In this document: one piece after another, positions 1 through 64,000 of the stretch
Layout: every line of letters starts with the position of its first letter
Position numbering within the stretch: position 1 is the stretch's first letter
Assembly (NCBI RefSeq): GCF_014205295.1
Contig: NZ_JACHNF010000001.1
Location: 4,154,001-4,218,000 of the forward strand
DNA: 64,000 nt
Reading direction: 5' to 3'
From: Kribbella solani
Lineage (GTDB): Bacteria; Actinomycetota; Actinomycetes; Propionibacteriales; Kribbellaceae
Translations under genes and position numbers: made by a program
The notes under the pieces: generated by a model
What the model was told of the DNA's origin: nothing
The model's database searches: none
What the model saw: the letters and a program-made list of their open reading frames with translations, nothing else

Positions 1-1355
<1,355 letters not shown>

Positions 1356-1488
1356 GGTGGGGAGTTCTCTCCTTGCTGCTGAAGCCTGGAAGCGGGCGTC
1401 GCCGCATGGCACGACCGACCCGACGGAGGGCGTGCGTCCCCCATCGTACGGGTCCCGCCGCGCCAAGCCACGCCCGCAGCGTGCCTCG

Positions 1489-1652
1489 GAGGGTGTCTGA
1501 GGACTCTGCACCGTAGCGAGGAGGTGCTCGGCGCGGTAGCTCGGCGTGCGGGAGGGGAGGCCTCGATGTGGTTTCATCGTGGCCTTTCCTCCCGTGCGGC
1601 GAGGTGCCGTGCCGAGTGCCCCGCAGTAGGTGCAGGGTCCTCAGACACCCTC
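1489..1652. repeat. 164-bp near-full-length palindromic element, MITE-like
   Basis: The 348-base gap between secA and the glycosylase gene is mostly filled by this element. The terminal 24 bases at 1489–1512 and 1629–1652 are inverted copies with one mismatch. Inside them a further pair of arms of about 48 bases pairs imperfectly around a short loop near 1571–1576, so the whole element folds into one long hairpin. There is no coding capacity and I see no convincing target-site duplication. Non-autonomous transposon (MITE), REP-like repeat, or strong bidirectional terminator are the options. The rest of the gap (1356–1488 and 1653–1703) holds nothing I can name. Confidence 0.75.
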
Positions 1653-1703
1653 TTGCGATGTTGGACCCACGCTCGGGTGGGCCGGAAAGTTCCCAGCGAC
1701 GTC

Positions 1704-2915
1704 TCAGGCAGCTCGTAGGGCGTCACTCAGCGCAGGGGCCAGGTCGCCGCCGCCGGCCACCCGGACCTGGTCCAGGCCGAGCCAGCCGGCCAGCTGGACG
1801 AGCTCGGCGGCCAGCTCCTCGGCGGTCTCGGTCGGCGCCTTCGGCTCCGCGTGCGCCGACTGCACCAGCAGCACCCCGCCGGGCCGGTCCGCCTTCAGGT
1901 CGACCCGCGCCACCAGCCGGTCGCCGAGCAGGAACGGCAGTACGTAATAACCGTGCACGCGCTTCTCGGCCGGTACGTAGATCTCGATCCGGTACCGGAA
2001 GTCGAACAGCACCTCGGTGCGGGTGCGCTCGTACACCAGTGAGTCGAACGGGCTGACCAGGGCCCGCGCGTTCACCCGGCGCGGCAGCCGCGCGTCGCGA
2101 TGCAGGTACGCCGGGCGCTTCCAGCCGTCGATCCGGACCGGCAGCAGCTCACCCTCCTCGACCAGCTCCGCGATCGCCTGGAGCGTCGGCTCGGGCGCGG
2201 TCCGGAAGTAGTCCCGCAGGCACTGTGCCGTCGCCACCCCGTGTGCCTTCGCCGCGATCGACACCAGCCCACGGTGCGCCTCGTCGAGCGACGGCGTCGG
2301 CGTGTCCACCACCGCGCGAGGCAGCACCCGCTCGGGCACGTCGTACATGCGCTCGAACTGCTGGTTCCGGCGGGCCACCGTGATCTCGCCGGCGAAGAAC
2401 AGGAACTCGAGCGCCCGCTTCACGTCCGACCAGTTCCAGCCCCAGTGGTCCTTGGACCGCTCCACGTCGTCGTCGATCTCCCGGGCGGTCAGCGGCCCCT
2501 GGGACTGGACGTCGGCGAGCACCTGCTTGACCAGGTCCGGCCGTTCCTTCGCGATCGACCGCGGGCCGCCCCAGGCCTCGGTGGTCGCGCGGGCCATCCG
2601 CCAGCGCATCAGCGGGTGGGTCTCGACCGGGATCAGCGACGCCTCGTGCGCCCAGTACTCGACCAGACGGCGCGGGGCCTTGCCCGCGGCACGGTCCAGT
2701 ACGTCGCGCGGGTACGGCCCGAGCCGGGAGTACAGCGGGAGGTACTGCGCGCGGCTCAGGACGTTCACCGAGTCGATCTGAATCAGCCCGATCCGCCCGA
2801 GCACCCGGTTCAACGCCCGCCCGTCCGGCACCCCCTTCGGCCGTGGATCCATAAAACCCTGCGCCGCCAGCCCGATCCGCCGCGCCTGAGCCCGAGTCAG
2901 CACCTCACCAGTCAT
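1704..2915 (-). CDS. AlkX/YcaQ-type winged-helix DNA glycosylase
   Basis: A 403-residue protein of the HTH_42 (winged-helix, formerly DUF1006) superfamily of DNA glycosylases that excise bulky alkylation and interstrand crosslink lesions. Residues 44–50 read LIQIDSV. The QxD catalytic-loop signature (Q46, D48) is the one found in the YcaQ/AlkX branch, whereas AlkZ proteins from antibiotic clusters carry QxQ. The C-terminal part, with [19 protein letters not shown], is also typical of the family. I chose the ATG at 2915 ([16 protein letters not shown]) because the upstream extension is Gly/Arg-rich and encoded by palindrome sequence; no clear ribosome site is seen. The gene stands alone between two palindromic elements, which suggests it was acquired or relocated. 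Substrate specificity is inferred from the motif only. Confidence 0.85.
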
Positions 2916-2970
2916 ACCCGCATTCTGCCGACCCCCACCGACATTCCTCCCGCCGCTCCATCCGCCCCCT

Positions 2971-3070
2971 CCGCTCCATTTTGGAGGTGAACCCCGCATC
3001 CGGTGCCTTCACTCCCCGCATGCGGGGAGTGAAGGGGGCATTTGAGAGGTTCACCTCCCAAATGGAGCGG
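2971..3070. repeat. 100-bp nested palindrome
   Basis: Outer arms 2971–2993 and 3048–3070 are inverted copies (22 of 23 match). Centred between them is a perfect 30-base palindrome with no loop, 3006–3035. It lies just upstream of the glycosylase gene, in the 429-base gap before the trypsin gene. It has no coding capacity. The nested, symmetrical architecture resembles a miniature mobile element or a cruciform-forming site. It does not share sequence with the 1489–1652 element. Confidence 0.75.
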
Positions 3071-3087
3071 AGCGGAGGCGGCGCTCC

Positions 3088-3202
3088 GGCGCGGGGCGCG
3101 GGCGCGGGAGCGCGGGGCGCGGGCGCGGGCGCGGGGCGCGGGGCGCGGGCGCGGGGCGCGGGCGCGGGGCGCGGGGCGCGGGCGCGGGGCGCGGGGCGCG
3201 GA
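3088..3202. repeat. Low-complexity GCGCGGG/GCGCGGGG tract
   Basis: About 115 bases consist almost only of G and C in irregular tandem units GCGCGGG and GCGCGGGG. Open frames through it encode only Arg/Ala/Gly/Pro repeats and are not genes. Alternating GC steps could favour Z-DNA. The tract runs directly into a G-quadruplex motif. It may be prone to replication slippage. Confidence 0.8.
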
Positions 3203-3230
3203 GGGGTGGAGGGGTGGAGGGGTGGAGGGG
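3203..3230 (+). repeat. Perfect four-tract G-quadruplex motif (GGGGTGGA repeat)
   Basis: Four runs of GGGG at 3203, 3211, 3219 and 3227 are separated by three identical TGGA loops, followed by TGGTGGG. This fits the strictest intramolecular G4 pattern. It sits 115 bases upstream of the trypsin start codon on the coding strand, so it could affect transcription of that gene or the structure of its leader. The stretch 3231–3344 between the motif and the start codon shows no obvious promoter. Confidence 0.7.
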
Positions 3231-3344
3231 TGGTGGGCATAACTCGGGAGTTACCGAAAGTGGGAGGTGCGCTACGGATGGTGTTCGGGGAGTCTGGCGG
3301 GGAGGCCGTCCGCCCGTGCGGCCCCTATCTCCCTGGAGTGAGGC

Positions 3345-4172
3345 ATGACAGCAAAGAAGCAGGTGATCCGTGCTGCCCTGGCGGCCGGTGTCCTGACCAT
3401 GGCATCCATCGGCGCGGTCGCGGTGTCCGGCTCCGCGTCGGCCGCTCAGCACTCTCAGCAATCTCAGCGCCCCGGCGGACCGGTGAACCGGATCGTCGGC
3501 GGCACCGTCGCCCACACCGCGGACGCGCCCTGGGCCGTCGCGCTGAACAACAGCGGCTCACCGTCGCCGAGCGGCCAGTGGTGCGGTTCGACGCTGGTCA
3601 AGGCGAACAAGATCGTCACCGCGGCACACTGCGCGCAGGAGGCGGCGTCCACGTACACCGCGATCCAGGGCCGCGACGTGCTGACCCAGACCGGCGGCAA
3701 GGTGTCGAAGATCAGCAGCATCTGGGTGGACCCGGAGTACGGCAAGTCGCCCGCGCACGACGTCGCGGTGATGACGCTGGCGACACCGTTCGAGGGTGTG
3801 GCCACGCTCGCACTGGAGACCGACAAGGCGGCCGACAAGGCCGGCGCGGCGTCGGTCGTGTACGGATGGGGTTCCACCGAAGGCACCGGACCGGAGGACA
3901 CGTTCCAGAAGGTGACCGTGCCGGTGCTGGGCGACGCGTACTGCCAGAAGGCGTACGCCAGCGAGGGCTACACCGCCGACGGAGAGATCTGCGCCGGCTA
4001 CGAGCAGGGCGGCAAGGACTCCTGCCAGGGTGACTCCGGCGGCCCGCTGGTGCTGAACGGCCGTCTGTTCGGCGTCGTCTCCTGGGGCGTCGGCTGCGCG
4101 GACGCCGGGAACCCGGGCGTGTACGCGCAGGTCGCCACGTACGCCGCCGAGCTCCAGCAACAGATCGGCTAG
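3345..4172 (+). CDS. Secreted trypsin-like serine protease (S1A)
   Basis: A 275-residue secreted endopeptidase. Residues 1–34 form a Sec signal peptide ending ASA, followed by a short Gln/Ser-rich propeptide. The canonical activation site is at I50 (IVGG). The catalytic triad is H95 (TAAHC), D139 (HDVAV) and S231 (GDSGGP). D226 in KDSCQGDSGG corresponds to trypsin Asp189, predicting cleavage after Lys or Arg. Six cysteines match conserved disulfide positions. The ATG at 3345 follows TGGAGTGAGGC. The gene is monocistronic, followed by a strong hairpin, and is an insertion relative to the secA–hpf order of relatives. Length and motifs are complete, so it should be active once its propeptide is removed. 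Confidence 0.95.
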   Translation: MTAKKQVIRAALAAGVLTMASIGAVAVSGSASAAQHSQQSQRPGGPVNRIVGGTVAHTADAPWAVALNNSGSPSPSGQWCGSTLVKANKIVTAAHCAQEAASTYTAIQGRDVLTQTGGKVSKISSIWVDPEYGKSPAHDVAVMTLATPFEGVATLALETDKAADKAGAASVVYGWGSTEGTGPEDTFQKVTVPVLGDAYCQKAYASEGYTADGEICAGYEQGGKDSCQGDSGGPLVLNGRLFGVVSWGVGCADAGNPGVYAQVATYAAELQQQIG

Positions 4173-4190
4173 GTCCGCGCCTGGTGTGGC

Positions 4191-4221
4191 GAAGGGGCCG
4201 GGCGAGCTGCCCGGCCCCTTC
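4191..4221. terminator. Bidirectional hairpin terminator between trypsin and hpf
   Basis: A perfect 13-bp stem (4191–4203 with 4209–4221) surrounds a five-base loop, and lies between two convergent genes. It can serve both the trypsin gene and hpf. No long T-tract follows, which is usual for high-GC actinobacteria. Confidence 0.8.
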
Positions 4222-4241
4222 GTCGTGCTCCTCCCGAGGTA

Positions 4242-4877
4242 CTAGACGGCCAGCCGGATCACGCCGTAGTCGTAACCGCGACGGCGGTACACCACGCTCG
4301 GCTGGTTCTCGTCGGCGTCGACGAACAGGTAGAAGTCGTGCCCGACCAGCTCCAGCTCGTAGAGCGCCTGGTCAAGGGTCATCGGCTTGGCGGTGTGGGT
4401 CTTCTCGCGCATCACCAGCGGACCGTCGCCGGTGACCGTGAGCGATCCGTACTTGTGTGTCGCCACCTCGTCCTCGGCGACTGGTTCCTCCACTACCGGT
4501 GCGGTGCCGTTGAGCGGCTGCTTGGCGTTCAGGTGCCGTAGGCCTTCCGGCGTCCGCCCACCGTGTACGCGCCGCCGGTCGGCCGCCTTGCGGACCTGGG
4601 ACCGGAGCCGGTCCAGGCAGACGTCGAACGCCGCCTGCTTGGTCTCCCCGCACGCCTCCGCGCGGACCACCGGACCCTTGGTGTACATGGTGAGCTCGAC
4701 GCGCATCGCCCGATCGTGCTGTCGCGGGTTCTTTTCCTGGCTGACTTCCACCTCGCACCGCAGTACCCGGTGATCGACCTTCTCGATCCGCTCGAGTTTT
4801 TCCTCGACGTACTGCCGGAAGCGGTCACTGACCTCGCAGTGATGACCCTTGACAACGACGTCCACGGAAACCTCCAT
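4242..4877 (-). CDS. hpf: Long-form ribosome hibernation promoting factor
   Basis: A 211-residue protein that dimerises 70S ribosomes into inactive 100S particles in stationary phase or stress. The N-terminal S30AE domain covers about residues 1–100 (VDVVVKGHHCEVSDRF). A charged linker follows, and then the C-terminal dimerisation domain, recognisable by KPMTLDQALYELELVGHDFY and the terminal VVYRRRGYDYGVIRL. I chose the ATG at 4877 (MEVSVDVVVKG) over a 28-codon upstream extension because the family starts there. It lies between comF and secA as in mycobacteria and was probably inherited with the mtrAB neighbourhood. Being the long form, it should not need a separate RMF protein. Confidence 0.93.
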   Translation of the reverse strand: MEVSVDVVVKGHHCEVSDRFRQYVEEKLERIEKVDHRVLRCEVEVSQEKNPRQHDRAMRVELTMYTKGPVVRAEACGETKQAAFDVCLDRLRSQVRKAADRRRVHGGRTPEGLRHLNAKQPLNGTAPVVEEPVAEDEVATHKYGSLTVTGDGPLVMREKTHTAKPMTLDQALYELELVGHDFYLFVDADENQPSVVYRRRGYDYGVIRLAV

Positions 4878-5081
4878 CGATCGGCGACTTCTTTTACCTG
4901 TCCGGACCCCCGTGCTGATGGTGACGGTGCCCGAAACCAGAACACCCGCTGTCGAACCCATCGGACCCCGTGGCGAGGAATCCGGCTGATCCGGTCCTCC
5001 ACCACTCCACTGCCCGACAAGCCCTAGCGGGTGTCATAGGCCAACGCTAGTCGGCTTCGGCGAAAACCGGTAGGGAAGTTC

Positions 5082-5756
5082 TCATGAACCAGACGCCCGG
5101 CGGCGCGCGGTCGCGGCCAGGACGGCACAGCCGAGGACCCGGATCCCGCCCGATTCCAAGGCCCGGCCCGCTTCGCTGAGCGTGGAACCGGTGGTGATCA
5201 CGTCGTCGACCAGCAGGACCGGCTGATCGATCAGCGTTTCAGCCCAGCGCGAACGCAGCCCGAACACCCCTTCCAGGTTGGCGGCCCGGGCCGCCGCGGA
5301 CAGCCCGGCCTGGTCCTCGGGCCGCCGGATCACCCGGAGCGCGTCGGCCGCGCGTACGTCGAATCCCTGTCTGCGCAGGGATCTGACCGCGACGGCGGTC
5401 AGCCGGCGGAGCGGGTCGTGGCCGCGCTGCCGAACAGTTGCCCGAGGCGACGGCACCGGACACAGCCACCCGGCGCGCCGGTCCCCCAGCGCCGCTCGAA
5501 CCGCGGTCGCCAGTAGTTGCCCGAGCGGTCGAGCCAGCCCGTACCGCGCATGCTCTTTGTGGGCGATGATCACGCCCCGGAGCTCATCACCGTACGCCCC
5601 GGCGGCTGTCGGTGGCGCGAGTCCGGCCGGCCGCGGGTCGGGCCATGCACGGAACGGAGTCGCCGTGGCCAGTAGCCGACGGCAACCAGCACAGAGAGTC
5701 ACCCCCGGGCGTTCGCAGCCGGCGCAGCGGCCACCCAGGAGGAGATCCACGAACAC
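5082..5756 (-). CDS. comF: ComF family phosphoribosyltransferase-like protein
   Basis: A protein of about 224 residues with an N-terminal zinc-finger-like pair CAGC…CAGC followed by a type I phosphoribosyltransferase fold. The PRPP loop is VLLVDDVITTGSTLSEAG. In naturally competent bacteria ComF helps handle imported single-stranded DNA; in actinobacteria the role is not established. Three in-frame starts exist (TTG 5807, GTG 5771, GTG 5756), none with a good ribosome site. I prefer 5756 because the family typically begins shortly before the first CxxC. It follows lpqB on the same strand with a gap of over 100 bases, matching the mycobacterial order. Confidence 0.85.
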   Translation of the reverse strand: MFVDLLLGGRCAGCERPGVTLCAGCRRLLATATPFRAWPDPRPAGLAPPTAAGAYGDELRGVIIAHKEHARYGLARPLGQLLATAVRAALGDRRAGWLCPVPSPRATVRQRGHDPLRRLTAVAVRSLRRQGFDVRAADALRVIRRPEDQAGLSAAARAANLEGVFGLRSRWAETLIDQPVLLVDDVITTGSTLSEAGRALESGGIRVLGCAVLAATARRRASGS

Positions 5757-5885
5757 ATCCCGGGCCGGCACCGCACCACGATCGCCGAGCGCGGTGGGTC
5801 CGCACAAGCCCGCTGTCGCGAGCCTGTGGACAACCGCGCGGCGGTCCCGGTCACACCGCTGGACGCGCTGCCGGAGTCCCGATCG

Positions 5886-7649
5886 TCAGCCGGGGTACGT
5901 CGGCGTGATCGCGGCGCTGCCGTCCGAGTCCATGCTGACCCAGAGCAGGTCCTTGCTGAGCCAGTGGATCTGGCCGGTGTCGTCCTGGATCACCGGCAGG
6001 GTGTCCTTGTTCGGGTTCGAGGCGACGTGCTCCGGGCGGAAGTCCGGGCTCGAGCCGGGCAACAGCTGCAGGCTGGAACCGTCCGTGTTCACCAGCCAGG
6101 CCTGGCGGGCCGAGTTGCTGACCTTGCTGCTCGCTCCGATCACCAGGATGCCCTGCTTGTTCCAGGCGGCGTCACTGATGCTGGTGAGCGCCAGCTGGAG
6201 CGGCCGGAACTCGGTCAGCAGCAGCTGCTTACCGCCGTCCTTGGTCTGCACCGTGGCAGTCTGTACGTAGTTCTGGCCGGTGCTCCGCGAGTGCATCACC
6301 AGCAGCGCGCGGACACCGTCCGGCGCGATCCGGAACGACACCGGGGTGTCCCCACCGAAGTCCACGGTCACCGGAGTGAGCTTGCCGTCGTGTTCGCGGA
6401 CCTGCAGCCGCGGATGCTCGCCGTTCGCGCGGTCCAGGATCCACAGGTTGTCCTGGTTGTCGAAGCTCGGGGTCAGCGTGTCTCCGTCGACCTTCACCGA
6501 GACCGCGTCCTTGTTCTTGTCGGACGTGTCCAGTGCCGCGTACAGGACCTGCTTCTTGTCGCTGGTCACGATCGCGCCGGCGTCACCGCGCAGCGTGACG
6601 GCGAACGACTCGGCCTGGTGCGCCCACAGCGGTCCGCCGTTCAGCGGCTGGGAGGCGATGTCCGACGCTCCGTCCAGACCGACGATCCGCTGCACCCGCC
6701 GCTCCCGTAGACCGAACAGCTTGGTCAGCGCCGCCCCTGGTACCTGTGGGTCGAACTGGGTGAAGCTGGTGAACGGCAGCACGTCCGGGTCGTCCGGTAG
6801 CAGCGGCGCGCCGCCGACGGTGATCTTGGCGCGCACATTGATCTGGTTGAGCGTCCAGACGATCTGAGCGGCCAGTAACCGCCGGTCCTGGTCCCTGAGC
6901 CCGCTGGCGGCGTCGTTCAGCGCCACGGTTGCCACACCGAACTCGGTGGGCACCGACACCTGCACCTCGGTGCCAGGCGGCGCCAGCGAGACCACGCCAT
7001 TGCCCAGCCGGCCGGTCGGGCCCTTCAGCAGTTCCTGGACCAGCTGGGTGGCCGCCTGACCTTGCGAGAGGTTTACCGGCAGGTAGACCGGGTCCGGCAC
7101 CAGCATGTCCCTGGTCGGGTTGAAGAAGTACAGGTCACGCGGAGCGAGCTTCAGGTCGACCTGGTTGCTGCCCAGGTACGCTCCCGGCGGCACCGAGTCC
7201 ACGCGGAACTGGTTCTCCACCTTCTTCAGCTTGAAGAACAGGTCGGCGCGGGCGTTCGCGGGCGCCGGTATCCACTCGCCGCGCGGACCGATCGTGGCGA
7301 TCTTGCGGGCGGTCAGCTGAATCCCGTCGCCCTTCCGGGTGAGCGAGTCGGGAGTCTGGTCGTACACGATCGTCTGTGCTTCCGGCTGCCACTTCGCGGC
7401 GGCGTCCGAGGTCATGTACTGGCGGGCCACGTCGTACGCCTGGGAGTCGGACATGGCCTCCAGGAAGCCGCTGACCAGGGAGAGCTCGTCCACGTTCGGC
7501 CGGGGTGGTTTCGCCTCCACCCCGACGCCACCCAGGTCCGGCGCGATGCCCTGCCGGTCGCCACTGCGGATGGTGCCCTGCGTCGGCACCGTCGCGCAGC
7601 CACCGAGCAGGAGTGCGGCCAGGAGCACCAGGACCAGACTGCGCTTCAC
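5886..7649 (-). CDS. lpqB: Lipoprotein LpqB, partner of the MtrAB two-component system
   Basis: A 587-residue extracytoplasmic lipoprotein. The signal peptide ends in lipobox LLGGC, so C18 would be lipidated. A GerMN-type domain lies near residues 190–320 (AATQLVQELLKGPTG). A predicted beta-propeller with repeated tryptophan/aspartate segments fills the C-terminal half. In mycobacteria and streptomycetes LpqB binds the sensor domain of MtrB and modulates its kinase activity. The start overlaps the mtrB stop by four bases (ATGA), so the two are translationally coupled. It is the last gene of the mtrA–mtrB–lpqB operon. Confidence 0.95.
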   Translation of the reverse strand: MKRSLVLVLLAALLLGGCATVPTQGTIRSGDRQGIAPDLGGVGVEAKPPRPNVDELSLVSGFLEAMSDSQAYDVARQYMTSDAAAKWQPEAQTIVYDQTPDSLTRKGDGIQLTARKIATIGPRGEWIPAPANARADLFFKLKKVENQFRVDSVPPGAYLGSNQVDLKLAPRDLYFFNPTRDMLVPDPVYLPVNLSQGQAATQLVQELLKGPTGRLGNGVVSLAPPGTEVQVSVPTEFGVATVALNDAASGLRDQDRRLLAAQIVWTLNQINVRAKITVGGAPLLPDDPDVLPFTSFTQFDPQVPGAALTKLFGLRERRVQRIVGLDGASDIASQPLNGGPLWAHQAESFAVTLRGDAGAIVTSDKKQVLYAALDTSDKNKDAVSVKVDGDTLTPSFDNQDNLWILDRANGEHPRLQVREHDGKLTPVTVDFGGDTPVSFRIAPDGVRALLVMHSRSTGQNYVQTATVQTKDGGKQLLLTEFRPLQLALTSISDAAWNKQGILVIGASSKVSNSARQAWLVNTDGSSLQLLPGSSPDFRPEHVASNPNKDTLPVIQDDTGQIHWLSKDLLWVSMDSDGSAAITPTYPG

Positions 7650-9394
7650 CGGTCCGTACCGCCGTTCAGCTTCTGGTACGGCGCGCCGACGTCGACCAGC
7701 TCGGTGACGACCCGGGTGGCGTCGGCCGGGCGCGGCGGCAGCGGTGATCCGGTCAGTGCGACGTCCGGACGGCGCGGCAGCGTCAACCGGAAGTACGCGC
7801 CGTCGCCCGGGGAGCCCCAGGCGTCCAGCCGGCCGCCGTGCAGCCTGGCGTCCTCCAGCGCGATGGACAGGCCGAGTCCGGTGCCGCCAGTGGTCCGGGC
7901 CCGGGCCGGATCGGCCCGCCAGAACCGGCTGAACACCATTTCGGCCTCCTCCGGCCGGAAGCCGACCCCGTGGTCGCGGACCGCGACCGCGGCGGCATCG
8001 TCGTCGTACGCCGTGCTGATCCGGATCGGCAGCCCCTCACTGTGCTCGATGGCGTTGCCGATCAGGTTCCGCAGGATGCGCTCGATCCGGCGGGAGTCCA
8101 CCTTGGCCCGGCACGGTGCCGGCATGTCCAGCTCGACCGGACAGCCCTTCCGCTCCAGCAGCGTCTCGTGGTTCTCCAGCACCCTGGTGACGATGTCCCG
8201 CAGGTCGACGTCCTCCAGGTCGAGCGCGGCGGCACCGGCGTCGAACCTGCTGATCTCCAGCAGGTCGGCCAGCAGCTCCTCGAACCGGTTGAGCTCGTTC
8301 TGCAACAGCTCGACCGAACGACGGCTGATCGGGTCGAACTGGTCGCGGCTCTCATGCAGCAGGTCGGCAGCCATCCGGACCGTCGTCAGCGGCGTACGCA
8401 GCTCATGTGAGACGTCCGAAACGAACCGGCGCTGCAGCCGGGACAACTCCTCCAGCCGGCGGATCTGGCGTTGCAGGTTGGACGCCATCTTGTTGAACGA
8501 CACCGCCAGCCGGGCCAGGTCGTCCGTACCGCGGACCTGCATCCGCTCCTCGAGCTTGCCGGCCGCCAGCCGCTCGGCGATCCGCCGGGCCATCCGGACC
8601 GGCGTCACGACCTGCCGGGTGACCAGCCAGGCCACTGCGCCGAGCAGGACGATCAGCAACAGCCCTGCGGTCACCAGCGCGCGCTGGACCACGTCAAGCG
8701 TCTCCTGCTGCCCGGTGAGCGGGAACAGGAAGTAGATGGCGTAGCGGTCACCGGTGGAGTTGATCCGGATCTGTGAACCGATCACCAGCCCCGGGACGCT
8801 GGGCGCTTCCCGGTAGTTGATCTTGGTGTACGTGTCGTACAGCTTGGAGCCGTCACTCATCACCGAGGACGTCAGCGCCTGCGGAATGGAGTCGCTGTCG
8901 ACCAGTCCGGTGTAGCGGATCGCGTTGGACGCCGCCTGGTCGGTCGGAACCAGCAGCACGTCGTACAGCCCCGGGCGGTTCGTACCGAGCACCAGCTCGG
9001 ACAGCTGCTGGTTGATCGTGCTGCGGTCCGCCGCGTCGATCGTGCTGCTCAACTGCGCCAGCTGCGCGCGTACCTCGGCCTGTGCGCTGGTACGCCGGGA
9101 CTCCAGGACACCGTCGGTGACCTGGCTCATCATCACCCAGCCGACCAGGATCAGGACCAGTGTCGACATCAGCAGGGTGCCGGTGACGATCCGCGCCTGG
9201 ATGGACCGGCGCCAGTGGTCCGGCCAGTGCTTGGGGTGCGTCCGCCACAGTGGCTTCGGCTGGGCAGCCCAGTCCGCCGCGGCGGCGGTCAGCTCCAGTT
9301 CCGTCCCGCGGGACTCGGCCACCTCCTGCTCGGGCGGTGCCGTCGGCCGCGCCGGCCCACCGGCCTGGCCGATGGGCTGGTCACCCGGCACCAC
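7646..9394 (-). CDS. mtrB: MtrB sensor histidine kinase
   Basis: A 582-residue membrane kinase controlling cell-wall metabolism and division together with MtrA. Helices at about residues 69–91 and 240–259 flank an extracellular sensor loop. A HAMP segment follows, then HisKA with the phospho-acceptor H330 (SHELRTP). The ATPase domain has the N box at N443/N447 (NLIGNAIEH), DHGVGF, and GGTGLGLSI. The GTG at 9394 is the only usual start between the mtrA stop and the first helix. It leaves an N-terminal cytoplasmic extension of about 65 residues rich in Pro, Ala and Glu. It lies 59 bases after mtrA and overlaps lpqB by four bases. Confidence 0.96.
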   Translation of the reverse strand: MVPGDQPIGQAGGPARPTAPPEQEVAESRGTELELTAAAADWAAQPKPLWRTHPKHWPDHWRRSIQARIVTGTLLMSTLVLILVGWVMMSQVTDGVLESRRTSAQAEVRAQLAQLSSTIDAADRSTINQQLSELVLGTNRPGLYDVLLVPTDQAASNAIRYTGLVDSDSIPQALTSSVMSDGSKLYDTYTKINYREAPSVPGLVIGSQIRINSTGDRYAIYFLFPLTGQQETLDVVQRALVTAGLLLIVLLGAVAWLVTRQVVTPVRMARRIAERLAAGKLEERMQVRGTDDLARLAVSFNKMASNLQRQIRRLEELSRLQRRFVSDVSHELRTPLTTVRMAADLLHESRDQFDPISRRSVELLQNELNRFEELLADLLEISRFDAGAAALDLEDVDLRDIVTRVLENHETLLERKGCPVELDMPAPCRAKVDSRRIERILRNLIGNAIEHSEGLPIRISTAYDDDAAAVAVRDHGVGFRPEEAEMVFSRFWRADPARARTTGGTGLGLSIALEDARLHGGRLDAWGSPGDGAYFRLTLPRRPDVALTGSPLPPRPADATRVVTELVDVGAPYQKLNGGTDR

Positions 9395-9453
9395 GACGGC
9401 GTCGTCGGCGGTGCCGGTGGCAGCCTGCGACTCTTGGCCGCGTCCGTACTCGA

Positions 9454-10152
9454 TCAGTCCGCACCAGCCTTGTATCCGACACCACGGACGGTCACGACGA
9501 TCTCCGGGTGCTCAGGGTCCTTCTCGATCTTGGAGCGCAGCCGCTGGACGTGCACGTTCACCAGCCGGGTGTCGGCCGCGTGCCGGTAACCCCAGACCTG
9601 CTCCAGCAGCACCTCGCGGGTGAACACCTGCCAGGGCTTCGACGCCAGGCAGACCAGCAGGTCGAACTCCAGCGGCGTCAGCTGGATCGTCTCGCCGGCC
9701 CGCTTCACCGAGTGGCCGGCCACGTCGATGGTCAGGTCGCCGATGGTCAGCGACTCCGGACCGGGCTCGTCCATCCGCCGCAGCCGGGCCCTGATCCGGG
9801 CCACCAGCTCCTTCGGCTTGAACGGCTTCACCACGTAGTCGTCGGCACCCGACTCCAGCCCGAGCACCACGTCCACCGTGTCGCTCTTGGCGGTCAGCAT
9901 CACGATCGGTACTCCGGACTCGGCCCGGATCGCCCGGCAGACGTCGATCCCGTCCATCCCGGGCAGCATCAGGTCGAGCAGCAGCAGATCGGGCTTGAAC
10001 TCCCGGAACGCCGGTACCGCTTTGTCACCGGTCGCGCACAGATAGGTGTCGTACCCCTCGTTGCGCAGCACGATGCTGAGCATCTCCGACAACGCGGTGT
10101 CGTCGTCGACGATGAGAATGCGGCCCCGCATCGTCCGGTTACCGTCTGCCAC
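9454..10152 (-). CDS. mtrA: MtrA response regulator
   Basis: A 232-residue OmpR/PhoB-type regulator. In the receiver domain the acidic pocket D16/D17, the phospho-acceptor D60 (LLLLDLMLPG), T87 and K109 are all present. The winged-helix domain begins near residue 135 and ends with VTVRGVGYKAG. MtrA controls cell-wall hydrolase, replication and osmotic-response genes in actinobacteria. It uses a GTG start at 10152 preceded by AAGGAG about nine bases upstream. It is the first gene of its operon and diverges from the membrane-protein operon at 10360 across a 207-base region that must hold both promoters. Confidence 0.97.
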   Translation of the reverse strand: MADGNRTMRGRILIVDDDTALSEMLSIVLRNEGYDTYLCATGDKAVPAFREFKPDLLLLDLMLPGMDGIDVCRAIRAESGVPIVMLTAKSDTVDVVLGLESGADDYVVKPFKPKELVARIRARLRRMDEPGPESLTIGDLTIDVAGHSVKRAGETIQLTPLEFDLLVCLASKPWQVFTREVLLEQVWGYRHAADTRLVNVHVQRLRSKIEKDPEHPEIVVTVRGVGYKAGAD

Positions 10153-10359
10153 GCCCTAGCTCCTTGCCGTCCGCTTTGCCGACCGATCGGTGTGCGCCCG
10201 GCAGGTGCCAGGCCGTACGCACTACGGATAGTGTCCCATTCCCGCGGTAGTGCACACGCCGGATCGCCGTGTGACCCCAGGTTGGGCTGTGATCATCCGG
10301 GGATCATGGTGCACGCTCGGGGTCCACCACAACTCGTCACCCGGAGAGGAGGGTCCGCA

Positions 10360-11379
10360 GTGGCCGACCAGAACATGATGCTGCACGACGACGTCGCGAG
10401 CGAACCGCTGCGGCCGTGGCTGCCCGCTGACCTGCTCGACAACGCCGCCCGGACCATCTCCGACAACAAGACGATCATGCTGGGCCTGCCCGTGCTGGCC
10501 GGGATAGCGCTGGTAGCGCTGCAGGCCGTGCTGACCGAGGTGGCGGTGCCTGGTGGGCTGGGTGGGTTCTTCGAGTCGGACAGCCCGTTCGAACAGGCCG
10601 GTGCGGCGTTGCTGCTCACGTACGGCGTGCAGCTCGTGCTCTTCTCGGTGGTGTCGAGCATGCTGGCCGGCATCATCGCGCTGGCGGCGGTGCGTACGCA
10701 GCTGGCCAACCGGATCGGGCCGCGGGAGCTACTGCGGCTGGTCCGGCCGGCGCTGCCCTCGCTTGCTGCCGTCGGTTTGGTGCAGTCGTTGTCGTTCATG
10801 CTGCTGATCGGTGGCTGGGGGCTGGCGATGCTCGGTCTCGGCACCGGTACGGACGCAGTGGTGTCCTCCGAGGCCGCCGGTGCGGTCGCGCTCGGGATGA
10901 CGCTGCTCGGCGGCGTACTGGTGCTGATCTTCGGAATCCGCCTGGTACTCGCGGGCACTGTCGTCCTGATGGAAGGGCGGCACGCACCGGACATTGGCCT
11001 GTACATCCCCGTGCGAGTGGGTATCTGGGGTGCACTGCGGCGATCCTGGCAGTTGGTACGAGGCAAGTTCTGGCGGGTGTTCGGCATCCTGCTGTTCGGC
11101 GGTCTGGTGGTCAACATCGTCGGGTACGCGCTGCAGTTCGGCGTCAGCACCCTGCTGATCACCGTCGGGTCGTGGGCGGACGCCGGGGACAGTACCGGGA
11201 GCACGGTGGTCGCGATCGTGCTCGGAGCGGCGGTCGGTATCGCGACGGTGATGACTCTGATCGCCAGCCTGGCGTTCATGTCCGCCGTCCAGGCGCTGAT
11301 CTACCTGGACCTGCGGGTTCGCCGGGAAGGTCTCGACCTGTGGATGCGGCCGGCACTGCGGTCCGAGGGGCCGGTGTGA
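10360..11379 (+). CDS. Multi-pass membrane protein of unknown function, first gene of the MoxR/DUF58 operon
   Basis: A 339-residue hydrophobic protein with about six predicted helices grouped in pairs (around residues 45–65, 85–110, 130–160, 180–205, 235–265 and 285–310). The start is GTG at 10360, supported by GGAGAGGAGG a few bases upstream; a much longer open frame running back to 9250 is antisense to mtrA and is not coding. It resembles the membrane domain found next to DUF4129 genes in other actinobacteria, but I recognise no catalytic motif. The stop overlaps the next GTG start. Its role is presumably in the envelope-stress operon that follows. Confidence 0.8.
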   Translation: MADQNMMLHDDVASEPLRPWLPADLLDNAARTISDNKTIMLGLPVLAGIALVALQAVLTEVAVPGGLGGFFESDSPFEQAGAALLLTYGVQLVLFSVVSSMLAGIIALAAVRTQLANRIGPRELLRLVRPALPSLAAVGLVQSLSFMLLIGGWGLAMLGLGTGTDAVVSSEAAGAVALGMTLLGGVLVLIFGIRLVLAGTVVLMEGRHAPDIGLYIPVRVGIWGALRRSWQLVRGKFWRVFGILLFGGLVVNIVGYALQFGVSTLLITVGSWADAGDSTGSTVVAIVLGAAVGIATVMTLIASLAFMSAVQALIYLDLRVRREGLDLWMRPALRSEGPV

Positions 11380-12008
11380 TCAGCTTCCTGCAAGAGCCTC
11401 CGGTCGACATCGACCGTGACCAGGCCGCCCAGGAGGCGGCCAAGGAGCTCTCCAAGTCGGCGTACCGGGAGTCCGGCGGTTCACTGATCGAGAAGGCCCT
11501 CGGCAAGGTGATGGAGTGGATCCGCGACCTGCTGGACAGCCTCACTGGTACGTCGCCCAACGGCCACGCCGGTCTGGCGATGCTGATCGGCCTGCTCGTC
11601 CTGATCGCGGTCGTGGTGCTCTGGCGGGCCGGTGTACTGCGGACCAGTCGCAAGACGACGTCACAGGCCGTTTTCGACACTGCACGTCCGCAGAGCGCCG
11701 CACAGTACCGCGCACTGGCCGAGCGGGAGGCTGCGTCCGGGGAGTACGCGCTGGCGATCCGCAGCCGGTTCCGGGCTTGTGTAGCCGAGTTGACCGAGAG
11801 GACCGTACTGGACGAGCGCGCTGGACGCACCGCGTACGAGGTGGTCGCGGATGCATCGCGGGCAGCACCCGTACTGCGGGAGCCGTTGCAGCCGGCCGCA
11901 CTGGTCTTCACGGAGGTTGTCTACGGCAACCGTACGGGCACACCGGAGCGGTACGCGGTGGTTGTTGCCGCTGATGATGCTGCCCGGACAGCGCGGGTGA
12001 CCGCATGA
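11376..12008 (+). CDS. DUF4129 domain membrane protein
   Basis: A 210-residue protein with one clear helix at about residues 66–86 and a cytoplasmic C-terminal domain. That domain (AAQYRALAEREAASGEYALAIRSRFRACVAEL…) is the DUF4129 signature, often found in bacterial transglutaminase-like operons. The GTG start at 11376 overlaps the preceding stop (GTGA), and the stop overlaps the next start (ATGA at 12005–12008), showing translational coupling. The family has no proven biochemical function. Association with MoxR and DUF58 suggests a part in assembling or regulating a membrane complex. Confidence 0.85.
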   Translation: MISFLQEPPVDIDRDQAAQEAAKELSKSAYRESGGSLIEKALGKVMEWIRDLLDSLTGTSPNGHAGLAMLIGLLVLIAVVVLWRAGVLRTSRKTTSQAVFDTARPQSAAQYRALAEREAASGEYALAIRSRFRACVAELTERTVLDERAGRTAYEVVADASRAAPVLREPLQPAALVFTEVVYGNRTGTPERYAVVVAADDAARTARVTA

Positions 12009-13147
12009 GTACGCCGGTCGGTCGGGGTACGGCGGAGAGCTGGCGGGCGCTGCGTACACCAATGCTTGTGACTGGTTTGATCGTGCTGGCCGCGATCGGC
12101 ATTCTGATCGCCACGTCAGCACGGACTAGTGGTCCGTTCAGCCCGGACTCCACTGCGTCTGACGGGGCACGAGCGCTTGCGACGCTGTTGAAGAACCACA
12201 ACGTGTCCGTACACAGCACAGAGACGCTGGACGATGCGCAGCAGCCAGGAGACGGCAAGACGCTGCTGATCGGACCGGGTGGGTCGCTGGAGCGTGCAGA
12301 CTGGCAGCAGATCGCCAACGCGGGCTGGAGTCATCTGGTGCTGGTGCGACCCGGTAGCCAGGCGCTAAGCGTGTTGGCTCCCGGCGTGCAGGCTACTGGT
12401 GGCGTGCTCGCGGAGCGCAGCCGCGACGCTGGCTGTGACCTGCCGGCGGCGGTCAAGGCAGGCACGGTCACAGTCAGCGGAGCGACGTACAGCGCACCGG
12501 AGAACGCGATTGCCTGCTACGGCGATGGCATCAACAGCACGGTCATTCGGTTGGACCTGGGTGGCCGGATCGTCGACGTGGTCGGTACGCCGACCACCTT
12601 CACCAACGGCGAGCTGGCCAAGGACGGCAACGCGGCGCTGGCGCTCAACCTGCTCGGTACGCACGGGGACCTCACCTGGTACCTGCCGCAGCTGGAGTCG
12701 ACGAGTAGTGGTCCGGCGGACAAGGACGCGCCGCCGCTGATCCCACCGGACGTCCGGTACATCGCGTGGGCGCTGGCGTTCGCCGTACTGGTGGTGGCGA
12801 TCTGGCGGGGCCGACGGCTCGGTCCTGTGGTCGCCGAGCGGTTGCCGGTGATCGTGCACGCTTCGGAGACCACAGAGGGCCGGGCGCGGCTCTACCGGCG
12901 CTCCCAGGCCAGGGACCGGGCCGCGGCCGCTCTACGTGAGTCGGCACTCGGCCAGCTGCACAAGGCACACGGCATCCCACGGCGATCCGATCCGACGGCC
13001 GTCGTCGCCACCGTGGCCGCCAGAACCGGACGGAACCCAGCCATGCTGTACGAACTGCTCTACGGCCTGCCGCCGCAGTCCGACGCCGCACTGATGTCCT
13101 TGTCCCAGCAACTCGACGTACTGACGCAGGAGGTACGACACCCGTGA
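12005..13147 (+). CDS. DUF4350 domain membrane protein
   Basis: A 380-residue protein with an N-terminal helix at about residues 18–37, an extracytoplasmic DUF4350 domain (residues about 45–230), a second helix near 253–270, and a cytoplasmic tail with the Arg-rich segment RLYRRSQARDRAAAALR. DUF4350 proteins resemble an inactive glutamine-amidotransferase-like fold and sit beside MoxR ATPases in most actinobacteria. Four-base overlaps on both sides tie it to its neighbours. Its function is unknown; a substrate or scaffold role for the MoxR chaperone is an inference. Confidence 0.85.
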   Translation: MSTPVGRGTAESWRALRTPMLVTGLIVLAAIGILIATSARTSGPFSPDSTASDGARALATLLKNHNVSVHSTETLDDAQQPGDGKTLLIGPGGSLERADWQQIANAGWSHLVLVRPGSQALSVLAPGVQATGGVLAERSRDAGCDLPAAVKAGTVTVSGATYSAPENAIACYGDGINSTVIRLDLGGRIVDVVGTPTTFTNGELAKDGNAALALNLLGTHGDLTWYLPQLESTSSGPADKDAPPLIPPDVRYIAWALAFAVLVVAIWRGRRLGPVVAERLPVIVHASETTEGRARLYRRSQARDRAAAALRESALGQLHKAHGIPRRSDPTAVVATVAARTGRNPAMLYELLYGLPPQSDAALMSLSQQLDVLTQEVRHP

Positions 13148-14115
13148 CGACTACCGAGGTCACCGCGGAGCAGGCCCGGCAGGCGCTGGTAGCGCTGCGG
13201 ACCGAGATCGGCAAGGCGGTGGTCGGCCAGGACACCGCTGTGACCGCGCTGGTACTCGCCCTGCTGTGCCGCGGCCACGTACTGCTGGAGGGCGTCCCGG
13301 GTACGGCGAAGACGCTGATGGTGCGCGCACTGTCGATGGCGATGCGGCTGAACACCAAGCGCGTGCAGTTCACGCCGGACCTGATGCCGGGTGACGTGAC
13401 CGGGTCACTGGTGTACGACGCCAAGACGAGTGAGTTCGAGTTCCGTCCGGGGCCGGTGTTCACCAACATCCTGTTGGCCGACGAGATCAACCGGACGCCA
13501 CCGAAGACACAGGCGGCGTTGCTGGAGGCAATGGAGGAGCGTCAGGTCACCGTGGACGGTGAGCCGCGCAAGCTGCCGGCTCCGTTCGTGGTGGCGGCTA
13601 CCCAGAACCCGGTGGAGTACGAGGGCACGTACCCGTTGCCGGAGGCTCAGCTGGACCGGTTCCTGCTCAAGGTGACACTGGACATCCCGCCACGGGACGC
13701 TGAGATCGCAGTGCTCGCCCGGCACGCGCAGGGCTTCGACCCGCGGGACCTGGCCGCGGCCGGATTGCGGCCGGTCGCCGGGCCGGAGGATCTGGAGGCA
13801 GGACAGCACGCCGTACGCCGGGTCGCGGTCCGGGACGATGTACTGGCGTACGTGGTGGACTTGTGCCGTGCTACCCGGCAGTCGCCGTCCTTGCAGCTCG
13901 GGGTGTCGCCGCGTGGCGCTACTGCCCTGCTGGCGGTGTCCCGGGCCTGGGCGTGGCTGTCCGGGCGTGACTACGTGATTCCTGATGATGTGAAGGCGAT
14001 GGCGCGTCCTTGCCTTCGGCATCGAGTGCAGGTACGGCCGGAGGCCGAGCTGGAAGGTGTCAGCGCGGACGCGGTTCTGGAGAGCGTGCTGGCGACAGTC
14101 CCGGTACCACGCTGA
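13144..14115 (+). CDS. MoxR family AAA+ ATPase
   Basis: A 323-residue AAA+ ATPase of the MoxR chaperone class. Walker A is GVPGTAKT at residues 50–57, Walker B is LLADEIN, and sensor 1 is in ATQNPVEYEGTYPLPEAQLDRF. A C-terminal lid domain completes a full-length protein. MoxR proteins usually act with a DUF58/VWA partner to activate or assemble protein complexes; the DUF58 gene follows immediately with a one-base overlap (TGATG). The GTG start at 13144 overlaps the DUF4350 stop by four bases. All ATPase motifs are intact. Confidence 0.95.
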   Translation: MTTTEVTAEQARQALVALRTEIGKAVVGQDTAVTALVLALLCRGHVLLEGVPGTAKTLMVRALSMAMRLNTKRVQFTPDLMPGDVTGSLVYDAKTSEFEFRPGPVFTNILLADEINRTPPKTQAALLEAMEERQVTVDGEPRKLPAPFVVAATQNPVEYEGTYPLPEAQLDRFLLKVTLDIPPRDAEIAVLARHAQGFDPRDLAAAGLRPVAGPEDLEAGQHAVRRVAVRDDVLAYVVDLCRATRQSPSLQLGVSPRGATALLAVSRAWAWLSGRDYVIPDDVKAMARPCLRHRVQVRPEAELEGVSADAVLESVLATVPVPR

Positions 14116-15407
14116 TGGTGCTGACCGGGCGGGCAGCACTACTGGCCGCGGCCGGCGTGGTCTTCGTCGCGCTGGCCATGCCGTCCTGGGCTGGAGTCGG
14201 ACTGGTTGTGGCTGTAGTGCTGCTGGTGTGCGTGGTCGACATGCTGTTGGCCGGGTCGCCGCGGCGGCTGCAGTTCAGTCGAGACGGCGACAACGCCGTA
14301 CGGCTGGGTGAGCAGGCTGTTGTGCAGTTGCTGGTCACCAACCCGGGCAGGCGCGTACGCGGGTTGCTGCGGGACGCGTGGCCGCCGTCGGCGGGCGTAC
14401 TCGATCCGCCGCACAAGCTGGACCTGCCATCCGGTGAGCGGCGGCGGTTGGTGACTCATCTGGTTCCTACCCGGCGTGGAGATCGGCAGGCGGTGCGGGT
14501 GACCGTACGCTCCATCGGTCCGTTGGGGTTCGCGGGCAGGCAGGGGTCGCACGAGGTCCCGTGGACAGTGCGGGCGCTACCGCCGTTCAACAGCCGGAAG
14601 CACCTGCCGTCGCGGCTGGCGCGGTTGCGGGAGCTGGACGGGCGTACGGCGTTGCTAGTGCGCGGGCAGGGGACTGAGTTCGATTCGCTGCGGGACTACG
14701 TACCGGGGGATGACGTACGCAGCATCGACTGGCGGGCGACCGCTCGGCGCGGGAACGTCGTACTGCGCACCTGGCGCCCGGAGCGGGACCGCCAGGTCGC
14801 CATCGTGATCGACTCCGGCCGGTTGTCCGCCGGTCGCGTCGGTGACGCGCCACGCCTCGACCACGCAATGGACGCCGCGCTACTGCTGGCCGCGTTGGCC
14901 ACCCGCGCCGGCGACCGGGTGTCGTTGCTGGCCTGCGATTCAGCAGTACGGGCTGACGTACGCCGCCCCGCGCCGGAGGACGTACTGCCATCGTTCGTGA
15001 ACGCACTGGCCAACGTCGAGGCCGAGCTGGTCCAGACAGACTTCCGCATCGTCGTGTCCCAGGTCCTGGAGCGCCTAGGCCAACGCTCTCTTGTCGTCCT
15101 ACTCACCGGCTTGGACCCCGCCGCGATCGAAGAGTCCCTGCTACCCGTCATAGGCCCGCTACTCCGGCGCCACGTCGTCCTGCTGGCCTCAGTAGCCGAC
15201 CCGCACCTGGCCGAACTGGAAGCCACCCGCACCGACCTACTAGAGGTCTACTCAGCCGCCTCCGCCGCCCGCACCCGCCTGGACCGAGACCGCCTAACCG
15301 CCACCCTCACCCGAGCCGGCGTCACCGTAATAGACGAACCCCCCACCCAAATAGCCCCCGCCCTAGCCGACACCTACCTATCCCTGAAGAAGGCCGGCCG
15401 TCTCTGA
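14115..15407 (+). CDS. DUF58 domain membrane protein, MoxR partner
   Basis: A 430-residue protein with two N-terminal helices (about residues 5–45), an immunoglobulin-like extracytoplasmic stretch, and the DUF58 core. The core signature is GTEFDSLRDYVPGDDVRSID followed by WRATARRGNVVLRTW around residues 183–220. A degenerate VWA-like fold follows. The ATG at 14115 overlaps the moxR stop. Codon use at the 3' end shifts to CTA, TAG-like and other A/T-rich choices, unlike the gene body. It ends only 20 bases from the convergent SRPBCC–VOC gene, with no visible terminator. It is the last gene of a five-gene operon. Confidence 0.92.
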   Translation: MVLTGRAALLAAAGVVFVALAMPSWAGVGLVVAVVLLVCVVDMLLAGSPRRLQFSRDGDNAVRLGEQAVVQLLVTNPGRRVRGLLRDAWPPSAGVLDPPHKLDLPSGERRRLVTHLVPTRRGDRQAVRVTVRSIGPLGFAGRQGSHEVPWTVRALPPFNSRKHLPSRLARLRELDGRTALLVRGQGTEFDSLRDYVPGDDVRSIDWRATARRGNVVLRTWRPERDRQVAIVIDSGRLSAGRVGDAPRLDHAMDAALLLAALATRAGDRVSLLACDSAVRADVRRPAPEDVLPSFVNALANVEAELVQTDFRIVVSQVLERLGQRSLVVLLTGLDPAAIEESLLPVIGPLLRRHVVLLASVADPHLAELEATRTDLLEVYSAASAARTRLDRDRLTATLTRAGVTVIDEPPTQIAPALADTYLSLKKAGRL

Positions 15408-15426
15408 ACGTCTGCCGCGAACGGCA

Positions 15427-16227
15427 TCAGGTCATGGTGGGGCGGGCTTGGGCGAAGGTCCAGGGGTGGCCTTCCAGGTCTTCGGTTTCGTAGCAGGTGT
15501 AGCCGTGGGTGTGGATTTCGGAGTGGATCTTGGCGCCGGACTGTTGGGCGTGGGCGAAGTGGGCGTGGACGTCGTCGACGTACACCCAGATGTTGTGGTC
15601 GACGGCGGTCGGGCGGGGTTCGGTGCGTTTGAAGAGAAGGATGGCGACCGACCCGGCGTGCAGCTCGATCCAGGGTGGGCTGGTGCCCTCGGCGGGCAGG
15701 GTGTCCCAGGAGCCGATGCCGAAGACCTCGTGCAGCCACCGCGCGGCAGCGACCGGGTCCTCGTAGTACAGGCCGAGCGACAGCCGGTCGAGCTCCCGCC
15801 GCTGGTTGTCTGCGGTCCCCCGGCGATCGACCCAGCCCGGCAGCCAACGCAGCACCCGCGGCCAGAAGTAGAACGCGCGCCCGTCATCGACAAGCAGCGA
15901 TTGCACGACAGTCACCCGCGTACCACCGTCGACCGCCTCGAAATCCACTCGGGTAGACGTGTCGTCGACGGAACTCCGGTACCCGAGCCGCGTACCAGGC
16001 TCCCAGTCGGTGATCGTCGCCAGTTCGAGCGCGTCGTCGCCCGAGTACACCTCGAGCACCCGCCCACCGACCCCGGGCTCGATCCGCATCGCGGTCACCC
16101 GCCCGGAGTCGAAGAAGTTGATCGGATTTCGCAGCCACCACAGGTCGATCTCTTCGGTGAACACCTGGAACGCGGTCGCCGGGTCCACCGCGACCTGTAC
16201 GGACGCGCGCGCGGACGGTTCAGTCAT
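15427..16227 (-). CDS. SRPBCC (AHSA1-like) – VOC glyoxalase fusion protein
   Basis: A 266-residue protein joining two small-ligand folds. Residues 1–135 are an SRPBCC/AHSA1-type domain (VAVDPATAFQVFTEEIDLWW). Residues about 150–266 are a vicinal-oxygen-chelate domain (LSLGLYYEDPVAAARWLHEV … DHNIWVYVDDVHAHFAHAQ). ArsR–SRPBCC pairs are common, but the second domain is usually a separate gene. The ATG at 16227 is inside the arsR 3' end (8-base overlap), so translation is coupled. The substrate is unknown; a ligand-binding or detoxification role is an inference. It ends next to the DUF58 gene. Confidence 0.85.
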   Translation of the reverse strand: MTEPSARASVQVAVDPATAFQVFTEEIDLWWLRNPINFFDSGRVTAMRIEPGVGGRVLEVYSGDDALELATITDWEPGTRLGYRSSVDDTSTRVDFEAVDGGTRVTVVQSLLVDDGRAFYFWPRVLRWLPGWVDRRGTADNQRRELDRLSLGLYYEDPVAAARWLHEVFGIGSWDTLPAEGTSPPWIELHAGSVAILLFKRTEPRPTAVDHNIWVYVDDVHAHFAHAQQSGAKIHSEIHTHGYTCYETEDLEGHPWTFAQARPTMT

Positions 16228-16597
16228 CGGAACTCCCTCGGGTCGAGTCGTCCGCAGCCGTCCGGCCGGCAGCGCGCTGCTCGACATGACGCTGGAACGA
16301 GGTCAGCTGGTCGCGCCAGTGCGCCTGGACCTGGTCGAGCCAGGCCTGCACGGCGACGACCGGCTCAGGATTCAGCCGGAACAGGCGGACGCGGGCGTCA
16401 TCGGGCACCCGCTCGTCGGCGATCAGGCCGGCCGCCAGCAGCAGCTTGAGATGCCGGCTCATCGCGGGCGACGACGCGCCGGTCGCCGCGGCCAGTTGCC
16501 CCGCGCGCCGCGGACCTTCGCCGAGCAGCTGCACCACCTGCCGCCGGGTCGGGTCCGCCAGCACCTCGAAGAACCGGTCGACCTGATCTTCCGCCAT
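16220..16597 (-). CDS. ArsR family transcriptional regulator
   Basis: A 125-residue winged-helix repressor (DRFFEVLADPTRRQVVQLL … ASSPAMSRHLKLL). There are no cysteines, so the usual metal-sensing site is absent. This fits the non-metal ArsR subgroup paired with SRPBCC proteins. It is the first gene of a two-gene operon with the SRPBCC–VOC fusion. A promoter with an overlapping inverted repeat lies directly upstream, so autoregulation is likely. The ATG at 16597 is only about ten bases from the promoter elements, so the mRNA may be nearly leaderless. Confidence 0.9.
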   Translation of the reverse strand: MAEDQVDRFFEVLADPTRRQVVQLLGEGPRRAGQLAAATGASSPAMSRHLKLLLAAGLIADERVPDDARVRLFRLNPEPVVAVQAWLDQVQAHWRDQLTSFQRHVEQRAAGRTAADDSTRGSSDD

Positions 16598-16602
16598 GAC
16601 GC

Positions 16603-16634
16603 AATAGTTCTAGAATCTGTTAACTATTGTCAAG
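16603..16634 (-). promoter_or_regulatory. arsR promoter with overlapping inverted-repeat operator
   Basis: Read on the minus strand, TTGACA (16634–16629) precedes an AT-rich stretch containing TAGAAC and AACTAT as possible −10 sequences. The arms AATAGTT (16603–16609) and AACTATT (16622–16628) form an inverted repeat covering the promoter. A repressor bound there would block polymerase. This AT-rich patch is conspicuous in 70% GC surroundings. Confidence 0.6.
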
Positions 16635-17579
16635 GGCCGGAATCTTGCCGGCCGTCACATGACAGGCAACCTGAGGGGTGGAGATCGCCGGCAGGATCGC
16701 CAGCGGCGTCGTCGTGCAAGCGTCGATACCGTTGCCGGCCGCAACCAGCTGGCACCGCGGATGGAACCGGCAACCAGCTGGAATCCGGGTCGGGTCAGGC
16801 GGCTCCCCGGTCAGAATGATCCGCTCCGGCGATTCCGGCAGCACGGAGAGCAGAGCCTGCGTGTACGGATGCCGTGGCGCGGTCAGCACGTCCTCGGTCG
16901 GACCGGATTCGACGATGCGGCCGAGGTACATCACCGCCACCCGATCGGCGATGTTCCACGCCAGCCCCAGATCGTGCGTGACGACCAGCGCGGACAGTCC
17001 CAACTCGTCCCGCAACCGGAGCATCAGCGCCAGAATCTCACCCCGCACCGACGCGTCCAGCGACGCGACCGGCTCGTCGGCGATCAGCACTTTGGGGCTC
17101 AGGGCAAGCGCCCCGGCGATCACGACGCGCTGCCGCTGACCACCGGACAGTTCGTGCGGGAACCGATGAAAGAACCGTTCCGGCGGACGCAGCCCGGCCT
17201 GCGCGAGCGCGGTCGCGACCACCTTCTCCTCGTCCGGCAGCCCGTGGATTCGCGGGCCTTCGGCAACCGCTTCGTACACGGTGTGGCGTGGGTTCAACGA
17301 TCCCATCGGGTCCTGCAGTACGAGTTGAACCTGCCGCCGGAACGCACGCAACGCCCGGCCGGAGTAGCTCAGCGGCGTACCGTCGTACCGCACCTGCCCG
17401 GCCGCCGGACGTTCGAGACCGAGGAGCGTACGGGCGAGCGTGGTCTTGCCGCAGCCGGATTCGCCAACCAGAGCGACGATTTCGCCAGCACCGACGGACA
17501 GATTCACGCCGTCCACGGCCCGCGCGCGACGCCCGGACCGGCCGGGGAACTCGACCGCGAGATCGGTTGCTTCGAGCAT
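16620..17579 (-). CDS. Peptide ABC importer ATP-binding protein (DppF-type)
   Basis: A 319-residue ATPase of a peptide/nickel-type importer. Walker A is GESGCGKT at residues 39–46, the signature is LSGGQRQRV, and Walker B is [12 protein letters not shown]. The C-terminal oligopeptide-transporter domain holds three cysteines (CRFHPRC … C), typical of DppD/F proteins. I chose the ATG at 17579 ([13 protein letters not shown]) because upstream codons belong to the 3' end of the preceding gene; the gap is only two bases. It is the last gene of the five-gene importer operon. Confidence 0.93.
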
Positions 17580-17581
17580 CG

Positions 17582-18526
17582 TTACTCCCCCACTCGTACG
17601 CAGGCCGCGCGCCGATCGGCACCCGCCGGCCGCAACTCGATCTGTACGGTTTCGCACCCGTCCCGCGCCACCGGGCAACGCGGGTGGAACGAACACCCAC
17701 CGGGCAGCTGCTGCGGGTCCGGCGGATCGCCCGCCAGGCCGCGCGGCGCCAGCCGGGACGCGGGATCACCGACCGTCGGGAACGCGGCGGAAAGCGCCTG
17801 ACTGTAAGGATGCGCGAACGTTCCGGCAGCAGGACCGTGCTCCACCAGCCGCCCCGCGTACATGACGGCCAACCGGTCACAGACATCGGCGAGTACGGAC
17901 AGATCGTGCGAAATCATCAGCAACGAGATGCCGTGATCGGCGATCAACTGCCGGATCAAGGTCAGCACCTGCGCCTGCACCATCAGGTCGAGCGCGGTCG
18001 TCGGCTCATCCGCGATGATCAGTTGCGGTGAGCAAGCAAGCGCCATCGCGATCATGACTCGTTGCCGTTGGCCACCACTCAACTCATGTGGATAGCTGCG
18101 CGCCCGCCAAGCGGGCAGCCCGACCTGTTCCAGCAGTTCGCGCACTCGCGCATCGGCCGCCGTACCGGATGCCAGCTTGTGTACCAGCAACGGTTCCGCG
18201 ATCTGTTCGCCGATCCGCCGGACCGGATTGAGACCGTGCTGTGCGCCCTGGAAGACGATCGACGCCCCGGACCAACGCACCGCCCGCAACCGGCCCCACT
18301 TCATCGCCAGCACGTCCTCGCCATCCAGCAGTACGCGCCCGGTGACGTGCGCGGATCGCGGCAACAACCGCAGCAGCGAAAGCGCGACCGAGGACTTCCC
18401 CGACCCGGACTCCCCGGCCAGCCCGACGGCTTCCCCGGCCGCCAGCGAAAGCGACACCCCACGTACGGCGGGCACGTCGCCGGACCCGATCTTGTACGTG
18501 ACCGAGAGCTCTTCGAGTGACAGCAT
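17582..18526 (-). CDS. Peptide ABC importer ATP-binding protein (DppD-type)
   Basis: A 314-residue ATPase with Walker A GESGSGKS (39–46), the segment [16 protein letters not shown] typical of peptide importers, signature LSGGQRQRV and Walker [13 protein letters not shown]. The C-terminal FHPRCP motif is that of oligopeptide importer ATPases. The ATG at 18526 overlaps the permease stop by one base (TGATG). It pairs with the DppF-type ATPase that follows to form a heterodimeric motor. Confidence 0.93.
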
Positions 18527-19410
18527 CACACCGCCTTCGTCCGCAGCCGGGGATTCAGCACTGTCTCCAGAGCCCTTCCACACAAGGTGAATGCCATCAC
18601 CACGGTCACGATGCACAGACCCGGAATCAGGATGTACCACCAGGCGCCGGCGGTCGCCGCGCCCCAGTCGTACGAACCGCGCAGCATCGTTCCCCACGAG
18701 GTCTTGTTCGCGCTCACGCCCAGGAACGCCAGCGTCGACTCGGTCACGATCGCGCTCGCCACCTCCAGCGTGGTACTTGCCAACAGCAACGGCGCGACGT
18801 TCGGCAGTACGTGCCGGGTGGTGATGTGCCAGTGCCCGGCGCCGAGCGCCTGCGACCGTTCGATGTACGGGCGCGCTTCCACGGCCAGTGTTTGCGCCCG
18901 GATCAATCGCGCCGTCGACGGCCAGGACGTCACCCCGATCGCGACGATGATCGTTGCCGTCGAACCACCCAGGATCGCCGCCAGTACCAGCGCGGTGACG
19001 AGCGAGGGCAGCACCAGGAACCAGTCGGTCACGCGCAGGATCACCGCGCCGACCCAGCCGCGGAAATGCCCGGCGGCGATGCCGAGTACGGTCCCGATCA
19101 CCATGCTCAGCAGCGCGGCCAGGAACCCGATCAGCAGCGAGGTCCGCGATCCCCACCAGATCATCAGCAGCACCGACCGCCCCGACTCGTCGGTGCCGAG
19201 CGGATGATCCAGGCTCGGCGGCGCCATCTTCGCGCCGGTCCCGGACACCACGTTCGTCACGCCCGCGTCGATGAACAGCGGTGCGATCAGCGCCAGTACG
19301 ACCGCGACCAGCAGGATCACCAGCCCGGCGACCCCGGCCGGGCGGGTCCGGAAGTCGGCCCAGAACCGGCCGACCGCCCGCCGGCGACGCGTCCACGCGA
19401 CCGTACTCAT
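18526..19410 (-). CDS. Peptide ABC importer permease (DppC-type)
   Basis: A 294-residue permease with about six helices. An N-terminal helix at residues 26–48 is followed by the DppC-specific HPLGTDESGRSVL motif and the BPD_transp_1 core, with the ATPase-coupling EAA loop at RSQALGAGHWHITTRHVLPN. The ATG at 19410 overlaps the dppB-type stop by four bases. Helices and loop lengths match the family, so it looks complete. Confidence 0.93.
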   Translation of the reverse strand: MSTVAWTRRRRAVGRFWADFRTRPAGVAGLVILLVAVVLALIAPLFIDAGVTNVVSGTGAKMAPPSLDHPLGTDESGRSVLLMIWWGSRTSLLIGFLAALLSMVIGTVLGIAAGHFRGWVGAVILRVTDWFLVLPSLVTALVLAAILGGSTATIIVAIGVTSWPSTARLIRAQTLAVEARPYIERSQALGAGHWHITTRHVLPNVAPLLLASTTLEVASAIVTESTLAFLGVSANKTSWGTMLRGSYDWGAATAGAWWYILIPGLCIVTVVMAFTLCGRALETVLNPRLRTKAV

Positions 19411-20441
19411 GCCGACCTCACTCGTGGATCGAGTACGTGGTAGATCACGTCGGCGAGCGTGTTCATCAGGATCACCGACACCGTGATCAGCAGGAACGTG
19501 CCTTGCATCAAGGTGAAGTCCGGCACCCGGATCGCCTCGTAGAACAGCTGGCCGAGTCCCGGCCAGCTGAAGATCGCCTCCACCGTCACGGCACCTCCGA
19601 CCACGAACCCGATCCGCATGAACACCAACGTGACCGTCGGCAGCAGCGCGTTCGGTACGGCGTGCTTCCGGCGAATCTCGTCGTCCCGCAGCCCCTTCGC
19701 CCGGGCGGTCGTGATGTAGTCCTGGCCGACCTCGTCGATCACCGAAGAGCGCATCACCAGCAAGTACTGGGCGTACACGACCGCGACCAGCGTCAGGCAC
19801 GGCAGCACCATGTGCTCCCCGACGTCGAGGACGCCGGCGAAACCGTCCGGTTTGTCGACGCTCGAACTGCCACGGGTCGGGAAGATCCCCGGAATCGGCC
19901 CGATGCCGGCAGCGAACACCATCAGCAGCAGGAGTCCGAGCCAGAACGTCGGCACCGACCAGAGCACCAGCGAGATCGCCGTCGAGATCTTGTCGAACCG
20001 GCTGCCCGGTTTCCAGCCGGCCCGCGCGCCCTGCCACAGACCGAGCCCGACCGCCAGCACCAGCGCGGTCCCGGTCAGCAGCAGCGTCGACCCGATCCGT
20101 TCACCGATCAGATCGACCACCGGACGCTTGTACTCGTACGAGTCGCCCAGGTCGAACCGCAGCGTCTGCCCCAGAAAGTGCAGGAACTGCTCGGGAATCG
20201 GCTTGTCCAGACCGAGCCGGGCGCGTTCCAGATCGAGTTGCTCCGGCGTCATGTTCCGGCCCTGCGCGAGCGCCCGGACCGGGTCACCCGGCAACAACCG
20301 GAACAGGAAGAACGTCGCGACGATCACCATCGCGATGCTGAGCAGGGCCCCGCCCGCCTTGGTCGCCGCGTACCGCAGCAGACCGTGGCGGGCCGGGGTC
20401 TCCTCAAGCGCCTCGACGGCGCCGGCTTCAGGGACCGTCAT
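19407..20441 (-). CDS. Peptide ABC importer permease (DppB-type)
   Basis: A 344-residue permease. The first helix (about residues 30–50) leads into FFLFRLLPGDPVRALAQG, the DppB signature, then the transmembrane core with coupling loop TTARAKGLRDDEIRRKHAVP and the GAVTVEAIFSWPGLG motif. It forms the translocation channel with the DppC-type subunit. The start overlaps the binding-protein stop by four bases (20438–20441), so the whole importer operon is translationally linked. Confidence 0.94.
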   Translation of the reverse strand: MTVPEAGAVEALEETPARHGLLRYAATKAGGALLSIAMVIVATFFLFRLLPGDPVRALAQGRNMTPEQLDLERARLGLDKPIPEQFLHFLGQTLRFDLGDSYEYKRPVVDLIGERIGSTLLLTGTALVLAVGLGLWQGARAGWKPGSRFDKISTAISLVLWSVPTFWLGLLLLMVFAAGIGPIPGIFPTRGSSSVDKPDGFAGVLDVGEHMVLPCLTLVAVVYAQYLLVMRSSVIDEVGQDYITTARAKGLRDDEIRRKHAVPNALLPTVTLVFMRIGFVVGGAVTVEAIFSWPGLGQLFYEAIRVPDFTLMQGTFLLITVSVILMNTLADVIYHVLDPRVRSA

Positions 20442-22240
20442 TCGCGCTCGTCGGCGGCACCGCGACGGCGCCGGGTCAGGAAGAACCCGCCGATCCCCAG
20501 CACGACCACGCCGGCCGCGACACCCGCGATCAGGCCGCCGTTCGATCCGCCGCCTTCACTCGCGTCGTTCGCGGTCGTCCTGGCCTCCACCGTGTAGAAC
20601 GGCCAGTACCCCGAGCCCCCGTACAAGAGACCCTTGTCCTCGGGGATCGGCGTGATGCTGGCGATCCGGTCCCCGCGGTACCCCTCGAGATCGTTCGGGT
20701 AGTACAGCGTGATCACCGGCGCATCCGTGTACAGGCGCTCCTCCATCTTCTTGATGATGTCGGCGCGCTTGGTCCGGTCGAGTTCCTTCTGCTGTTGCTG
20801 GTAGAGGCTCTCGTACGTCGGGTCGCAGTAGAACGACTCGGTACCGCCACCCTGACCGGAAGCAGTCGGCCGGCGGCTGCACAGATGCGTACCGAGCACC
20901 TCCTCCGGGTCCGGGTTCACCGACCAGCCGCTGATCGCGATGTCGAACAGCGCGGTCGTACCCGTCTCCTCGGTGAACTTGCTGGAGTCCAGCCGCTTCG
21001 TCGTCAGCGTGATCCCGATTTCCTTGAACCAGCCGGTCAGGTACTCGGCCAGCTTGTCCTCGATCGGCGTATCGGTGTGGATACTGAACCGGAACTGCAG
21101 TTTCCGCGAGCCGTCCGGCATCGTACGGACGCCGTCCGGGCCTTTCTTGTACCCGGCGTCGTCGAGGATCTTGTTCGCCTTCGCGAGATCGAAACCGATC
21201 TTCTGGTCACCCGTCGCTTCCCAGAAGAAGTCCTTGTACAGCGGCGGAATGATCGACCCGTCCGCCGGTTTCGCCAGCCCGCCCTGCACCTCGTCGACCA
21301 GTTTCTGCTTGTCGATCGCGTAGTGCAGCGCGGTCCGTACCTTCGGATCCTTCAACGCCGGATGCCCGTCACCGATCGGTTTGTTGTCGCTGGTGGTGGC
21401 GCCGTGGTTGATCTGCAGGTACGTCGCGCGGCGACCCTGGGTGTTCCACTGGACGATGTTGTCAGCGCCCTTCAGCGACTCGAAGTCCGGCGGATTCAGC
21501 CGGCCGATCAGGTCGATGTCACCCTTCTTCAGACCGACGATCGACGCGGCCGGGTTGTCGTAGAAGATCATCTGCAACTCGTCGATCTTCGGGCGTCCAC
21601 GCCAGTAGTCCGGGTTCGCCTCCAGCCGGACGAACTGGTCCTTCTTGTGCTCGACCGCGATGTACGGTCCGCTGCCGACCGTCGGGTACACCTCACCGTC
21701 GAACTTGGAGATGTCCTTGACCTTCTCCCAGACATGCTTCGGCATGATCGGCACCGGGTTGTCCAGCATCGACGCCTGCGGGGTCTTGAGCTTGATGGTC
21801 AGCTCCTGCCCGTTCGCGGCCACGCTCTGGAAGTTCTCCACCGCCGGTCCGTTCCCGGTCTTCGCGCCGTCGTCGGTCATCATCTTGCTGAACGTCCAGG
21901 CCGCGTCGTCCGCCGTGATCGGCTGCCCGTCCGACCACTTCGCCGCGCGGATCTTGAACGTCCAGGTCAGCCCGTCCGGCGACGTCGTCCACGACTCGGC
22001 CAGATCCGGGCTCGGCTGCAGCGTCTTCGAGTCCGGCACCGTCAGGAACCCGTAGATCAACCGCTGGATCGACCCGGTCACCAGCCGGACGGCAAGAAAC
22101 GGGTTCATCGAATCCACCGACTGCGTGACCCCGATCTTGATCACCTTCTTCGCCGGCTCCGCCGCCCGCGCGGTCCCCGACAGCCCCGGCAGCACCGCCA
22201 CCAGACACAACGCCGCCAGACTCGCCAACAACTTCCGCAT
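20438..22240 (-). CDS. Peptide ABC importer substrate-binding protein with C-terminal membrane anchor
   Basis: A 600-residue family 5 solute-binding protein (SBP_bac_5: RLIYGFLTVPDS … PDLAESWTTSPDGLTWTF). The signal peptide (residues 1–26) ends ARA and has no lipobox cysteine. The C-terminus instead has a Gly/Ser linker, a hydrophobic helix (LIAGVAAGVVVLGIGGFFL) and a positive RRRRG stop-transfer sequence. This is an unusual way to tether a binding protein in a Gram-positive cell. The ATG at 22240 has GGGAAGG upstream and was preferred over an extension of 13 codons. It is the first gene of the operon; the ligand cannot be read from sequence. Confidence 0.92.
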   Translation of the reverse strand: MRKLLASLAALCLVAVLPGLSGTARAAEPAKKVIKIGVTQSVDSMNPFLAVRLVTGSIQRLIYGFLTVPDSKTLQPSPDLAESWTTSPDGLTWTFKIRAAKWSDGQPITADDAAWTFSKMMTDDGAKTGNGPAVENFQSVAANGQELTIKLKTPQASMLDNPVPIMPKHVWEKVKDISKFDGEVYPTVGSGPYIAVEHKKDQFVRLEANPDYWRGRPKIDELQMIFYDNPAASIVGLKKGDIDLIGRLNPPDFESLKGADNIVQWNTQGRRATYLQINHGATTSDNKPIGDGHPALKDPKVRTALHYAIDKQKLVDEVQGGLAKPADGSIIPPLYKDFFWEATGDQKIGFDLAKANKILDDAGYKKGPDGVRTMPDGSRKLQFRFSIHTDTPIEDKLAEYLTGWFKEIGITLTTKRLDSSKFTEETGTTALFDIAISGWSVNPDPEEVLGTHLCSRRPTASGQGGGTESFYCDPTYESLYQQQQKELDRTKRADIIKKMEERLYTDAPVITLYYPNDLEGYRGDRIASITPIPEDKGLLYGGSGYWPFYTVEARTTANDASEGGGSNGGLIAGVAAGVVVLGIGGFFLTRRRRGAADERE

Positions 22241-22254
22241 GGGCCCGCCCTTCC

Positions 22255-22269
22255 CCAAACTGTGTTTGG
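22255..22269. promoter_or_regulatory. Operator-like inverted repeat upstream of importer operon
   Basis: CCAAAC-TGT-GTTTGG is a perfect 6-3-6 inverted repeat, 15 bases before the binding-protein ATG. A TTGACA sequence on the minus strand at 22302–22297 could be the −35 of the promoter, so the repeat would lie near or just after the start of transcription. A repressor site is the simplest reading; the protein is unknown. Confidence 0.4.
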
Positions 22270-22744
22270 AAGAAACCACACCAGCAAGCCCTATCCTGTC
22301 AACAATCTACGGCCCTTTGTCATCTTTCAGTAACCTTCTTACGTTGTTCGGGGGTGTGTACGACCAACCCTCCGCGTGCTCCGCGGACGCCCTCTTCGTC
22401 GCTCCGCTCCTCAACGCCCCCGCTCCGCACGCCACCCCACCCACCCCCGGCTCAGCGCCGAAGCCTCCCCCTCGGCTACCGCTGACATCACCGGCCTACC
22501 GCCCAGGCGTCTCCGGCTGCCGCCGGCGGCTTGCGGGCTGCTGCCCGCGCTCGCGCGCTACCGCGCGATCCACGCCACCTGACCGAGGACTGTGCCAGCG
22601 CCGAGCAGCCACCGGGCAGCCTGCCGCTCCACTCGATCCGCACAACAGTGCAGCAAGTTGCAGAACCCAGTCGCCAACCGACGATGCCGACACCTGCCAC
22701 ATCCAGGGCAGCCGAGTCCGAAGATCTACTGCCTGCCCGCTTGT

Positions 22745-22833
22745 CCTCCGAGTGGTTGCCCCTTCGGGTGCTGGGTTGCCCCCTGAGATTTTGAGGGGGC
22801 AACCCAGCAGTTCGAGGGATAACCACTCGGAGG
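22745..22833. repeat. 89-bp palindrome with 40-base arms
   Basis: Arms 22745–22784 and 22794–22833 match in 33 of 40 positions. The outer 13 and the inner 16 bases are perfect, and the loop is nine bases (22785–22793). The inner GGGTTGCCCCCT arm and a nine-base A/T-containing loop recur at 49667–49703, so this belongs to a dispersed palindromic repeat family. Confidence 0.75.
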
Positions 22834-23060
22834 GTCGGGCGTGGTTCGGCTTCTTGGGTGTGCGGCGCGGGTTGCTGGGCGAGATGTTCACGGCGCGGGA
22901 TGGTCGTGGCCACACTCCGGCAGGTCCAGAGATGGGCCGGGAACCTCGGAGGCAGCCAGCGTGTTCGGCGGCAGCCGGCGTGTTCGGCGGGAGCCGGAGT
23001 ACACCGGCGACAGCCCGGGAACGGGTGCACCGGCGGTAGCCGGGGGTGGGCCGGTTGCGA

Positions 23061-23102
23061 GCGGAGCGGGGGCGGTGAGGAGCGGAGCGGGGGCGGTGAG
23101 GA
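23061..23102. repeat. Perfect tandem duplication, 2 × 21 bases
   Basis: The unit at 23061–23081 is repeated exactly at 23082–23102. The corresponding left inverted-repeat arm (around 22400–22430) has only one copy, so the duplication arose after the two arms formed. Nothing coding overlaps it. Confidence 0.75.
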
Positions 23103-23194
23103 GGGGAGCGACGAAGGGAGCGCCCGCGAAGTACGCGGGGGCTGACCGGAGTACGTGGAGCCGACTATGCGTACGACATGAAAGTGAGACTTGA

Positions 23195-23210
23195 CTACAC
23201 GATCGTGTAG
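23195..23210. promoter_or_regulatory. Perfect 16-bp palindromic TetR operator
   Basis: CTACACGATCGTGTAG is a perfect palindrome 35 bases before the tetR start. TTGACT at 23191–23196 overlaps its left end and could be the −35 element, so a bound TetR dimer would shut off its own operon and the downstream ABC exporter. Its size and symmetry are typical of TetR-family operators. Confidence 0.75.
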
Positions 23211-23244
23211 TAGTTTGCTGTTGTGTGTAGGAGAGGAGTGGGTG

Positions 23245-23847
23245 ATGGATCGGGCGGTTGAGGATTTGACGGCGCGGGCCCGGATTCGGGATGCGGCGAT
23301 CGAGTTGTTCGGGGGGCGGGGGATCGAGGGGGCTTCGATTCGGGATATCGCGGCGGCGGCGGGGGTTTCGTCGGGGCTGGTGCGGCATCACTTCGGGTCG
23401 AAGGAGTCGTTGCGGGAGGCGTGCGATCAGTACGCGAAGGAGCGGATGCTGCAGATCGGGGCGGAGCTCAGTACTGACGGGGATCTGAGTGGGCTGGATC
23501 CGCTGGCGCTGTACCCGGTCGCGCTGCCGTTGCAGCTGTATCTGGTGCGTTCGATGATGGACGGTTCGGAGACCGCGACCGCGTTGTTCATGCAGGGGGT
23601 CGACGCGGTCGAGGAGTGGAGCGCCGGGTACGGGATTCAGCCGCGGGACCGGCGGGGGTACGCGGCCGCGATGACCGCGATCAAGCTCAGCGTGCTGATC
23701 CTGCGGGACCAGGTCTCGAAGGCGATCGGCGAGGACATCACCACACCCGAGGGTTACAACCGGATCGGCAAGGCGCTGATGGAGGTCTTCACGATCCCGC
23801 TGCTCTCCCCGGAACAGGTCGAGAAGCTCAACAAACAGGAGAAGTGA
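23245..23847 (+). CDS. TetR family repressor of the adjacent ABC exporter
   Basis: A 200-residue regulator. The N-terminal helix-turn-helix reads [20 protein letters not shown] and then [21 protein letters not shown] (residues about 12–55). The C-terminal ligand-binding domain is all-helical and contains no recognised ligand signature. The ATG at 23245 follows AGGAGAGGAG. Only two bases separate its stop from the ATPase start, so regulator and exporter are one transcript, and a perfect palindrome sits at the promoter. The likely inducer is the exported compound, by analogy with antibiotic exporters. Confidence 0.92.
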
Positions 23848-23849
23848 TC

Positions 23850-24746
23850 ATGCCGGCTGCGATCAGCACGGAAGGTCTGGTCAAGCGGTTCGGGCGTACG
23901 TACGCCCTGAACGGCCTCGACCTGGAGGTACGAACCGGTGAAGTGCACGGTTTCCTCGGCCCGAACGGCGCGGGGAAGACGACGACGATCCGGATTCTGC
24001 TCGGGATGACCCGGGCCGACGGCGGTACGGCGCGGGTGCTCGACGGTGATCCGTGGGCGGACGCGACCGACCTGCACCGGCGGCTCGCGTACGTGCCGGG
24101 TGACGTGACGCTGTGGCCGAATCTGTCCGGTGGCGAGGCGATCGATCTGCTCGGCCGGATGCGCGGCGGGGTGGACAAGAAGCGGAAGGCCGAGCTGCTG
24201 GAGCGGTTCGATCTGGATCCGAAGAAGAAGGCCCGGGCGTACTCGAAGGGCAATCGGCAGAAGGTCGCGCTGGTCGCGGCGTTCGCGTCGGACGTCGAAC
24301 TGCTGTTCCTCGACGAACCCACGTCGGGCCTGGATCCGTTGATGGAGGAGGTTTTCCGTGAGGTCGTGCAGGAGATCAGCGACCGCGAGGGGCGTACGGT
24401 GCTGCTGTCCAGCCACATCTTGTCCGAGGTCGAGGCGCTGTGCGACCGGGTTACGATCATCCGCGCGGGCCGTGCGGTGGAGACCGGTACGTTGTCGGAG
24501 CTGCGGCACCTGACCCGTACGTCGATCCAGGCCGAGCTGGCCGGGTCGATGGACGGCCTGGCTCAGTTGACCGGCGTACACGACTTCCGCGTCGACGACG
24601 GCCGGGTGCGGTTCGATGTCGACACCGACGAGATCAATCCGGTGCTGCGCCGGTTGACGGAGATCGGCGTACGCAGCCTGGTCAGCCAGCCGCCTTCGCT
24701 GGAAGAACTGTTCCTGCGGCTGTACGAACCCGAGGCCGTGAAATGA
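23850..24746 (+). CDS. ABC exporter ATP-binding protein (antibiotic-type)
   Basis: A 298-residue ATPase. Walker A is GPNGAGKT at residues 37–44 and Walker B is [13 protein letters not shown]. The signature motif is YSKGNRQKV instead of LSGGQ, a variant seen in DrrA-like exporters. The H-loop is [11 protein letters not shown]. The C-terminal domain (about residues 220–298) ends [13 protein letters not shown]. Its stop overlaps the permease start by four bases. It pairs with the single large permease that follows; the substrate is unknown, with hydrophobic antibiotics or lipids as candidates. Confidence 0.93.
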
Positions 24747-26329
24747 AATCCCTGTCCGGTACGGGCGGTCTGATCCGGTTGATCCTGCGCCGGGACCGGA
24801 TCGTGATGCCGTTGTGGATCGTGCTTCTGGTCGCGATCTCGGTCAGTTACGTGAAGCAGTACGGCGATCTGTTTCCGACGCCGGACTCCCGGGTCAAGTA
24901 CGCGAGCAACGCCGGCTTCATCACCTTGTACGGAGAGCTGTCCGGCTCCGGTCTTGGTGAGTTCGTGACGTGGCGACTGGGATTCGTACCGGTGATGGTC
25001 GGGCTGATCAGCCTGCTCACCGTGATCCGGCACACCCGGGTCGAGGAGGAATCCGGTCGTCGCGAGTTGCTCGGGGCAACTGTCATCGGACGGCACGCAC
25101 AGCTGGCGGCGGCCTTGACGACGGTACTCGGCGCGAACCTGGTGCTCGGCGTACTCCTTGCCTTCGGCATGCAAAGCCAGAACCTGCCACTCGGCGGATC
25201 GATTGCCCTAGGCATCGAGTACGCCGGAACCGGTTGGCTGTTCGCCGCGGTCGGCGCGGTCGCGGCGCAGTTGACGGCGAGCGCCGGTACGGCCCGGGGA
25301 ATCGCGATCAGTGTGCTCGGCGCCTCGTACGTACTGCGAGCCGCCGGCGACACCAGCGAGCACACCGACGGACCGCTTGCGTGGCTGTCGTGGGTGTCGC
25401 CGATCGGCTGGGCGCAGCGCATCCATCCGTACGGCGAGAACCGCTTCTGGCTCGGCGGGATCGTGCTGGCAGCAACCGTCGCGCTGATTGGTGCCGCCGT
25501 GGCGCTTTCGGTACGGCGGGACGTCGGCGCCGGCCTGCTCCCGGACAAGCCGGGTCCCGCGGAGGGCAACCTCGGGTCGCCGCTCGCGCTTGCCTGGCGG
25601 CTGCACCGCGGGCTGCTGCTGGCGTGGACGACCGGATTCGCCTTGCTGGGCTTACTGTTCGGCGGGGTCGCGAAGGGCGTCGGCGACCTGATGCGTGACG
25701 ACGCGACGCTTCAGGACGTGTTCCGGCGGATGGGCGGCGCGGCCGGGCTGATCGACTCGTTCCTCGCCGGCGTGATGACTCTGGTCGGGCTGATCGCGTC
25801 GGCGTACGCGGTGCAGGCGACGCTGCGGCTACGGGCCGAGGAAACCAGCGGTCGCGCCGAGCCGGTACTGGCGACCGCGACGAGCCGCTGGCAATGGGCC
25901 GCGAGCCATCTGGTCTTCAGCCTGCTCGGTCCGGCGGTCGCGCTGCTGGCGGCCGGAGTCGCCGAGGGCATCGCGTACGGCCTGGCGATCGGCGATGTCG
26001 GCGGGCAGCTGCCGCGCCTGGTCGCGGCCGCGCTCACCCAACTGCCCGCGGTCTGGGTACTCGCCGCGATCACGATCGCGATCTTCGGATTCGTCCCGCG
26101 GCTGTCGATGGTGTCGTGGGCCGGCCCGGCGCTGTGCATCCTGATCGGACTGGTCAGCGCCGGTGTCGCGACCGCCGCGTGGGTTCGCGACATCTCCCCG
26201 TTCACGCATCTCCCGTCGCTTCCCGGCGGCGATGTCTCCCCCGGCCCGCTGCTGATCCTGCTCGCGATCACCGCCGTCGTCGGCGCCGCCGGCCTGATCG
26301 GCCTCCGTCGGCGCGACCTACCGGCCTGA
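24743..26329 (+). CDS. ABC exporter permease, duplicated 12-helix type
   Basis: A 528-residue integral membrane protein with about twelve predicted helices arranged as two similar halves (residues about 1–265 and 275–528). Each half has a characteristic early loop ([20 protein letters not shown] in the first, [20 protein letters not shown] in the second), showing internal duplication. This layout is that of polyketide-antibiotic exporter permeases in streptomycetes. The ATG at 24743 overlaps the ATPase stop. It converges on a 40-codon ORF twelve bases away. Confidence 0.9.
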
Positions 26330-26340
26330 TCCACCGAACC

Positions 26341-26463
26341 CTGCTACTTGCGGGCGTTGCGGGACCAGCTGAACGCATAGCCACCAAAAGCGGCGAAGCC
26401 GAGAGCAAGTGTGATCGCCAGACCGTACGCGCGGGTGTGCCTCACTTCCTGGGCGGTGCTCAC
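26341..26463 (-). CDS. Small 40-residue membrane protein, hypothetical
   Basis: A GTG-started open frame with AGGA five bases upstream encodes 40 residues. A charged N-terminus (STAQEVRHTRAYG) is followed by a hydrophobic segment (LAITLALGFAAFGGYAF) and a basic tail (SWSRNARK). This looks like a designed single-helix, N-in or C-in small protein rather than noise. It lies 43 bases downstream of the SpoIIM gene on the same strand and may be co-transcribed. No function is known. Confidence 0.55.
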
Positions 26464-26506
26464 GCTTCCTGGTTCCCACTACGGAAACAGGATCAGGCCC
26501 TAGTGG

Positions 26507-27502
26507 TCAGGCCGAGACCGGTGCGCTTGCCTCGCGGTCGAGTTCATCCACATCGCCGTACTCACCAAGTCGGTGCGCACGCCGGCCGAGCGTCCAGACG
26601 TACGTGAAGAACGCCAGCTCGGCCAGAATGCCGACAGTGACCCGGACCGCGGCCGGCAGGAACGGTGTCACGAACGCCTCGATCAGGCCGGTGACCAGCA
26701 GCACTGCCGCGAGGCCGATCGCCATCCCGATCGTGGCGCGTCCGGTCTGGGCAAGCGCCTGCATACGCGTACGCGCGCCAGGTACCACCCAGGACCAGCC
26801 CAGCCGCAGACCGGCCGCGGTAGCGATGAAGACCGCGGTCAGTTCGAGCAGACCGTGTGGAGTGATCAGGCTGAAGAACAGACCGCCCTTGTCGTGACTG
26901 ATCATCAGACCGGCACTCAGACCGAGGTTGAGCGCGTTGTCCCACAGGATGAGGATGGACGGGATGATCAGGATGCCCAGCGCGAGTACCGCGGCGCTGA
27001 TCGTCGCATTGTTGATCCAGACGCGCAGTGCGAAGTCCTGCGCCGGGTTGTCGGAGTAGTACGACTCGAAGTCGTGGTTGACGAGCTGCTTCACCTGGTC
27101 CGGCGTGGCGATCGAGTCGACCACCTCTGGATGCGCCAGCACCCGCCAGGCGGTCCAGGCGGCGACCAGGTAGAACAGCAGGCCGATGGCGAGCCACCAG
27201 CGTCTGGACACGTACAGCGCGGCCGGGAAGCTGACCAGGAAGTACTTGGAGATGTCCCGCCAGACCGGCGCCTGCGCACCCGTCACCGCGCCCCGGGCGT
27301 CAGCGATCAGTCCGGAGAGCCGACCGATCGACACCGGGTCCGCTCCGGCCGCCCTGAGCGCGGCCAGGTGCGTACCGACGCGCTGGTACAGCGTGACGAG
27401 CTCATCGGCCTCCGCACCGGACAGACGGCGCTGGCGACGCGTCAGGTACGCCAGGCGATCCCACTGCGGCTGGTGCACGGAAACGAACGCTTCGACGTCC
27501 AC
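26507..27502 (-). CDS. SpoIIM/DUF95 family membrane protein
   Basis: A 331-residue membrane protein of the stage II sporulation protein M family. The soluble N-terminus (about 1–100, MDVEAFVSVHQPQWDRLAYL) is followed by five to six helices and the family motif LFFSLITPHGLLELTAVFIA. In non-sporulating actinobacteria this gene sits beside RDD and MoxR/DUF58 genes; its role there is unproven. It is divergent from the RDD gene over an 82-base gap. In relatives the pair usually adjoins the MoxR operon, which here lies 11 kb away. Confidence 0.9.
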   Translation of the reverse strand: MDVEAFVSVHQPQWDRLAYLTRRQRRLSGAEADELVTLYQRVGTHLAALRAAGADPVSIGRLSGLIADARGAVTGAQAPVWRDISKYFLVSFPAALYVSRRWWLAIGLLFYLVAAWTAWRVLAHPEVVDSIATPDQVKQLVNHDFESYYSDNPAQDFALRVWINNATISAAVLALGILIIPSILILWDNALNLGLSAGLMISHDKGGLFFSLITPHGLLELTAVFIATAAGLRLGWSWVVPGARTRMQALAQTGRATIGMAIGLAAVLLVTGLIEAFVTPFLPAAVRVTVGILAELAFFTYVWTLGRRAHRLGEYGDVDELDREASAPVSA

Positions 27503-27584
27503 TGGTACACCTCCGCTGCCCGGCTGGCTCCTTGCGCTGGCAGACTAGCCGGACCGAGTGTCTGCGCAGGAGGGGGGCGACGTC

Positions 27585-28628
27585 GTGTCTCAGCTGGTCA
27601 CCGGTGAAGCAGTCGTTCTCCAGGTACGGATCGCCCGGATGCCGACGCGGGCGCTGGCGTGTGCGATCGACATGATCCTGCAGGGAATCGTACTGGTCGT
27701 ACTGATCTCGCTACTGGCCGGATTCCTGCTCGGTGGCGAGTCCAGTGAGGCACTGGCGTTCGCGTTGATCTTCATCGTCGTGCTGGTCGTGGTGATCGGC
27801 TACCGGGTAGTGATGGAGACACTGACGCGTGGGCGGACGCTGGGGAAGATGGTGCTCGGGCTGAAGGTCGTACGGGACGACGGCAGCTCGATCCGGTTCC
27901 GGCACGCGCTGGTGCGTACGCTGCTGTGGTTCTTTGTGGACTTCGCGCCGTGGTTCGCGGCTAGCCCTGGGATCGTGGCCAGCCTGATGAACAAGCAAGG
28001 GAAGCGGATCGGGGACATGGTCGCCGGTACGGTCGTCATCCGCGAACGGCATCAGGCGATGGCGTCGCCGCCGCTGTTCGTACCTGGTCACCTGGTGCAG
28101 TGGGCGCAGTCGCTTGAGCTGTCGCGGCTGTCGGATGAGTTGGCGAACGCGACACGTGACTACCTGGCGCGGTACACCGAGCTGCTGCCGGGCGCGCAGA
28201 TCGCGCTCGGTGAGGCGCTGGCGGCGCGGGTCGCTGCTGTAACCGCACCAGCGCCGCCGGCGCAGCTGATCGCGCCGGCCTACCTGTCCGCGGTCCTGGC
28301 CGAACGCCGCCGCCGCGAACTCCACCGCCTCTCCACCCAACGCCCCCTCCACACCGGCCCCTTCGCCCCACCCGCCACCTTCACGCCGTACGCCCCGCCG
28401 CCCAACGCACCCGCAGCGCCGTACGCCCCGCCCAACGCCCTCGCCGCGCCGTACACGATCCCCGCCGGCCCGTTCGCCCCGCCCAGCCCGTACGGGGCGC
28501 AGCTGCCCCCTCCGCCCGCTCCAGCCCCCTTCCCGCCGCCCGCTACGCCCGGGCAGCAGAGCCGGCCTGTCACCGTGAACGCGCAAGGCTGGGCTGCCCC
28601 GGGCAGCGGTGACTCCGGCCAGTGGTGA
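27585..28628 (+). CDS. RDD family membrane protein with Pro-rich tail
   Basis: A 347-residue protein. The RDD domain (about residues 15–150) includes RALACAIDMILQGIVLV, GRTLGKMVLGLKVVRDDG and the closing KRIGDMVAGTVVI. A helical middle is followed by a Pro/Ala/Tyr-rich disordered tail from about residue 250 (FAPPATFTPYAPPPNAPAAP). I chose GTG at 27585 over GTG at 27558 because AGGAGG at 27568–27573 lies 11 bases upstream of the former. It diverges from SpoIIM. RDD proteins are often transport-related, but no substrate can be given. Confidence 0.88.
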   Translation: MSQLVTGEAVVLQVRIARMPTRALACAIDMILQGIVLVVLISLLAGFLLGGESSEALAFALIFIVVLVVVIGYRVVMETLTRGRTLGKMVLGLKVVRDDGSSIRFRHALVRTLLWFFVDFAPWFAASPGIVASLMNKQGKRIGDMVAGTVVIRERHQAMASPPLFVPGHLVQWAQSLELSRLSDELANATRDYLARYTELLPGAQIALGEALAARVAAVTAPAPPAQLIAPAYLSAVLAERRRRELHRLSTQRPLHTGPFAPPATFTPYAPPPNAPAAPYAPPNALAAPYTIPAGPFAPPSPYGAQLPPPPAPAPFPPPATPGQQSRPVTVNAQGWAAPGSGDSGQW

Positions 28629-28676
28629 CTCCGGCCAGTGGTCCTAGCGCCCACCACCTGAACTATTCTTGCGACC

Positions 28677-29423
28677 ATGTCGCAGATAGCGTGGAGTGAC
28701 TGGCTGAACCGGTGGGATGACCAGCAGGCCGGTTACCTGCCGGACCGGGACGAGCAGTTCGAGCTGATGCTCACGATCGTCGAGAAGCTCACCGGCGTAC
28801 CCAACAGATTCGTCGACCTCGCCTGCGGCCCAGGCTCGATCTCCGCGCGCACCCTGCGGCGATTCCCCGGCACCGAGGTGATCGGCGTCGACCTGGACCC
28901 GTTCCTGCTGGAGATCGCGCGCAACGCCGTGCCCGGCGCCTGGTTCGCCGAAGCAGACCTGCGCACCGCCGACTGGGACGCGGTACTAGGCGACGCCCCG
29001 GTGGACGCGGTCTGCTCCGCGACGGCACTGCACTGGCTGGACCCCGCCGACCTCGAAAACCTGGCGCGTACGCTCGCGCGCCGCATCCGCCCAGGTGGCG
29101 TCTTCCTCAACGCGGACACCATGCGCCTGGGCCCGGCCGAGGTACCACGCCTGGACGCGCTCGCCGTCGACCTGCGCAATCAGATCTGGTCGGACTCGCA
29201 CGCGAACGGCGTCGAGGACTGGGAAACCTGGTGGTCCGCGGCCGCCGCCGAGCCCGCGTTCACGGACCTCCTGGCCGTACGCGCCGAGCGCTTCGCCGAC
29301 CGCGCGACCACCCGCGACATCACCCTCACCGACACCCTGGAGTCCTTCCGCAAGGCAGGCTTCCAAGAGGTCGCGGTCCTGGGCCAGGTAGCCGACAAAC
29401 ACCTGATCGCCGCCATCCGCTGA
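28677..29423 (+). CDS. Class I SAM-dependent methyltransferase
   Basis: A 248-residue methyltransferase. Motif I is FVDLACGPGSIS, the acidic residue after strand 2 is in VIGVDLDPFLLEIA, and motif III is VDAVCSATALHWL. A C-terminal substrate domain follows. It precedes ahcY, convergently, which recycles the product S-adenosylhomocysteine; the functional link is suggestive but the genes are not in one operon. No clear ribosome site precedes the ATG, so it may be leaderless. The methyl acceptor is unknown; the TrmB/Tam-like architecture fits small-molecule methylation. Confidence 0.88.
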   Translation: MSQIAWSDWLNRWDDQQAGYLPDRDEQFELMLTIVEKLTGVPNRFVDLACGPGSISARTLRRFPGTEVIGVDLDPFLLEIARNAVPGAWFAEADLRTADWDAVLGDAPVDAVCSATALHWLDPADLENLARTLARRIRPGGVFLNADTMRLGPAEVPRLDALAVDLRNQIWSDSHANGVEDWETWWSAAAAEPAFTDLLAVRAERFADRATTRDITLTDTLESFRKAGFQEVAVLGQVADKHLIAAIR

Positions 29424-29474
29424 CGCCAGCGCCCCGGCAACCCGTCGTAAGGCCAACCCGCCGCAACGCGAAAC

Positions 29475-29496
29475 CGCCCCACCAACGGGTGGGGCG
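29475..29496. terminator. Bidirectional hairpin between methyltransferase and ahcY
   Basis: A perfect 9-bp GC stem (29475–29483 with 29488–29496) with loop AACG lies between convergent stops. On the minus strand it is followed by GGTTTCG. It can terminate both genes. Confidence 0.7.
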
Positions 29497-29511
29497 CCAG
29501 GTCGCGAGTAC

Positions 29512-30972
<1,461 letters not shown>

Positions 30973-31066
30973 GCCGCTCCCCTGAAGACTTTGCCTGAAA
31001 CTGTGATTGACACGCACCTGAGCGTAGAGGGCCGAGCCACGCGGTTTGATCGCTCCAGGCGCGTTT

Positions 31067-31084
31067 TTGACACCGAAATGTCAA
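31067..31084. promoter_or_regulatory. Inverted repeat TTGACA-N6-TGTCAA between ahcY and merR-type gene
   Basis: A perfect 6-6-6 inverted repeat lies 10 bases upstream of the regulator start and about 95 upstream of ahcY. Each arm is also a −35-like hexamer, one for each direction. It could be the binding site of the regulator itself, controlling both divergent genes. Confidence 0.5.
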
Positions 31085-31094
31085 GATTGATGCT

Positions 31095-31454
31095 ATGCGC
31101 ATCACCGAGGCCGCTCGCCAGCTGGGTACCACTCCGCGCATGCTGCGCTACCGGGAGGCGCTCGGGCTGCTGCCACGGTCCCGGTCGGAGCACACCGCCC
31201 AGCGCCAGTACGACGAGCGCGACCTGGCCGCGGTCCAGCTCGCGCTCGATCTGGAACGCCGGTACGACGTGACGCCGGCCGCGCTCGCCTTCGCCCTGCG
31301 CGCGCTCGCCGAGCCGTCGGTCGCGGCCGATATCCGCAACCTCGGCTACCGCACCGGACGGCTGTCCGCACCGCCGACTCAGTCGGAGATCGACCGCGAG
31401 CGCGCCCTCAGGTGGCTGGGGCGCTCGGGTGTACTGCCGCCGAAACCGCGCTGA
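31095..31454 (+). CDS. MerR family transcriptional regulator
   Basis: A 119-residue protein with an N-terminal MerR-type winged helix (MRITEAARQLGTTPRMLRYRE; the family's R-Y-R/Y-E turn is present). The C-terminal half is short, helical and lacks cysteines, so it is not a metal sensor. It is divergent from ahcY with an inverted repeat between, which suggests control of methyl-cycle genes or autoregulation, but the effector is unknown. The start codon is close to the repeat, so the transcript may be leaderless. Confidence 0.85.
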   Translation: MRITEAARQLGTTPRMLRYREALGLLPRSRSEHTAQRQYDERDLAAVQLALDLERRYDVTPAALAFALRALAEPSVAADIRNLGYRTGRLSAPPTQSEIDRERALRWLGRSGVLPPKPR

Positions 31455-31522
31455 TCCGAAGAGGGAAAGGAAAGCAGGGGCAGCGCGTTGGTGCGCCGGG
31501 GGCCGTAGGCGAGCCGGGGGCG

Positions 31523-32482
31523 TCAGTGGGACGGGGCCTCGGGGACGGCTGGGCGGTCTTCGCGGACGTAGTTCTCCACGTAGATGTCCGGCTCGAGGTA
31601 GATGTGCTGACTCATCGGCTCGGCCTCGCGGATCGCGTGCTCGGCGTCGTTGATGATCCGGGCCACGACGGCAGCATCCGAGGTCGGCTCGACCGCGACC
31701 TTGGCCGCGACCAGTACCTCTTCCGGGCCGAGGTGGAGGGTCCGGATGTGGATCATCCGCTGCACGCCGACGGTGTTCTCGATCGCCGCCACGATCCGCT
31801 GCTGCGACTCGCGGGTCGCGGACTCGCCGAGCAGCAGCGACTTCATCTCGATCGCCAGGAAGATCGCCACGCAGACCAGCAGCGCGCCGATCGCCATCGA
31901 GCCCAGGCCGTCGAACACACCGTTGCCGGTAGCAAGGGTCAGGACGACGCCGATCAGCGCCAGCACCAGACCGGTGAGCGCCGCGAAGTCCTCCAGCAGG
32001 ATCACCGGCAGCTCCGGGGCGCGGGCGTTCCGGACGAACTTCACCCACGGAACCTTGCCGCGGACCTTGTTCGCCTCGACGATCGCGGTCCGGAACGAGA
32101 AGCTCTCCATCACGATGGCGAGCACCAGCACCACGACCGGTACCCATTTCCAGCTGTCGATCCCGTGCGGGTCGTGCACCTTGTGATAGCCCTCGTACAG
32201 CGCGAACAGACCGCCGACGCTGAACAGCACGATCGACACGATGAACGAGTACACGTACCGTTCCCGGCCGAAACCGAACTGGTGCAGCTCGTCGGCCGCG
32301 CGCTTGGCCCGCTTGCCGCCGACCAGCAGCAGCACCTGGTTGCCCGCGTCGGCGAGCGAGTGGATCGCCTCGGCCAGCATCGAGGCCGACAGCGTCAGTC
32401 CCCAGGCGGCGAACTTGGTGATCGCGATCCCGGTGTTCGCCAGCAAAGCCGCGACTACGGCCTTGTTCCCGCCACCAGCCAT
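31523..32482 (-). CDS. Cation diffusion facilitator (CDF) family transporter
   Basis: A 319-residue divalent-cation/proton antiporter with about six helices. The metal site is H41xxxD45 in helix 2 (LAEAIHSLADAGNQ) and E164/D165 in helix 5 (LLEDFAALTG). A cytoplasmic ferredoxin-like domain follows from about residue 225. The mixed H/D and E/D pairs suggest zinc or manganese, but specificity cannot be settled here. It lies 21 bases after manA on the same strand, so it may be the last gene of the mannose operon. It is convergent with the MerR gene. Confidence 0.9.
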   Translation of the reverse strand: MAGGGNKAVVAALLANTGIAITKFAAWGLTLSASMLAEAIHSLADAGNQVLLLVGGKRAKRAADELHQFGFGRERYVYSFIVSIVLFSVGGLFALYEGYHKVHDPHGIDSWKWVPVVVLVLAIVMESFSFRTAIVEANKVRGKVPWVKFVRNARAPELPVILLEDFAALTGLVLALIGVVLTLATGNGVFDGLGSMAIGALLVCVAIFLAIEMKSLLLGESATRESQQRIVAAIENTVGVQRMIHIRTLHLGPEEVLVAAKVAVEPTSDAAVVARIINDAEHAIREAEPMSQHIYLEPDIYVENYVREDRPAVPEAPSH

Positions 32483-32503
32483 GGTGTTCTGTTCCTCCGG
32501 TAA

Positions 32504-33658
32504 TCAGCGTGCGGACACGACGAACGCCGTGCCGGAACCACGCAAGATACAGGGTCCTTCGGGTCCGGAAGCGAACCCGGACTGGCCCGCGGACAAGCTC
32601 TCAGCAGATTCTTGGCCGAGCACCTCGACAGCCCCGTCGACGCAGGCGATGATCCGCGGCCCGGCGCCGTCGACCGCCCGCTCGGCACCCGCCAGATCCA
32701 CCCGCTGAACGGCGAAGTACTCGCACCCGGTCTCGTAGAAACCGGCGTCCGTCGCGGTCAGTACCGGGTCCTCGAGCGGCTCGAAATCCACCACCGAGAC
32801 CAGCTCGGGTACGTCGACGTGCTTGCTGGTCAGTCCACCACGCAACACGTTGTCCGAGTTGGCCATGACTTCGAAACCGAGCCCGTGCAAGTACGCGTGC
32901 ACGTTCCCGGCCGGCAGGTACACCGCGTCGAACCGCTCCAGGCGGACGCGGTTCAGCAACAGCGCGGCGAGTACGCCGGGATCGTCCGGGAAGTCCGCGC
33001 ACAGCTTCGCGAGCGTCTCGCGCTCCAGGGCGAACGCATCCCCGGTGTACTGCGCGACCGCCTCGCCGAGCGCGCCGACCAATGGCCGGATGGTGTCCCG
33101 GTCGGTGCTCATGAAGTCCGTGAACGCCTGACGGAGCTTCCCGTCGCGGAGCTGGTTCGTCAGCTCGGTGAACCCGGTCGGTGCCAGCGCGTCGAGCAGC
33201 GCCACCGTACGCTCCAGCGGCCGGAAACCGACCAGTGCGTCGAACGGCTCGAGCGCGATCAGGATCTCCGGCTTCGGCCAGGCGTCCTTGTAGTTGCGGT
33301 CCGCCGCGTTCCGGGGAATCCCGTCCGCCTCGTCCCGCGCGTACCCGTCGATCGCCTGGTCGCGGGACGGGTGCGCCTGGATCGACAACGGCTGCCCGGC
33401 CGCCAGCAGCTTCGCGAGGAACGGGAACCGGCCGTCGAACCGCTCGGCGGTCTCCTCCCCCAGCACCGCGGCCGGGTCGGCGGACACCACGTCGTACAGC
33501 GTGTCACCGTTCGGCAGCACCGACGGCGCCGACTCGTGCGCGCCCATCCACAGCTCGGCCTGCGGCTTGCCGTCCGGCTCCACCCCGAGCAGCTCAGGTA
33601 ACGCGGTCCGCGATCCCCAGGCGTAGTCGCGGAGGGTGTTCTGCAGCCGGACTACCAC
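32504..33658 (-). CDS. manA: Mannose-6-phosphate isomerase (class I)
   Basis: A 384-residue zinc enzyme interconverting fructose-6-phosphate and mannose-6-phosphate, the entry to GDP-mannose and polyprenyl-mannose synthesis. The zinc-binding signature LSIQAHPSRDQA is present near residue 95. The active-site stretch YLPAGNVHAYLHGLGFEVMA with NSDNVLRGG is intact. Its start overlaps the SIS gene by seven bases. Together with manB and manC in this window it completes mannose activation. Confidence 0.95.
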   Translation of the reverse strand: MVVRLQNTLRDYAWGSRTALPELLGVEPDGKPQAELWMGAHESAPSVLPNGDTLYDVVSADPAAVLGEETAERFDGRFPFLAKLLAAGQPLSIQAHPSRDQAIDGYARDEADGIPRNAADRNYKDAWPKPEILIALEPFDALVGFRPLERTVALLDALAPTGFTELTNQLRDGKLRQAFTDFMSTDRDTIRPLVGALGEAVAQYTGDAFALERETLAKLCADFPDDPGVLAALLLNRVRLERFDAVYLPAGNVHAYLHGLGFEVMANSDNVLRGGLTSKHVDVPELVSVVDFEPLEDPVLTATDAGFYETGCEYFAVQRVDLAGAERAVDGAGPRIIACVDGAVEVLGQESAESLSAGQSGFASGPEGPCILRGSGTAFVVSAR

Positions 33659-34722
33659 GCTGGGTCCTCCGACGGGTTCCCCTGCTCGAACGGGTCGCTG
33701 TCGGTCGCCGTACCGTACCGGCCGAGTCCCAGACCCAGGTACGCCGCGGCGTACCGGCCGTGCTGCGTCAACGCCGCGTACCGCGCGATGTCAGTGCCAT
33801 TGGCCTGCGTCACGGTGTGTACGCGGACGTCATGCGCTTGTGCCTTCGACTCCAGCTTCCGGCGCTGCTCGGCCACCTCCTCCACGCCGTCGTCCAGGAT
33901 GACCAGAGCGGGCCGCAGCTCCTCCGGCTTGTCGAACGGGTCGGCGAACAGGTCACGAGGCGGCTGGTTCAGTACGGGCAGCAGGTGGCCGGCGTCCGCG
34001 GCCAGAGCCGGACGGCCACTGGCCAACCGGATTGCCTCGACCACCCGGCGTGCTGCACGCGCGGCCAGCACCGAACCGCCCCAGACCAAAGGCAGTGCGT
34101 CAGCCAATACCAGAGCCAGGTCCTTGGCCGGGTTGGACGCTACGTCGTTGTTGGGCGAGCACTCGATGGCTACGTCGTCCAGCACCGCGGCGACCGACTT
34201 GTGGTCCACCTCCGGCCCCAGCTCCATCTGGTGCAGTGCCTGGAGCACGGCTACTGCTGCGGCGAGCTGGTCGTCGGACTGGGACGGCAGCCGGATAGCG
34301 TGCCGCAGACCGGCCGAGGCGATCACTACCGGCGAGTCAGGTGGTGCAGCCACCATCAGGCCACAACCACGTCGCACCGCTTCGCCGGTCGCGGAGATCG
34401 CGTCCAAGTCCTCGGACGCGCCACCGAGTACGACAACCAGGTCCAGCGGCCCGGTCCAGCCGGGCAGCCCCGGACCGGGCCAGGCGAGGAACGGAACCGG
34501 ACAGACCGGCTCCAGCACCGCCCGGACCAGCCGGGCGTCACGGCCAACGGCCACCACCGCGCGCGGACGGAAGCCGTCCGACGTCAGCCCGGACAGTACG
34601 TCCGCGGATGCTTCCAGCTCGGCCCGCACCCGCGCACCGGCCATCGCCAGCCGCCGGAGCAGGTGATCCGCCGCCTGCAGTGCGCCCGGGTCATCCAACC
34701 GCGTGTCGTCGAACAAACTCAT
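33652..34722 (-). CDS. SIS-domain sugar isomerase-like protein (TobH-type)
   Basis: A 356-residue protein of the actinobacterial SIS-domain family located between manB and manA in mycobacteria and relatives. The SIS fold is seen in GFRPRAVVAVGRDARLVRAV and LDLVVVLGGASEDLDAI. The expected Ser/Thr phosphate loop is degenerate, so isomerase activity is doubtful. It overlaps both neighbours (one base with the Trm112 gene, seven with manA), so the stoichiometry of the three products is probably linked. Confidence 0.85.
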   Translation of the reverse strand: MSLFDDTRLDDPGALQAADHLLRRLAMAGARVRAELEASADVLSGLTSDGFRPRAVVAVGRDARLVRAVLEPVCPVPFLAWPGPGLPGWTGPLDLVVVLGGASEDLDAISATGEAVRRGCGLMVAAPPDSPVVIASAGLRHAIRLPSQSDDQLAAAVAVLQALHQMELGPEVDHKSVAAVLDDVAIECSPNNDVASNPAKDLALVLADALPLVWGGSVLAARAARRVVEAIRLASGRPALAADAGHLLPVLNQPPRDLFADPFDKPEELRPALVILDDGVEEVAEQRRKLESKAQAHDVRVHTVTQANGTDIARYAALTQHGRYAAAYLGLGLGRYGTATDSDPFEQGNPSEDPAW

Positions 34723-34925
34723 CAGTTCTCCGTCGCGGCGGGTTCCCTGGTGTCCCGGGCCTCGTCGATCAGCAGCACCGGGATGTCGTCACGCACCGGA
34801 TACGCCAGCGCGCAGGCGGCGTTCGTACAGATCAGCTCGTTCGCCTCGTTGTCCACCCGGAACTCCGAGCGGCACTTCGGGCAGACCAGGATGCTCAGCA
34901 GGTCCGGGTCCAGATTGACTGCCAT
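34722..34925 (-). CDS. Trm112-like zinc-ribbon protein
   Basis: A 67-residue protein with a zinc ribbon formed by LVCPKC and ICTNAAC, followed by YPVRDDIPVLLIDEA, the Trm112/UPF0434 signature. In other organisms Trm112 activates methyltransferases; in actinobacteria this small protein is fixed between manB and the SIS gene. It abuts manB without a gap and overlaps the next start. The partner enzyme is unknown. Confidence 0.92.
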   Translation of the reverse strand: MAVNLDPDLLSILVCPKCRSEFRVDNEANELICTNAACALAYPVRDDIPVLLIDEARDTREPAATEN

Positions 34926-36311
34926 TCAGTTCTCCTCCACCGATGCACCGGTGATCAGGGCCAGTACTTCGTCGCGGACACGTTCCATCGTGGCCCGGTC
35001 CGCGGCCTCGACGTTCAGTCGCAGCAGCGGTTCGGTGTTCGACGCACGGACGTTGAACCACCACTGTCCCGCCGAGACGGTCAGACCGTCCAGGTGGTCG
35101 ACGCTGATTCCGTCGCCGCCAGCGTAAGTGTCCTCGATCGCCGCGACCGTAGCGGCCTGGTCGGCGACCGTGTTGTTGAGCTCGCCGGACGCCACGTACC
35201 GCTCGTACTCGGCGAACCGCTCGCTGGCCGGGCGGTCCTGTTCACCCAGTGCGGCCAGCACGTGCAGCGCGGCCAGCATGCCGGTGTCGGCCCGCCAGAA
35301 GTCGCGGAAGTAGTAGTGCGCCGAGTGCTCGCCGCCGAACACCGCGTCGGTCTCGGCCATCTTCTGCTTGATGTTGGAGTGCCCGACCCGGGTCCGGACC
35401 GGGACGCCACCGTGCTCGCTGACCAGCTCCGGCACTGCCTTGGAGGTGATCAGGTTGTGCAGGATGGTCGAGCCGGGGTGCTTGGCCAGCTCGCGGACCG
35501 CGACCGCGCCGGTGATCGCGCTCGGCGAGATCGGCTCGCCCTGCTCGTCGACCACGAAACAGCGATCGGCGTCACCGTCGAAGGCGAGGCCGAGATCGGC
35601 GCCGGTCTCGCGGACCTTCGCCTGCAGGTCGACCAGGTTCTTCGGGTCCAGCGGGTTCGCCTCGTGGTTCGGGAAGTTGCCGTCCAGCTCGAAGTACAGC
35701 GGGATGATCGTCACCGGGCCGTCCGCGAAGACCGCCGGAACGGTGTGACCGCCCATCCCGTTGCCGGCATCCACGACCACGGTGAGCGGCCGGATGCCGC
35801 TCAGGTCCACCAGGTCGTGCAGGTGGTCGGCGTACGCCGTGAGCAGGTCCTTGCGGGTCACGTGCCCGGAGGCGGAGCCGGTCGCCGGGCCTTCGGTCAG
35901 CGCCTTGGCGACCAGGTCGGCGATGTCCCGCAGCCCCGAGTCGGCGCCGACCGGGGCAGCCGCCGCGCGGCACAGCTTGATCCCGTTGTACTTGGCCGGG
36001 TTGTGGCTGGCGGTGAACATCGCGCCGGGCAGGTCGAGCCGCCCGGACGCGAAGTACAGCTGGTCGGTGGAGGCCAGACCGATGTCGATCACATCGGCAC
36101 CGGTACTGGTCACTCCCTCGGCGAAGGCGGCTGCCAGCGCGGGGCTGGACGGCCGCATGTCGTACCCGACCACGACCGCCCCAGGTCCGGCGAGCACGTC
36201 CAGGACCTCGACGAACGCGGCACCGGTCGCCCGGGCCACCGACTCGTCCAGCTGGTCCGGGACTACCCCCCGTACGTCATACGCCTTGAAGATCGCCGCA
36301 ACGTCAACCAT
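34926..36311 (-). CDS. manB: Phosphomannomutase/phosphoglucomutase
   Basis: A 461-residue alpha-D-phosphohexomutase converting mannose-6-phosphate to mannose-1-phosphate. The phosphoserine is S102 in TASHNP, the magnesium loop is DGDADR at residues 245–250, the sugar-specificity loop is GGEHSAH at 326–332 (the mutase type able to use mannose and glucose), and the phosphate loop is RASNTEP. All are intact. It is the first gene of the manB–Trm112–SIS–manA group. Fifty bases separate it from the ThuA gene. Confidence 0.96.
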   Translation of the reverse strand: MVDVAAIFKAYDVRGVVPDQLDESVARATGAAFVEVLDVLAGPGAVVVGYDMRPSSPALAAAFAEGVTSTGADVIDIGLASTDQLYFASGRLDLPGAMFTASHNPAKYNGIKLCRAAAAPVGADSGLRDIADLVAKALTEGPATGSASGHVTRKDLLTAYADHLHDLVDLSGIRPLTVVVDAGNGMGGHTVPAVFADGPVTIIPLYFELDGNFPNHEANPLDPKNLVDLQAKVRETGADLGLAFDGDADRCFVVDEQGEPISPSAITGAVAVRELAKHPGSTILHNLITSKAVPELVSEHGGVPVRTRVGHSNIKQKMAETDAVFGGEHSAHYYFRDFWRADTGMLAALHVLAALGEQDRPASERFAEYERYVASGELNNTVADQAATVAAIEDTYAGGDGISVDHLDGLTVSAGQWWFNVRASNTEPLLRLNVEAADRATMERVRDEVLALITGASVEEN

Positions 36312-36361
36312 GCGTGGACCCTATCCGGCCCACCCCAGCCACTGTGTTGCAGACACCCTCC

Positions 36362-37105
36362 TTAGGCCCTTTCGAACCAGCCGGTGTCCTTGCGGTGGTG
36401 GACCGTCGGCAGCTGGCGCGGGACGACCGGCGCGGCCCAGCGGGTCGCGTTGGCGAGCACCTGCTGGATCTCCGGCTGGTGGTACGTCGGGTACTCCTGG
36501 TCGCCCGGGCGGAAGTAGAAGACCCGGCCCTGACCGCGGCGGTAGCAGCAGCCGGAGCGGAACACCTCGCCGCCGGAGAACGAGCTGACGAAGACCAGCT
36601 CGTCCGGCTGCGGGATGTCGAACAGCTCGCCGTACATCTCCTCCCGTTCGATCACCAGCGGGTGCGGGATGCCCTGGGCGATCGGGTGCCCGGCGGCGAC
36701 CGTCCAGATCAGCTCCCGGTCGTTCTCGGCGCGCCAGTCGAGCGAGCAGGTAGTACCCATCAGCTTGATGAAGATCTTGCTGAAGTGCGCCGAGTGCAGC
36801 GCGATCAGGCCCATCCCGGAGAGCACATGCTGCTGTACGCGCTCGACCACCGCGTCGTCGACGTCACCGTGCGCGGCGTGACCCCACCAGGTGAGTACGT
36901 CGGTGTCGGCCAGCACCTCCTCGGTCAGACCGTGCTCCGGGTCCTGCAGCGTGGCGGTCCGGACCACCACGTCGGCGCCGAGCTTGTCCCGGAGCGCGGC
37001 CGCGATGGTGCCGTGCATGGTGTCCGGGTAGACCTTGCGGACGGTCTCGTCGCGACCCTCGTGGACGTTTTCGCCCCAGACCGTGACGCGGATCGGTTCA
37101 GTCAT
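36362..37105 (-). CDS. ThuA-like sugar metabolism protein
   Basis: A 247-residue ThuA domain protein (glutamine-amidotransferase-like fold: [21 protein letters not shown] … [14 protein letters not shown]). ThuA in rhizobia takes part in trehalose use, and ThuA proteins often convert keto-sugar intermediates together with Gfo/Idh oxidoreductases. The ATG at 37105 overlaps the oxidoreductase gene by eight bases, supporting joint action. The natural sugar is not deducible. Confidence 0.88.
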
Positions 37106-38192
37106 GGAGTACAACCTCTCGTCCCGCCTTCGCCGAGGCGTAGCAGGCGTCGATGATCTCGGTCCGGAGCAGCGCCTCGGACCCGTTCTGGCCTTCCCAC
37201 TCACCGCTGCGGACGATCCGGACGAACTCCCGGACCACCGCGCGGTGACCGAGCCCGGCGCCGGTCGCGGGCTTCACCTCGGCCGGTACGCCGGCCACGT
37301 CGGTGAAGATCCGCAGTGTGTCCTCGGTGGTGTAGTTCTGGACGTCGATCTTGGCGCCGCCCTCAGTACCGAACAGTTCGATCCCGAAGTTGTCGCCCGG
37401 CGCCCGGTACGTGGCCCAGCTGGTCTCCAGCTGCAGAGCGCCGCCACCCTTCAGGCGCAGGTACGCGGTGGCCAGGTCCTCCACCTCGAACTTCGACCCG
37501 AGCGTGTCGACGGTCGGTCGATCCGGCGTGGTCGCGCTGCCCTTGCCCTGCGGCCCGAGCTCCGCGAACGTGTCCGCGGACACCGTACTGATCCGCGGCT
37601 CACCCATCAGGTGCAGTGCCATGTCCAGGATGTGTACGCCCAGGTCGATCAGCGGACCGCCACCGGACAGCTCCCGGTTGGTGAACCAGCCACCCATGCC
37701 CGGGATGCCGTTGCGACGCATCCAGTGCGCCTTCGCGTAGTAGATCCGGCCCAGCCGGCCCTCGTCGATCTGGTGCTTCAGCGCCGCGACGTCACCGCGC
37801 TCCCGGTGGTTGAACACCACCTTGAGCACCCGGCCGGCCTGCTTCGACGCCTCGACCATCGCGGTGCCTTCCGCCACCGTACGGGCCAGCGGCTTCTCGG
37901 ACAGGACGTGCAGCCCCTTCGCCAGCGCCGCCAGCGCGATCGGGGCGTGCAGCTGCGTCGGCGTACCGATGCTGACCGCGTCCAGCCCCGGCGTCGCGAG
38001 CAGGTCCTCCCACTTCTCGTACAGATGCGGTACGCCGTGCTTCTCGCCCAGGCTGGTGAGCGTGTCCTTCTCCAGCCCGGCCAGCGCGATCACCTCGACG
38101 TCCGGCAGCTCGGAGAACGCCTCCAGCGCGGTCCGCCCGGCGAACCCCAGACCGACAACTCCGACCCGCAGTTTTTGATCGTTCACAGACAC
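37098..38192 (-). CDS. Gfo/Idh/MocA family oxidoreductase
   Basis: A 364-residue NAD(P)-dependent sugar or inositol dehydrogenase. The Rossmann signature is [17 protein letters not shown], the family motif [12 protein letters not shown] follows near residue 100, and HxxD-type catalytic residues appear in [16 protein letters not shown] chose GTG at 38192 ([13 protein letters not shown]) because GGGAGAGG lies five bases upstream; GTG 38186 is an alternative. It is translationally coupled to the ThuA gene. The pair is probably a carbohydrate-modifying operon. Confidence 0.92.
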
Positions 38193-38227
38193 GATCCTCT
38201 CCCGATGACAACGAAGGTCACAAACCT

Positions 38228-38251
38228 GTTCCCACACTACGGAACACGTTC
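38228..38251. promoter_or_regulatory. Overlapping inverted repeats upstream of Gfo/Idh gene
   Basis: GTTCC-N8-GGAAC (38228–38245) overlaps a second palindrome GAAC-AC-GTTC (38242–38251), 36–59 bases upstream of the start. A −10-like TTATAA is about 30 bases further on the minus strand. These look like operator half-sites for a sugar-responsive regulator, but the evidence is pattern only. Confidence 0.35.
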
Positions 38252-38309
38252 GGACACAGGATTGCCCGAGTTATAACAGATCGGTCACGGCGACCGCCGA
38301 GGCGCGAGC

Positions 38310-38756
38310 TCAGTCGTCGTCGGTGTCGAAGTCCGGGTCGATCTGCTCCGGGGAGAGCGCCAGCACGTCGGCCAGCTCGAGCACGAGCGCGGAGCGGACC
38401 AGCCACGCGAGGGCGGCGCCGGAGCGTTCGGCGCGGAGCTCGATCGGGCGGCGGAAGACGACGATCCGGTACGGCTCGTGCGACGTGCCGCCGGTGGCAT
38501 GGGTGAGCGGGATCTCGGTGGCGTCCAGGTCCAGGTTGGGGACGTCCTCGATCGCGAACTCGACCCGGGCGACCACCTGCGGCAGCCGCTTCTCCAGCCG
38601 GGTCACCTCGATCGCGACCACCTCGTCGAACTGGGCAGCGGCCGAGCGCTGCAGCGGCAGACCCCGCGGCGCGAACTTGCTCGGCCGGCTGATCGGGCCG
38701 AGCATGCCGCGGCCGTGGCGGTCGATGTGCCTGCGATGACGGCGAGCCTCGGTCAC
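38310..38756 (-). CDS. Metallopeptidase-family-like protein lacking HExxH
   Basis: A 148-residue protein that aligns by pattern with the actinobacterial Zincin_1 family (FDEVVAIEVTRLEKRLPQVV … YRIVVFRRPIELRA). Where zinc peptidases of this family have HExxH, this protein reads LVRSALVLELADVLALS, so it cannot bind zinc in the usual way. It ends in an acidic FDTDDD tail. It uses GTG at 38756 and diverges from DUF3499 over 31 bases; the same neighbour pair occurs next to manB and whiB2 in mycobacteria. It is probably a non-enzymatic conserved protein. Confidence 0.75.
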   Translation of the reverse strand: MTEARRHRRHIDRHGRGMLGPISRPSKFAPRGLPLQRSAAAQFDEVVAIEVTRLEKRLPQVVARVEFAIEDVPNLDLDATEIPLTHATGGTSHEPYRIVVFRRPIELRAERSGAALAWLVRSALVLELADVLALSPEQIDPDFDTDDD

Positions 38757-38787
38757 GCGCTCAGCCTAGTGGGGGTAACGTCTGTGC

Positions 38788-39171
38788 GTGAGCATCGCCA
38801 GGACCTGTTCGCGCGCCGGATGTCAGAAGCCGGCTGTTTCGACGCTCACCTACGTCTATGCGGACTCGACTTGTGTACTCGGTCCACTCGCGACGTACGC
38901 CGAGCCGCACTGCTACGACCTGTGCGCCGACCATGCCGACCGCCTGACCGCGCCGAACGGATGGGAAGTCATCCGGCTCGCTCCGGACCCCGCCGCGGCC
39001 GGACCGTCCTCGGACGATCTGGAAGCGCTGGCGAACGCGGTGCGCGAGGCCGCTCGCCCGCTGCCACCCCGCGAACCGCGGGCCGGCACTCCGGGCGCAC
39101 CGGTCGAGGTAGCTCGCCGGGGCCATCTGCGCATGTTGCAGGACCCCGGCGCCAACACCTCCGAAGGCTGA
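38788..39171 (+). CDS. DUF3499 zinc-ribbon-like protein
   Basis: A 127-residue actinobacterial protein. The conserved N-terminal half contains CSRAGCQKPAVSTLTYVYAD, the GPLATYAEPHCYDLC motif and a DHADRLTAPNGWEV segment; four cysteines and a histidine could bind zinc. The C-terminus is variable and Pro/Arg-rich. GTG start at 38788. It occupies the same position beside manB and whiB2 as its mycobacterial homologue (Rv3258c). No function is established. Confidence 0.9.
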   Translation: MSIARTCSRAGCQKPAVSTLTYVYADSTCVLGPLATYAEPHCYDLCADHADRLTAPNGWEVIRLAPDPAAAGPSSDDLEALANAVREAARPLPPREPRAGTPGAPVEVARRGHLRMLQDPGANTSEG

Positions 39172-39188
39172 ACCAACTACTCAGCTAG

Positions 39189-40670
39189 CTAGCGCAGTGC
39201 GGCGCTGACGTCCGGCTGGGCGCCCAGCTGCGCGCGGAACACCAGTGAGGTGTTCAACGGCCACGCCGCGACCTCTGCCGTACTGTCCGAGTCAGGCTTC
39301 GCGGCAGGCATCAGCGTGACACCGGCCACCACGGTCCCCCGCGTCTGCTGCACCATCAGGTACGTCGCACGCGGCTGCGACGCGAACGCGATCTGCGTCG
39401 TCGCTCCACCCACTACGTCCAGCGCCCGCGTACTAAGCACCCGTCCGACCGCGTCCCGCAGCTCGAACTTCACGCTGCCGGTCTTCCCCGGTGCGGTCAC
39501 CTGCAGTACGGCCGGCTGCTGATGCGCCGGCAGCACCAGGTACGCCGGCCCGGTCAGTGCCTCGGCCGAGCCGATGGACGCGAAGTCGGTCTTCTTCGCA
39601 TCGGACATCCGCATCGAGGCGGTGACCGGCTGGTCCGACGTGATGGTGACGGCACTGGCGTCGCCGTGCAGGGTCGGGTCCATCACGAACGTACGCACCG
39701 AACCGGCTTCGATCAGCTCGGTCTCCAGGCCGGCGGGCTTGAACGACCCGTTCGGCCCGTTCACCGTCAGGCTGACCGTTGCCTGCAGGTCGCTGGGGTT
39801 CGCCACGGACAGAATGCGCAGCCCGGCGCCCGGTGCGGCCGCAGGTACGAACACCTTGGTCGCGGGCGGTGCGGACGGGTTCAGCCAGTCCACACCGGCC
39901 GGCTGAGTCCCGTTCGAAGCGTTGGAGCGTACTGCGGCTGCCACTCGTCCACCGGTCGACACCACGTGCAGGGCGACGTCCCGCAGGTTCGGCGTGACCT
40001 CCTTGAGGAACACCTCCGCGGTCCCGCGGGCAGGCACGACGATGCCGCGCGTCGCGGGCAGGTCCTGCGCACCGGTGCGCGCGTACACACTGACGTTGAC
40101 CTCGGCGTTGATGCTGTCCAGGTTGGTCAGCACCAGTACGTCGCGCCGGTCACTCGCACCGGACGCACCGACAAACCAGAAGTCCGCACCGGGCATCTGG
40201 CACGGGACGCTGGCCATACCGGCGTTCACCCCGTCCTTGGCGGTCGTCGTGGCCGTACCGACCGTGCCCGCGGCCAGCGGACCAGCACCTTGGATGGAGA
40301 GCGGTAGTGGCGCCTGGGTCGGCGTAGTCGAACCGATCTTGCCGCGTACGAGTAACGAGCCGGCTGGGGCGGAGGTGGTGGGCAGTGGCGTGATGGACAA
40401 CGGCTGCGAGGTACCGGAGGCACTTGGCGTGTCGTCGGGCAGCGTCGGCGACACCGCGTTCACCACGCTGGCCATCTTGCCGCCGGGAGCGAGCACTGGG
40501 CAGGCCAGCGCGGTCCGGTTCACGACAGTGCGCGATGGCTCGGTCACCGCGGCCTGGGCACGAGTGTCGGGTGACGCCGGGTCAGTGACTACGCCGAGGC
40601 CGGCCAGCGCGGCCATGGCGACGACAACGGCTCCGATGCGGAGCCGCGGGTCGGACAGCAACCGGCTCAC
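39189..40670 (-). CDS. DUF5719 family extracytoplasmic protein
   Basis: A 493-residue protein with an N-terminal signal anchor (about residues 10–27, RIGAVVVAMAALAGLGVV) and a long exported domain rich in beta strands, Ala, Thr and Val. It has two cysteines (C57 and one near 158) and no recognised active site. The start overlaps the stop of the large glycosyltransferase gene by four bases, so the two are co-translated. DUF5719 proteins accompany this glycosyltransferase in many actinobacteria, suggesting a role in processing or export of the same glycan. Confidence 0.85.
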   Translation of the reverse strand: MSRLLSDPRLRIGAVVVAMAALAGLGVVTDPASPDTRAQAAVTEPSRTVVNRTALACPVLAPGGKMASVVNAVSPTLPDDTPSASGTSQPLSITPLPTTSAPAGSLLVRGKIGSTTPTQAPLPLSIQGAGPLAAGTVGTATTTAKDGVNAGMASVPCQMPGADFWFVGASGASDRRDVLVLTNLDSINAEVNVSVYARTGAQDLPATRGIVVPARGTAEVFLKEVTPNLRDVALHVVSTGGRVAAAVRSNASNGTQPAGVDWLNPSAPPATKVFVPAAAPGAGLRILSVANPSDLQATVSLTVNGPNGSFKPAGLETELIEAGSVRTFVMDPTLHGDASAVTITSDQPVTASMRMSDAKKTDFASIGSAEALTGPAYLVLPAHQQPAVLQVTAPGKTGSVKFELRDAVGRVLSTRALDVVGGATTQIAFASQPRATYLMVQQTRGTVVAGVTLMPAAKPDSDSTAEVAAWPLNTSLVFRAQLGAQPDVSAALR

Positions 40671-43597
40671 CGCGGGTCCCTCCTAGCGTGCGTGCCTTGC
40701 GGTACGGCGACGGTACGGCGGACTGTCGGCAGGCAGAACACCAGCGCGATGATCCACGCGAGCAGCCCGAAGAAGCGCCAGACCGAATGCGTCTGATCGA
40801 CCAGTGGGGTCTTGCCCTCGATCTTCGACCGGTCCACCAGCCAGGACGCGTCACCGTCGTCGGCGCTGGCCCTGGTCAGACCGGGCAGTGAGTCGAGCGT
40901 GGCCTGCAGCGTCGGGTCCACCGGACCGGGCAGGTACACGTAGTCGATGGCCAGACCGGCCAGCTGCCGGCCCTCCTCACCACTACCGCCACCACCGAGG
41001 GTTGCCAGTACGTCAGTGATCGGCTTGCTCTGGGCCGAGGTCGGCGCCGCCTCGAGTGACCCCATCCGCGGTCCGCCGTCCTTGACCAGCGAGAACCGCA
41101 TCTGCCCACCTGGCGACTTGCGCACCACCAGGATGGACTGGTCGTCCGGTGGGTCCTGCGCGGACACCAGGTACGCGGGGAGGTCCTGCGCGGGACCACG
41201 CCACAGCGGACCGTCCGTGCCACGCACCAGCCAGAACCCAGCTGTCACCACACTGGTCAGCAGCACGATCCCCAGCACGCCCTGGACGATGATCTCGGTG
41301 GACTTGCCTACCGAGTCCCAGGCAACTGCCACCGCGATGACCCAGCCGGCTGTCATCAGGAACATCAACGGACCGCTGCCGCCACCCAGCCGGCTGGAGA
41401 TCAGCGTCCCGGTCAGACCGGCCAGTGCGGCGAACCAACCCAGCAGCTCGTACCGCTGCCGCGACGAGCGCAACAGACTCAGCAGAGCGACCAGGATCAG
41501 CGGTACGGCGAACCACCACGGCGTCGGCGCACCGATCGGCGTACCGGTCAGCAGGTGCGGCAGGCTGTCGCCCGGCCCGATCGCGGTGGTCGGCGGACCA
41601 CCCGCCTCCCGCCCCAGCTTCCACGGATGCCGTGCCAGGTCGATCGTCCACGGCAGAACCAGCAGCAGACCCAGCACGACGGAGAACACCAGCTGGCGCC
41701 CTTGCCGGCGCCACCCGAGCCCGAAGACGCCACCAACAGCCAGGATGACCGCAACCAGCAGCCCGAGCGCCGGAGTGAATGCAATCAGCACGGCTAGGCA
41801 GATCCCGGCGAACCACGCGGCCCGCCAGCTGCCCTGCACGACCACGCGCCGCCGCCTTGCCACGGTATGCACGGCCGCACCGAGCAGCGGCAGCACAATC
41901 GCCGCCACACACGTCCCGAGCCGCCCCTGCGTGATCGCACCGTTCGTGAAGACAGCGAGCCCGTACGCCGTGGCGCCCCATGCCCGTGCCATCCGGTCGA
42001 CGACGAAGGCACGGAGCAACGCCCAAGCAGCCAGCCCGGCCAGTGGAACCGCTCCGAGCAGGAGGATGTTCGTTGCACCGGTCGGTCCGAACAGCACGGC
42101 GGAGAACGCCCAGAACTGCGCCAGCCAAGCAGGCGGCGTCACACCGGGCGGAGCGGCCGCCGCGGCATGCCAGAGCGCAGACAGGTTCTCGTGTGCCGGT
42201 AGCAGCAGCTGCGACCGCAGCACGCCGCCACCGATCAGGTCGCGAGCCGAGATGACCGCACCGATCGCCAGCACGACCCACGCGACCAGGAACGGCCGAC
42301 GGATCAGCTGACGCCGCCAGCGTGGCTGGTCGACCGCTACCCGCGCAGTGGACTTGGCCCGGCGCGCGGTGGTGACGACCTGCTCTTCCGGCTCGTCCGC
42401 CCAGGCCTCACGGATCCGCTCCGAGATGGTGCTGGTCGTTTCCTCCAGGTTGTGCCGCAATGCGTGCACGGACCGGGAGAACAGTCCCTTGATGTCCTCG
42501 TACGGAACCTTGTCCAGTTTGCGGCGGTTCTTGCGCGCCTGGGTCCAGCCACCGGCCAGCAGAGTGCCCAGCAGCGCGGTCCACTCGTCGACGGCACCGG
42601 ACGGTGTCTTGCCGAGCAGGAACCACACCGACCGCATCAGCGTGCCGAGCAGGAACCGCAACATCAGCAACGGCAGCAGCTTGCCAGGTGCGTTCGCCAG
42701 AACGGTGTAGTACGCGTGTGCGCGGTCCAGTTGGTACGCGTGCCGCCTGGTGCCGGCCAGCGCGCGCTCGCCGGTGGCTGCGGCCTGGGCATGGTAGACG
42801 ACCGCGTCCGGCGCGACGCCCACCTGGTACCCGGCGCGGCTGGCACGCCAGCCGAAGTCGATGTCATCGCGGAACATCGGCAGCCGTGGGTCGAAACCGC
42901 GCAGCGCCTCCCAGACGTCGCGACGGACCAGCATGCCGGCGGAGCTGACCGCGAGCACGTTCCGCGGCTGGTCGTGCTGACCCTGGTCGAGCTCGCCGTT
43001 CTCGATCCCGGTGTCGCGGCGGCCGCCGAGCGAAGTCGTCACTCCGACTTCGAGCAGCTCCCGGTCCCGCGGCCAGAGCCGCAGCTTCGGGCCCCAGACT
43101 CCGGTCTTCGGCGACATAGTGGCCTGGAGCAACAACTGCTCCAGCGCCCGCGGCGCCGGCGCGCAGTCGTCGTGCAGCAGCCACAGCCACTCCACCACCG
43201 GCATGTGCCCGTCGTCACCGTACGGACCGACGGCACTCGGGATCGGCGCGAAACCGTGCGTTTCCAGGCCGCGCGCGACCGCGACGCCGAAGCCGGTCCG
43301 GGCCGAGACACTGACCACCGGCTCGACGCCCGGCATCGCGGCCAGCAGCTCGGCGGTCTCGTCGGTGGATCCGGTGTCGACCGCGATCAGCCGGTCCGGG
43401 CGTGGGTTCAGCGCCCACAGTGCCTCGGACAGCCGCGGCAGCCAGGCCGCGCCCTCGTGCCCCACCACCACCGCGGTGACGACATGCCGGACCCGCGGTC
43501 GACCCATCGGGTCGTCGATGTGGTCGGTCGGGAAATCGACGGAGTCGAAGAATTCCCAGCCGGCCGGGGCTTCTTGTTCCATGCGGAGCTGTGACAC
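40667..43597 (-). CDS. Large membrane glycosyltransferase (GT2 plus multi-helix domain)
   Basis: A 976-residue protein. Residues about 35–310 form a GT-A fold (VVTAVVVGHEGAAWLPRL, nucleotide-binding D74 in AVDTGSTDE, divalent-metal acidic pair in LLHDDCAPAP at 143–144, and the acceptor-site FRDDIDFGWRASRAGYQ). About ten helices follow from residue 430. A C-terminal extracytoplasmic part of some 150 residues ends in a last helix. The architecture fits a polyprenyl-linked glycan polymerase or rhamnosyl-type transferase of the envelope. The GTG start at 43597 has poor spacing; ATG 43582 is an alternative. It follows whiB after a hairpin terminator. Confidence 0.9.
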   Translation of the reverse strand: MSQLRMEQEAPAGWEFFDSVDFPTDHIDDPMGRPRVRHVVTAVVVGHEGAAWLPRLSEALWALNPRPDRLIAVDTGSTDETAELLAAMPGVEPVVSVSARTGFGVAVARGLETHGFAPIPSAVGPYGDDGHMPVVEWLWLLHDDCAPAPRALEQLLLQATMSPKTGVWGPKLRLWPRDRELLEVGVTTSLGGRRDTGIENGELDQGQHDQPRNVLAVSSAGMLVRRDVWEALRGFDPRLPMFRDDIDFGWRASRAGYQVGVAPDAVVYHAQAAATGERALAGTRRHAYQLDRAHAYYTVLANAPGKLLPLLMLRFLLGTLMRSVWFLLGKTPSGAVDEWTALLGTLLAGGWTQARKNRRKLDKVPYEDIKGLFSRSVHALRHNLEETTSTISERIREAWADEPEEQVVTTARRAKSTARVAVDQPRWRRQLIRRPFLVAWVVLAIGAVISARDLIGGGVLRSQLLLPAHENLSALWHAAAAAPPGVTPPAWLAQFWAFSAVLFGPTGATNILLLGAVPLAGLAAWALLRAFVVDRMARAWGATAYGLAVFTNGAITQGRLGTCVAAIVLPLLGAAVHTVARRRRVVVQGSWRAAWFAGICLAVLIAFTPALGLLVAVILAVGGVFGLGWRRQGRQLVFSVVLGLLLVLPWTIDLARHPWKLGREAGGPPTTAIGPGDSLPHLLTGTPIGAPTPWWFAVPLILVALLSLLRSSRQRYELLGWFAALAGLTGTLISSRLGGGSGPLMFLMTAGWVIAVAVAWDSVGKSTEIIVQGVLGIVLLTSVVTAGFWLVRGTDGPLWRGPAQDLPAYLVSAQDPPDDQSILVVRKSPGGQMRFSLVKDGGPRMGSLEAAPTSAQSKPITDVLATLGGGGSGEEGRQLAGLAIDYVYLPGPVDPTLQATLDSLPGLTRASADDGDASWLVDRSKIEGKTPLVDQTHSVWRFFGLLAWIIALVFCLPTVRRTVAVPQGTHARRDPR

Positions 43598-43672
43598 CTC
43601 GATGCTTGCGGACGGTCACCGTGACCGCAGGTCCCGGCGAGGAATCACCATACAGCCGCCGCCGGAGCGGTG

Positions 43673-43711
43673 GAAAAGCCGCGGGCCCCGGACGACTGAT
43701 CGTCCAGGGCC
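43673..43711 (-). terminator. Intrinsic terminator downstream of whiB
   Basis: A 12-bp stem (43684–43695 with 43700–43711, one G·U pair) with loop CTGA is followed on the minus strand by a short T-tract (CTTTTCC at 43679–43673). It separates whiB from the glycosyltransferase gene. Confidence 0.75.
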
Positions 43712-43752
43712 TCGCGGAAGTCTGCGTTGTGGATTGTGTCGGTGACCGTCCG

Positions 43753-44016
43753 TCAGACGGCCTTCTTCTTCAGCTTCCGGCGCTCCCGCTCCGACAGGCC
43801 GCCCCAGATCCCGAAGCGCTCGTCGTTCTGCAACGCGTACTCGAGGCACTCGCCCCGGACGTCACAGCCGAGGCAAACTTTCTTCGCCTCGCGGGTGGAA
43901 CCGCCCTTCTCCGGGAAGAAAGCCTCTGGATCGGTCTGGGCACACAGCGCCCTTTCCTGCCAGTTCGGCTCCTCCTCGATCGCCTCACCGTCGACAATCG
44001 CCATCAGCTCTGTCAC
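43753..44016 (-). CDS. whiB: WhiB family iron–sulfur transcription factor (WhiB/WhiB2 type)
   Basis: An 87-residue regulator. The [4Fe-4S] ligands are C25, C48, C51 and C57 (ALCAQTDPEAFFPEKGG … CLGCDVRGEC). The beta-turn motif GIWGG at 69–73 and a basic C-terminal helix (ERERRKLKKK) are present. These match WhiB of Streptomyces and WhiB2 of mycobacteria, which act with WhiA to control septation and cell division. The start is fixed at GTG 44016 by AGGAGG at 44029–44024, seven bases upstream; longer frames have no such site. The long upstream region suggests complex regulation. Confidence 0.95.
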   Translation of the reverse strand: MTELMAIVDGEAIEEEPNWQERALCAQTDPEAFFPEKGGSTREAKKVCLGCDVRGECLEYALQNDERFGIWGGLSERERRKLKKKAV

Positions 44017-44220
44017 GGTACGACCTCCTCGACCCTGTTCGTTCCCCTGTACATGTGGGTTTGCGGTCCACATGCCTGACCTCGTCCGTCCTGCGCTCTG
44101 CAACGGTCCCCGATACCGAGTGTCCAACGAACGACACGGTTGAAATTACATTCCTGCAATCCACGAAAGTCAAGCCGTGCTCTGCTATTGGGATCATCCG
44201 CAACATGCCCGCAAAAGAAC
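44017..44220. promoter_or_regulatory. whiB upstream region with an inverted repeat
   Basis: The gene-free stretch 44017–44332 serves as the whiB promoter region and the 3' region of the Gln-rich membrane protein gene. It contains CATGTGG-N9-CCACATG (44052–44074), a perfect 7-9-7 inverted repeat in the leader, and the pentamer GACAC at about 44131–44140 on either strand, a sequence recognised by WhiA in Streptomyces. A relatively AT-rich patch at 44140–44160 is the likely core promoter. No protein-coding frame is credible here. Confidence 0.45.
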
Positions 44221-44246
44221 GAGAGGCCTGTAGATACAGGCCTCTC
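44221..44246 (-). terminator. Intrinsic terminator of the Gln-rich membrane protein gene
   Basis: A perfect 12-bp stem (44221–44232 with 44235–44246) with a two-base centre is followed on the minus strand by GTTCTTTTG. This is one of the most canonical terminators in the window. It lies 87 bases after the gene's stop codon and also insulates the whiB promoter. Confidence 0.85.
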
Positions 44247-44332
44247 GCGCTGCGTGCCCACCCTCAAACCCGGTGCCGCCGGAATTTTCCCGACGGCCAC
44301 GGTAAAGGCTTGCTACTCGTGAAGTTGCCTTG

Positions 44333-45610
44333 TCAGGAAGGCTGGGACCACCAGCCCTGCTGACCCTGACCCGGCTGATTCGGGTCATTCTTGTCCTGGT
44401 CGGCGCGCTGGTCGACCCGGGTCTCGTCAGCCGATTCACCCTGCTGCTGCACGGGTTCCGCGGCCGGCTGCTGCTGCTCGGCTGCCGGAGTCTCCTCCTG
44501 CGGCCAGGCCTGCTCCTGCTGCTGGGCCTGCTGGGCCTGCTGGCCGTACTCCTGGCCATGCTGTTCGGCCTGAGCGGGCTGCTGAGCCTGCTGGTCGTAC
44601 TCCTGGCCGCTCCACTGCTGCTGGCCCTGGTCGGCGCCCCACTGCTGCTCCTGCGGCCACTGCTGGGCCTGCTGGCCATGCTGCCCCGGCTGACCCTGCT
44701 GGGCCGCGTCCTGGCCACCCCACTGCTGCTGGCCTTCGGAGCTCCACGCCTGCGTCGGCTCAGTGCCCTGACCCTCGGCGGACCAGGCCTGCTGACCCTG
44801 ATCAGCGCCCTGCGAAGCGGCGTGCTGACCGGAGTGCTCGTTCTCGGCCGCACCAGCGGACCACGCCTGCTGCTGGCCCTGGTCGCCCCACTGCTGTTCC
44901 TGCGGCCACTGCTGCTGGTCGCCCTGACCCGCCGCGTACCCGCCGGCCGCACCAGCCGCCGCGTACCCGCCGTATTGGCCCTGACCCTGCTCGTACTGGC
45001 CGCCGTACTGCTGGCCCTGCTGGCCGTAGCCCTGCTGACCCTGCTGACCGTAGCCCTGCTGGCCCTGCGCATAGCCCTGCTGCTGACCGTACGGAGCGGT
45101 CTGGCCGTACTGCTCGCCCGACTGGCCGTGCTGTCCCTGCTGCTGGAACTGACCCGGCTTCGGCGCCCGCACCGGCGCCGGCAGCGCCTGGAAGGTCTTC
45201 AGGATGTACAGACCGGCCGCGCCGTACAGTGCCAGGCCACCGATCGAGTAGATGAACCCGACGATCTTCATACCGGCGGTGCTGCTCTCGTTGAAACCGG
45301 CGAACGCGGCGATCAGCCCGACCAGCGCGGTCACACCGGTGATGACGAGGGCGGCGAGCGCGACGGTCCGCGCGTTCGGGGTCCGCTCCCCTTCGTTCAC
45401 CAGCCAGACGGAGCCGACCAGCGCTAGGACGATCACCAGGCCCGACACCGTGGTCGGGGTGATGACGCCTTGGACGATGCTGGCCGCGGCGGTGAATCCG
45501 GCACCGCCGACGAACAGCCGGATCAGCGAGGCCAGTGCGAGCAGGCCGGCGAATGCGAGCAAGATGTACGCGACCGGCTCTTTGAGCTTCTTGGTTGCGT
45601 CGGTGACCAC
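44333..45610 (-). CDS. Four-helix membrane protein with very long Gln-rich, prion-like tail
   Basis: A 425-residue protein. Residues 1–140 contain four predicted helices (about 12–34, 55–72, 83–105 and 113–138). From residue 150 to the C-terminus the chain is a disordered tail made mostly of Gln, Gly, Ala, Tyr and Trp, with repeats such as GYGQQGQQGYGQQGQQYGG and recurring WPQEQQWG and QAWS units. The Tyr/Gly/Gln part resembles eukaryotic phase-separating domains. I chose GTG at 45610 because GAGGAG precedes it. It lies between whiB and the F420 gene fbiA, divergent from the latter. Function unknown; the tail should be cytoplasmic if the N-terminus is. Confidence 0.88.
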   Translation of the reverse strand: MVTDATKKLKEPVAYILLAFAGLLALASLIRLFVGGAGFTAAASIVQGVITPTTVSGLVIVLALVGSVWLVNEGERTPNARTVALAALVITGVTALVGLIAAFAGFNESSTAGMKIVGFIYSIGGLALYGAAGLYILKTFQALPAPVRAPKPGQFQQQGQHGQSGEQYGQTAPYGQQQGYAQGQQGYGQQGQQGYGQQGQQYGGQYEQGQGQYGGYAAAGAAGGYAAGQGDQQQWPQEQQWGDQGQQQAWSAGAAENEHSGQHAASQGADQGQQAWSAEGQGTEPTQAWSSEGQQQWGGQDAAQQGQPGQHGQQAQQWPQEQQWGADQGQQQWSGQEYDQQAQQPAQAEQHGQEYGQQAQQAQQQEQAWPQEETPAAEQQQPAAEPVQQQGESADETRVDQRADQDKNDPNQPGQGQQGWWSQPS

Positions 45611-45725
45611 GAGGGCTCCTCGGATGTTGGGGGGCCGTACAACTGAGCTGTGCGGATGCTTCTGACCCACCGCAGCATAGTCGTGCGGTGGTCCGCCTCA
45701 TTGACGACTCGTGCAGACTCTTCCC

Positions 45726-46703
45726 ATGCGATGCACAGTGCTTGCCGGCGGTATCGGCGGTTCCAGCTTCCTCCGCGGCCTGATCAAGGCCCGGCCGGAC
45801 GCCGAGATCACGGTCGTGGGGAACACCGCGGACGACATCACCCTGTTCGGTCTGCGGGTCTGCCCGGACCTCGACACCGTGATGTACACGCTCGGTGGCG
45901 GGATCTCCGAGGAACGGAAATGGGGCCGGGAGGACGAGACCTGGGTGATCAAGGAGGAGCTCGCCGAGTACGGCGTGGAGCCGACCTGGTTCGGGCTCGG
46001 CGACCGGGACGTGGCCACCCACCTGGTCCGTACGCAGATGCTGGACGCCGGCTACAGCCTCAGCGCGGTCACCGAGGCCCTTTGCAGCCGCTGGAAGCTG
46101 CCGGTCCGGCTGCTGCCGATGAGTGACGACCGGATCGAGACGCACGTAGTAGTGGACGACCCGGAACAGCCCGGGAAGCGGAAGGCCATTCACTTCCAGG
46201 AGTACTGGGTCCGGTACCACGCCGAGGTCCCGGCGCATCAGATCGTTGCCGTTGGTCAGGACAAGGCCAAGCCGGCGCCTGGCGTACTGGAGGCGATCGC
46301 TGACTGCGACGTACTGATCGTGCCGCCGTCCAACCCGGTCGTGTCGGTCGGCACGATCCTCGGCGTACCAGGGGTGCGCGACGCCGTACGCGAAACGGCC
46401 GCACCGGTGATCGGACTGTCACCGATCATCGGCACCGGACCGGTCCGCGGCATGGCCGACAAGGTGCTCGCCACCGTCGGAGTGGCCGCCACCGCGTCGG
46501 CAGTGGCCCGGTACTACGGTTCGCGCGCGTCCGGTGGCGTACTGGACGGCTGGCTGATCGACAGTTCGGACGCGATGCAGGCGGATTCGATCGCCGGTGC
46601 CGGAATTCACGTCCAGGCGGTGCCGTTGTGGATGACGGACGAGACCACCACCGCCGCGATGGCTGACGCGGCACTGACCCTCGCGGAGGCCGTGCGGCGA
46701 TGA
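45726..46703 (+). CDS. fbiA: 2-phospho-L-lactate transferase (F420 biosynthesis)
   Basis: A 325-residue CofD/FbiA enzyme that transfers the phosphoenolpyruvate or lactate moiety onto the deazaflavin FO, making (dehydro-)F420-0. The N-terminal nucleotide-binding motif is [35 protein letters not shown] and the C-terminal [19 protein letters not shown] are diagnostic. I start it at ATG 45726 (MRCTVLAGG), where the family begins; there is no ribosome site, so it may be leaderless. The stop overlaps fbiB by four bases. Confidence 0.95.
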
Positions 46704-47677
46704 GGAAACACCTGGAGATCTTCCCGGTGACGGGACTGCCCGAAGTAGTGGCCGGCCAGGACCTGGCCGCGCTGATCGCGGACGGTACCGACCTGCGCGA
46801 CGGCGACGTCGTCTCGGTGACCTCGAAGATCGTCAGCAAGGCCGAGGGCAGGCTGACGTACGGGACCCGTCGCGAAGCCGTCGACGCCGAGCTCGTCCGG
46901 GTCGTCGCGCACCGCGGCGACACCCGGATCGTGCAGACCCGGCACGGCCTGGTGATGGCGGCCGCCGGGACCGATACGTCGAACACCGCGCCCGGAACGG
47001 TCCTGCTGCTGCCGGTCGACCCGGACGCGTCCGCGCGGCAACTGCGCGCGGCGCTGAAGGAGCGGTACGACGTCAACGTCGGCATCGTCATCACCGACAC
47101 CCTCGGCCGGCCGTGGCGCAACGGCCAGACGGACCTGGCGATCGGCGCCGCGGGCGTACGCGTCGTCGAGGACCTGCGCGGTACGACGGACAGCCACGGC
47201 AACGTACTTTCCGTCACCGAGCCCGCGCTCGCGGACGAGATCGCCAGCGCCAGTGAACTCGTCAAGGGCAAGGCCGATGGCGTACCGGTTGCCGTACTGC
47301 GCGGTCTTGACGACGCGGTGCTTGCGGTCGGCGAACACGGTCCGGGCGCTCGGGCGCTCGTACGCGACGCCGAGCGCGACATGTTCAGTTTGGGTACGCG
47401 GGAGGCGGCGCGGGCCGCCGTACTGGCCCGGAAGGCACCGGATGGGCCGCGGGAGGCCGATCCGGCGCTCTGGTCCGGGTTGCTGAACGAGGTCGAAGGG
47501 GTTCGGTTGTCGGTTGTTGACAACGCTGTCTCGGTGTTCGGCGACGAACCCGTCACGGTTGGGGTGGTGGCGGAGAAGCTGGCGGTGCTGCTGCACGCGG
47601 AGGGGTACGGCGTGACCGTACGGACCGGGCCGGGCAATGAGGCGACGGTCACGTTCGGCTCACGGTCTGCCCGGTAG
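46700..47677 (+). CDS. fbiB: F420-0:gamma-glutamyl ligase, short form without nitroreductase domain
   Basis: A 325-residue CofE-type ligase that adds glutamates to F420-0. The ligase core ([42 protein letters not shown]) fills residues 1–245. Actinobacterial FbiB usually has a further FMN-binding nitroreductase domain of about 200 residues that reduces dehydro-F420-0. Here the C-terminus is only about 80 residues ([20 protein letters not shown]…) and does not look like a nitroreductase. The gene is co-translated with fbiA. The reduction step must be done by another protein or not at all. Confidence 0.9.
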
Positions 47678-47770
47678 CAAGTAGTTTTCTAGGCAACTTC
47701 TTAGGGTCGCCTCGTACACTGCCTTCGCACGGCGGCGCGGTGGCCGCCCTTAGCCGGGAAGACCAACACT

Positions 47771-48487
47771 GTGGGTAAAGCGTCGTCGCAGAAGCAGTCG
47801 CGCCGCGAAATGATCGAGAAGATGCAGCGTGAACAGGTCCGCGCGGACCGCCGCCGCACGATCCTGATCGTGGTGTGCTCCATCGTGGTCGGCCTGGCCA
47901 TCATCGCCTACCCGGCGATCAAGCTGATCCAGGATTCCCGGACCAAGAACCAGGCGCTCACCGACTTCGGCGTCGCGGCCGGTTCGGCGTCCTGCGACCC
48001 GGTCACCAACGACGAGGGCGGCGGCACCCAGGACCACCGGCCCGACGGCGAGAAGATCGCGTACGCGGTGTCGCCGCCGTCGTCCGGCCCGCACTACGCG
48101 GTCTGGGCGCCGTTCGACAAGAAGTTCTACTCGATGAGCGATCGCCCGGCGGTGGAGAACCTGGTCCACAACCTCGAGCACGGGTACACGATCCTCTGGT
48201 ACAAGGACACCCTGCCGCAGGACCAGATCGACCAGATCGAGAAGATCTCCAAGTCGAAGCTGCCCGACACGTCGATCGGCAAGTTCATCGCGGCACCGTT
48301 CAAGCAGGACGAAGGCAAGGGCTGGCCGGACGGCAAGAACATCGCCTTCGCCCACTGGAGCGCCCCCGACTCCGCCCAGAAGTCCTTCGGCCACCGCCAG
48401 TTCTGCGGCTCGGTCAGCGGCGACGCCCTCAAACAGTTCATGGAAAAGTACCCGGCCGCAGACGCCCAGGAACCCAACGGCGGCTGA
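47771..48487 (+). CDS. DUF3105 membrane-anchored extracytoplasmic protein
   Basis: A 238-residue protein. A basic cytoplasmic N-terminus with coiled-coil character (residues 1–28) leads to one helix (about 29–52) and the exported DUF3105 domain. Conserved features are the SGPHYAVWAPF motif, VENLVHNLEHGYTILWY and FAHWSAPD, with two cysteines that may pair. Histidines in HNLEHG could bind metal. The family is common in actinobacteria but unassigned. GTG start at 47771. It follows the fbi genes but with its own 93-base upstream region. Confidence 0.88.
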   Translation: MGKASSQKQSRREMIEKMQREQVRADRRRTILIVVCSIVVGLAIIAYPAIKLIQDSRTKNQALTDFGVAAGSASCDPVTNDEGGGTQDHRPDGEKIAYAVSPPSSGPHYAVWAPFDKKFYSMSDRPAVENLVHNLEHGYTILWYKDTLPQDQIDQIEKISKSKLPDTSIGKFIAAPFKQDEGKGWPDGKNIAFAHWSAPDSAQKSFGHRQFCGSVSGDALKQFMEKYPAADAQEPNGG

Positions 48488-48492
48488 CCCTG

Positions 48493-48514
48493 GCCGGCGC
48501 AGCAGAACGCCGGC
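48493..48514. terminator. Hairpin between DUF3105 and manC genes
   Basis: A perfect 7-bp stem GCCGGCG/CGCCGGC with an eight-base loop lies between two convergent stops. It is a modest bidirectional terminator candidate. Confidence 0.5.
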
Positions 48515-48533
48515 GTAGCTTCGCGTGGGGGGC

Positions 48534-49628
48534 TCAGATGTAGTTGGCGTGGTCTGACTGGACTTGGGCTACCAGGTCTTTTACGCGTTCGCCGTCTGAC
48601 AGTGGGCAGACCATCGTGACGTCCTGGGTGTGGACGATGATGTGGCTTCGTAGGCCGACGGCTGCCACCAGGTGGTCGGGGTCGTCCGTGACGATGATGT
48701 TGTCATGGGAGTCGAGCAAGCAGCTCAGCGTGCTGCTGTCGGTGCGGTTCCCGTCCGGATCCGCCTCGTACGTGTCAGCGAGCGCCGCCCAGGAACCGAC
48801 ATCGAGCCAATGCACGGGCATCGGGACGACCACCACATCAGCGTCCACTTTGCCCTGCGAAGCCGGCTCCATCACCGCGTAGTCGACGCTGATCTTGCGC
48901 AGGTTCGGGTAGATCTCCGCCAGCGTCGCATCGCGCGCCGGCGTGTCCCAAACAGCCGCGACCTCGCGCAGCTTGGCGGCCGACTCCGGCAACAGTGTGT
49001 CGAGTACGTTCAGCACCGTCGACGCCCGCCAAACGAACATCCCGGAGTTCCACCAGAACCGCCCAGTGGCCAGGTACTCCTCGGCCGTCGCCCGGTCCGG
49101 CTTCTCGCGGAAACGGTCCACGACGAAGGCGTTCGTACCCTCGATCGCCGCGCCCCGCTCGATGTATCCGAGTCCGGTATGCGGATGCGTCGGCTCGATG
49201 CCGAACGTCACGAGCGACTGCCCGCGCGCCTCCACCACCTCGAAGCCGTGCTCGATCGCCGCCCGGAACTCGTCCTCGGGGCTGATCAGGTGATCCGAAC
49301 CGACGAACGCCACCACCGCGTCCGGATCGTTGCGGGCAACCACCGCGGACGCCAGGCCGACCGCGTTCGCGGTGTCGCGCCGGGCCGGTTCGCCGATGAT
49401 GTTGTGCGCACCCAGCTCGGGCAGCTCCTTGCGGACGACATCCGTGTACGCGCCGACCGTGCACACGTAGATGTTGTCCGGGTCGACCAGACCGCTCAGG
49501 CGGTTGTACGCCACCCGAAGCAGCGACTGTCCTGCTGCCAGCGGTAGCACCTGCTTCGGCCGGTCGTCCCGCGACATCGGCCACAGCCGCGTACCCGAAC
49601 CACCCGCCAGGATCACCACGTTTCGCAT
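48534..49628 (-). CDS. manC: Mannose-1-phosphate guanylyltransferase
   Basis: A 364-residue nucleotidyltransferase making GDP-mannose from GTP and mannose-1-phosphate. The pyrophosphorylase signature GGSGTRLWP is at residues 9–17 with RPKQ at 23–26; further motifs are VAFVGSDHLI, GYIERG and FREKPD. The bacterial isomerase domain found in ManC fusions is absent, which fits a separate manA. ATG 49628 (MRNVVILAGG) is the family start. A palindromic repeat sits immediately upstream in the 5' region. It completes the manA–manB–manC route in this window. Confidence 0.95.
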   Translation of the reverse strand: MRNVVILAGGSGTRLWPMSRDDRPKQVLPLAAGQSLLRVAYNRLSGLVDPDNIYVCTVGAYTDVVRKELPELGAHNIIGEPARRDTANAVGLASAVVARNDPDAVVAFVGSDHLISPEDEFRAAIEHGFEVVEARGQSLVTFGIEPTHPHTGLGYIERGAAIEGTNAFVVDRFREKPDRATAEEYLATGRFWWNSGMFVWRASTVLNVLDTLLPESAAKLREVAAVWDTPARDATLAEIYPNLRKISVDYAVMEPASQGKVDADVVVVPMPVHWLDVGSWAALADTYEADPDGNRTDSSTLSCLLDSHDNIIVTDDPDHLVAAVGLRSHIIVHTQDVTMVCPLSDGERVKDLVAQVQSDHANYI

Positions 49629-49666
49629 GAGCACAAACCCTACCGGCGCGCTTGCCCCCGCCACGA

Positions 49667-49703
49667 CAGGGTTGCCCCCTGAAAATTCGAGGGGACAACC
49701 CTG
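49667..49703. repeat. Palindromic repeat related to the one at 22745–22833
   Basis: Arms 49667–49680 and 49690–49703 match in 13 of 14 positions around a nine-base loop. Weaker symmetry extends to about 49637–49738. Arm sequence, loop length and the flanking CGGAGGGTTCGG-type end are shared with the 22.7-kb element. It lies 39 bases upstream of the manC start, so it could fold in the manC leader or end transcription of the CNNM operon. Confidence 0.65.
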
Positions 49704-49787
49704 CGGCTCCGGGGATGCCCCTTCAAACGGAGGGTTCGGCGGCGACAGCGGATCGGCGAGCGGGGCGGGTGCGTGGGGGTGTTCGGG

Positions 49788-50897
49788 TCAGGTGGGGCGG
49801 GTGGCGGTGATGATGGGGTCGGTTTCGTCGTCGAACTCGCCGATTACTTCCTCGAGGAGGTCTTCGAGGGCTACTACGCCGATCGCGGTGCCGTCGCCGC
49901 AGACGACCGCGAGTTGGGAGCGCTCCTCGCGCATGGTGCGGATCGCGGTTGCGACCGGGGTGCGCTCGCCGAGTTCGAGGGCCGGCATCATCAGGTCGGA
50001 CGCGCGGCTGGTGGTGTCGCCGGCGGTCGTCACCCGGGCCGCGTCGCGTACGTGCACGATCCCGCAGATCACCTTCGGCAGCGCGTCGCCGGCAACCGTG
50101 GCTCCGCCGGGCGGCCCGGCCGGCTCCCCGGTTCGAACCACGGCGAGCCGGGAGTGACCTTCCCGGCGGCTGGTCAGCTCGACTTCCCGGGCCGTCGCGG
50201 CCACGGGGACCGTTGACAGCTGGGCGATCGGCGTCATCACCTGGCCGACCGTGGTGTTCTGCAGGGCGAGCATGGCGGTGAGGAGCTCGTGTTCGGGTTC
50301 CTCCAGCGTGCCGTGTTCGCGGGACGACTCGATCAGCAACCGGAGCTCGTCGGGCCCGTGGGCGTTGGCGATCTCGTTCTGCGGGGTGACGCCGACCAGC
50401 CGGATGCACAGGTTGGCGATCCAGTTGAGCATGCTGAGCAACGGCCGGAACACGTACGTGAACCCGCGGAACGGCATCGCGAGGATCAGCGCCGAACGTT
50501 CCGGGTTGCTGATCGCCCAGGACTTCGGCGCCATCTCGCCGAGGAGTACGTGCAGCAGACCGATACCGCCGACCGCGATGATCAGCGCGATCACATGGCC
50601 GACGCCCTCCGGGATGTGCGCGAGCTCGAACAGCGGGTGCAACAGGTGCGCGATCGCGGGCTCGCTCAGCGAACCCAGGCCCAGCGTGCACAGCGTGATG
50701 CCGAGCTGCGCGCCCGCGAGCATCAGCGACAGTTCGCTGACGCCGGCGATCGCGGATCGCGCCGACCGGCTGCCGGACGCGGCCAGTTCTTCCAGCCGGT
50801 GCCGTTTGGACGCGACCAGCGCGAACTCGGCCGCGACGAAGAACCCGTTCAGCGCCAGCAGTACGACGGAAATGATCAATGCCAGCGTCGTACTCAT
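49788..50897 (-). CDS. CNNM/HlyC-type membrane protein with CBS domains (second copy)
   Basis: A 369-residue protein of the CNNM transport family. The DUF21 membrane domain (about residues 1–185, ALNGFFVAAEFALVASKRHR, GAQLGITLCTLGLGSLSEP) is followed by a CBS pair (MTPIAQLSTVP … LAVVCGDGTAIGVVALEDLLEEVIGEFDDE). The C-terminal CorC/HlyC domain of the first copy is missing, which makes this the shorter type. Bacterial relatives export magnesium or sodium. The ATG overlaps the stop of the longer paralogue by four bases, so the two probably form a heterodimer. Confidence 0.9.
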   Translation of the reverse strand: MSTTLALIISVVLLALNGFFVAAEFALVASKRHRLEELAASGSRSARSAIAGVSELSLMLAGAQLGITLCTLGLGSLSEPAIAHLLHPLFELAHIPEGVGHVIALIIAVGGIGLLHVLLGEMAPKSWAISNPERSALILAMPFRGFTYVFRPLLSMLNWIANLCIRLVGVTPQNEIANAHGPDELRLLIESSREHGTLEEPEHELLTAMLALQNTTVGQVMTPIAQLSTVPVAATAREVELTSRREGHSRLAVVRTGEPAGPPGGATVAGDALPKVICGIVHVRDAARVTTAGDTTSRASDLMMPALELGERTPVATAIRTMREERSQLAVVCGDGTAIGVVALEDLLEEVIGEFDDETDPIITATRPT

Positions 50898-52231
50898 GCG
50901 ATCCGCTCCATCAGGACGATCTCGGGTACGCGGCGTTCGATGCTCTGTACGGTCAACCGGACGAACTCTTCGGGCACCGGCCTGCCGTCGTGATCGATCC
51001 GCGACGGGAGGTCCACGACAAGCGTGTCGCCGATCACCGGGATGCGGCCGAGTCGCGCCATCACCAGCCCGGACACGGTTTCGTAGTCGTCGCTTTCCGG
51101 CAGCTGCACCCCGGTCGCCTCCGCGACCTCGTCGAGCCGCCATCTGGCGGGTACGACCCACGAACCGTCGCCGCCCTGCACCAGACCGGTTTCGGGCAGA
51201 TCGTCCTCGTCGCGGATCTCGCCGACCAGTTCCTCGGCGATGTCCTCCAGCGACACGATCCCGGCGAATCCGCCGTACTCGTCGACGACGATCGCGAGCT
51301 GCCGGCGCGCGGTCCGGAGCCGTTCCAGTACGCCGGGCAGCGGCAACGTCGTCGGTACGGCGACCGGCGGCGACGCCAACGTACCGACCGAGATGGACGC
51401 CCGGTCGGCGGGTTCGAGCTCGACCACGTCGCCGATCGCGACCACGCCGATCACCTCGTCCACCGAGTCCCCGATCACCGGGAACCGGGAGTGCCCGGTG
51501 TCCTGCAGCTCGACCACCCGGGTCAGCGGCTCGTCGCGGTGCATGGTGATCACGTCGACGCGCGGAACCATCGCCTCACCGGCAGTCCGGCCGCGGAAGT
51601 CCAGGCCGCGGTCGAGCAGCCGCATCGTGTCCTGGTCCAGCAGTCCTTGTTCGTAGGAGGTCTCGATGATCCGGTCCAGCTCCTGCGGCGTCGCGCCCTG
51701 GGGCAGTTCCTCGACCGGCTCGATCCCGACCCGGCGCAGGATCCGGTTCGACGCCGAGTCGAACAGGTGGATCAGCGGACCGGCGATGGTCAGGTACCAG
51801 AGGGTCGAGCGAGCCAGCCAGAGCGCGACCGCCTCGGCCCTCGCGATCGACAGGTTCTTCGGGGCCAGCTCACCGAACACCATCTGGATGATTGTTGCCA
51901 GCAGCAACGCCAGGACCACCGAAACCGACCTGCTGACGGCTTCGGGCACCCCGGCGCCACCCATCAGGTGCTCCAGGCCTTCACCGAGGTACGGCTCGGC
52001 GAAGTAGCCGGCCAGCAGCGCGGTGACGGTGATACCGACCTGCGCGCCGGACAGCATGAACGACAGCCGGGCGGTCACCTTCAGCGCGCGGGCGGCCGCG
52101 GCGTTCCCCTCCTCGGCGAGGGTCCGCAACCGGCTTCGGTCGACGGCGACGTAGGCGAATTCTTGCGAGACGAAGTAGCCAGTGGCAACGGTCAGCACCA
52201 GGATCAGGCCCAGGCCGGCCAGGATCAACAT
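50894..52231 (-). CDS. CNNM/HlyC-type membrane protein with CBS and CorC_HlyC domains
   Basis: A 445-residue paralogue of the preceding protein. A DUF21 domain (VSQEFAYVAVDRSRL, SGAQVGITVTALLAGYFAEP) is followed by a CBS pair (MVPRVDVITMHRDEPLTRV … LAIVVDEYGGFAGIVSLEDIAEELVGEIRDE) and the CorC_HlyC domain ending near VLMERIA. I start it at ATG 52231; a TTG six bases upstream is possible. It lies nine bases after the siderophore-interacting gene and so may be transcribed from that iron-regulated promoter. Confidence 0.9.
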   Translation of the reverse strand: MLILAGLGLILVLTVATGYFVSQEFAYVAVDRSRLRTLAEEGNAAAARALKVTARLSFMLSGAQVGITVTALLAGYFAEPYLGEGLEHLMGGAGVPEAVSRSVSVVLALLLATIIQMVFGELAPKNLSIARAEAVALWLARSTLWYLTIAGPLIHLFDSASNRILRRVGIEPVEELPQGATPQELDRIIETSYEQGLLDQDTMRLLDRGLDFRGRTAGEAMVPRVDVITMHRDEPLTRVVELQDTGHSRFPVIGDSVDEVIGVVAIGDVVELEPADRASISVGTLASPPVAVPTTLPLPGVLERLRTARRQLAIVVDEYGGFAGIVSLEDIAEELVGEIRDEDDLPETGLVQGGDGSWVVPARWRLDEVAEATGVQLPESDDYETVSGLVMARLGRIPVIGDTLVVDLPSRIDHDGRPVPEEFVRLTVQSIERRVPEIVLMERIA

Positions 52232-52240
52232 GATCAAACC

Positions 52241-53128
52241 CTATGAGAACTCCAGCGCCTGCAGTACGGCGGGGTCGGTCGCGTCCAGTCCCTGCTCGGT
52301 CGCCTGGGTGTACCACTTCATCCGCTCCGCGTCCCCGCGCTCGGCCGTCGCGCCGGCGATCCAGTACGCGACCGTGTGCAGATCGTCACGGCCCACCCTG
52401 AGCTCGCCGGCCAGGTACGGGCGGATCGCGCGAACCACACCGGCCTCGGCCGCGCACCATGCCTGCAATCGTCCGGGCGGCCGCCGGTACGCGCGAACGG
52501 CCTGCTCCAGGACACTGCCCGGACCGGTGACCGGCGGTGCATGTACCCAGTGCACGTCGCCCTTGACCAGCGCCTGCTCGGCCGGTGACTCGGCCTGCAA
52601 GATGACGGTCGACGGTACGTCGAGGGTGTCGACGATGCTCGCGATCGCCGGGAGCGAGGTGGAGTCGCCGATCAGCAGGTGGTGGTCCACGTCGCCGGCG
52701 TGGAACTCGCGGCGGATTCCGAACAGTACGAGGGTGTCGCCGGGGCGGGTGTGGTTCAGCCAGGTGATCGCCGGGCCGGTGCCGTGGTGGGCGACGTCGA
52801 AGCTGAGGCGGCGGGTGGATGGGTCGAACGCGCGGACGGTGAAGGCGCGCATCAGCGGTGCCGGTCGGTCCTGCGGCCAGACCGGTGCTCCGGTCGGTGC
52901 GATCTTGGGCATGCGTACGCTGCCGGTGCCGGTGGGCGGGATGACCAGTTTGAACGCGTCGGCCGGGCGGATCGTGCGGTACGCGGCCAGGCCGTCGCCC
53001 TGTACGGTCACGCGGCTGAAATGCGCGGTCAGCGGTTCGACTGCCTCGACCCGGACCGGGCAGATCACCCGGGAGTCGCCGGAGCGGGTCAGCCGTCTGA
53101 TCTCACCGCGGATCGTCGTTCCCGTCAC
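52241..53128 (-). CDS. Siderophore-interacting protein (FAD ferric-siderophore reductase type)
   Basis: A 295-residue SIP-family reductase that releases iron from ferric siderophores in the cytoplasm. The FAD-binding part (FSRVTVQGDGLAAYRTIRPA, MRAFTVRAFD) is followed by an NAD(P)H-binding part (HHLLIGDSTSLPAIASIVD) and a C-terminal helix motif KWYTQATEQGLD. An IdeR-type iron box abuts the GTG at 53128. Because a box so close would overlap the coding start, the true start may be GTG 53068, 20 codons on. Two CNNM genes follow closely. Confidence 0.9.
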   Translation of the reverse strand: MTGTTIRGEIRRLTRSGDSRVICPVRVEAVEPLTAHFSRVTVQGDGLAAYRTIRPADAFKLVIPPTGTGSVRMPKIAPTGAPVWPQDRPAPLMRAFTVRAFDPSTRRLSFDVAHHGTGPAITWLNHTRPGDTLVLFGIRREFHAGDVDHHLLIGDSTSLPAIASIVDTLDVPSTVILQAESPAEQALVKGDVHWVHAPPVTGPGSVLEQAVRAYRRPPGRLQAWCAAEAGVVRAIRPYLAGELRVGRDDLHTVAYWIAGATAERGDAERMKWYTQATEQGLDATDPAVLQALEFS

Positions 53129-53147
53129 GAAAGTTAGGCTAACCTAA
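53129..53147. promoter_or_regulatory. IdeR/DmdR iron box
   Basis: The site matches 16 of 19 positions of the IdeR/DmdR consensus TTAGGTTAGSCTAACCTAA, with an unbroken 14-base match at 53134–53147. It lies directly upstream of the siderophore-interacting gene and inside the 41-base gap after tatA. Iron-loaded IdeR bound here would repress uptake genes when iron is plentiful. Confidence 0.85.
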
Positions 53148-53169
53148 CCAACGACGGGTGACGAGGCCC

Positions 53170-53577
53170 TTACCGAGGCGTGGACGCCTCCGGCGGTTCC
53201 GCCCCGGATTGCACTGGCGGAGCGGGCGGCGCCGACTGAACCGGCCGATCCTGAACGGGTGCCTGGGGCTGAACCGACTGGGGCTGAACCGGCTGGGGCT
53301 GAACCGGCCGGGGCTGGACCGACTGCTGGACCGGCTGCGATTGCGGCTTTGATTGCGGCTGTGATTGCGGCTGGGCCGCCTGCATCGGCTGGGTTTGTGC
53401 TGTTACCTGGGCGGGCTGCTCGTCGTCGTCGCCGTTGCGGGCTTTTTCGAACTCCTTCATCGCCCGGGCCGCGTTCTTGGTCAGTTCGGGCAGTTTCTTC
53501 GCGCCGAACAGCAGGATCACGATGACCAGGATGACGATCCATTCGCCGCCTTCGGGCAGCGCGAGCTGTACCACCAT
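53170..53577 (-). CDS. tatA: Twin-arginine translocase subunit TatA with Gln/Pro-rich tail
   Basis: A 135-residue pore-forming subunit of the Tat system. The membrane helix (about residues 11–27, GGEWIVILVIVILLFG) is followed by the FGAKKLPEL hinge and amphipathic helix (TKNAARAMKEFEKARNG). An unusually long low-complexity tail of Gln, Pro, Val and Ser (QPQSQPQSKPQSQ, VQPQPVQPQSVQPQ) occupies residues 60–125. I chose ATG 53577 (MVVQLALPEGG) with AGAAGG upstream. TatB and TatC are not in the window, so this may be one of several TatA copies. Confidence 0.9.
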   Translation of the reverse strand: MVVQLALPEGGEWIVILVIVILLFGAKKLPELTKNAARAMKEFEKARNGDDDEQPAQVTAQTQPMQAAQPQSQPQSKPQSQPVQQSVQPRPVQPQPVQPQSVQPQAPVQDRPVQSAPPAPPVQSGAEPPEASTPR

Positions 53578-53645
53578 GACAAGCCTTCTTCCGAGCGGAT
53601 TCACTTTCCACGGTACGCCGCGCCCGGAACCGTAGGGTGGGCCAT

Positions 53646-54338
53646 ATGTCACGAATCCTGCCCGAGCTGTTCGCGGCCGCGGTCCGGCGCGACGGCGGCG
53701 CCCCGTTCCTGACCCACTACGACGACGCGAGCGGCGAACGGATCGAGCTGAGCGCGGTCACCACCGCGAACTGGGTCGCCAAGACCGCGAACCTGCTGGT
53801 CGACGAGTACGACCTGGAGACCGGCGAAACGGTCGCGATCGGCCTCCCACCGCACTGGCTGGGCGTCGTCTGGGCGCTGTCCGCCTGGTCGGCCGGCGCG
53901 GGCCTGACCAGCGGTACGGGCACGCTGGCGATCACCGGCCCGGACGTCGCGATCCGTGGCGAACGCGAGACGATCGCCTCGGCGCTGCTCCCGCTCGGCG
54001 GCCGCTTCCGGGATCCGTTGCCGGACGGCGTGCACGACTTCGGCGCGGAGGTCTACAACCATCCCGACCTGTTCGTCCCGTTCGACCCACCGACGCCCAC
54101 CTCACCCGCGTACGACGAACTCACCCACGAGGATCTGATCGGTACGGCGGAACCCGTCCGGGACCGAATCCTGGTCACCCGGACGCTGACCGACCGGGAC
54201 GGTCTCGCGCTGCTGGTCGGCGTGATCTCCGGAGGTGGTTCGATCGTGCTCTGCCGCAATCTGGACACCAGCAAGCTGGAGCGCCGGGTCGCGGACGAGA
54301 AGGTCGATCGGGTGCTCAGTCAACTGACGGAGGGGTAG
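53646..54338 (+). CDS. TIGR03089 family protein
   Basis: A 230-residue protein of an actinobacteria-specific family that resembles the N-terminal part of AMP-binding acyl ligases (PELFAAAVRRDGGAPFLTHY, TANWVAKTANLLVDEYDLETG, ETVAIGLPPHWLGVVWALSAW). The ATP-binding and C-terminal ligase domains are absent, so it cannot be a standard synthetase. ATG 53646 is preferred over an upstream GTG. The next gene starts one base after its stop. Function unknown; it is the counterpart of a gene next to the LCP gene in mycobacteria. Confidence 0.88.
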   Translation: MSRILPELFAAAVRRDGGAPFLTHYDDASGERIELSAVTTANWVAKTANLLVDEYDLETGETVAIGLPPHWLGVVWALSAWSAGAGLTSGTGTLAITGPDVAIRGERETIASALLPLGGRFRDPLPDGVHDFGAEVYNHPDLFVPFDPPTPTSPAYDELTHEDLIGTAEPVRDRILVTRTLTDRDGLALLVGVISGGGSIVLCRNLDTSKLERRVADEKVDRVLSQLTEG

Positions 54339-54339
54339 C

Positions 54340-55119
54340 GTGCGGCGGTTCGAGGGGAAGGTCGCGCTGGTCACGGCGGCCGCGCAGGGGATCGGGGCGG
54401 CGGTCGCGCGGCGGCTCGCGGACGAGGGCGCGGCCGTGGTGGTCACGGATCCGCAGGAGGACAAGCTCGGCGCGCTCGCGGCCGAGATCGGTACGGAGGC
54501 GCTCGCCGTCCGGGTGGACGTGACGAGCCGGGACGACGTGGACGCCGCGGTCGCGGCAGCGGTCGAGCGGTTCGGCCGGCTGGACGTGGTGGTGAACAAC
54601 GCCGGCGGGTGCCTGATCGCGCCGTCGCCCGAGGACACGCCCGACGAGCTCTGGCAGGCCCAGCTGGACCTGACGCTGATCGGCGCCTCGCGCTGCATCC
54701 AGGCCGCGCTGCCGCAACTGGTGAAGCATCGCGGCAACGTGGTGACGATCAGTTCGGTGAACGCGATCGGTGCCTTCGGCAACATCGAGTACTCCGCCGC
54801 CAAGGCCGGCCAGATCGCGATGAGCGTCAACTACGCGGCCCGGTACGGCGAGCTCGGCGTCCGCTTCAATGTCGTTGCCCCGGGCACCATTCGGACGCCG
54901 ATCTGGGATCACCAGCCGGGGACCCTGGAGCGGTTCTCGAAGCTGTACCCGCTCGGCCGGGTCGGCGAGCCCGCGGACATCGCCGCCGCGGTCGCGTTCC
55001 TGGCCTCCGCCGACGCGTCCTGGATCACCGGCCACACGCTGCCGGTCGAAGGTGGCGTTCTCACCGGCCCGGGCGGGCTGGACCTCGGAACGTCCGGCTA
55101 CTTCAAGAAGGAGTACTGA
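54340..55119 (+). CDS. SDR family oxidoreductase
   Basis: A 259-residue classical short-chain dehydrogenase. The cofactor loop is VTAAAQGIGAAVARRLA; D37 after the second strand suggests NAD preference. NNAGG is at 86–90, catalytic residues are S138/S139, Y151 and K155 (EYSAAKAG), and the C-terminus shows FLASADASWITGHTLPVEGG. GTG start at 54340, one base after the TIGR03089 stop, so the two form an operon. The substrate cannot be inferred. Confidence 0.93.
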   Translation: MRRFEGKVALVTAAAQGIGAAVARRLADEGAAVVVTDPQEDKLGALAAEIGTEALAVRVDVTSRDDVDAAVAAAVERFGRLDVVVNNAGGCLIAPSPEDTPDELWQAQLDLTLIGASRCIQAALPQLVKHRGNVVTISSVNAIGAFGNIEYSAAKAGQIAMSVNYAARYGELGVRFNVVAPGTIRTPIWDHQPGTLERFSKLYPLGRVGEPADIAAAVAFLASADASWITGHTLPVEGGVLTGPGGLDLGTSGYFKKEY

Positions 55120-55141
55120 CTTCCGAAGCAGACCGGCCGGC

Positions 55142-56104
55142 TCAGGACGGCGTACCGGCCGGCCAGGCTTCCCATGCGGTGGCGAACATCTGGTCGACCG
55201 TGTACGTGTTCTTCCAGTCCAGGTCGCGGGCGGCCAGGTCGCCGTTCGCGACCACCCGGGACGGGTCGCCCGGCCGGCGCGGGCCTTCGCCCGGCGTGAA
55301 GTCGATCCCGGTCACCCGGCGCGCGGCGTCCATGATCTCGCGGACCGACGTACCGGTGCCGCTGCCCAGGTTGTACACCGGCTCCAGCGCCGTACCGGCC
55401 TCCAGCGCGCGGGCGGCGGCGACGTGCGCCCGCGCCAGGTCGGCCACGTGCACGTAGTCCTTCACCGACGTACCGTCCGGGGTCGGGTGGTCGGTGCCGT
55501 AGATCTGCGGCACCTTCCCCTGGGTCAGCAGGTTGCAGACGATCGGGAACAGGTTGTACGGGCTCGCGTCGTACACCGCCGGATCGCCGGAGCCGACCAC
55601 GTTGAAGTACCGCAGCGCGGTGTGGTGCAGCTCCGAAGCGGCGGCCTGGTCGCGGAGCAGCCACTCCCCGATCAGCTTCGACTCACCGTACGGGGACTCC
55701 GGCGCGGGCCGGGTCGATTCGGTCACCACTTCTTCGGTCGGCGTCCCGTACACGCCGGCGCTGGAGGAGAAGACGATGTTGCGTACGCCCTTCTCCCCCA
55801 TCGCCTCCAGCAACGACACCATCGCCGTCACGTTCTGCGTGTACGTGTGCAGCGGCCGCTCCACCGACACCCCGGCGTACTTGAAGCCGGCCAGGTGCAC
55901 GACGCCCGTGACACCGTCGAGCGCCTGCCGGACAGCCGCGCCGTCCAGCAGGTTCGCCCGGACGAACGGCACGCCGTCCGGTACGAACTCCGCCTTGCCG
56001 CTCGACAGGTCGTCGATCACGACCACGTCGATCCCGCTGTCGCGGAACGCCCGCACCACATGCGCCCCGATATACCCCGCACCACCGGTCACAAGCCAAG
56101 TCAT
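55142..56104 (-). CDS. galE: UDP-glucose 4-epimerase
   Basis: A 320-residue extended SDR enzyme interconverting UDP-glucose and UDP-galactose for envelope polysaccharides. The NAD motif is GGAGYIG at residues 7–13, DDLSSGK is at 31–37, the catalytic pair is Y139/K143 (YGESK) with S114/S115 upstream, and RYFNVVGSG and RRPGDPSRVVA complete the GalE pattern. It converges on the SDR gene across 22 bases and follows the spermidine-synthase-like gene. Length is slightly short of the usual 330 or so but all motifs are intact. Confidence 0.95.
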   Translation of the reverse strand: MTWLVTGGAGYIGAHVVRAFRDSGIDVVVIDDLSSGKAEFVPDGVPFVRANLLDGAAVRQALDGVTGVVHLAGFKYAGVSVERPLHTYTQNVTAMVSLLEAMGEKGVRNIVFSSSAGVYGTPTEEVVTESTRPAPESPYGESKLIGEWLLRDQAAASELHHTALRYFNVVGSGDPAVYDASPYNLFPIVCNLLTQGKVPQIYGTDHPTPDGTSVKDYVHVADLARAHVAAARALEAGTALEPVYNLGSGTGTSVREIMDAARRVTGIDFTPGEGPRRPGDPSRVVANGDLAARDLDWKNTYTVDQMFATAWEAWPAGTPS

Positions 56105-56167
56105 GGCAACGATCCTGCCATCCCGGGCCAGCCGTACCGGCCCGGGCGGGCCGAATCCGTACCAGAC

Positions 56168-58246
56168 CTACTGCCGCACGGCCTGCCGGATCTTGGGTGT
56201 CAGCAGGAACGCACCGGCGTAGAGCACGGCGGCGATGATCAGCAGGCCGTGGAAGCCGATGACCAGGGCCGCGTACTCCAGACAGCCGCCGAGCATCGCG
56301 CCGAGCAGGTTCGCGCCGAACGACGCGGTGCCGTCAGCCGTGTCGGTGAAGCGTTTCGCGAAGATCACGTTCGCGGCGAAGATCGGCAGGAACGCGATCA
56401 GTACCGCGACGAGCGCCCGCAACCCGACCGGCATCCCGAGCAGCCAGCTGTCCGGGAACACCCAGGACAGTGCCAGCCCGCCGAACAGCACCGCGAACAT
56501 CACCTTGATCGGTGGTGTCTTGAACCGCCTCGTCACTTCGACCGCGGCGAGCACCGCCACCAGTACGCCGGCGAACACGATCGCGTTGACCACCCAGGTC
56601 GTGCCGAACAGCAGCGCGAAGCCGGTGATGCTCTTCGTCTCCAGCAGCATGAAGCCCGCGCCGAGCAGGAACAGGTCCGCGTACGGGCGCATCCGCCGGT
56701 ACGAGCCGCCGCCGCCCGCGACGCCGACCGCAACCAGACCGGCAGCCAGGATCAGCCCGATGGTGATCAGGTACAGGCTGGGAATCCGGTCCGTGAACAA
56801 GTAGAGGAACGGCCGGTTGTCGGTGGCCGGCGGCGGGGTGTTCGCGGACGCGCCGGCCCAGGCCGCCCCACAGGTCTGGTCCTGCTCGGTCAGTCCGACC
56901 GTCACCACGGCCTGCTGCAGACCGTCGCCGATCTTGTCCACGCACGGCTTGTGCCCGAACGCGGACTGGGCCGTCGAGGCGAGCCGGTCGATCAGCCAGC
57001 CTTCGCGGTAGTAGTTGTACATCGCGAACGCGCCGCCCGGGTTCAGGTGCTCCTTCGCGGACTCGAACGCCTGCTTGGTGAACAGGTAGCTCTCCAGCCG
57101 CAGCGAACTCGCGCCGTTCACCAGCGTCAGCGAGTCCGGCAGCGCCAGCAGGATCAGGTCGTACTTCTTGTCCGTCCGGGACAGGTACGCGCGACCGTCG
57201 TCGATGTGCGAGGTCACCCGCGGGTCCTGGTACGGGTGGTCCGGGTGCAGCGCCTTGCCGATGTCACGGATCCGCGGATCGATCTCGACCGCGTCCACAT
57301 GCGTCGCGCCCTTCTTCAGCGCGATCGCCACGTCCGAACCCGAACCGGCACCGATGATCAGGACGTTCTTCGGCTGCTTGCCGGCGTTCGCCCGCTCGTA
57401 CGGCAGGCCGTACTGCGGCTCCCACTTCAGTCGCGCGTCCGCTGGGATCGCCTGCTGGTGCGGTACGCCGTTCACCTTGATCGTCAGCAGCGGCACGCCT
57501 TCCCAGGTGTACTGCTGCGTCTGCACCTTGTAGTACGGCGACCAGCTGTTCTCCGGGCGGGTCGACTCGTGGAACAGGATGCCCAGCATCACGATGAGCG
57601 GCGACAGCACCATCGCGGCGCTCAGTCCGACTGCAACCGCACGGCGACCCACGGCCGGAATCATCAACAGACCGAACACCGCGGTGACGACCAGGCCCCA
57701 CCAGATCGGCGGCGCGCCCAGGAACGACAGCGCGGTGAACGACGCGATCCCGATCAGGCTGCCGACCAGGTCGAACCGGTACGCGGTCAGTCGAGGCAGT
57801 TCGGCGAAGCACCGGCCGACCAGCTCGGCCGGACCGGCCAGCACCACCGCGGCCGCGACGAAGATGATCGGCAGGATCACCCAGACCGGCGGCCCGGTGG
57901 TGTTCAGGCTGGTGAAGTAGATGACGCTGGACGAACTGCCCCGATCGACGGTGACCGGCTTCCAGGCGATCACCAGTACCAGCAGGCCGAGCATGATCGG
58001 CGAGTAGTACGGCAACCGCTTCGCGCGGCCGGACCGGAGGACACCGATGCCGATACCGAGGAACGAGCCGAGCAGGACGAAGTTCGAGAAGTAGCTCAGG
58101 TGGACGACGTTGGAACCGGTCCAGCGGATCAGCGCGAGCTCGGTGAAGAGCATCAGTGCACTGGCCGCGATCAGCCGCGTCCGTACTCCGAACGGGCTCG
58201 GCCAACTGGTCGGTACAACGCGGTCAGTAGCGGAGTCGACAGCCAT
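56168..58246 (-). CDS. Membrane protein with spermidine-synthase-like domain
   Basis: A 692-residue protein. About seven helices (residues 20–240) precede a soluble Rossmann domain with the SAM/aminopropyl-type motif NVLIIGAGSGSDVAIALKKG, then HVDAVEIDPRIRDIGKALHP and YDLILLALPDSL. About six more helices follow from residue 470. The layout is that of the fused transporter–spermidine-synthase family. Residues binding decarboxylated SAM are partly absent, so polyamine synthesis is doubtful. The ATG at 58246 has no clear ribosome site. It is transcribed with galE at a 63-base distance. Confidence 0.85.
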   Translation of the reverse strand: MAVDSATDRVVPTSWPSPFGVRTRLIAASALMLFTELALIRWTGSNVVHLSYFSNFVLLGSFLGIGIGVLRSGRAKRLPYYSPIMLGLLVLVIAWKPVTVDRGSSSSVIYFTSLNTTGPPVWVILPIIFVAAAVVLAGPAELVGRCFAELPRLTAYRFDLVGSLIGIASFTALSFLGAPPIWWGLVVTAVFGLLMIPAVGRRAVAVGLSAAMVLSPLIVMLGILFHESTRPENSWSPYYKVQTQQYTWEGVPLLTIKVNGVPHQQAIPADARLKWEPQYGLPYERANAGKQPKNVLIIGAGSGSDVAIALKKGATHVDAVEIDPRIRDIGKALHPDHPYQDPRVTSHIDDGRAYLSRTDKKYDLILLALPDSLTLVNGASSLRLESYLFTKQAFESAKEHLNPGGAFAMYNYYREGWLIDRLASTAQSAFGHKPCVDKIGDGLQQAVVTVGLTEQDQTCGAAWAGASANTPPPATDNRPFLYLFTDRIPSLYLITIGLILAAGLVAVGVAGGGGSYRRMRPYADLFLLGAGFMLLETKSITGFALLFGTTWVVNAIVFAGVLVAVLAAVEVTRRFKTPPIKVMFAVLFGGLALSWVFPDSWLLGMPVGLRALVAVLIAFLPIFAANVIFAKRFTDTADGTASFGANLLGAMLGGCLEYAALVIGFHGLLIIAAVLYAGAFLLTPKIRQAVRQ

Positions 58247-58337
58247 GCGGCCGGACGTTACCGGAACCGAGTGCGGCACGTCACACCGTTGACCTCACGG
58301 AGCCGTTACTCCACTACAGACCGTTATTTTTGCAGGC

Positions 58338-59198
58338 TCAGCGGCGCCCGGCCGGCTTGGGCAACTGGCAACCGGCCTTGTTTAAATCGATTGAACGAGT
58401 AGTGGTCAAACAGGTGTACAACCACCAGGTCTGCTGGCCGTACGCGGCGCCCTGCTCGACCGTGACGTTGCCGTTGGCATCGACTTCACACGGGTTGTTC
58501 ACCGTGCACCGCTCGCCGTCCTCGTTGCCGGTGTTGTTCACCCCGATCACCTCACCGGTGACAGTACTCACCACGGGTGATCCGGACGTACCCCCGATCG
58601 TCTCGCACCCCGGCTGCCGGTACTTGATCGAACTCTGCCAAGTCCAGTCGCCCTCCCGCAGTTGCGGAATCGTCGCCTGCACCGAACACGTGTAGATCCG
58701 CTTCCAGTACCCGGACACGACCGCCATCCCGGCGCCGTCCGCCGGACCCTGCTTGGCGAGCGTCAGCGGCGCGACGTTCAGGCGCGTCTTGATCGAGGCG
58801 TACGTCTCGTTGACCTGGTACACGATCATGTCGGTCTTGGTCATCGTGCCGAACAGGATCTTCTCGGCACGCACCGTACCGGCCCGGCTCGCATCGGGTT
58901 TGAGCAACGTGATCGACCGTGACGACGCCGTGTTCACCAGTACCTGGCCGGGTTGCAGGAACCCGCCTTCGTAACAGTGCCCGTTGGTGAGTACCAGGGC
59001 CTTGTCGGTGGCGGCGGACTCGGCGTACCGGACCAGGGACGCGGAGCAGTTGCTGAGCGCGGCGATCCCGGTGAAGTCGGCGCCTGGCGCGGCCGCCGGT
59101 TTGACGTCGGCGACCGGCGCGGCCTGGGCGGTGGTGCTGCCGAGGAGGGTGGTGGACGCGACCGCGGCGGCGGCCAGCAGCGTACTGAAGAGTTTCAT
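58338..59198 (-). CDS. Secreted trypsin-like serine protease (S1 family, distant)
   Basis: A 286-residue exported protease unlike the one at 3.3 kb. The signal peptide (1–27) ends AQA. The catalytic residues are H74 (TNGHC), D123 (KTDMIVYQ) and S205 (GGTSGSPV). Further conserved features are six to eight cysteines. There is no IVGG activation site, so processing differs from trypsin. ATG 59198 is supported by GAGGAAA. The gene stands alone, with a 258-base gap to the divergent LCP gene. Confidence 0.9.
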   Translation of the reverse strand: MKLFSTLLAAAAVASTTLLGSTTAQAAPVADVKPAAAPGADFTGIAALSNCSASLVRYAESAATDKALVLTNGHCYEGGFLQPGQVLVNTASSRSITLLKPDASRAGTVRAEKILFGTMTKTDMIVYQVNETYASIKTRLNVAPLTLAKQGPADGAGMAVVSGYWKRIYTCSVQATIPQLREGDWTWQSSIKYRQPGCETIGGTSGSPVVSTVTGEVIGVNNTGNEDGERCTVNNPCEVDANGNVTVEQGAAYGQQTWWLYTCLTTTRSIDLNKAGCQLPKPAGRR

Positions 59199-59456
59199 GG
59201 GGGCGGTTTCCTCACTGTTTGTACGTGCAGCACTTCGTAACGCATTCACCCCACGGCCACCATCACAACTCGATCAAAGCGGCCGTACCCAGGGTCAGTG
59301 CAGGGGTTTTCCTGCGCTCCGTGCCCGGACTGCTACTCTTCGTCTCCGAATCCGCCTCCGCCCGAACCATCTCCCCGCCCGGCACGTCGTACCGGATGAC
59401 GGTGCGGGACAAGGTACGGTCGGCATGAGCCCGCCGGTGGAGAACGGAAGGATGTC

Positions 59457-60941
59457 ATGCCGCAGGAGAAGCCAGACCTGCGCAATCTCCGCGAACCGGT
59501 TCGGTTCAAGCGGGCGCTGACGCTGCTGTTGATGACGCTGGTCCTGCCCGGATCGGCCCAGATCGTGGCCGGGAGCAAACGGGCCGGCCGGTGGGCCTGG
59601 CGGGTCGTCGCCGGCCTGGTCGCGATCATCGTCTTCCTGGTCGTCCTGGCCCTGATCTGGCGGGCCGGCACGATCAACTTCCTGGCCCGGCCGGGCACGC
59701 TGCGGCTGGTGCAGATCATCCTGATCCTGCTCGCGGTCGGCTGGGCCGCGCTGTTCATCGACGCGTACCGGATCGCGCAGCCGCTGACGCTGGAGCGCAA
59801 CCACCGGCTGATGACCAGCATCCTCGACGGCGCGCTGATCTTCGTCGTCGTCAGCGCGCTGATCTACGCCAGCGTGTTCGTGAACACCCAGCGTGACTTC
59901 GTCGCCAGCGTGTTCGGCAGCGGGCACTCGTCGAAGGCCGAGAAGGGCCGCTACAACGTGCTGCTGATGGGCGGCGACTCCGGCGCGGACCGGGTCGGCA
60001 CGCGCCCGGACAGCATGACGGTGGCAAGTATCAACGCCGACACCGGCCGTACGGTCCTGATCGGACTGCCCCGGAACCTCTCGAAAGTGCCGTTCCCGGA
60101 AGGTACGGCGATGGCGAAGCAGTTCCCGGACGGCTTCCAGTGGAAGAACTGCACCCCGAACTGCTGGCTGAACGGCGTGTACACGTACGCGACCGGCCAC
60201 AAGGACCTGTTCCCCGGCGATCCGAATCCCGGTGAAACGGCGACCGCGCAGGCGATCGAGGCGACCACCGGGCTGAAGATCAACTACTTCGTACTGATCG
60301 ACCTGGCCGGCTTCCGCGACCTGCTGAACGCGGTCGGCGGCATCACCCTGGACATCGGCGTCCGGGTGCCGATCGGCGGCGGCAGTTCGCCGATCAAGGG
60401 CTACATCGAGGCCGGCAAGAACCAGCACCTGGACGGGTACCACGCGCTCTGGTTCGCCCGGTCCCGGGCCGACTCCTCGGACTACGCGCGGATGGCACGG
60501 CAGAAGTGCGTGATGTCGGCGATGCTGAACCAGCTCTCGCCACAGACCGTGATCACCAAGTTCCAGGGCATCGCTTCGGCCAGCAAAGAAGTGGTCAAGA
60601 CCGATATCCCGGCCGGTCAGCTCGGTACCTTCACCGACCTCGCGCTGGACGCGAAGAAGCTGCCGGTGTCAAGCTTCTCCGCGGTCCCACCGCTGATCCA
60701 CACCAGCAACCCGGACTTCGCGGTGATCCGGGCCAAGGTCGCGGAGGCGATTGCAAAGTCGGAAGCGCTGGACAAGGGCGGCTCGGGAGGAGACGGTAAG
60801 ACCTCGAACACTCCGAGTAGCACCGCCAGCCACCCGAGCAGCAGTACGAGCAAGAAGCCGAGCAGCACCAAGAAGCCCTCGGCCACACCGACAACACCCG
60901 CCGCCGGCGTCGACGACGTCGCCTCGATCTGTAAGGCCTGA
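59457..60941 (+). CDS. LytR-CpsA-Psr (LCP) family glycopolymer transferase
   Basis: A 494-residue enzyme that attaches lipid-linked glycopolymers to peptidoglycan or arabinogalactan outside the membrane. Four N-terminal helices (about 25–140) precede the LCP domain: NVLLMGGDSGADRVGTRPDSM, PRNLSKVPFP, INYFVLIDLAGFRDLLNAVGG and the Arg-rich ARSRADSSDYARMARQ. A Ser/Thr/Lys-rich linker ends the protein. GGAAGG lies eight bases before the ATG. It forms an operon with the GT2 gene. Its mycobacterial counterpart (CpsA region) sits at the same place. Confidence 0.93.
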   Translation: MPQEKPDLRNLREPVRFKRALTLLLMTLVLPGSAQIVAGSKRAGRWAWRVVAGLVAIIVFLVVLALIWRAGTINFLARPGTLRLVQIILILLAVGWAALFIDAYRIAQPLTLERNHRLMTSILDGALIFVVVSALIYASVFVNTQRDFVASVFGSGHSSKAEKGRYNVLLMGGDSGADRVGTRPDSMTVASINADTGRTVLIGLPRNLSKVPFPEGTAMAKQFPDGFQWKNCTPNCWLNGVYTYATGHKDLFPGDPNPGETATAQAIEATTGLKINYFVLIDLAGFRDLLNAVGGITLDIGVRVPIGGGSSPIKGYIEAGKNQHLDGYHALWFARSRADSSDYARMARQKCVMSAMLNQLSPQTVITKFQGIASASKEVVKTDIPAGQLGTFTDLALDAKKLPVSSFSAVPPLIHTSNPDFAVIRAKVAEAIAKSEALDKGGSGGDGKTSNTPSSTASHPSSSTSKKPSSTKKPSATPTTPAAGVDDVASICKA

Positions 60942-60947
60942 CCTGAT

Positions 60948-61952
60948 ATGCCGCTGTCCCCCTGGCCACCCGTCTCCGTCGTGATGCCCGTGCTGAACGA
61001 GGAACGACACCTCGAAGAGGCGGTCGGCCGTGTCCTCGAGCAGGACTACCCGGGTGAGCTCGAAGTCGTGCTGGCGATCGGCCCGAGCAAGGACCGGACC
61101 GAGGAGATCGCGGCCAAGCTGGCCGAGAAGGACCACCGGATCACCATCGTGCCGAACCCGACCGGCAAGACGCCGGCCGCGCTGAACGTCGGCATCGCGC
61201 ACGCCCGGCACGACATCCTGGTCCGGGTGGACGGGCACGGCGCGCTCACCGACGGGTACATCACCCGCGCGGTCGAGGTGCTCCAGGAAAGCGGCGCCGA
61301 CAACGTCGGTGGCGTGATGGCGGCCGAAGGCCGGACGCCGACCGAAATGGCGGTCGCCTGCGCGTACCGCTCCCGGCTCGGGCTCGGCGCGTCGACGTTC
61401 CACCAGGGCGGCAAGGCCGGGCCGGCCGACACCGTGTACCTGGGCGTCTTCCGGCGGGCCGCGCTGGAACGCGTCGGCGGTTTCGACGAGACCATGCACC
61501 GGGCGCAGGACTGGGAGCTGAACTACCGCATCCGGAAGACCGGCGGCCTGATCTGGTTCAGTCCGGATCTGTCCGTCACGTACCGGCCGCGGTCGTCGCT
61601 GTCAGCCGTCGCCAAGCAGTTCTTCCACACCGGCCAGTGGCGCCGCGAGGTAATCCGCCGCCACCCCGAAACCGCCAGCAAGCGGTACCTCGCACCGCCG
61701 GTCGCGGTCATCGGCCTGGTAGTAGGCACCATCCTGGGCATCATCGGCCTGGCCACCGGCATCAGCTGGCTGGACCTCGGCTTCGTGGCCCCCCTCGGCT
61801 ACGCCCTCCTCCTCATCTTCGGCTCCGCCATGGAAGGCCGCTACCTCCCCTGGAAAGCCCTCTTCTGGATGCCCCTCGTCTGCGCCACCATGCACATCTC
61901 CTGGGGCCTGGGCTTCCTCATCGGCCTCCGAGAACACCCCCAACCCACCTGA
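60948..61952 (+). CDS. GT2 family glycosyltransferase with C-terminal helices
   Basis: A 334-residue GT-A enzyme. The nucleotide loop is VVMPVLNEERHLEEAVGR, the DxD-type motif is VRVDGHGAL, and the acceptor-site motif is AQDWELNYRIRKTGG. Two or three helices lie at residues about 250–330. The 3' end of the gene uses a CTC-, ATC- and GCC-heavy run unlike its body. It follows the LCP gene by six bases and probably makes the glycan that the LCP enzyme transfers. The sugar donor is not deducible. Confidence 0.92.
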   Translation: MPLSPWPPVSVVMPVLNEERHLEEAVGRVLEQDYPGELEVVLAIGPSKDRTEEIAAKLAEKDHRITIVPNPTGKTPAALNVGIAHARHDILVRVDGHGALTDGYITRAVEVLQESGADNVGGVMAAEGRTPTEMAVACAYRSRLGLGASTFHQGGKAGPADTVYLGVFRRAALERVGGFDETMHRAQDWELNYRIRKTGGLIWFSPDLSVTYRPRSSLSAVAKQFFHTGQWRREVIRRHPETASKRYLAPPVAVIGLVVGTILGIIGLATGISWLDLGFVAPLGYALLLIFGSAMEGRYLPWKALFWMPLVCATMHISWGLGFLIGLREHPQPT

Positions 61953-62003
61953 CCCGCCTGCCGCTCGGCACCCTCCACACAAGAGTGGATATCCACCGTT
62001 GTT

Positions 62004-62039
62004 GTGGGTTCTCCACCGGTATGCGAGTGGAGAACCCAC
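62004..62039. terminator. Strong bidirectional hairpin after GT2
   Basis: A perfect 13-bp stem (62004–62016 with 62027–62039) with a ten-base loop lies between convergent genes. A second perfect 12-base palindrome GTGGATATCCAC (61985–61996) is just upstream, and the decamer CAAGAGTGGA occurs on both sides. The cluster of symmetrical sequence is denser than a simple terminator needs. Confidence 0.7.
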
Positions 62040-62059
62040 AGCAAGAGTGGAGAAGCTCC

Positions 62060-62674
62060 TCAGCGGCGGCGGTTGAGGACGCGGAGCATGTTGGTGGCCA
62101 GCTGGGCGGGGTGATCGAAGTCGGTCCAGTCGGTGCGGATGACGATGAGGCCGAGTGCGCGGAGGCGGTCCTCGCGCCGCTTCTCGCGGATCAGTACCTC
62201 GGGCGACCCATCGCCGTACTTCAATGCGCCGTCGAACTCGACAGCCGTGTCGTACCCCTCGAAGTCGAAGTCGACCCGGCCGATGAGTCCGAACCGATCG
62301 CGGTACTCGGTCTGCAATCGTGGTCGCGGCAGCCCATGCTCGTACATCAGCACCCGCATGCGTGACTCGCCAACCGACTCGGACAGACCGTTTCCGAAGC
62401 TCAGCGCTTTCCGGGCGGCGGCGGAACCAGGCCAGTACGCGATCACGGATCGCAGTCGTCGTACCTCGTCCTCGCCGAGCCCGCCGGTACGAAGCGCGGC
62501 GTCGACGCCGATGACGCCCACGTCGAACGACGCCGTACACGCGGACTCGAGGCTCGCACGCGCGACGCTCGTCACGAGCAGGCCGTCAACCACGCTCAGG
62601 TCCGCGTCGGTCAGCACACCGAGGTGATGCTGTACGCCGGCCACGACCCCACCGGATCGCCCGTCCAGGCAGGC
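62060..62674 (-). pseudogene. 5'-truncated DUF559/AbiEi-type endonuclease-fold gene
   Basis: About 205 codons encode the C-terminal two thirds of a common actinobacterial protein with an AbiEi-like N-terminus and a DUF559 Vsr-like nuclease fold. The fold motifs are present: VDFDFEGYDTAVEFDGALKY, then REKRREDRLRALGLIVIRTDW. The normal N-terminal helix-turn-helix (about 90 residues) is missing; the frame runs upstream only to the TAG that ends the TagH gene. A GTG at 62644 could start a 194-residue product. It is probably a deletion remnant, though translation from 62644 is not excluded. Confidence 0.7.
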
Positions 62675-63433
62675 CTAGCCGGTGCGGGTGGAGGCGATGT
62701 AGGCGGCGACTACCTCGTCTACCGGGCCGTCTTGTTTCAGGGTGCCGGCGTCCAGCCAGAGGGCTCGGTTGCAGGTTTCCTGGACTACGTCGAGGCTGTG
62801 GCTGACCAGGAAGACGGTGCCGGCCTGATCGCGGAGTTCCTTGATCTTGCGTTCCGAGCGGACCCGGAACTCGGCGTCGCCGGTTGCCAGGGCCTCGTCG
62901 ACGAGCAGGATGTCATGGGTCTTCGCGGACGCGATCGCGAACTTCAGCCGGGCCTGCATACCGGACGAGTACGTCGACATCGGCAGGTCGATGAAGTCGC
63001 CGATCCCGGAGAACTCGACGATCTCGTCGTACCGGCGGTCGACCTCGGCCGCGGACATGCCCATCGCGAGGCAGCCGAGCACCACGTTCCGGTCGCCGGT
63101 CAGGTCGTTCATCATCGCGGCGTTGACGCCCAGCAACGACGGCCGCCCACCGGTGTACACGGCGCCGGACGCCGGCGGCAGCAGACCGGCGATCGCCCGC
63201 AGCATGGTCGACTTGCCGGAGCCGTTGCGGCCGATGACGCCGATCGCGTCACCTTTGTACGCCGTGAAGCTCACGTTCTTCACCGCGTGCACCTCGCGGA
63301 TCGTCGGCCGGTCCTGACGTTTGATGATCCGCCGCAGCGCGGTCGCCGCCGTACCTTTGCCGCCCTGCCCGGCGATCACCTTGTAGATGATGTCCAGCTT
63401 GTCGGCGATGACTGTTGGTTCAGCCGCGTCCAT
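62675..63433 (-). CDS. Polysaccharide/teichoic-acid ABC exporter ATPase (TagH/Wzt type)
   Basis: A 252-residue ATPase. A leader segment typical of TagH (YKVIAGQGGKGTAATALRRI) precedes Walker A GRNGSGKS at 68–75. The signature is TYSSGMQARL and Walker B is DILLVDEALATGD. It energises export of lipid-linked cell-wall polymers with the TagG permease, whose gene overlaps it by 14 bases upstream. There is no C-terminal carbohydrate-binding domain, so chain-length control must lie elsewhere. Confidence 0.94.
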   Translation of the reverse strand: MDAAEPTVIADKLDIIYKVIAGQGGKGTAATALRRIIKRQDRPTIREVHAVKNVSFTAYKGDAIGVIGRNGSGKSTMLRAIAGLLPPASGAVYTGGRPSLLGVNAAMMNDLTGDRNVVLGCLAMGMSAAEVDRRYDEIVEFSGIGDFIDLPMSTYSSGMQARLKFAIASAKTHDILLVDEALATGDAEFRVRSERKIKELRDQAGTVFLVSHSLDVVQETCNRALWLDAGTLKQDGPVDEVVAAYIASTRTG

Positions 63434-64000
63434 ACCGGTCCTCCGCCCGCCAGAAGTACACGAACCCGACGACGAGCATCAGGAACGACCAGACGATCGC
63501 GATCGTCCACGCGTGCGGGAGCTGGTTCTTCTGGTGCTCCTGCAGCAGCGACCGCCGGATGATGTCGATGTACGCCGAGATCGGGTTGAACGCCAGCACC
63601 TGGACAACCCAGCCCGGCGCGTGCAGCTGGGACAGCTTGTACGGCAGCGAGAAGAAGATCCCGGACGCGTACAGCCAGGTCCGCGTGATGAACGGCAGCA
63701 GCTGACTGATGTCCGACACGAACGTACCGATCCGGGCGAAGACCAGCGTGATGCCGATGTTGAACATCACCTGCAGCAGCATCGCCGGTACCACCATGAA
63801 CCAGCGCCAGGCCGGCCCGTCGGTGAACCCGACCACGGCGAACAGGATCGCCATCGAGACCATCATCTGGTTCAGCTCGTTCAGCACGTACGCGAGTGGG
63901 AGCGTCGCGCGCGGGAAGTGCAGGGTCCGGATCAGCGACAGGTTCAGCGCGAGCGAACGGGAACCTTCGGTCATGCAGCGCTGGGTGAACGTGAACACGA
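63420..64000 (-). CDS. Polysaccharide ABC exporter permease (TagG/Wzm type), C-terminal part
   Basis: The last 190 or so residues of an ABC-2 type permease are present; the N-terminus lies beyond the right edge. Four to five helices are visible, with the family's TWLYASGIFFSLPYKLSQL re-entrant segment and LAFNPISAYIDIIRRSLL. Its stop overlaps the ATPase start by 14 bases. Together they export an envelope glycopolymer, consistent with the LCP and GT2 genes nearby. Confidence 0.93.
   Translation of the reverse strand, partial: VFTFTQRCMTEGSRSLALNLSLIRTLHFPRATLPLAYVLNELNQMMVSMAILFAVVGFTDGPAWRWFMVVPAMLLQVMFNIGITLVFARIGTFVSDISQLLPFITRTWLYASGIFFSLPYKLSQLHAPGWVVQVLAFNPISAYIDIIRRSLLQEHQKNQLPHAWTIAIVWSFLMLVVGFVYFWRAEDRYGRG

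Follow-up and report, generated by a model that had tools for sequence, protein, structure and literature searches.

The window analyzed here is the whole stretch of 64,000 nucleotides of the Kribbella solani genome (contig NZ_JACHNF010000001.1, positions 4,154,001 to 4,218,000), and coordinates refer to its first letter. An open reading frame on the minus strand starts with a GTG codon at position 45610 and ends with a stop codon at positions 44333-44335, affording a product of 425 residues with four membrane helices and a long C-terminal tail; the coordinates in a preliminary description of this DNA were correct. The GTG start is common to the relatives from 38 of 38 Kribbella genomes. A whiB gene lies 3' of the gene on the same strand, and cofD, followed by a cofE-type gene, leads off rightward. 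Profile matches to WhiB (PF02467), CofD, and a CofE-type ligase thus confirmed the whiB and F420 neighbors reported previously. The features of the locus are as follows.

43753..44127, minus strand: WhiB-type regulator (PF02467, E = 6e-27), given as the longest open reading frame, whose coordinates may overstate the start
44219..44248, minus strand: terminator-like hairpin (13 pairs, loop of 4) between the gene and whiB
44333..45610, minus strand: gene for the Gln-rich-tail membrane protein (GTG start, 425 aa, with a tail rich in Gln, Gly, Trp, and Tyr after four membrane helices)
44336..45157, minus strand: predicted-disordered tail rich in Gln, Gly, and Ala, aa 152-425, with 12 Trp and 12 Tyr
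44336..44356, minus strand: C-terminal GWWSQPS, aa 419-425, in 38/38 Kribbella
44414..44428, minus strand: DETRV, aa 395-399 (D[AE]TR[VI] in 38/38, Thr397 conserved at 100%), a candidate Ser/Thr-kinase or FHA site
44639..44662, minus strand: second WPQE box, QWPQEQQW, aa 317-324
44744..44761, minus strand: EPTQxW box, aa 284-289 (36/38, Thr286 conserved at 97%)
44888..44911, minus strand: first WPQE box, QWPQEQQW, aa 234-241 (QWPQE in 37/38)
45197..45538, minus strand: exchanged or highly diverged core segment, aa 25-138 (sliding identity, dN/dS, AU test)
45572..45610, minus strand: conserved lysine-rich N terminus, aa 1-13, taken as cytoplasmic (pS 0.013, 16 species)
45711..46703, plus strand: CofD (FbiA), divergent neighbor (TIGR01819, 392 bits)
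46700..47677, plus strand: CofE-type F420 ligase (PF01996, TIGR01916)

The 13-pair hairpin that follows the gene carries a T-rich tail. Because this terminator-like structure precedes whiB, the gene was read as its own transcription unit, and an operon with whiB was ruled out on the same ground. A scan for sigma-70 promoters found none. About 115 bases 5' of the gene are strongly conserved across the genus together with the first codons, pS for codons 1-13 being 0.013 in 16 species versus 0.19 to 0.37 in most other parts of the gene and 0.135 in the first transmembrane helix (TM1). This conserved start region (45572-45726), which takes in the DNA between the gene and cofD, may hold a regulatory element. 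Elsewhere in the window, two genes below whiB, a DUF5719 protein (39189-40670) is encoded 3' of a 976-residue glycosyltransferase-like membrane protein.

Profile searches with the 425-residue protein revealed no Pfam family at an E value of 1 or below and no NCBIfam family. When 16 members of the family were considered, single weak matches were scattered over 12 other Pfam families, none of them common. A literature search of openly readable papers retrieved none that described the gene. By the searches of the present analysis, the family is new and without description. The gene is a real, conserved membrane protein gene of Kribbella and related soil actinomycetes.

Hydropathy analysis placed the membrane segments in a cluster at aa 9-137. 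AlphaFold modeling of aa 1-160 revealed long helices at aa 5-34, 55-72, 78-106, and 112-142 and a short one at aa 39-50, with a pLDDT of 80 for the best model and of 48 to 60 for the other four. Modeling of the full-length protein (mean pLDDT of 45.7) showed no strand, and the tail was nearly devoid of helix, with a pLDDT of ~35 to 51; since confidence was also low for the core in the same run (~46 to 60), the model lends weak support to a disordered tail. Hydropathy, modeling, and composition thus bore out the four helices and the long polar, aromatic-studded tail of the preliminary description, disorder being a prediction. Foldseek searches with the helix core retrieved no trustworthy match among solved structures (best E value of 0.35, none below 0.001), and synaptogyrin (E = 0.54) was distrusted as a fold match. 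A sequence search of solved structures returned one chain (E = 0.18). With VIA-align, the highest Z score was 11.8, for unrelated soluble helical bundles, which is below the guide value of ~13 for bundles.

The family was found in all 38 Kribbella genomes. Searching the order produced a match in 49 of 196 genomes, including these 38, and a core-profile search of the class produced matches in at least 48 of 394 genomes, a lower bound given that up to nine candidates were scored per genome. The gene order CofD, 425-residue-type protein, WhiB was clear in 48 of the 49 loci compared in the order, the exception being L043, where the WhiB match is partial and lies at the edge of the locus. Among the 27 class loci compared, which exclude 18 of the 48 core-profile matches, cofD was divergent and adjacent in every case, and WhiB was encoded within the available flank in 17. 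Of the remaining 10 flanks, most stop in or soon after the tail; at L083, ~1 kb 3' of the gene is devoid of whiB. CofD itself was detected in 24 of 25 further genomes, a mixture with and without the family. At 14 cofD loci in which no relative was detected, the position was accounted for by a directly adjoining whiB (7 loci), a cupin-like gene (4 loci), another arrangement (2 loci), or the locus L124. The latter encodes, 5' of cofD, a syntenic four-helix protein whose short tail has neither a Gln-rich stretch nor a terminal WW; lacking the motifs, this membrane protein is probably a reduced relative. A protein with a longer tail and with WWSAPRQ is encoded at L052, from a genome that shares the coded genus of L124. 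In Streptomyces-like genomes (family f6, a name that we infer), no four-helix gene was seen near cofD at any of four loci, and a cupin-like gene, which we take to be cysteine-dioxygenase-like, was located between whiB and cofD or 5' of cofD at all four. Of the 38 Kribbella genes, 15 match genes of named records letter for letter, and 14 of these records are titled Kribbella. The remaining record, titled Streptomyces sp. SID13031 (L131), carries a Kribbella-type gene identical to that of L032 and is probably a mislabeled Kribbella. A paralogue in Kribbella was considered for a second weak match present in 4 of the 38 genomes and rejected, the one match that was read (L062) being ABC permease-like and taken as chance.

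The tail (aa 152-425, 274 residues) contains 93 Gln (33.9%), 48 Gly, 35 Ala, 12 Tyr, and 12 Trp residues, with 3 Lys plus Arg, 30 Asp plus Glu, and only 3 Asn. Chance was excluded as the source of the Gln-rich tail by binomial probabilities of 9e-51 against a 5% background and of 1e-65 against the 3.35% Gln of the host genome, as sampled from 609 genes picked by a script in forty 20-kb stretches. A 100-residue window with at least 30% Gln was present in 1 of these 609 genes (41%, the next value being 16%), in comparison to 42% for the 425-residue protein. L166:1481-3205 of the same genome encodes a 100-residue window with 41% Gln, a Gln-, Gly-, and Pro-rich N-terminal part, and one hydrophobic segment. 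N/Q-rich disordered proteins number 4.3 per bacterial proteome, or 0.15% of proteins, in the part of the survey available to us (PMC6400439). Together with the sampled genes, this rate indicates that the tail is unusual per protein and not singular, so that the rarity attributed to it by the preliminary description holds per protein but not per genome.

The tails encoded in all 38 Kribbella genomes comprise 239 to 312 residues, with 24 to 34% Gln and 12 to 15 Trp residues each. Conservation across the 38 genes was 0.95 to 1.00 at 12 of 12 Trp positions, with means of 0.75 for Tyr, 0.59 for Gly, 0.58 for Gln, and 0.54 for Ala. None of 20,000 random sets reached the Trp value against a tail mean of 0.58 (last 7 residues left aside), a contrast possibly aided by the aligner, which favors Trp-Trp matches. 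Independently of any alignment, 36 of the 38 proteins show the E[PA]TQxW box with a WPQE box on either side. Of 5000 shuffles, 99.3% had a less even spacing of aromatic residues than the 425-residue protein has. The 14-base pattern TGGTGGTCNCARCC is present a single time in the 7.85-Mb genome, at the site of the C-terminal GWWSQPS. Beyond the genus, the C terminus is WWSQPPR in 8 of 8 proteins of family f4 and WW[ST] in the three f2/f3 relatives found by sequence (3/3). In families f72 and f89, W[WY] is located near the C terminus of 18 of 21 complete proteins (6 of 27 were cut at the locus end, and L081 is interrupted by a run of N) and is missing from L083 and L102. Gln content outside the genus ranges from 8 to 38%. 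Since Trp residues and motifs are conserved and Gln drifts, evolution keeps the aromatic residues and the short motifs over the glutamines. The median dN/dS of the tail was 0.19 to 0.22 in 47 pairs of close species; judged from these codon comparisons, the tail is under purifying selection. Because its Trp residues hold constant amid the drift of the rest, the tail is probably a functional arm for docking and not an accident of repeats. The preliminary description had viewed tail loss in homologues and variable glutamines as the marks of mere repeat expansion. Tails were retained in 38/38 Kribbella and, as low-complexity sequence, in other families, with the short tail of L124 as the exception. 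For the most part, these observations do not refute the preliminary reading, even though Gln falls to 8% in one distant relative.

A mycobacterial protein of comparable layout offers the closest functional analogy. Rv0954 has four transmembrane helices and a Pro/Gln-rich cytoplasmic tail, gathers at mid-cell, has LamA, PbpA, and PknH as partners, is phosphorylated at four C-terminal sites, and is encoded in an operon with perM; in the part of that study available to us, deletion of rv0954 caused no apparent division phenotype, and phospho-mutants were still septal (PMC8093794). The same part of the study discusses E. coli ZipA, likewise a membrane protein, whose Pro/Gln-rich cytoplasmic linker is presumed to extend to a division protein (PMC8093794). 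Rv0954 and MSMEG_5518 share with the 425-residue protein four helices and a long, low-complexity, Gln-rich C-terminal tail, and the Thr/Ser residues phosphorylated in the tail of Rv0954 have a parallel in the conserved Thr397 and Thr286. ZipA crosses the membrane with a single helix and has a folded domain that binds FtsZ, features not seen in the Kribbella protein.

We propose, at a probability of roughly 0.5, that the 425-residue protein is a membrane-anchored docking scaffold of the actinomycete envelope. The four helices would anchor the tail, with both termini in the cytoplasm, as suggested by the lysine-rich N terminus, the charged inner loop, and the even number of helices. The tail would act as a flexible arm in which Trp and Tyr serve as stickers and Gln, Gly, and Ala as spacers, and the WPQE, EPTQxW, and WWSQPS motifs, above all the C-terminal WW, would dock partner proteins. 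Phosphorylation of Thr397 by a Ser/Thr kinase could tune this docking. The outcome would be a cluster of proteins under the membrane at sites of growth or division, as proposed for Rv0954. By this analogy, a septal location is plausible. The preliminary description had derived a role at the septum or growth zone from the adjacency of whiB, an argument that is weak because the hairpin separates the two units and because whiB directly adjoins cofD in 7 of the 14 loci without a relative; its reading of four helices and a long, polar, aromatic-studded tail, here predicted to be disordered, is supported. The docking scaffold proposal is weakened by the absence of detectable homology to Rv0954, by the missing division phenotype of the rv0954 deletion and the septal phospho-mutants, by the low confidence of the full-length model even in the core, by the short tail of L124, and by the lack of W[WY] in L083 and L102. 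It also leaves unexplained the higher divergence of the core, which a mere anchor would not predict.

This divergence was most pronounced in L024 (K. soli, L141) and L025 (G029), which are nearest to each other by CofD (dN 0.005, dS 0.057) and have similar tails (dN 0.027, dS 0.129), whereas their cores (aa 25-138; dN 0.331, dS 0.515) are as distant as those of unrelated species. In 60-base windows, identity fell to 62 to 82% in the core (60 to 82% for close species of the clade), in comparison to 87 to 100% in the tail and 88 to 100% upstream; a further drop, to 62%, lies well 3' of the gene, at the margin past whiB. One core type is common to L024 and L030 (K. pratensis VKM Ac-2574), and a second type is common to L025, L031, and L034 (Kribbella sp. 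VKM Ac-2569). The clade of these five species has an SH-aLRT of 100 in both the tail and the CofD trees, and an AU test rejected it on the core data (p 9.7e-8), for a group picked after the distances had been seen. The cores of L024 and L030 are closer to that of L017 (dS of 0.22 and 0.18) than their CofD sequences are (dS of 0.33 and 0.37). The core dS exceeded both the CofD and the tail dS by a factor of more than 1.8 in 6 of 47 close pairs, all formed by these five species. As the six pairs fall in one clade, they point to one or two exchange events. On these comparisons, made with one genome per species, the core is exchanged by recombination in one Kribbella clade; in the rest of the genus it simply evolves fast. 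Allele classes were defined by core dN, which renders the contrast between dN/dS within and between classes partly circular. In an alignment of 132 kb from two genomes, the core was the deepest of three isolated low-identity stretches (minimum of 0.72, the others at 0.75 and 0.80), and seven more valleys all lay in one generally divergent block. An isolated 75% stretch of G029 relative to G023 (C1, ~3895920-3896610, L188) is in or beside a gene that is presumably FAD-oxidoreductase-like.

Variation within the core peaks outside the membrane. The two outer loops had mean entropies of 1.23 and 1.26, compared with 0.45 for the inner loop and 0.01 for the N terminus, and pN/pS in a clade of 16 species was 0.71 and 0.69 in the outer loops, 0.59 to 0.68 in TM2 to TM4, 0.44 in TM1, and 0.13 in the inner loop. 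An independent pair from family f72, L093 and L095, shows dips to 67% and 55% identity near the two outer loops. This pattern hints, at the level of sequence, at selection on the outward face by phage, kin, or a contact partner, and it may also reflect relaxed constraint plus chance recombination. Accordingly, the outward face could be a polymorphic recognition end (a phage receptor, a determinant of contact or kin recognition, or a target of toxins or antibiotic peptides), kept diverse by selection and swapped between species, with the constant tail relaying or clustering inside. The unrelated-looking cores of L024 and L025 beside near-identical CofD and tail sequences, the AU test, the affinity of the L024 and L030 cores for L017, the outer-loop peaks, and the second pair all favor recognition, which we nonetheless consider unlikely. 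The strict pairs (6/47) reflect one or two events in a single clade, core dN/dS is below 1, and the transmembrane helices vary nearly as much as the loops, as relaxed constraint could also achieve. Furthermore, the core evolves no faster than CofD in family f4 (L047-L049), only one of five f72 pairs shows clear dips, the four others being weak or without any, and the two other isolated low-identity stretches in the 132 kb indicate that the core is not unique.

Recognition and docking could also be combined, the core providing a swappable outward identity or receptor module and the Trp-studded tail condensing upon contact with a partner (hypha, phage, or peptide), as a counterpart of allorecognition joined to a prion-like domain; we regard this combination as distinctly unlikely. 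Known systems offer partial parallels. Mid (Msmeg0070) of M. smegmatis is a polymorphic self-identity protein whose identity function was established genetically; like the Kribbella protein, it is an actinobacterial membrane protein that is highly polymorphic among close relatives and has a low-complexity part, Pro-rich in Mid. In the part of the source available to us, Mid differs in having one predicted membrane segment and an esx1 locus, whereas the Kribbella variation was compared between species (PMC9040860). TraA of myxobacteria likewise joins a variable recognition domain to a constant part. It is an outer-surface receptor of a Gram-negative bacterium, unlike the Kribbella protein. A variable domain exchanged among otherwise close genomes, as in proteins of the Mid and TraA type, was here encountered between species of one clade.

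If the 425-residue protein belonged, as a divergent member, to the Rv0954 (DUF5336) family, the shared layout of four helices and a low-complexity tail would be explained; the DUF5336 protein of G245 (L069) likewise has a tail rich in Gln, Tyr, and Gly and ends near DATRAF. We consider such descent very doubtful. The 425-residue protein has no match to PF17270, which in a search of the host genome gave only four weak matches elsewhere (E values of 0.01 to 0.6), and profile-profile comparison of DUF5336 with the family returned a probability of 1.1%; these results, together with the different gene neighborhoods (the perM operon versus the whiB-cofD location), led us to reject assignment to DUF5336, which the sequence does not support. 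The DUF5336 tails examined contain neither WPQE nor a terminal WW, unlike the Kribbella protein. A DUF6350 gene, which we take to be the perM homologue, is located ~270 kb away, and no gene for a four-helix tailed protein was found between it and the presumed sucD. DUF5336 was detected in 8 of 198 genomes of the phylum and in none of 46 genomes containing the 425-residue family; this mutual exclusion would favor membership, but the controls of the search were also silent, leaving the absence unproven.

Composition and predicted disorder raise the further possibility, already voiced in the preliminary description, that the protein assembles at the membrane in a prion-like or amyloid-like manner, which appears highly improbable. 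The tail is predicted to be unstructured in the full-length model, and its Gln bias (9e-51 by our binomial test, background of 0.05) is far past the threshold of 1e-10 used with fLPS for bacterial N/Q-rich disordered proteins, with which it shares a Gln-biased region, here predicted to be disordered (PMC6400439, as partially available). The Kribbella protein is, unlike the proteins described there, membrane anchored, Trp studded, and endowed with invariant short motifs. Only 3 Asn residues are present in the tail, and a sticker-spacer arm accounts no less well for the conserved Trp residues at regular intervals, the Gly residues, and the 30 acidic residues. Neutral expansion of CAG/GGC repeats in an ordinary membrane protein, suggested by CAG in 93 of 95 Gln codons, by short imperfect tandem arrays of 9 to 24 nt in the tail DNA, by tail lengths of 239 to 312 residues in the genus, and by the 8% Gln of a distant relative, is largely refuted and, as a sole cause, was rejected in view of conserved Trp residues and box order, an invariant C terminus, purifying selection (tail dN/dS of ~0.2 in close pairs), and retention of the tail in 38/38 Kribbella species.

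The locus thus reveals a single-copy family without a name, usually with whiB on one side and F420 genes on the other in several actinomycete families. A four-helix core, selected aromatic residues and motifs in a low-complexity tail, and a core exchanged within Kribbella are rarely joined in one protein. If recognition were the function of the core, the family might open the study of how filamentous actinomycetes recognize self or phage. As a docking scaffold, it would be a candidate functional counterpart, outside mycobacteria, of a mycobacterial divisome protein. It also offers a tractable natural system in which to test the sticker-and-spacer concept on a membrane protein from bacteria.
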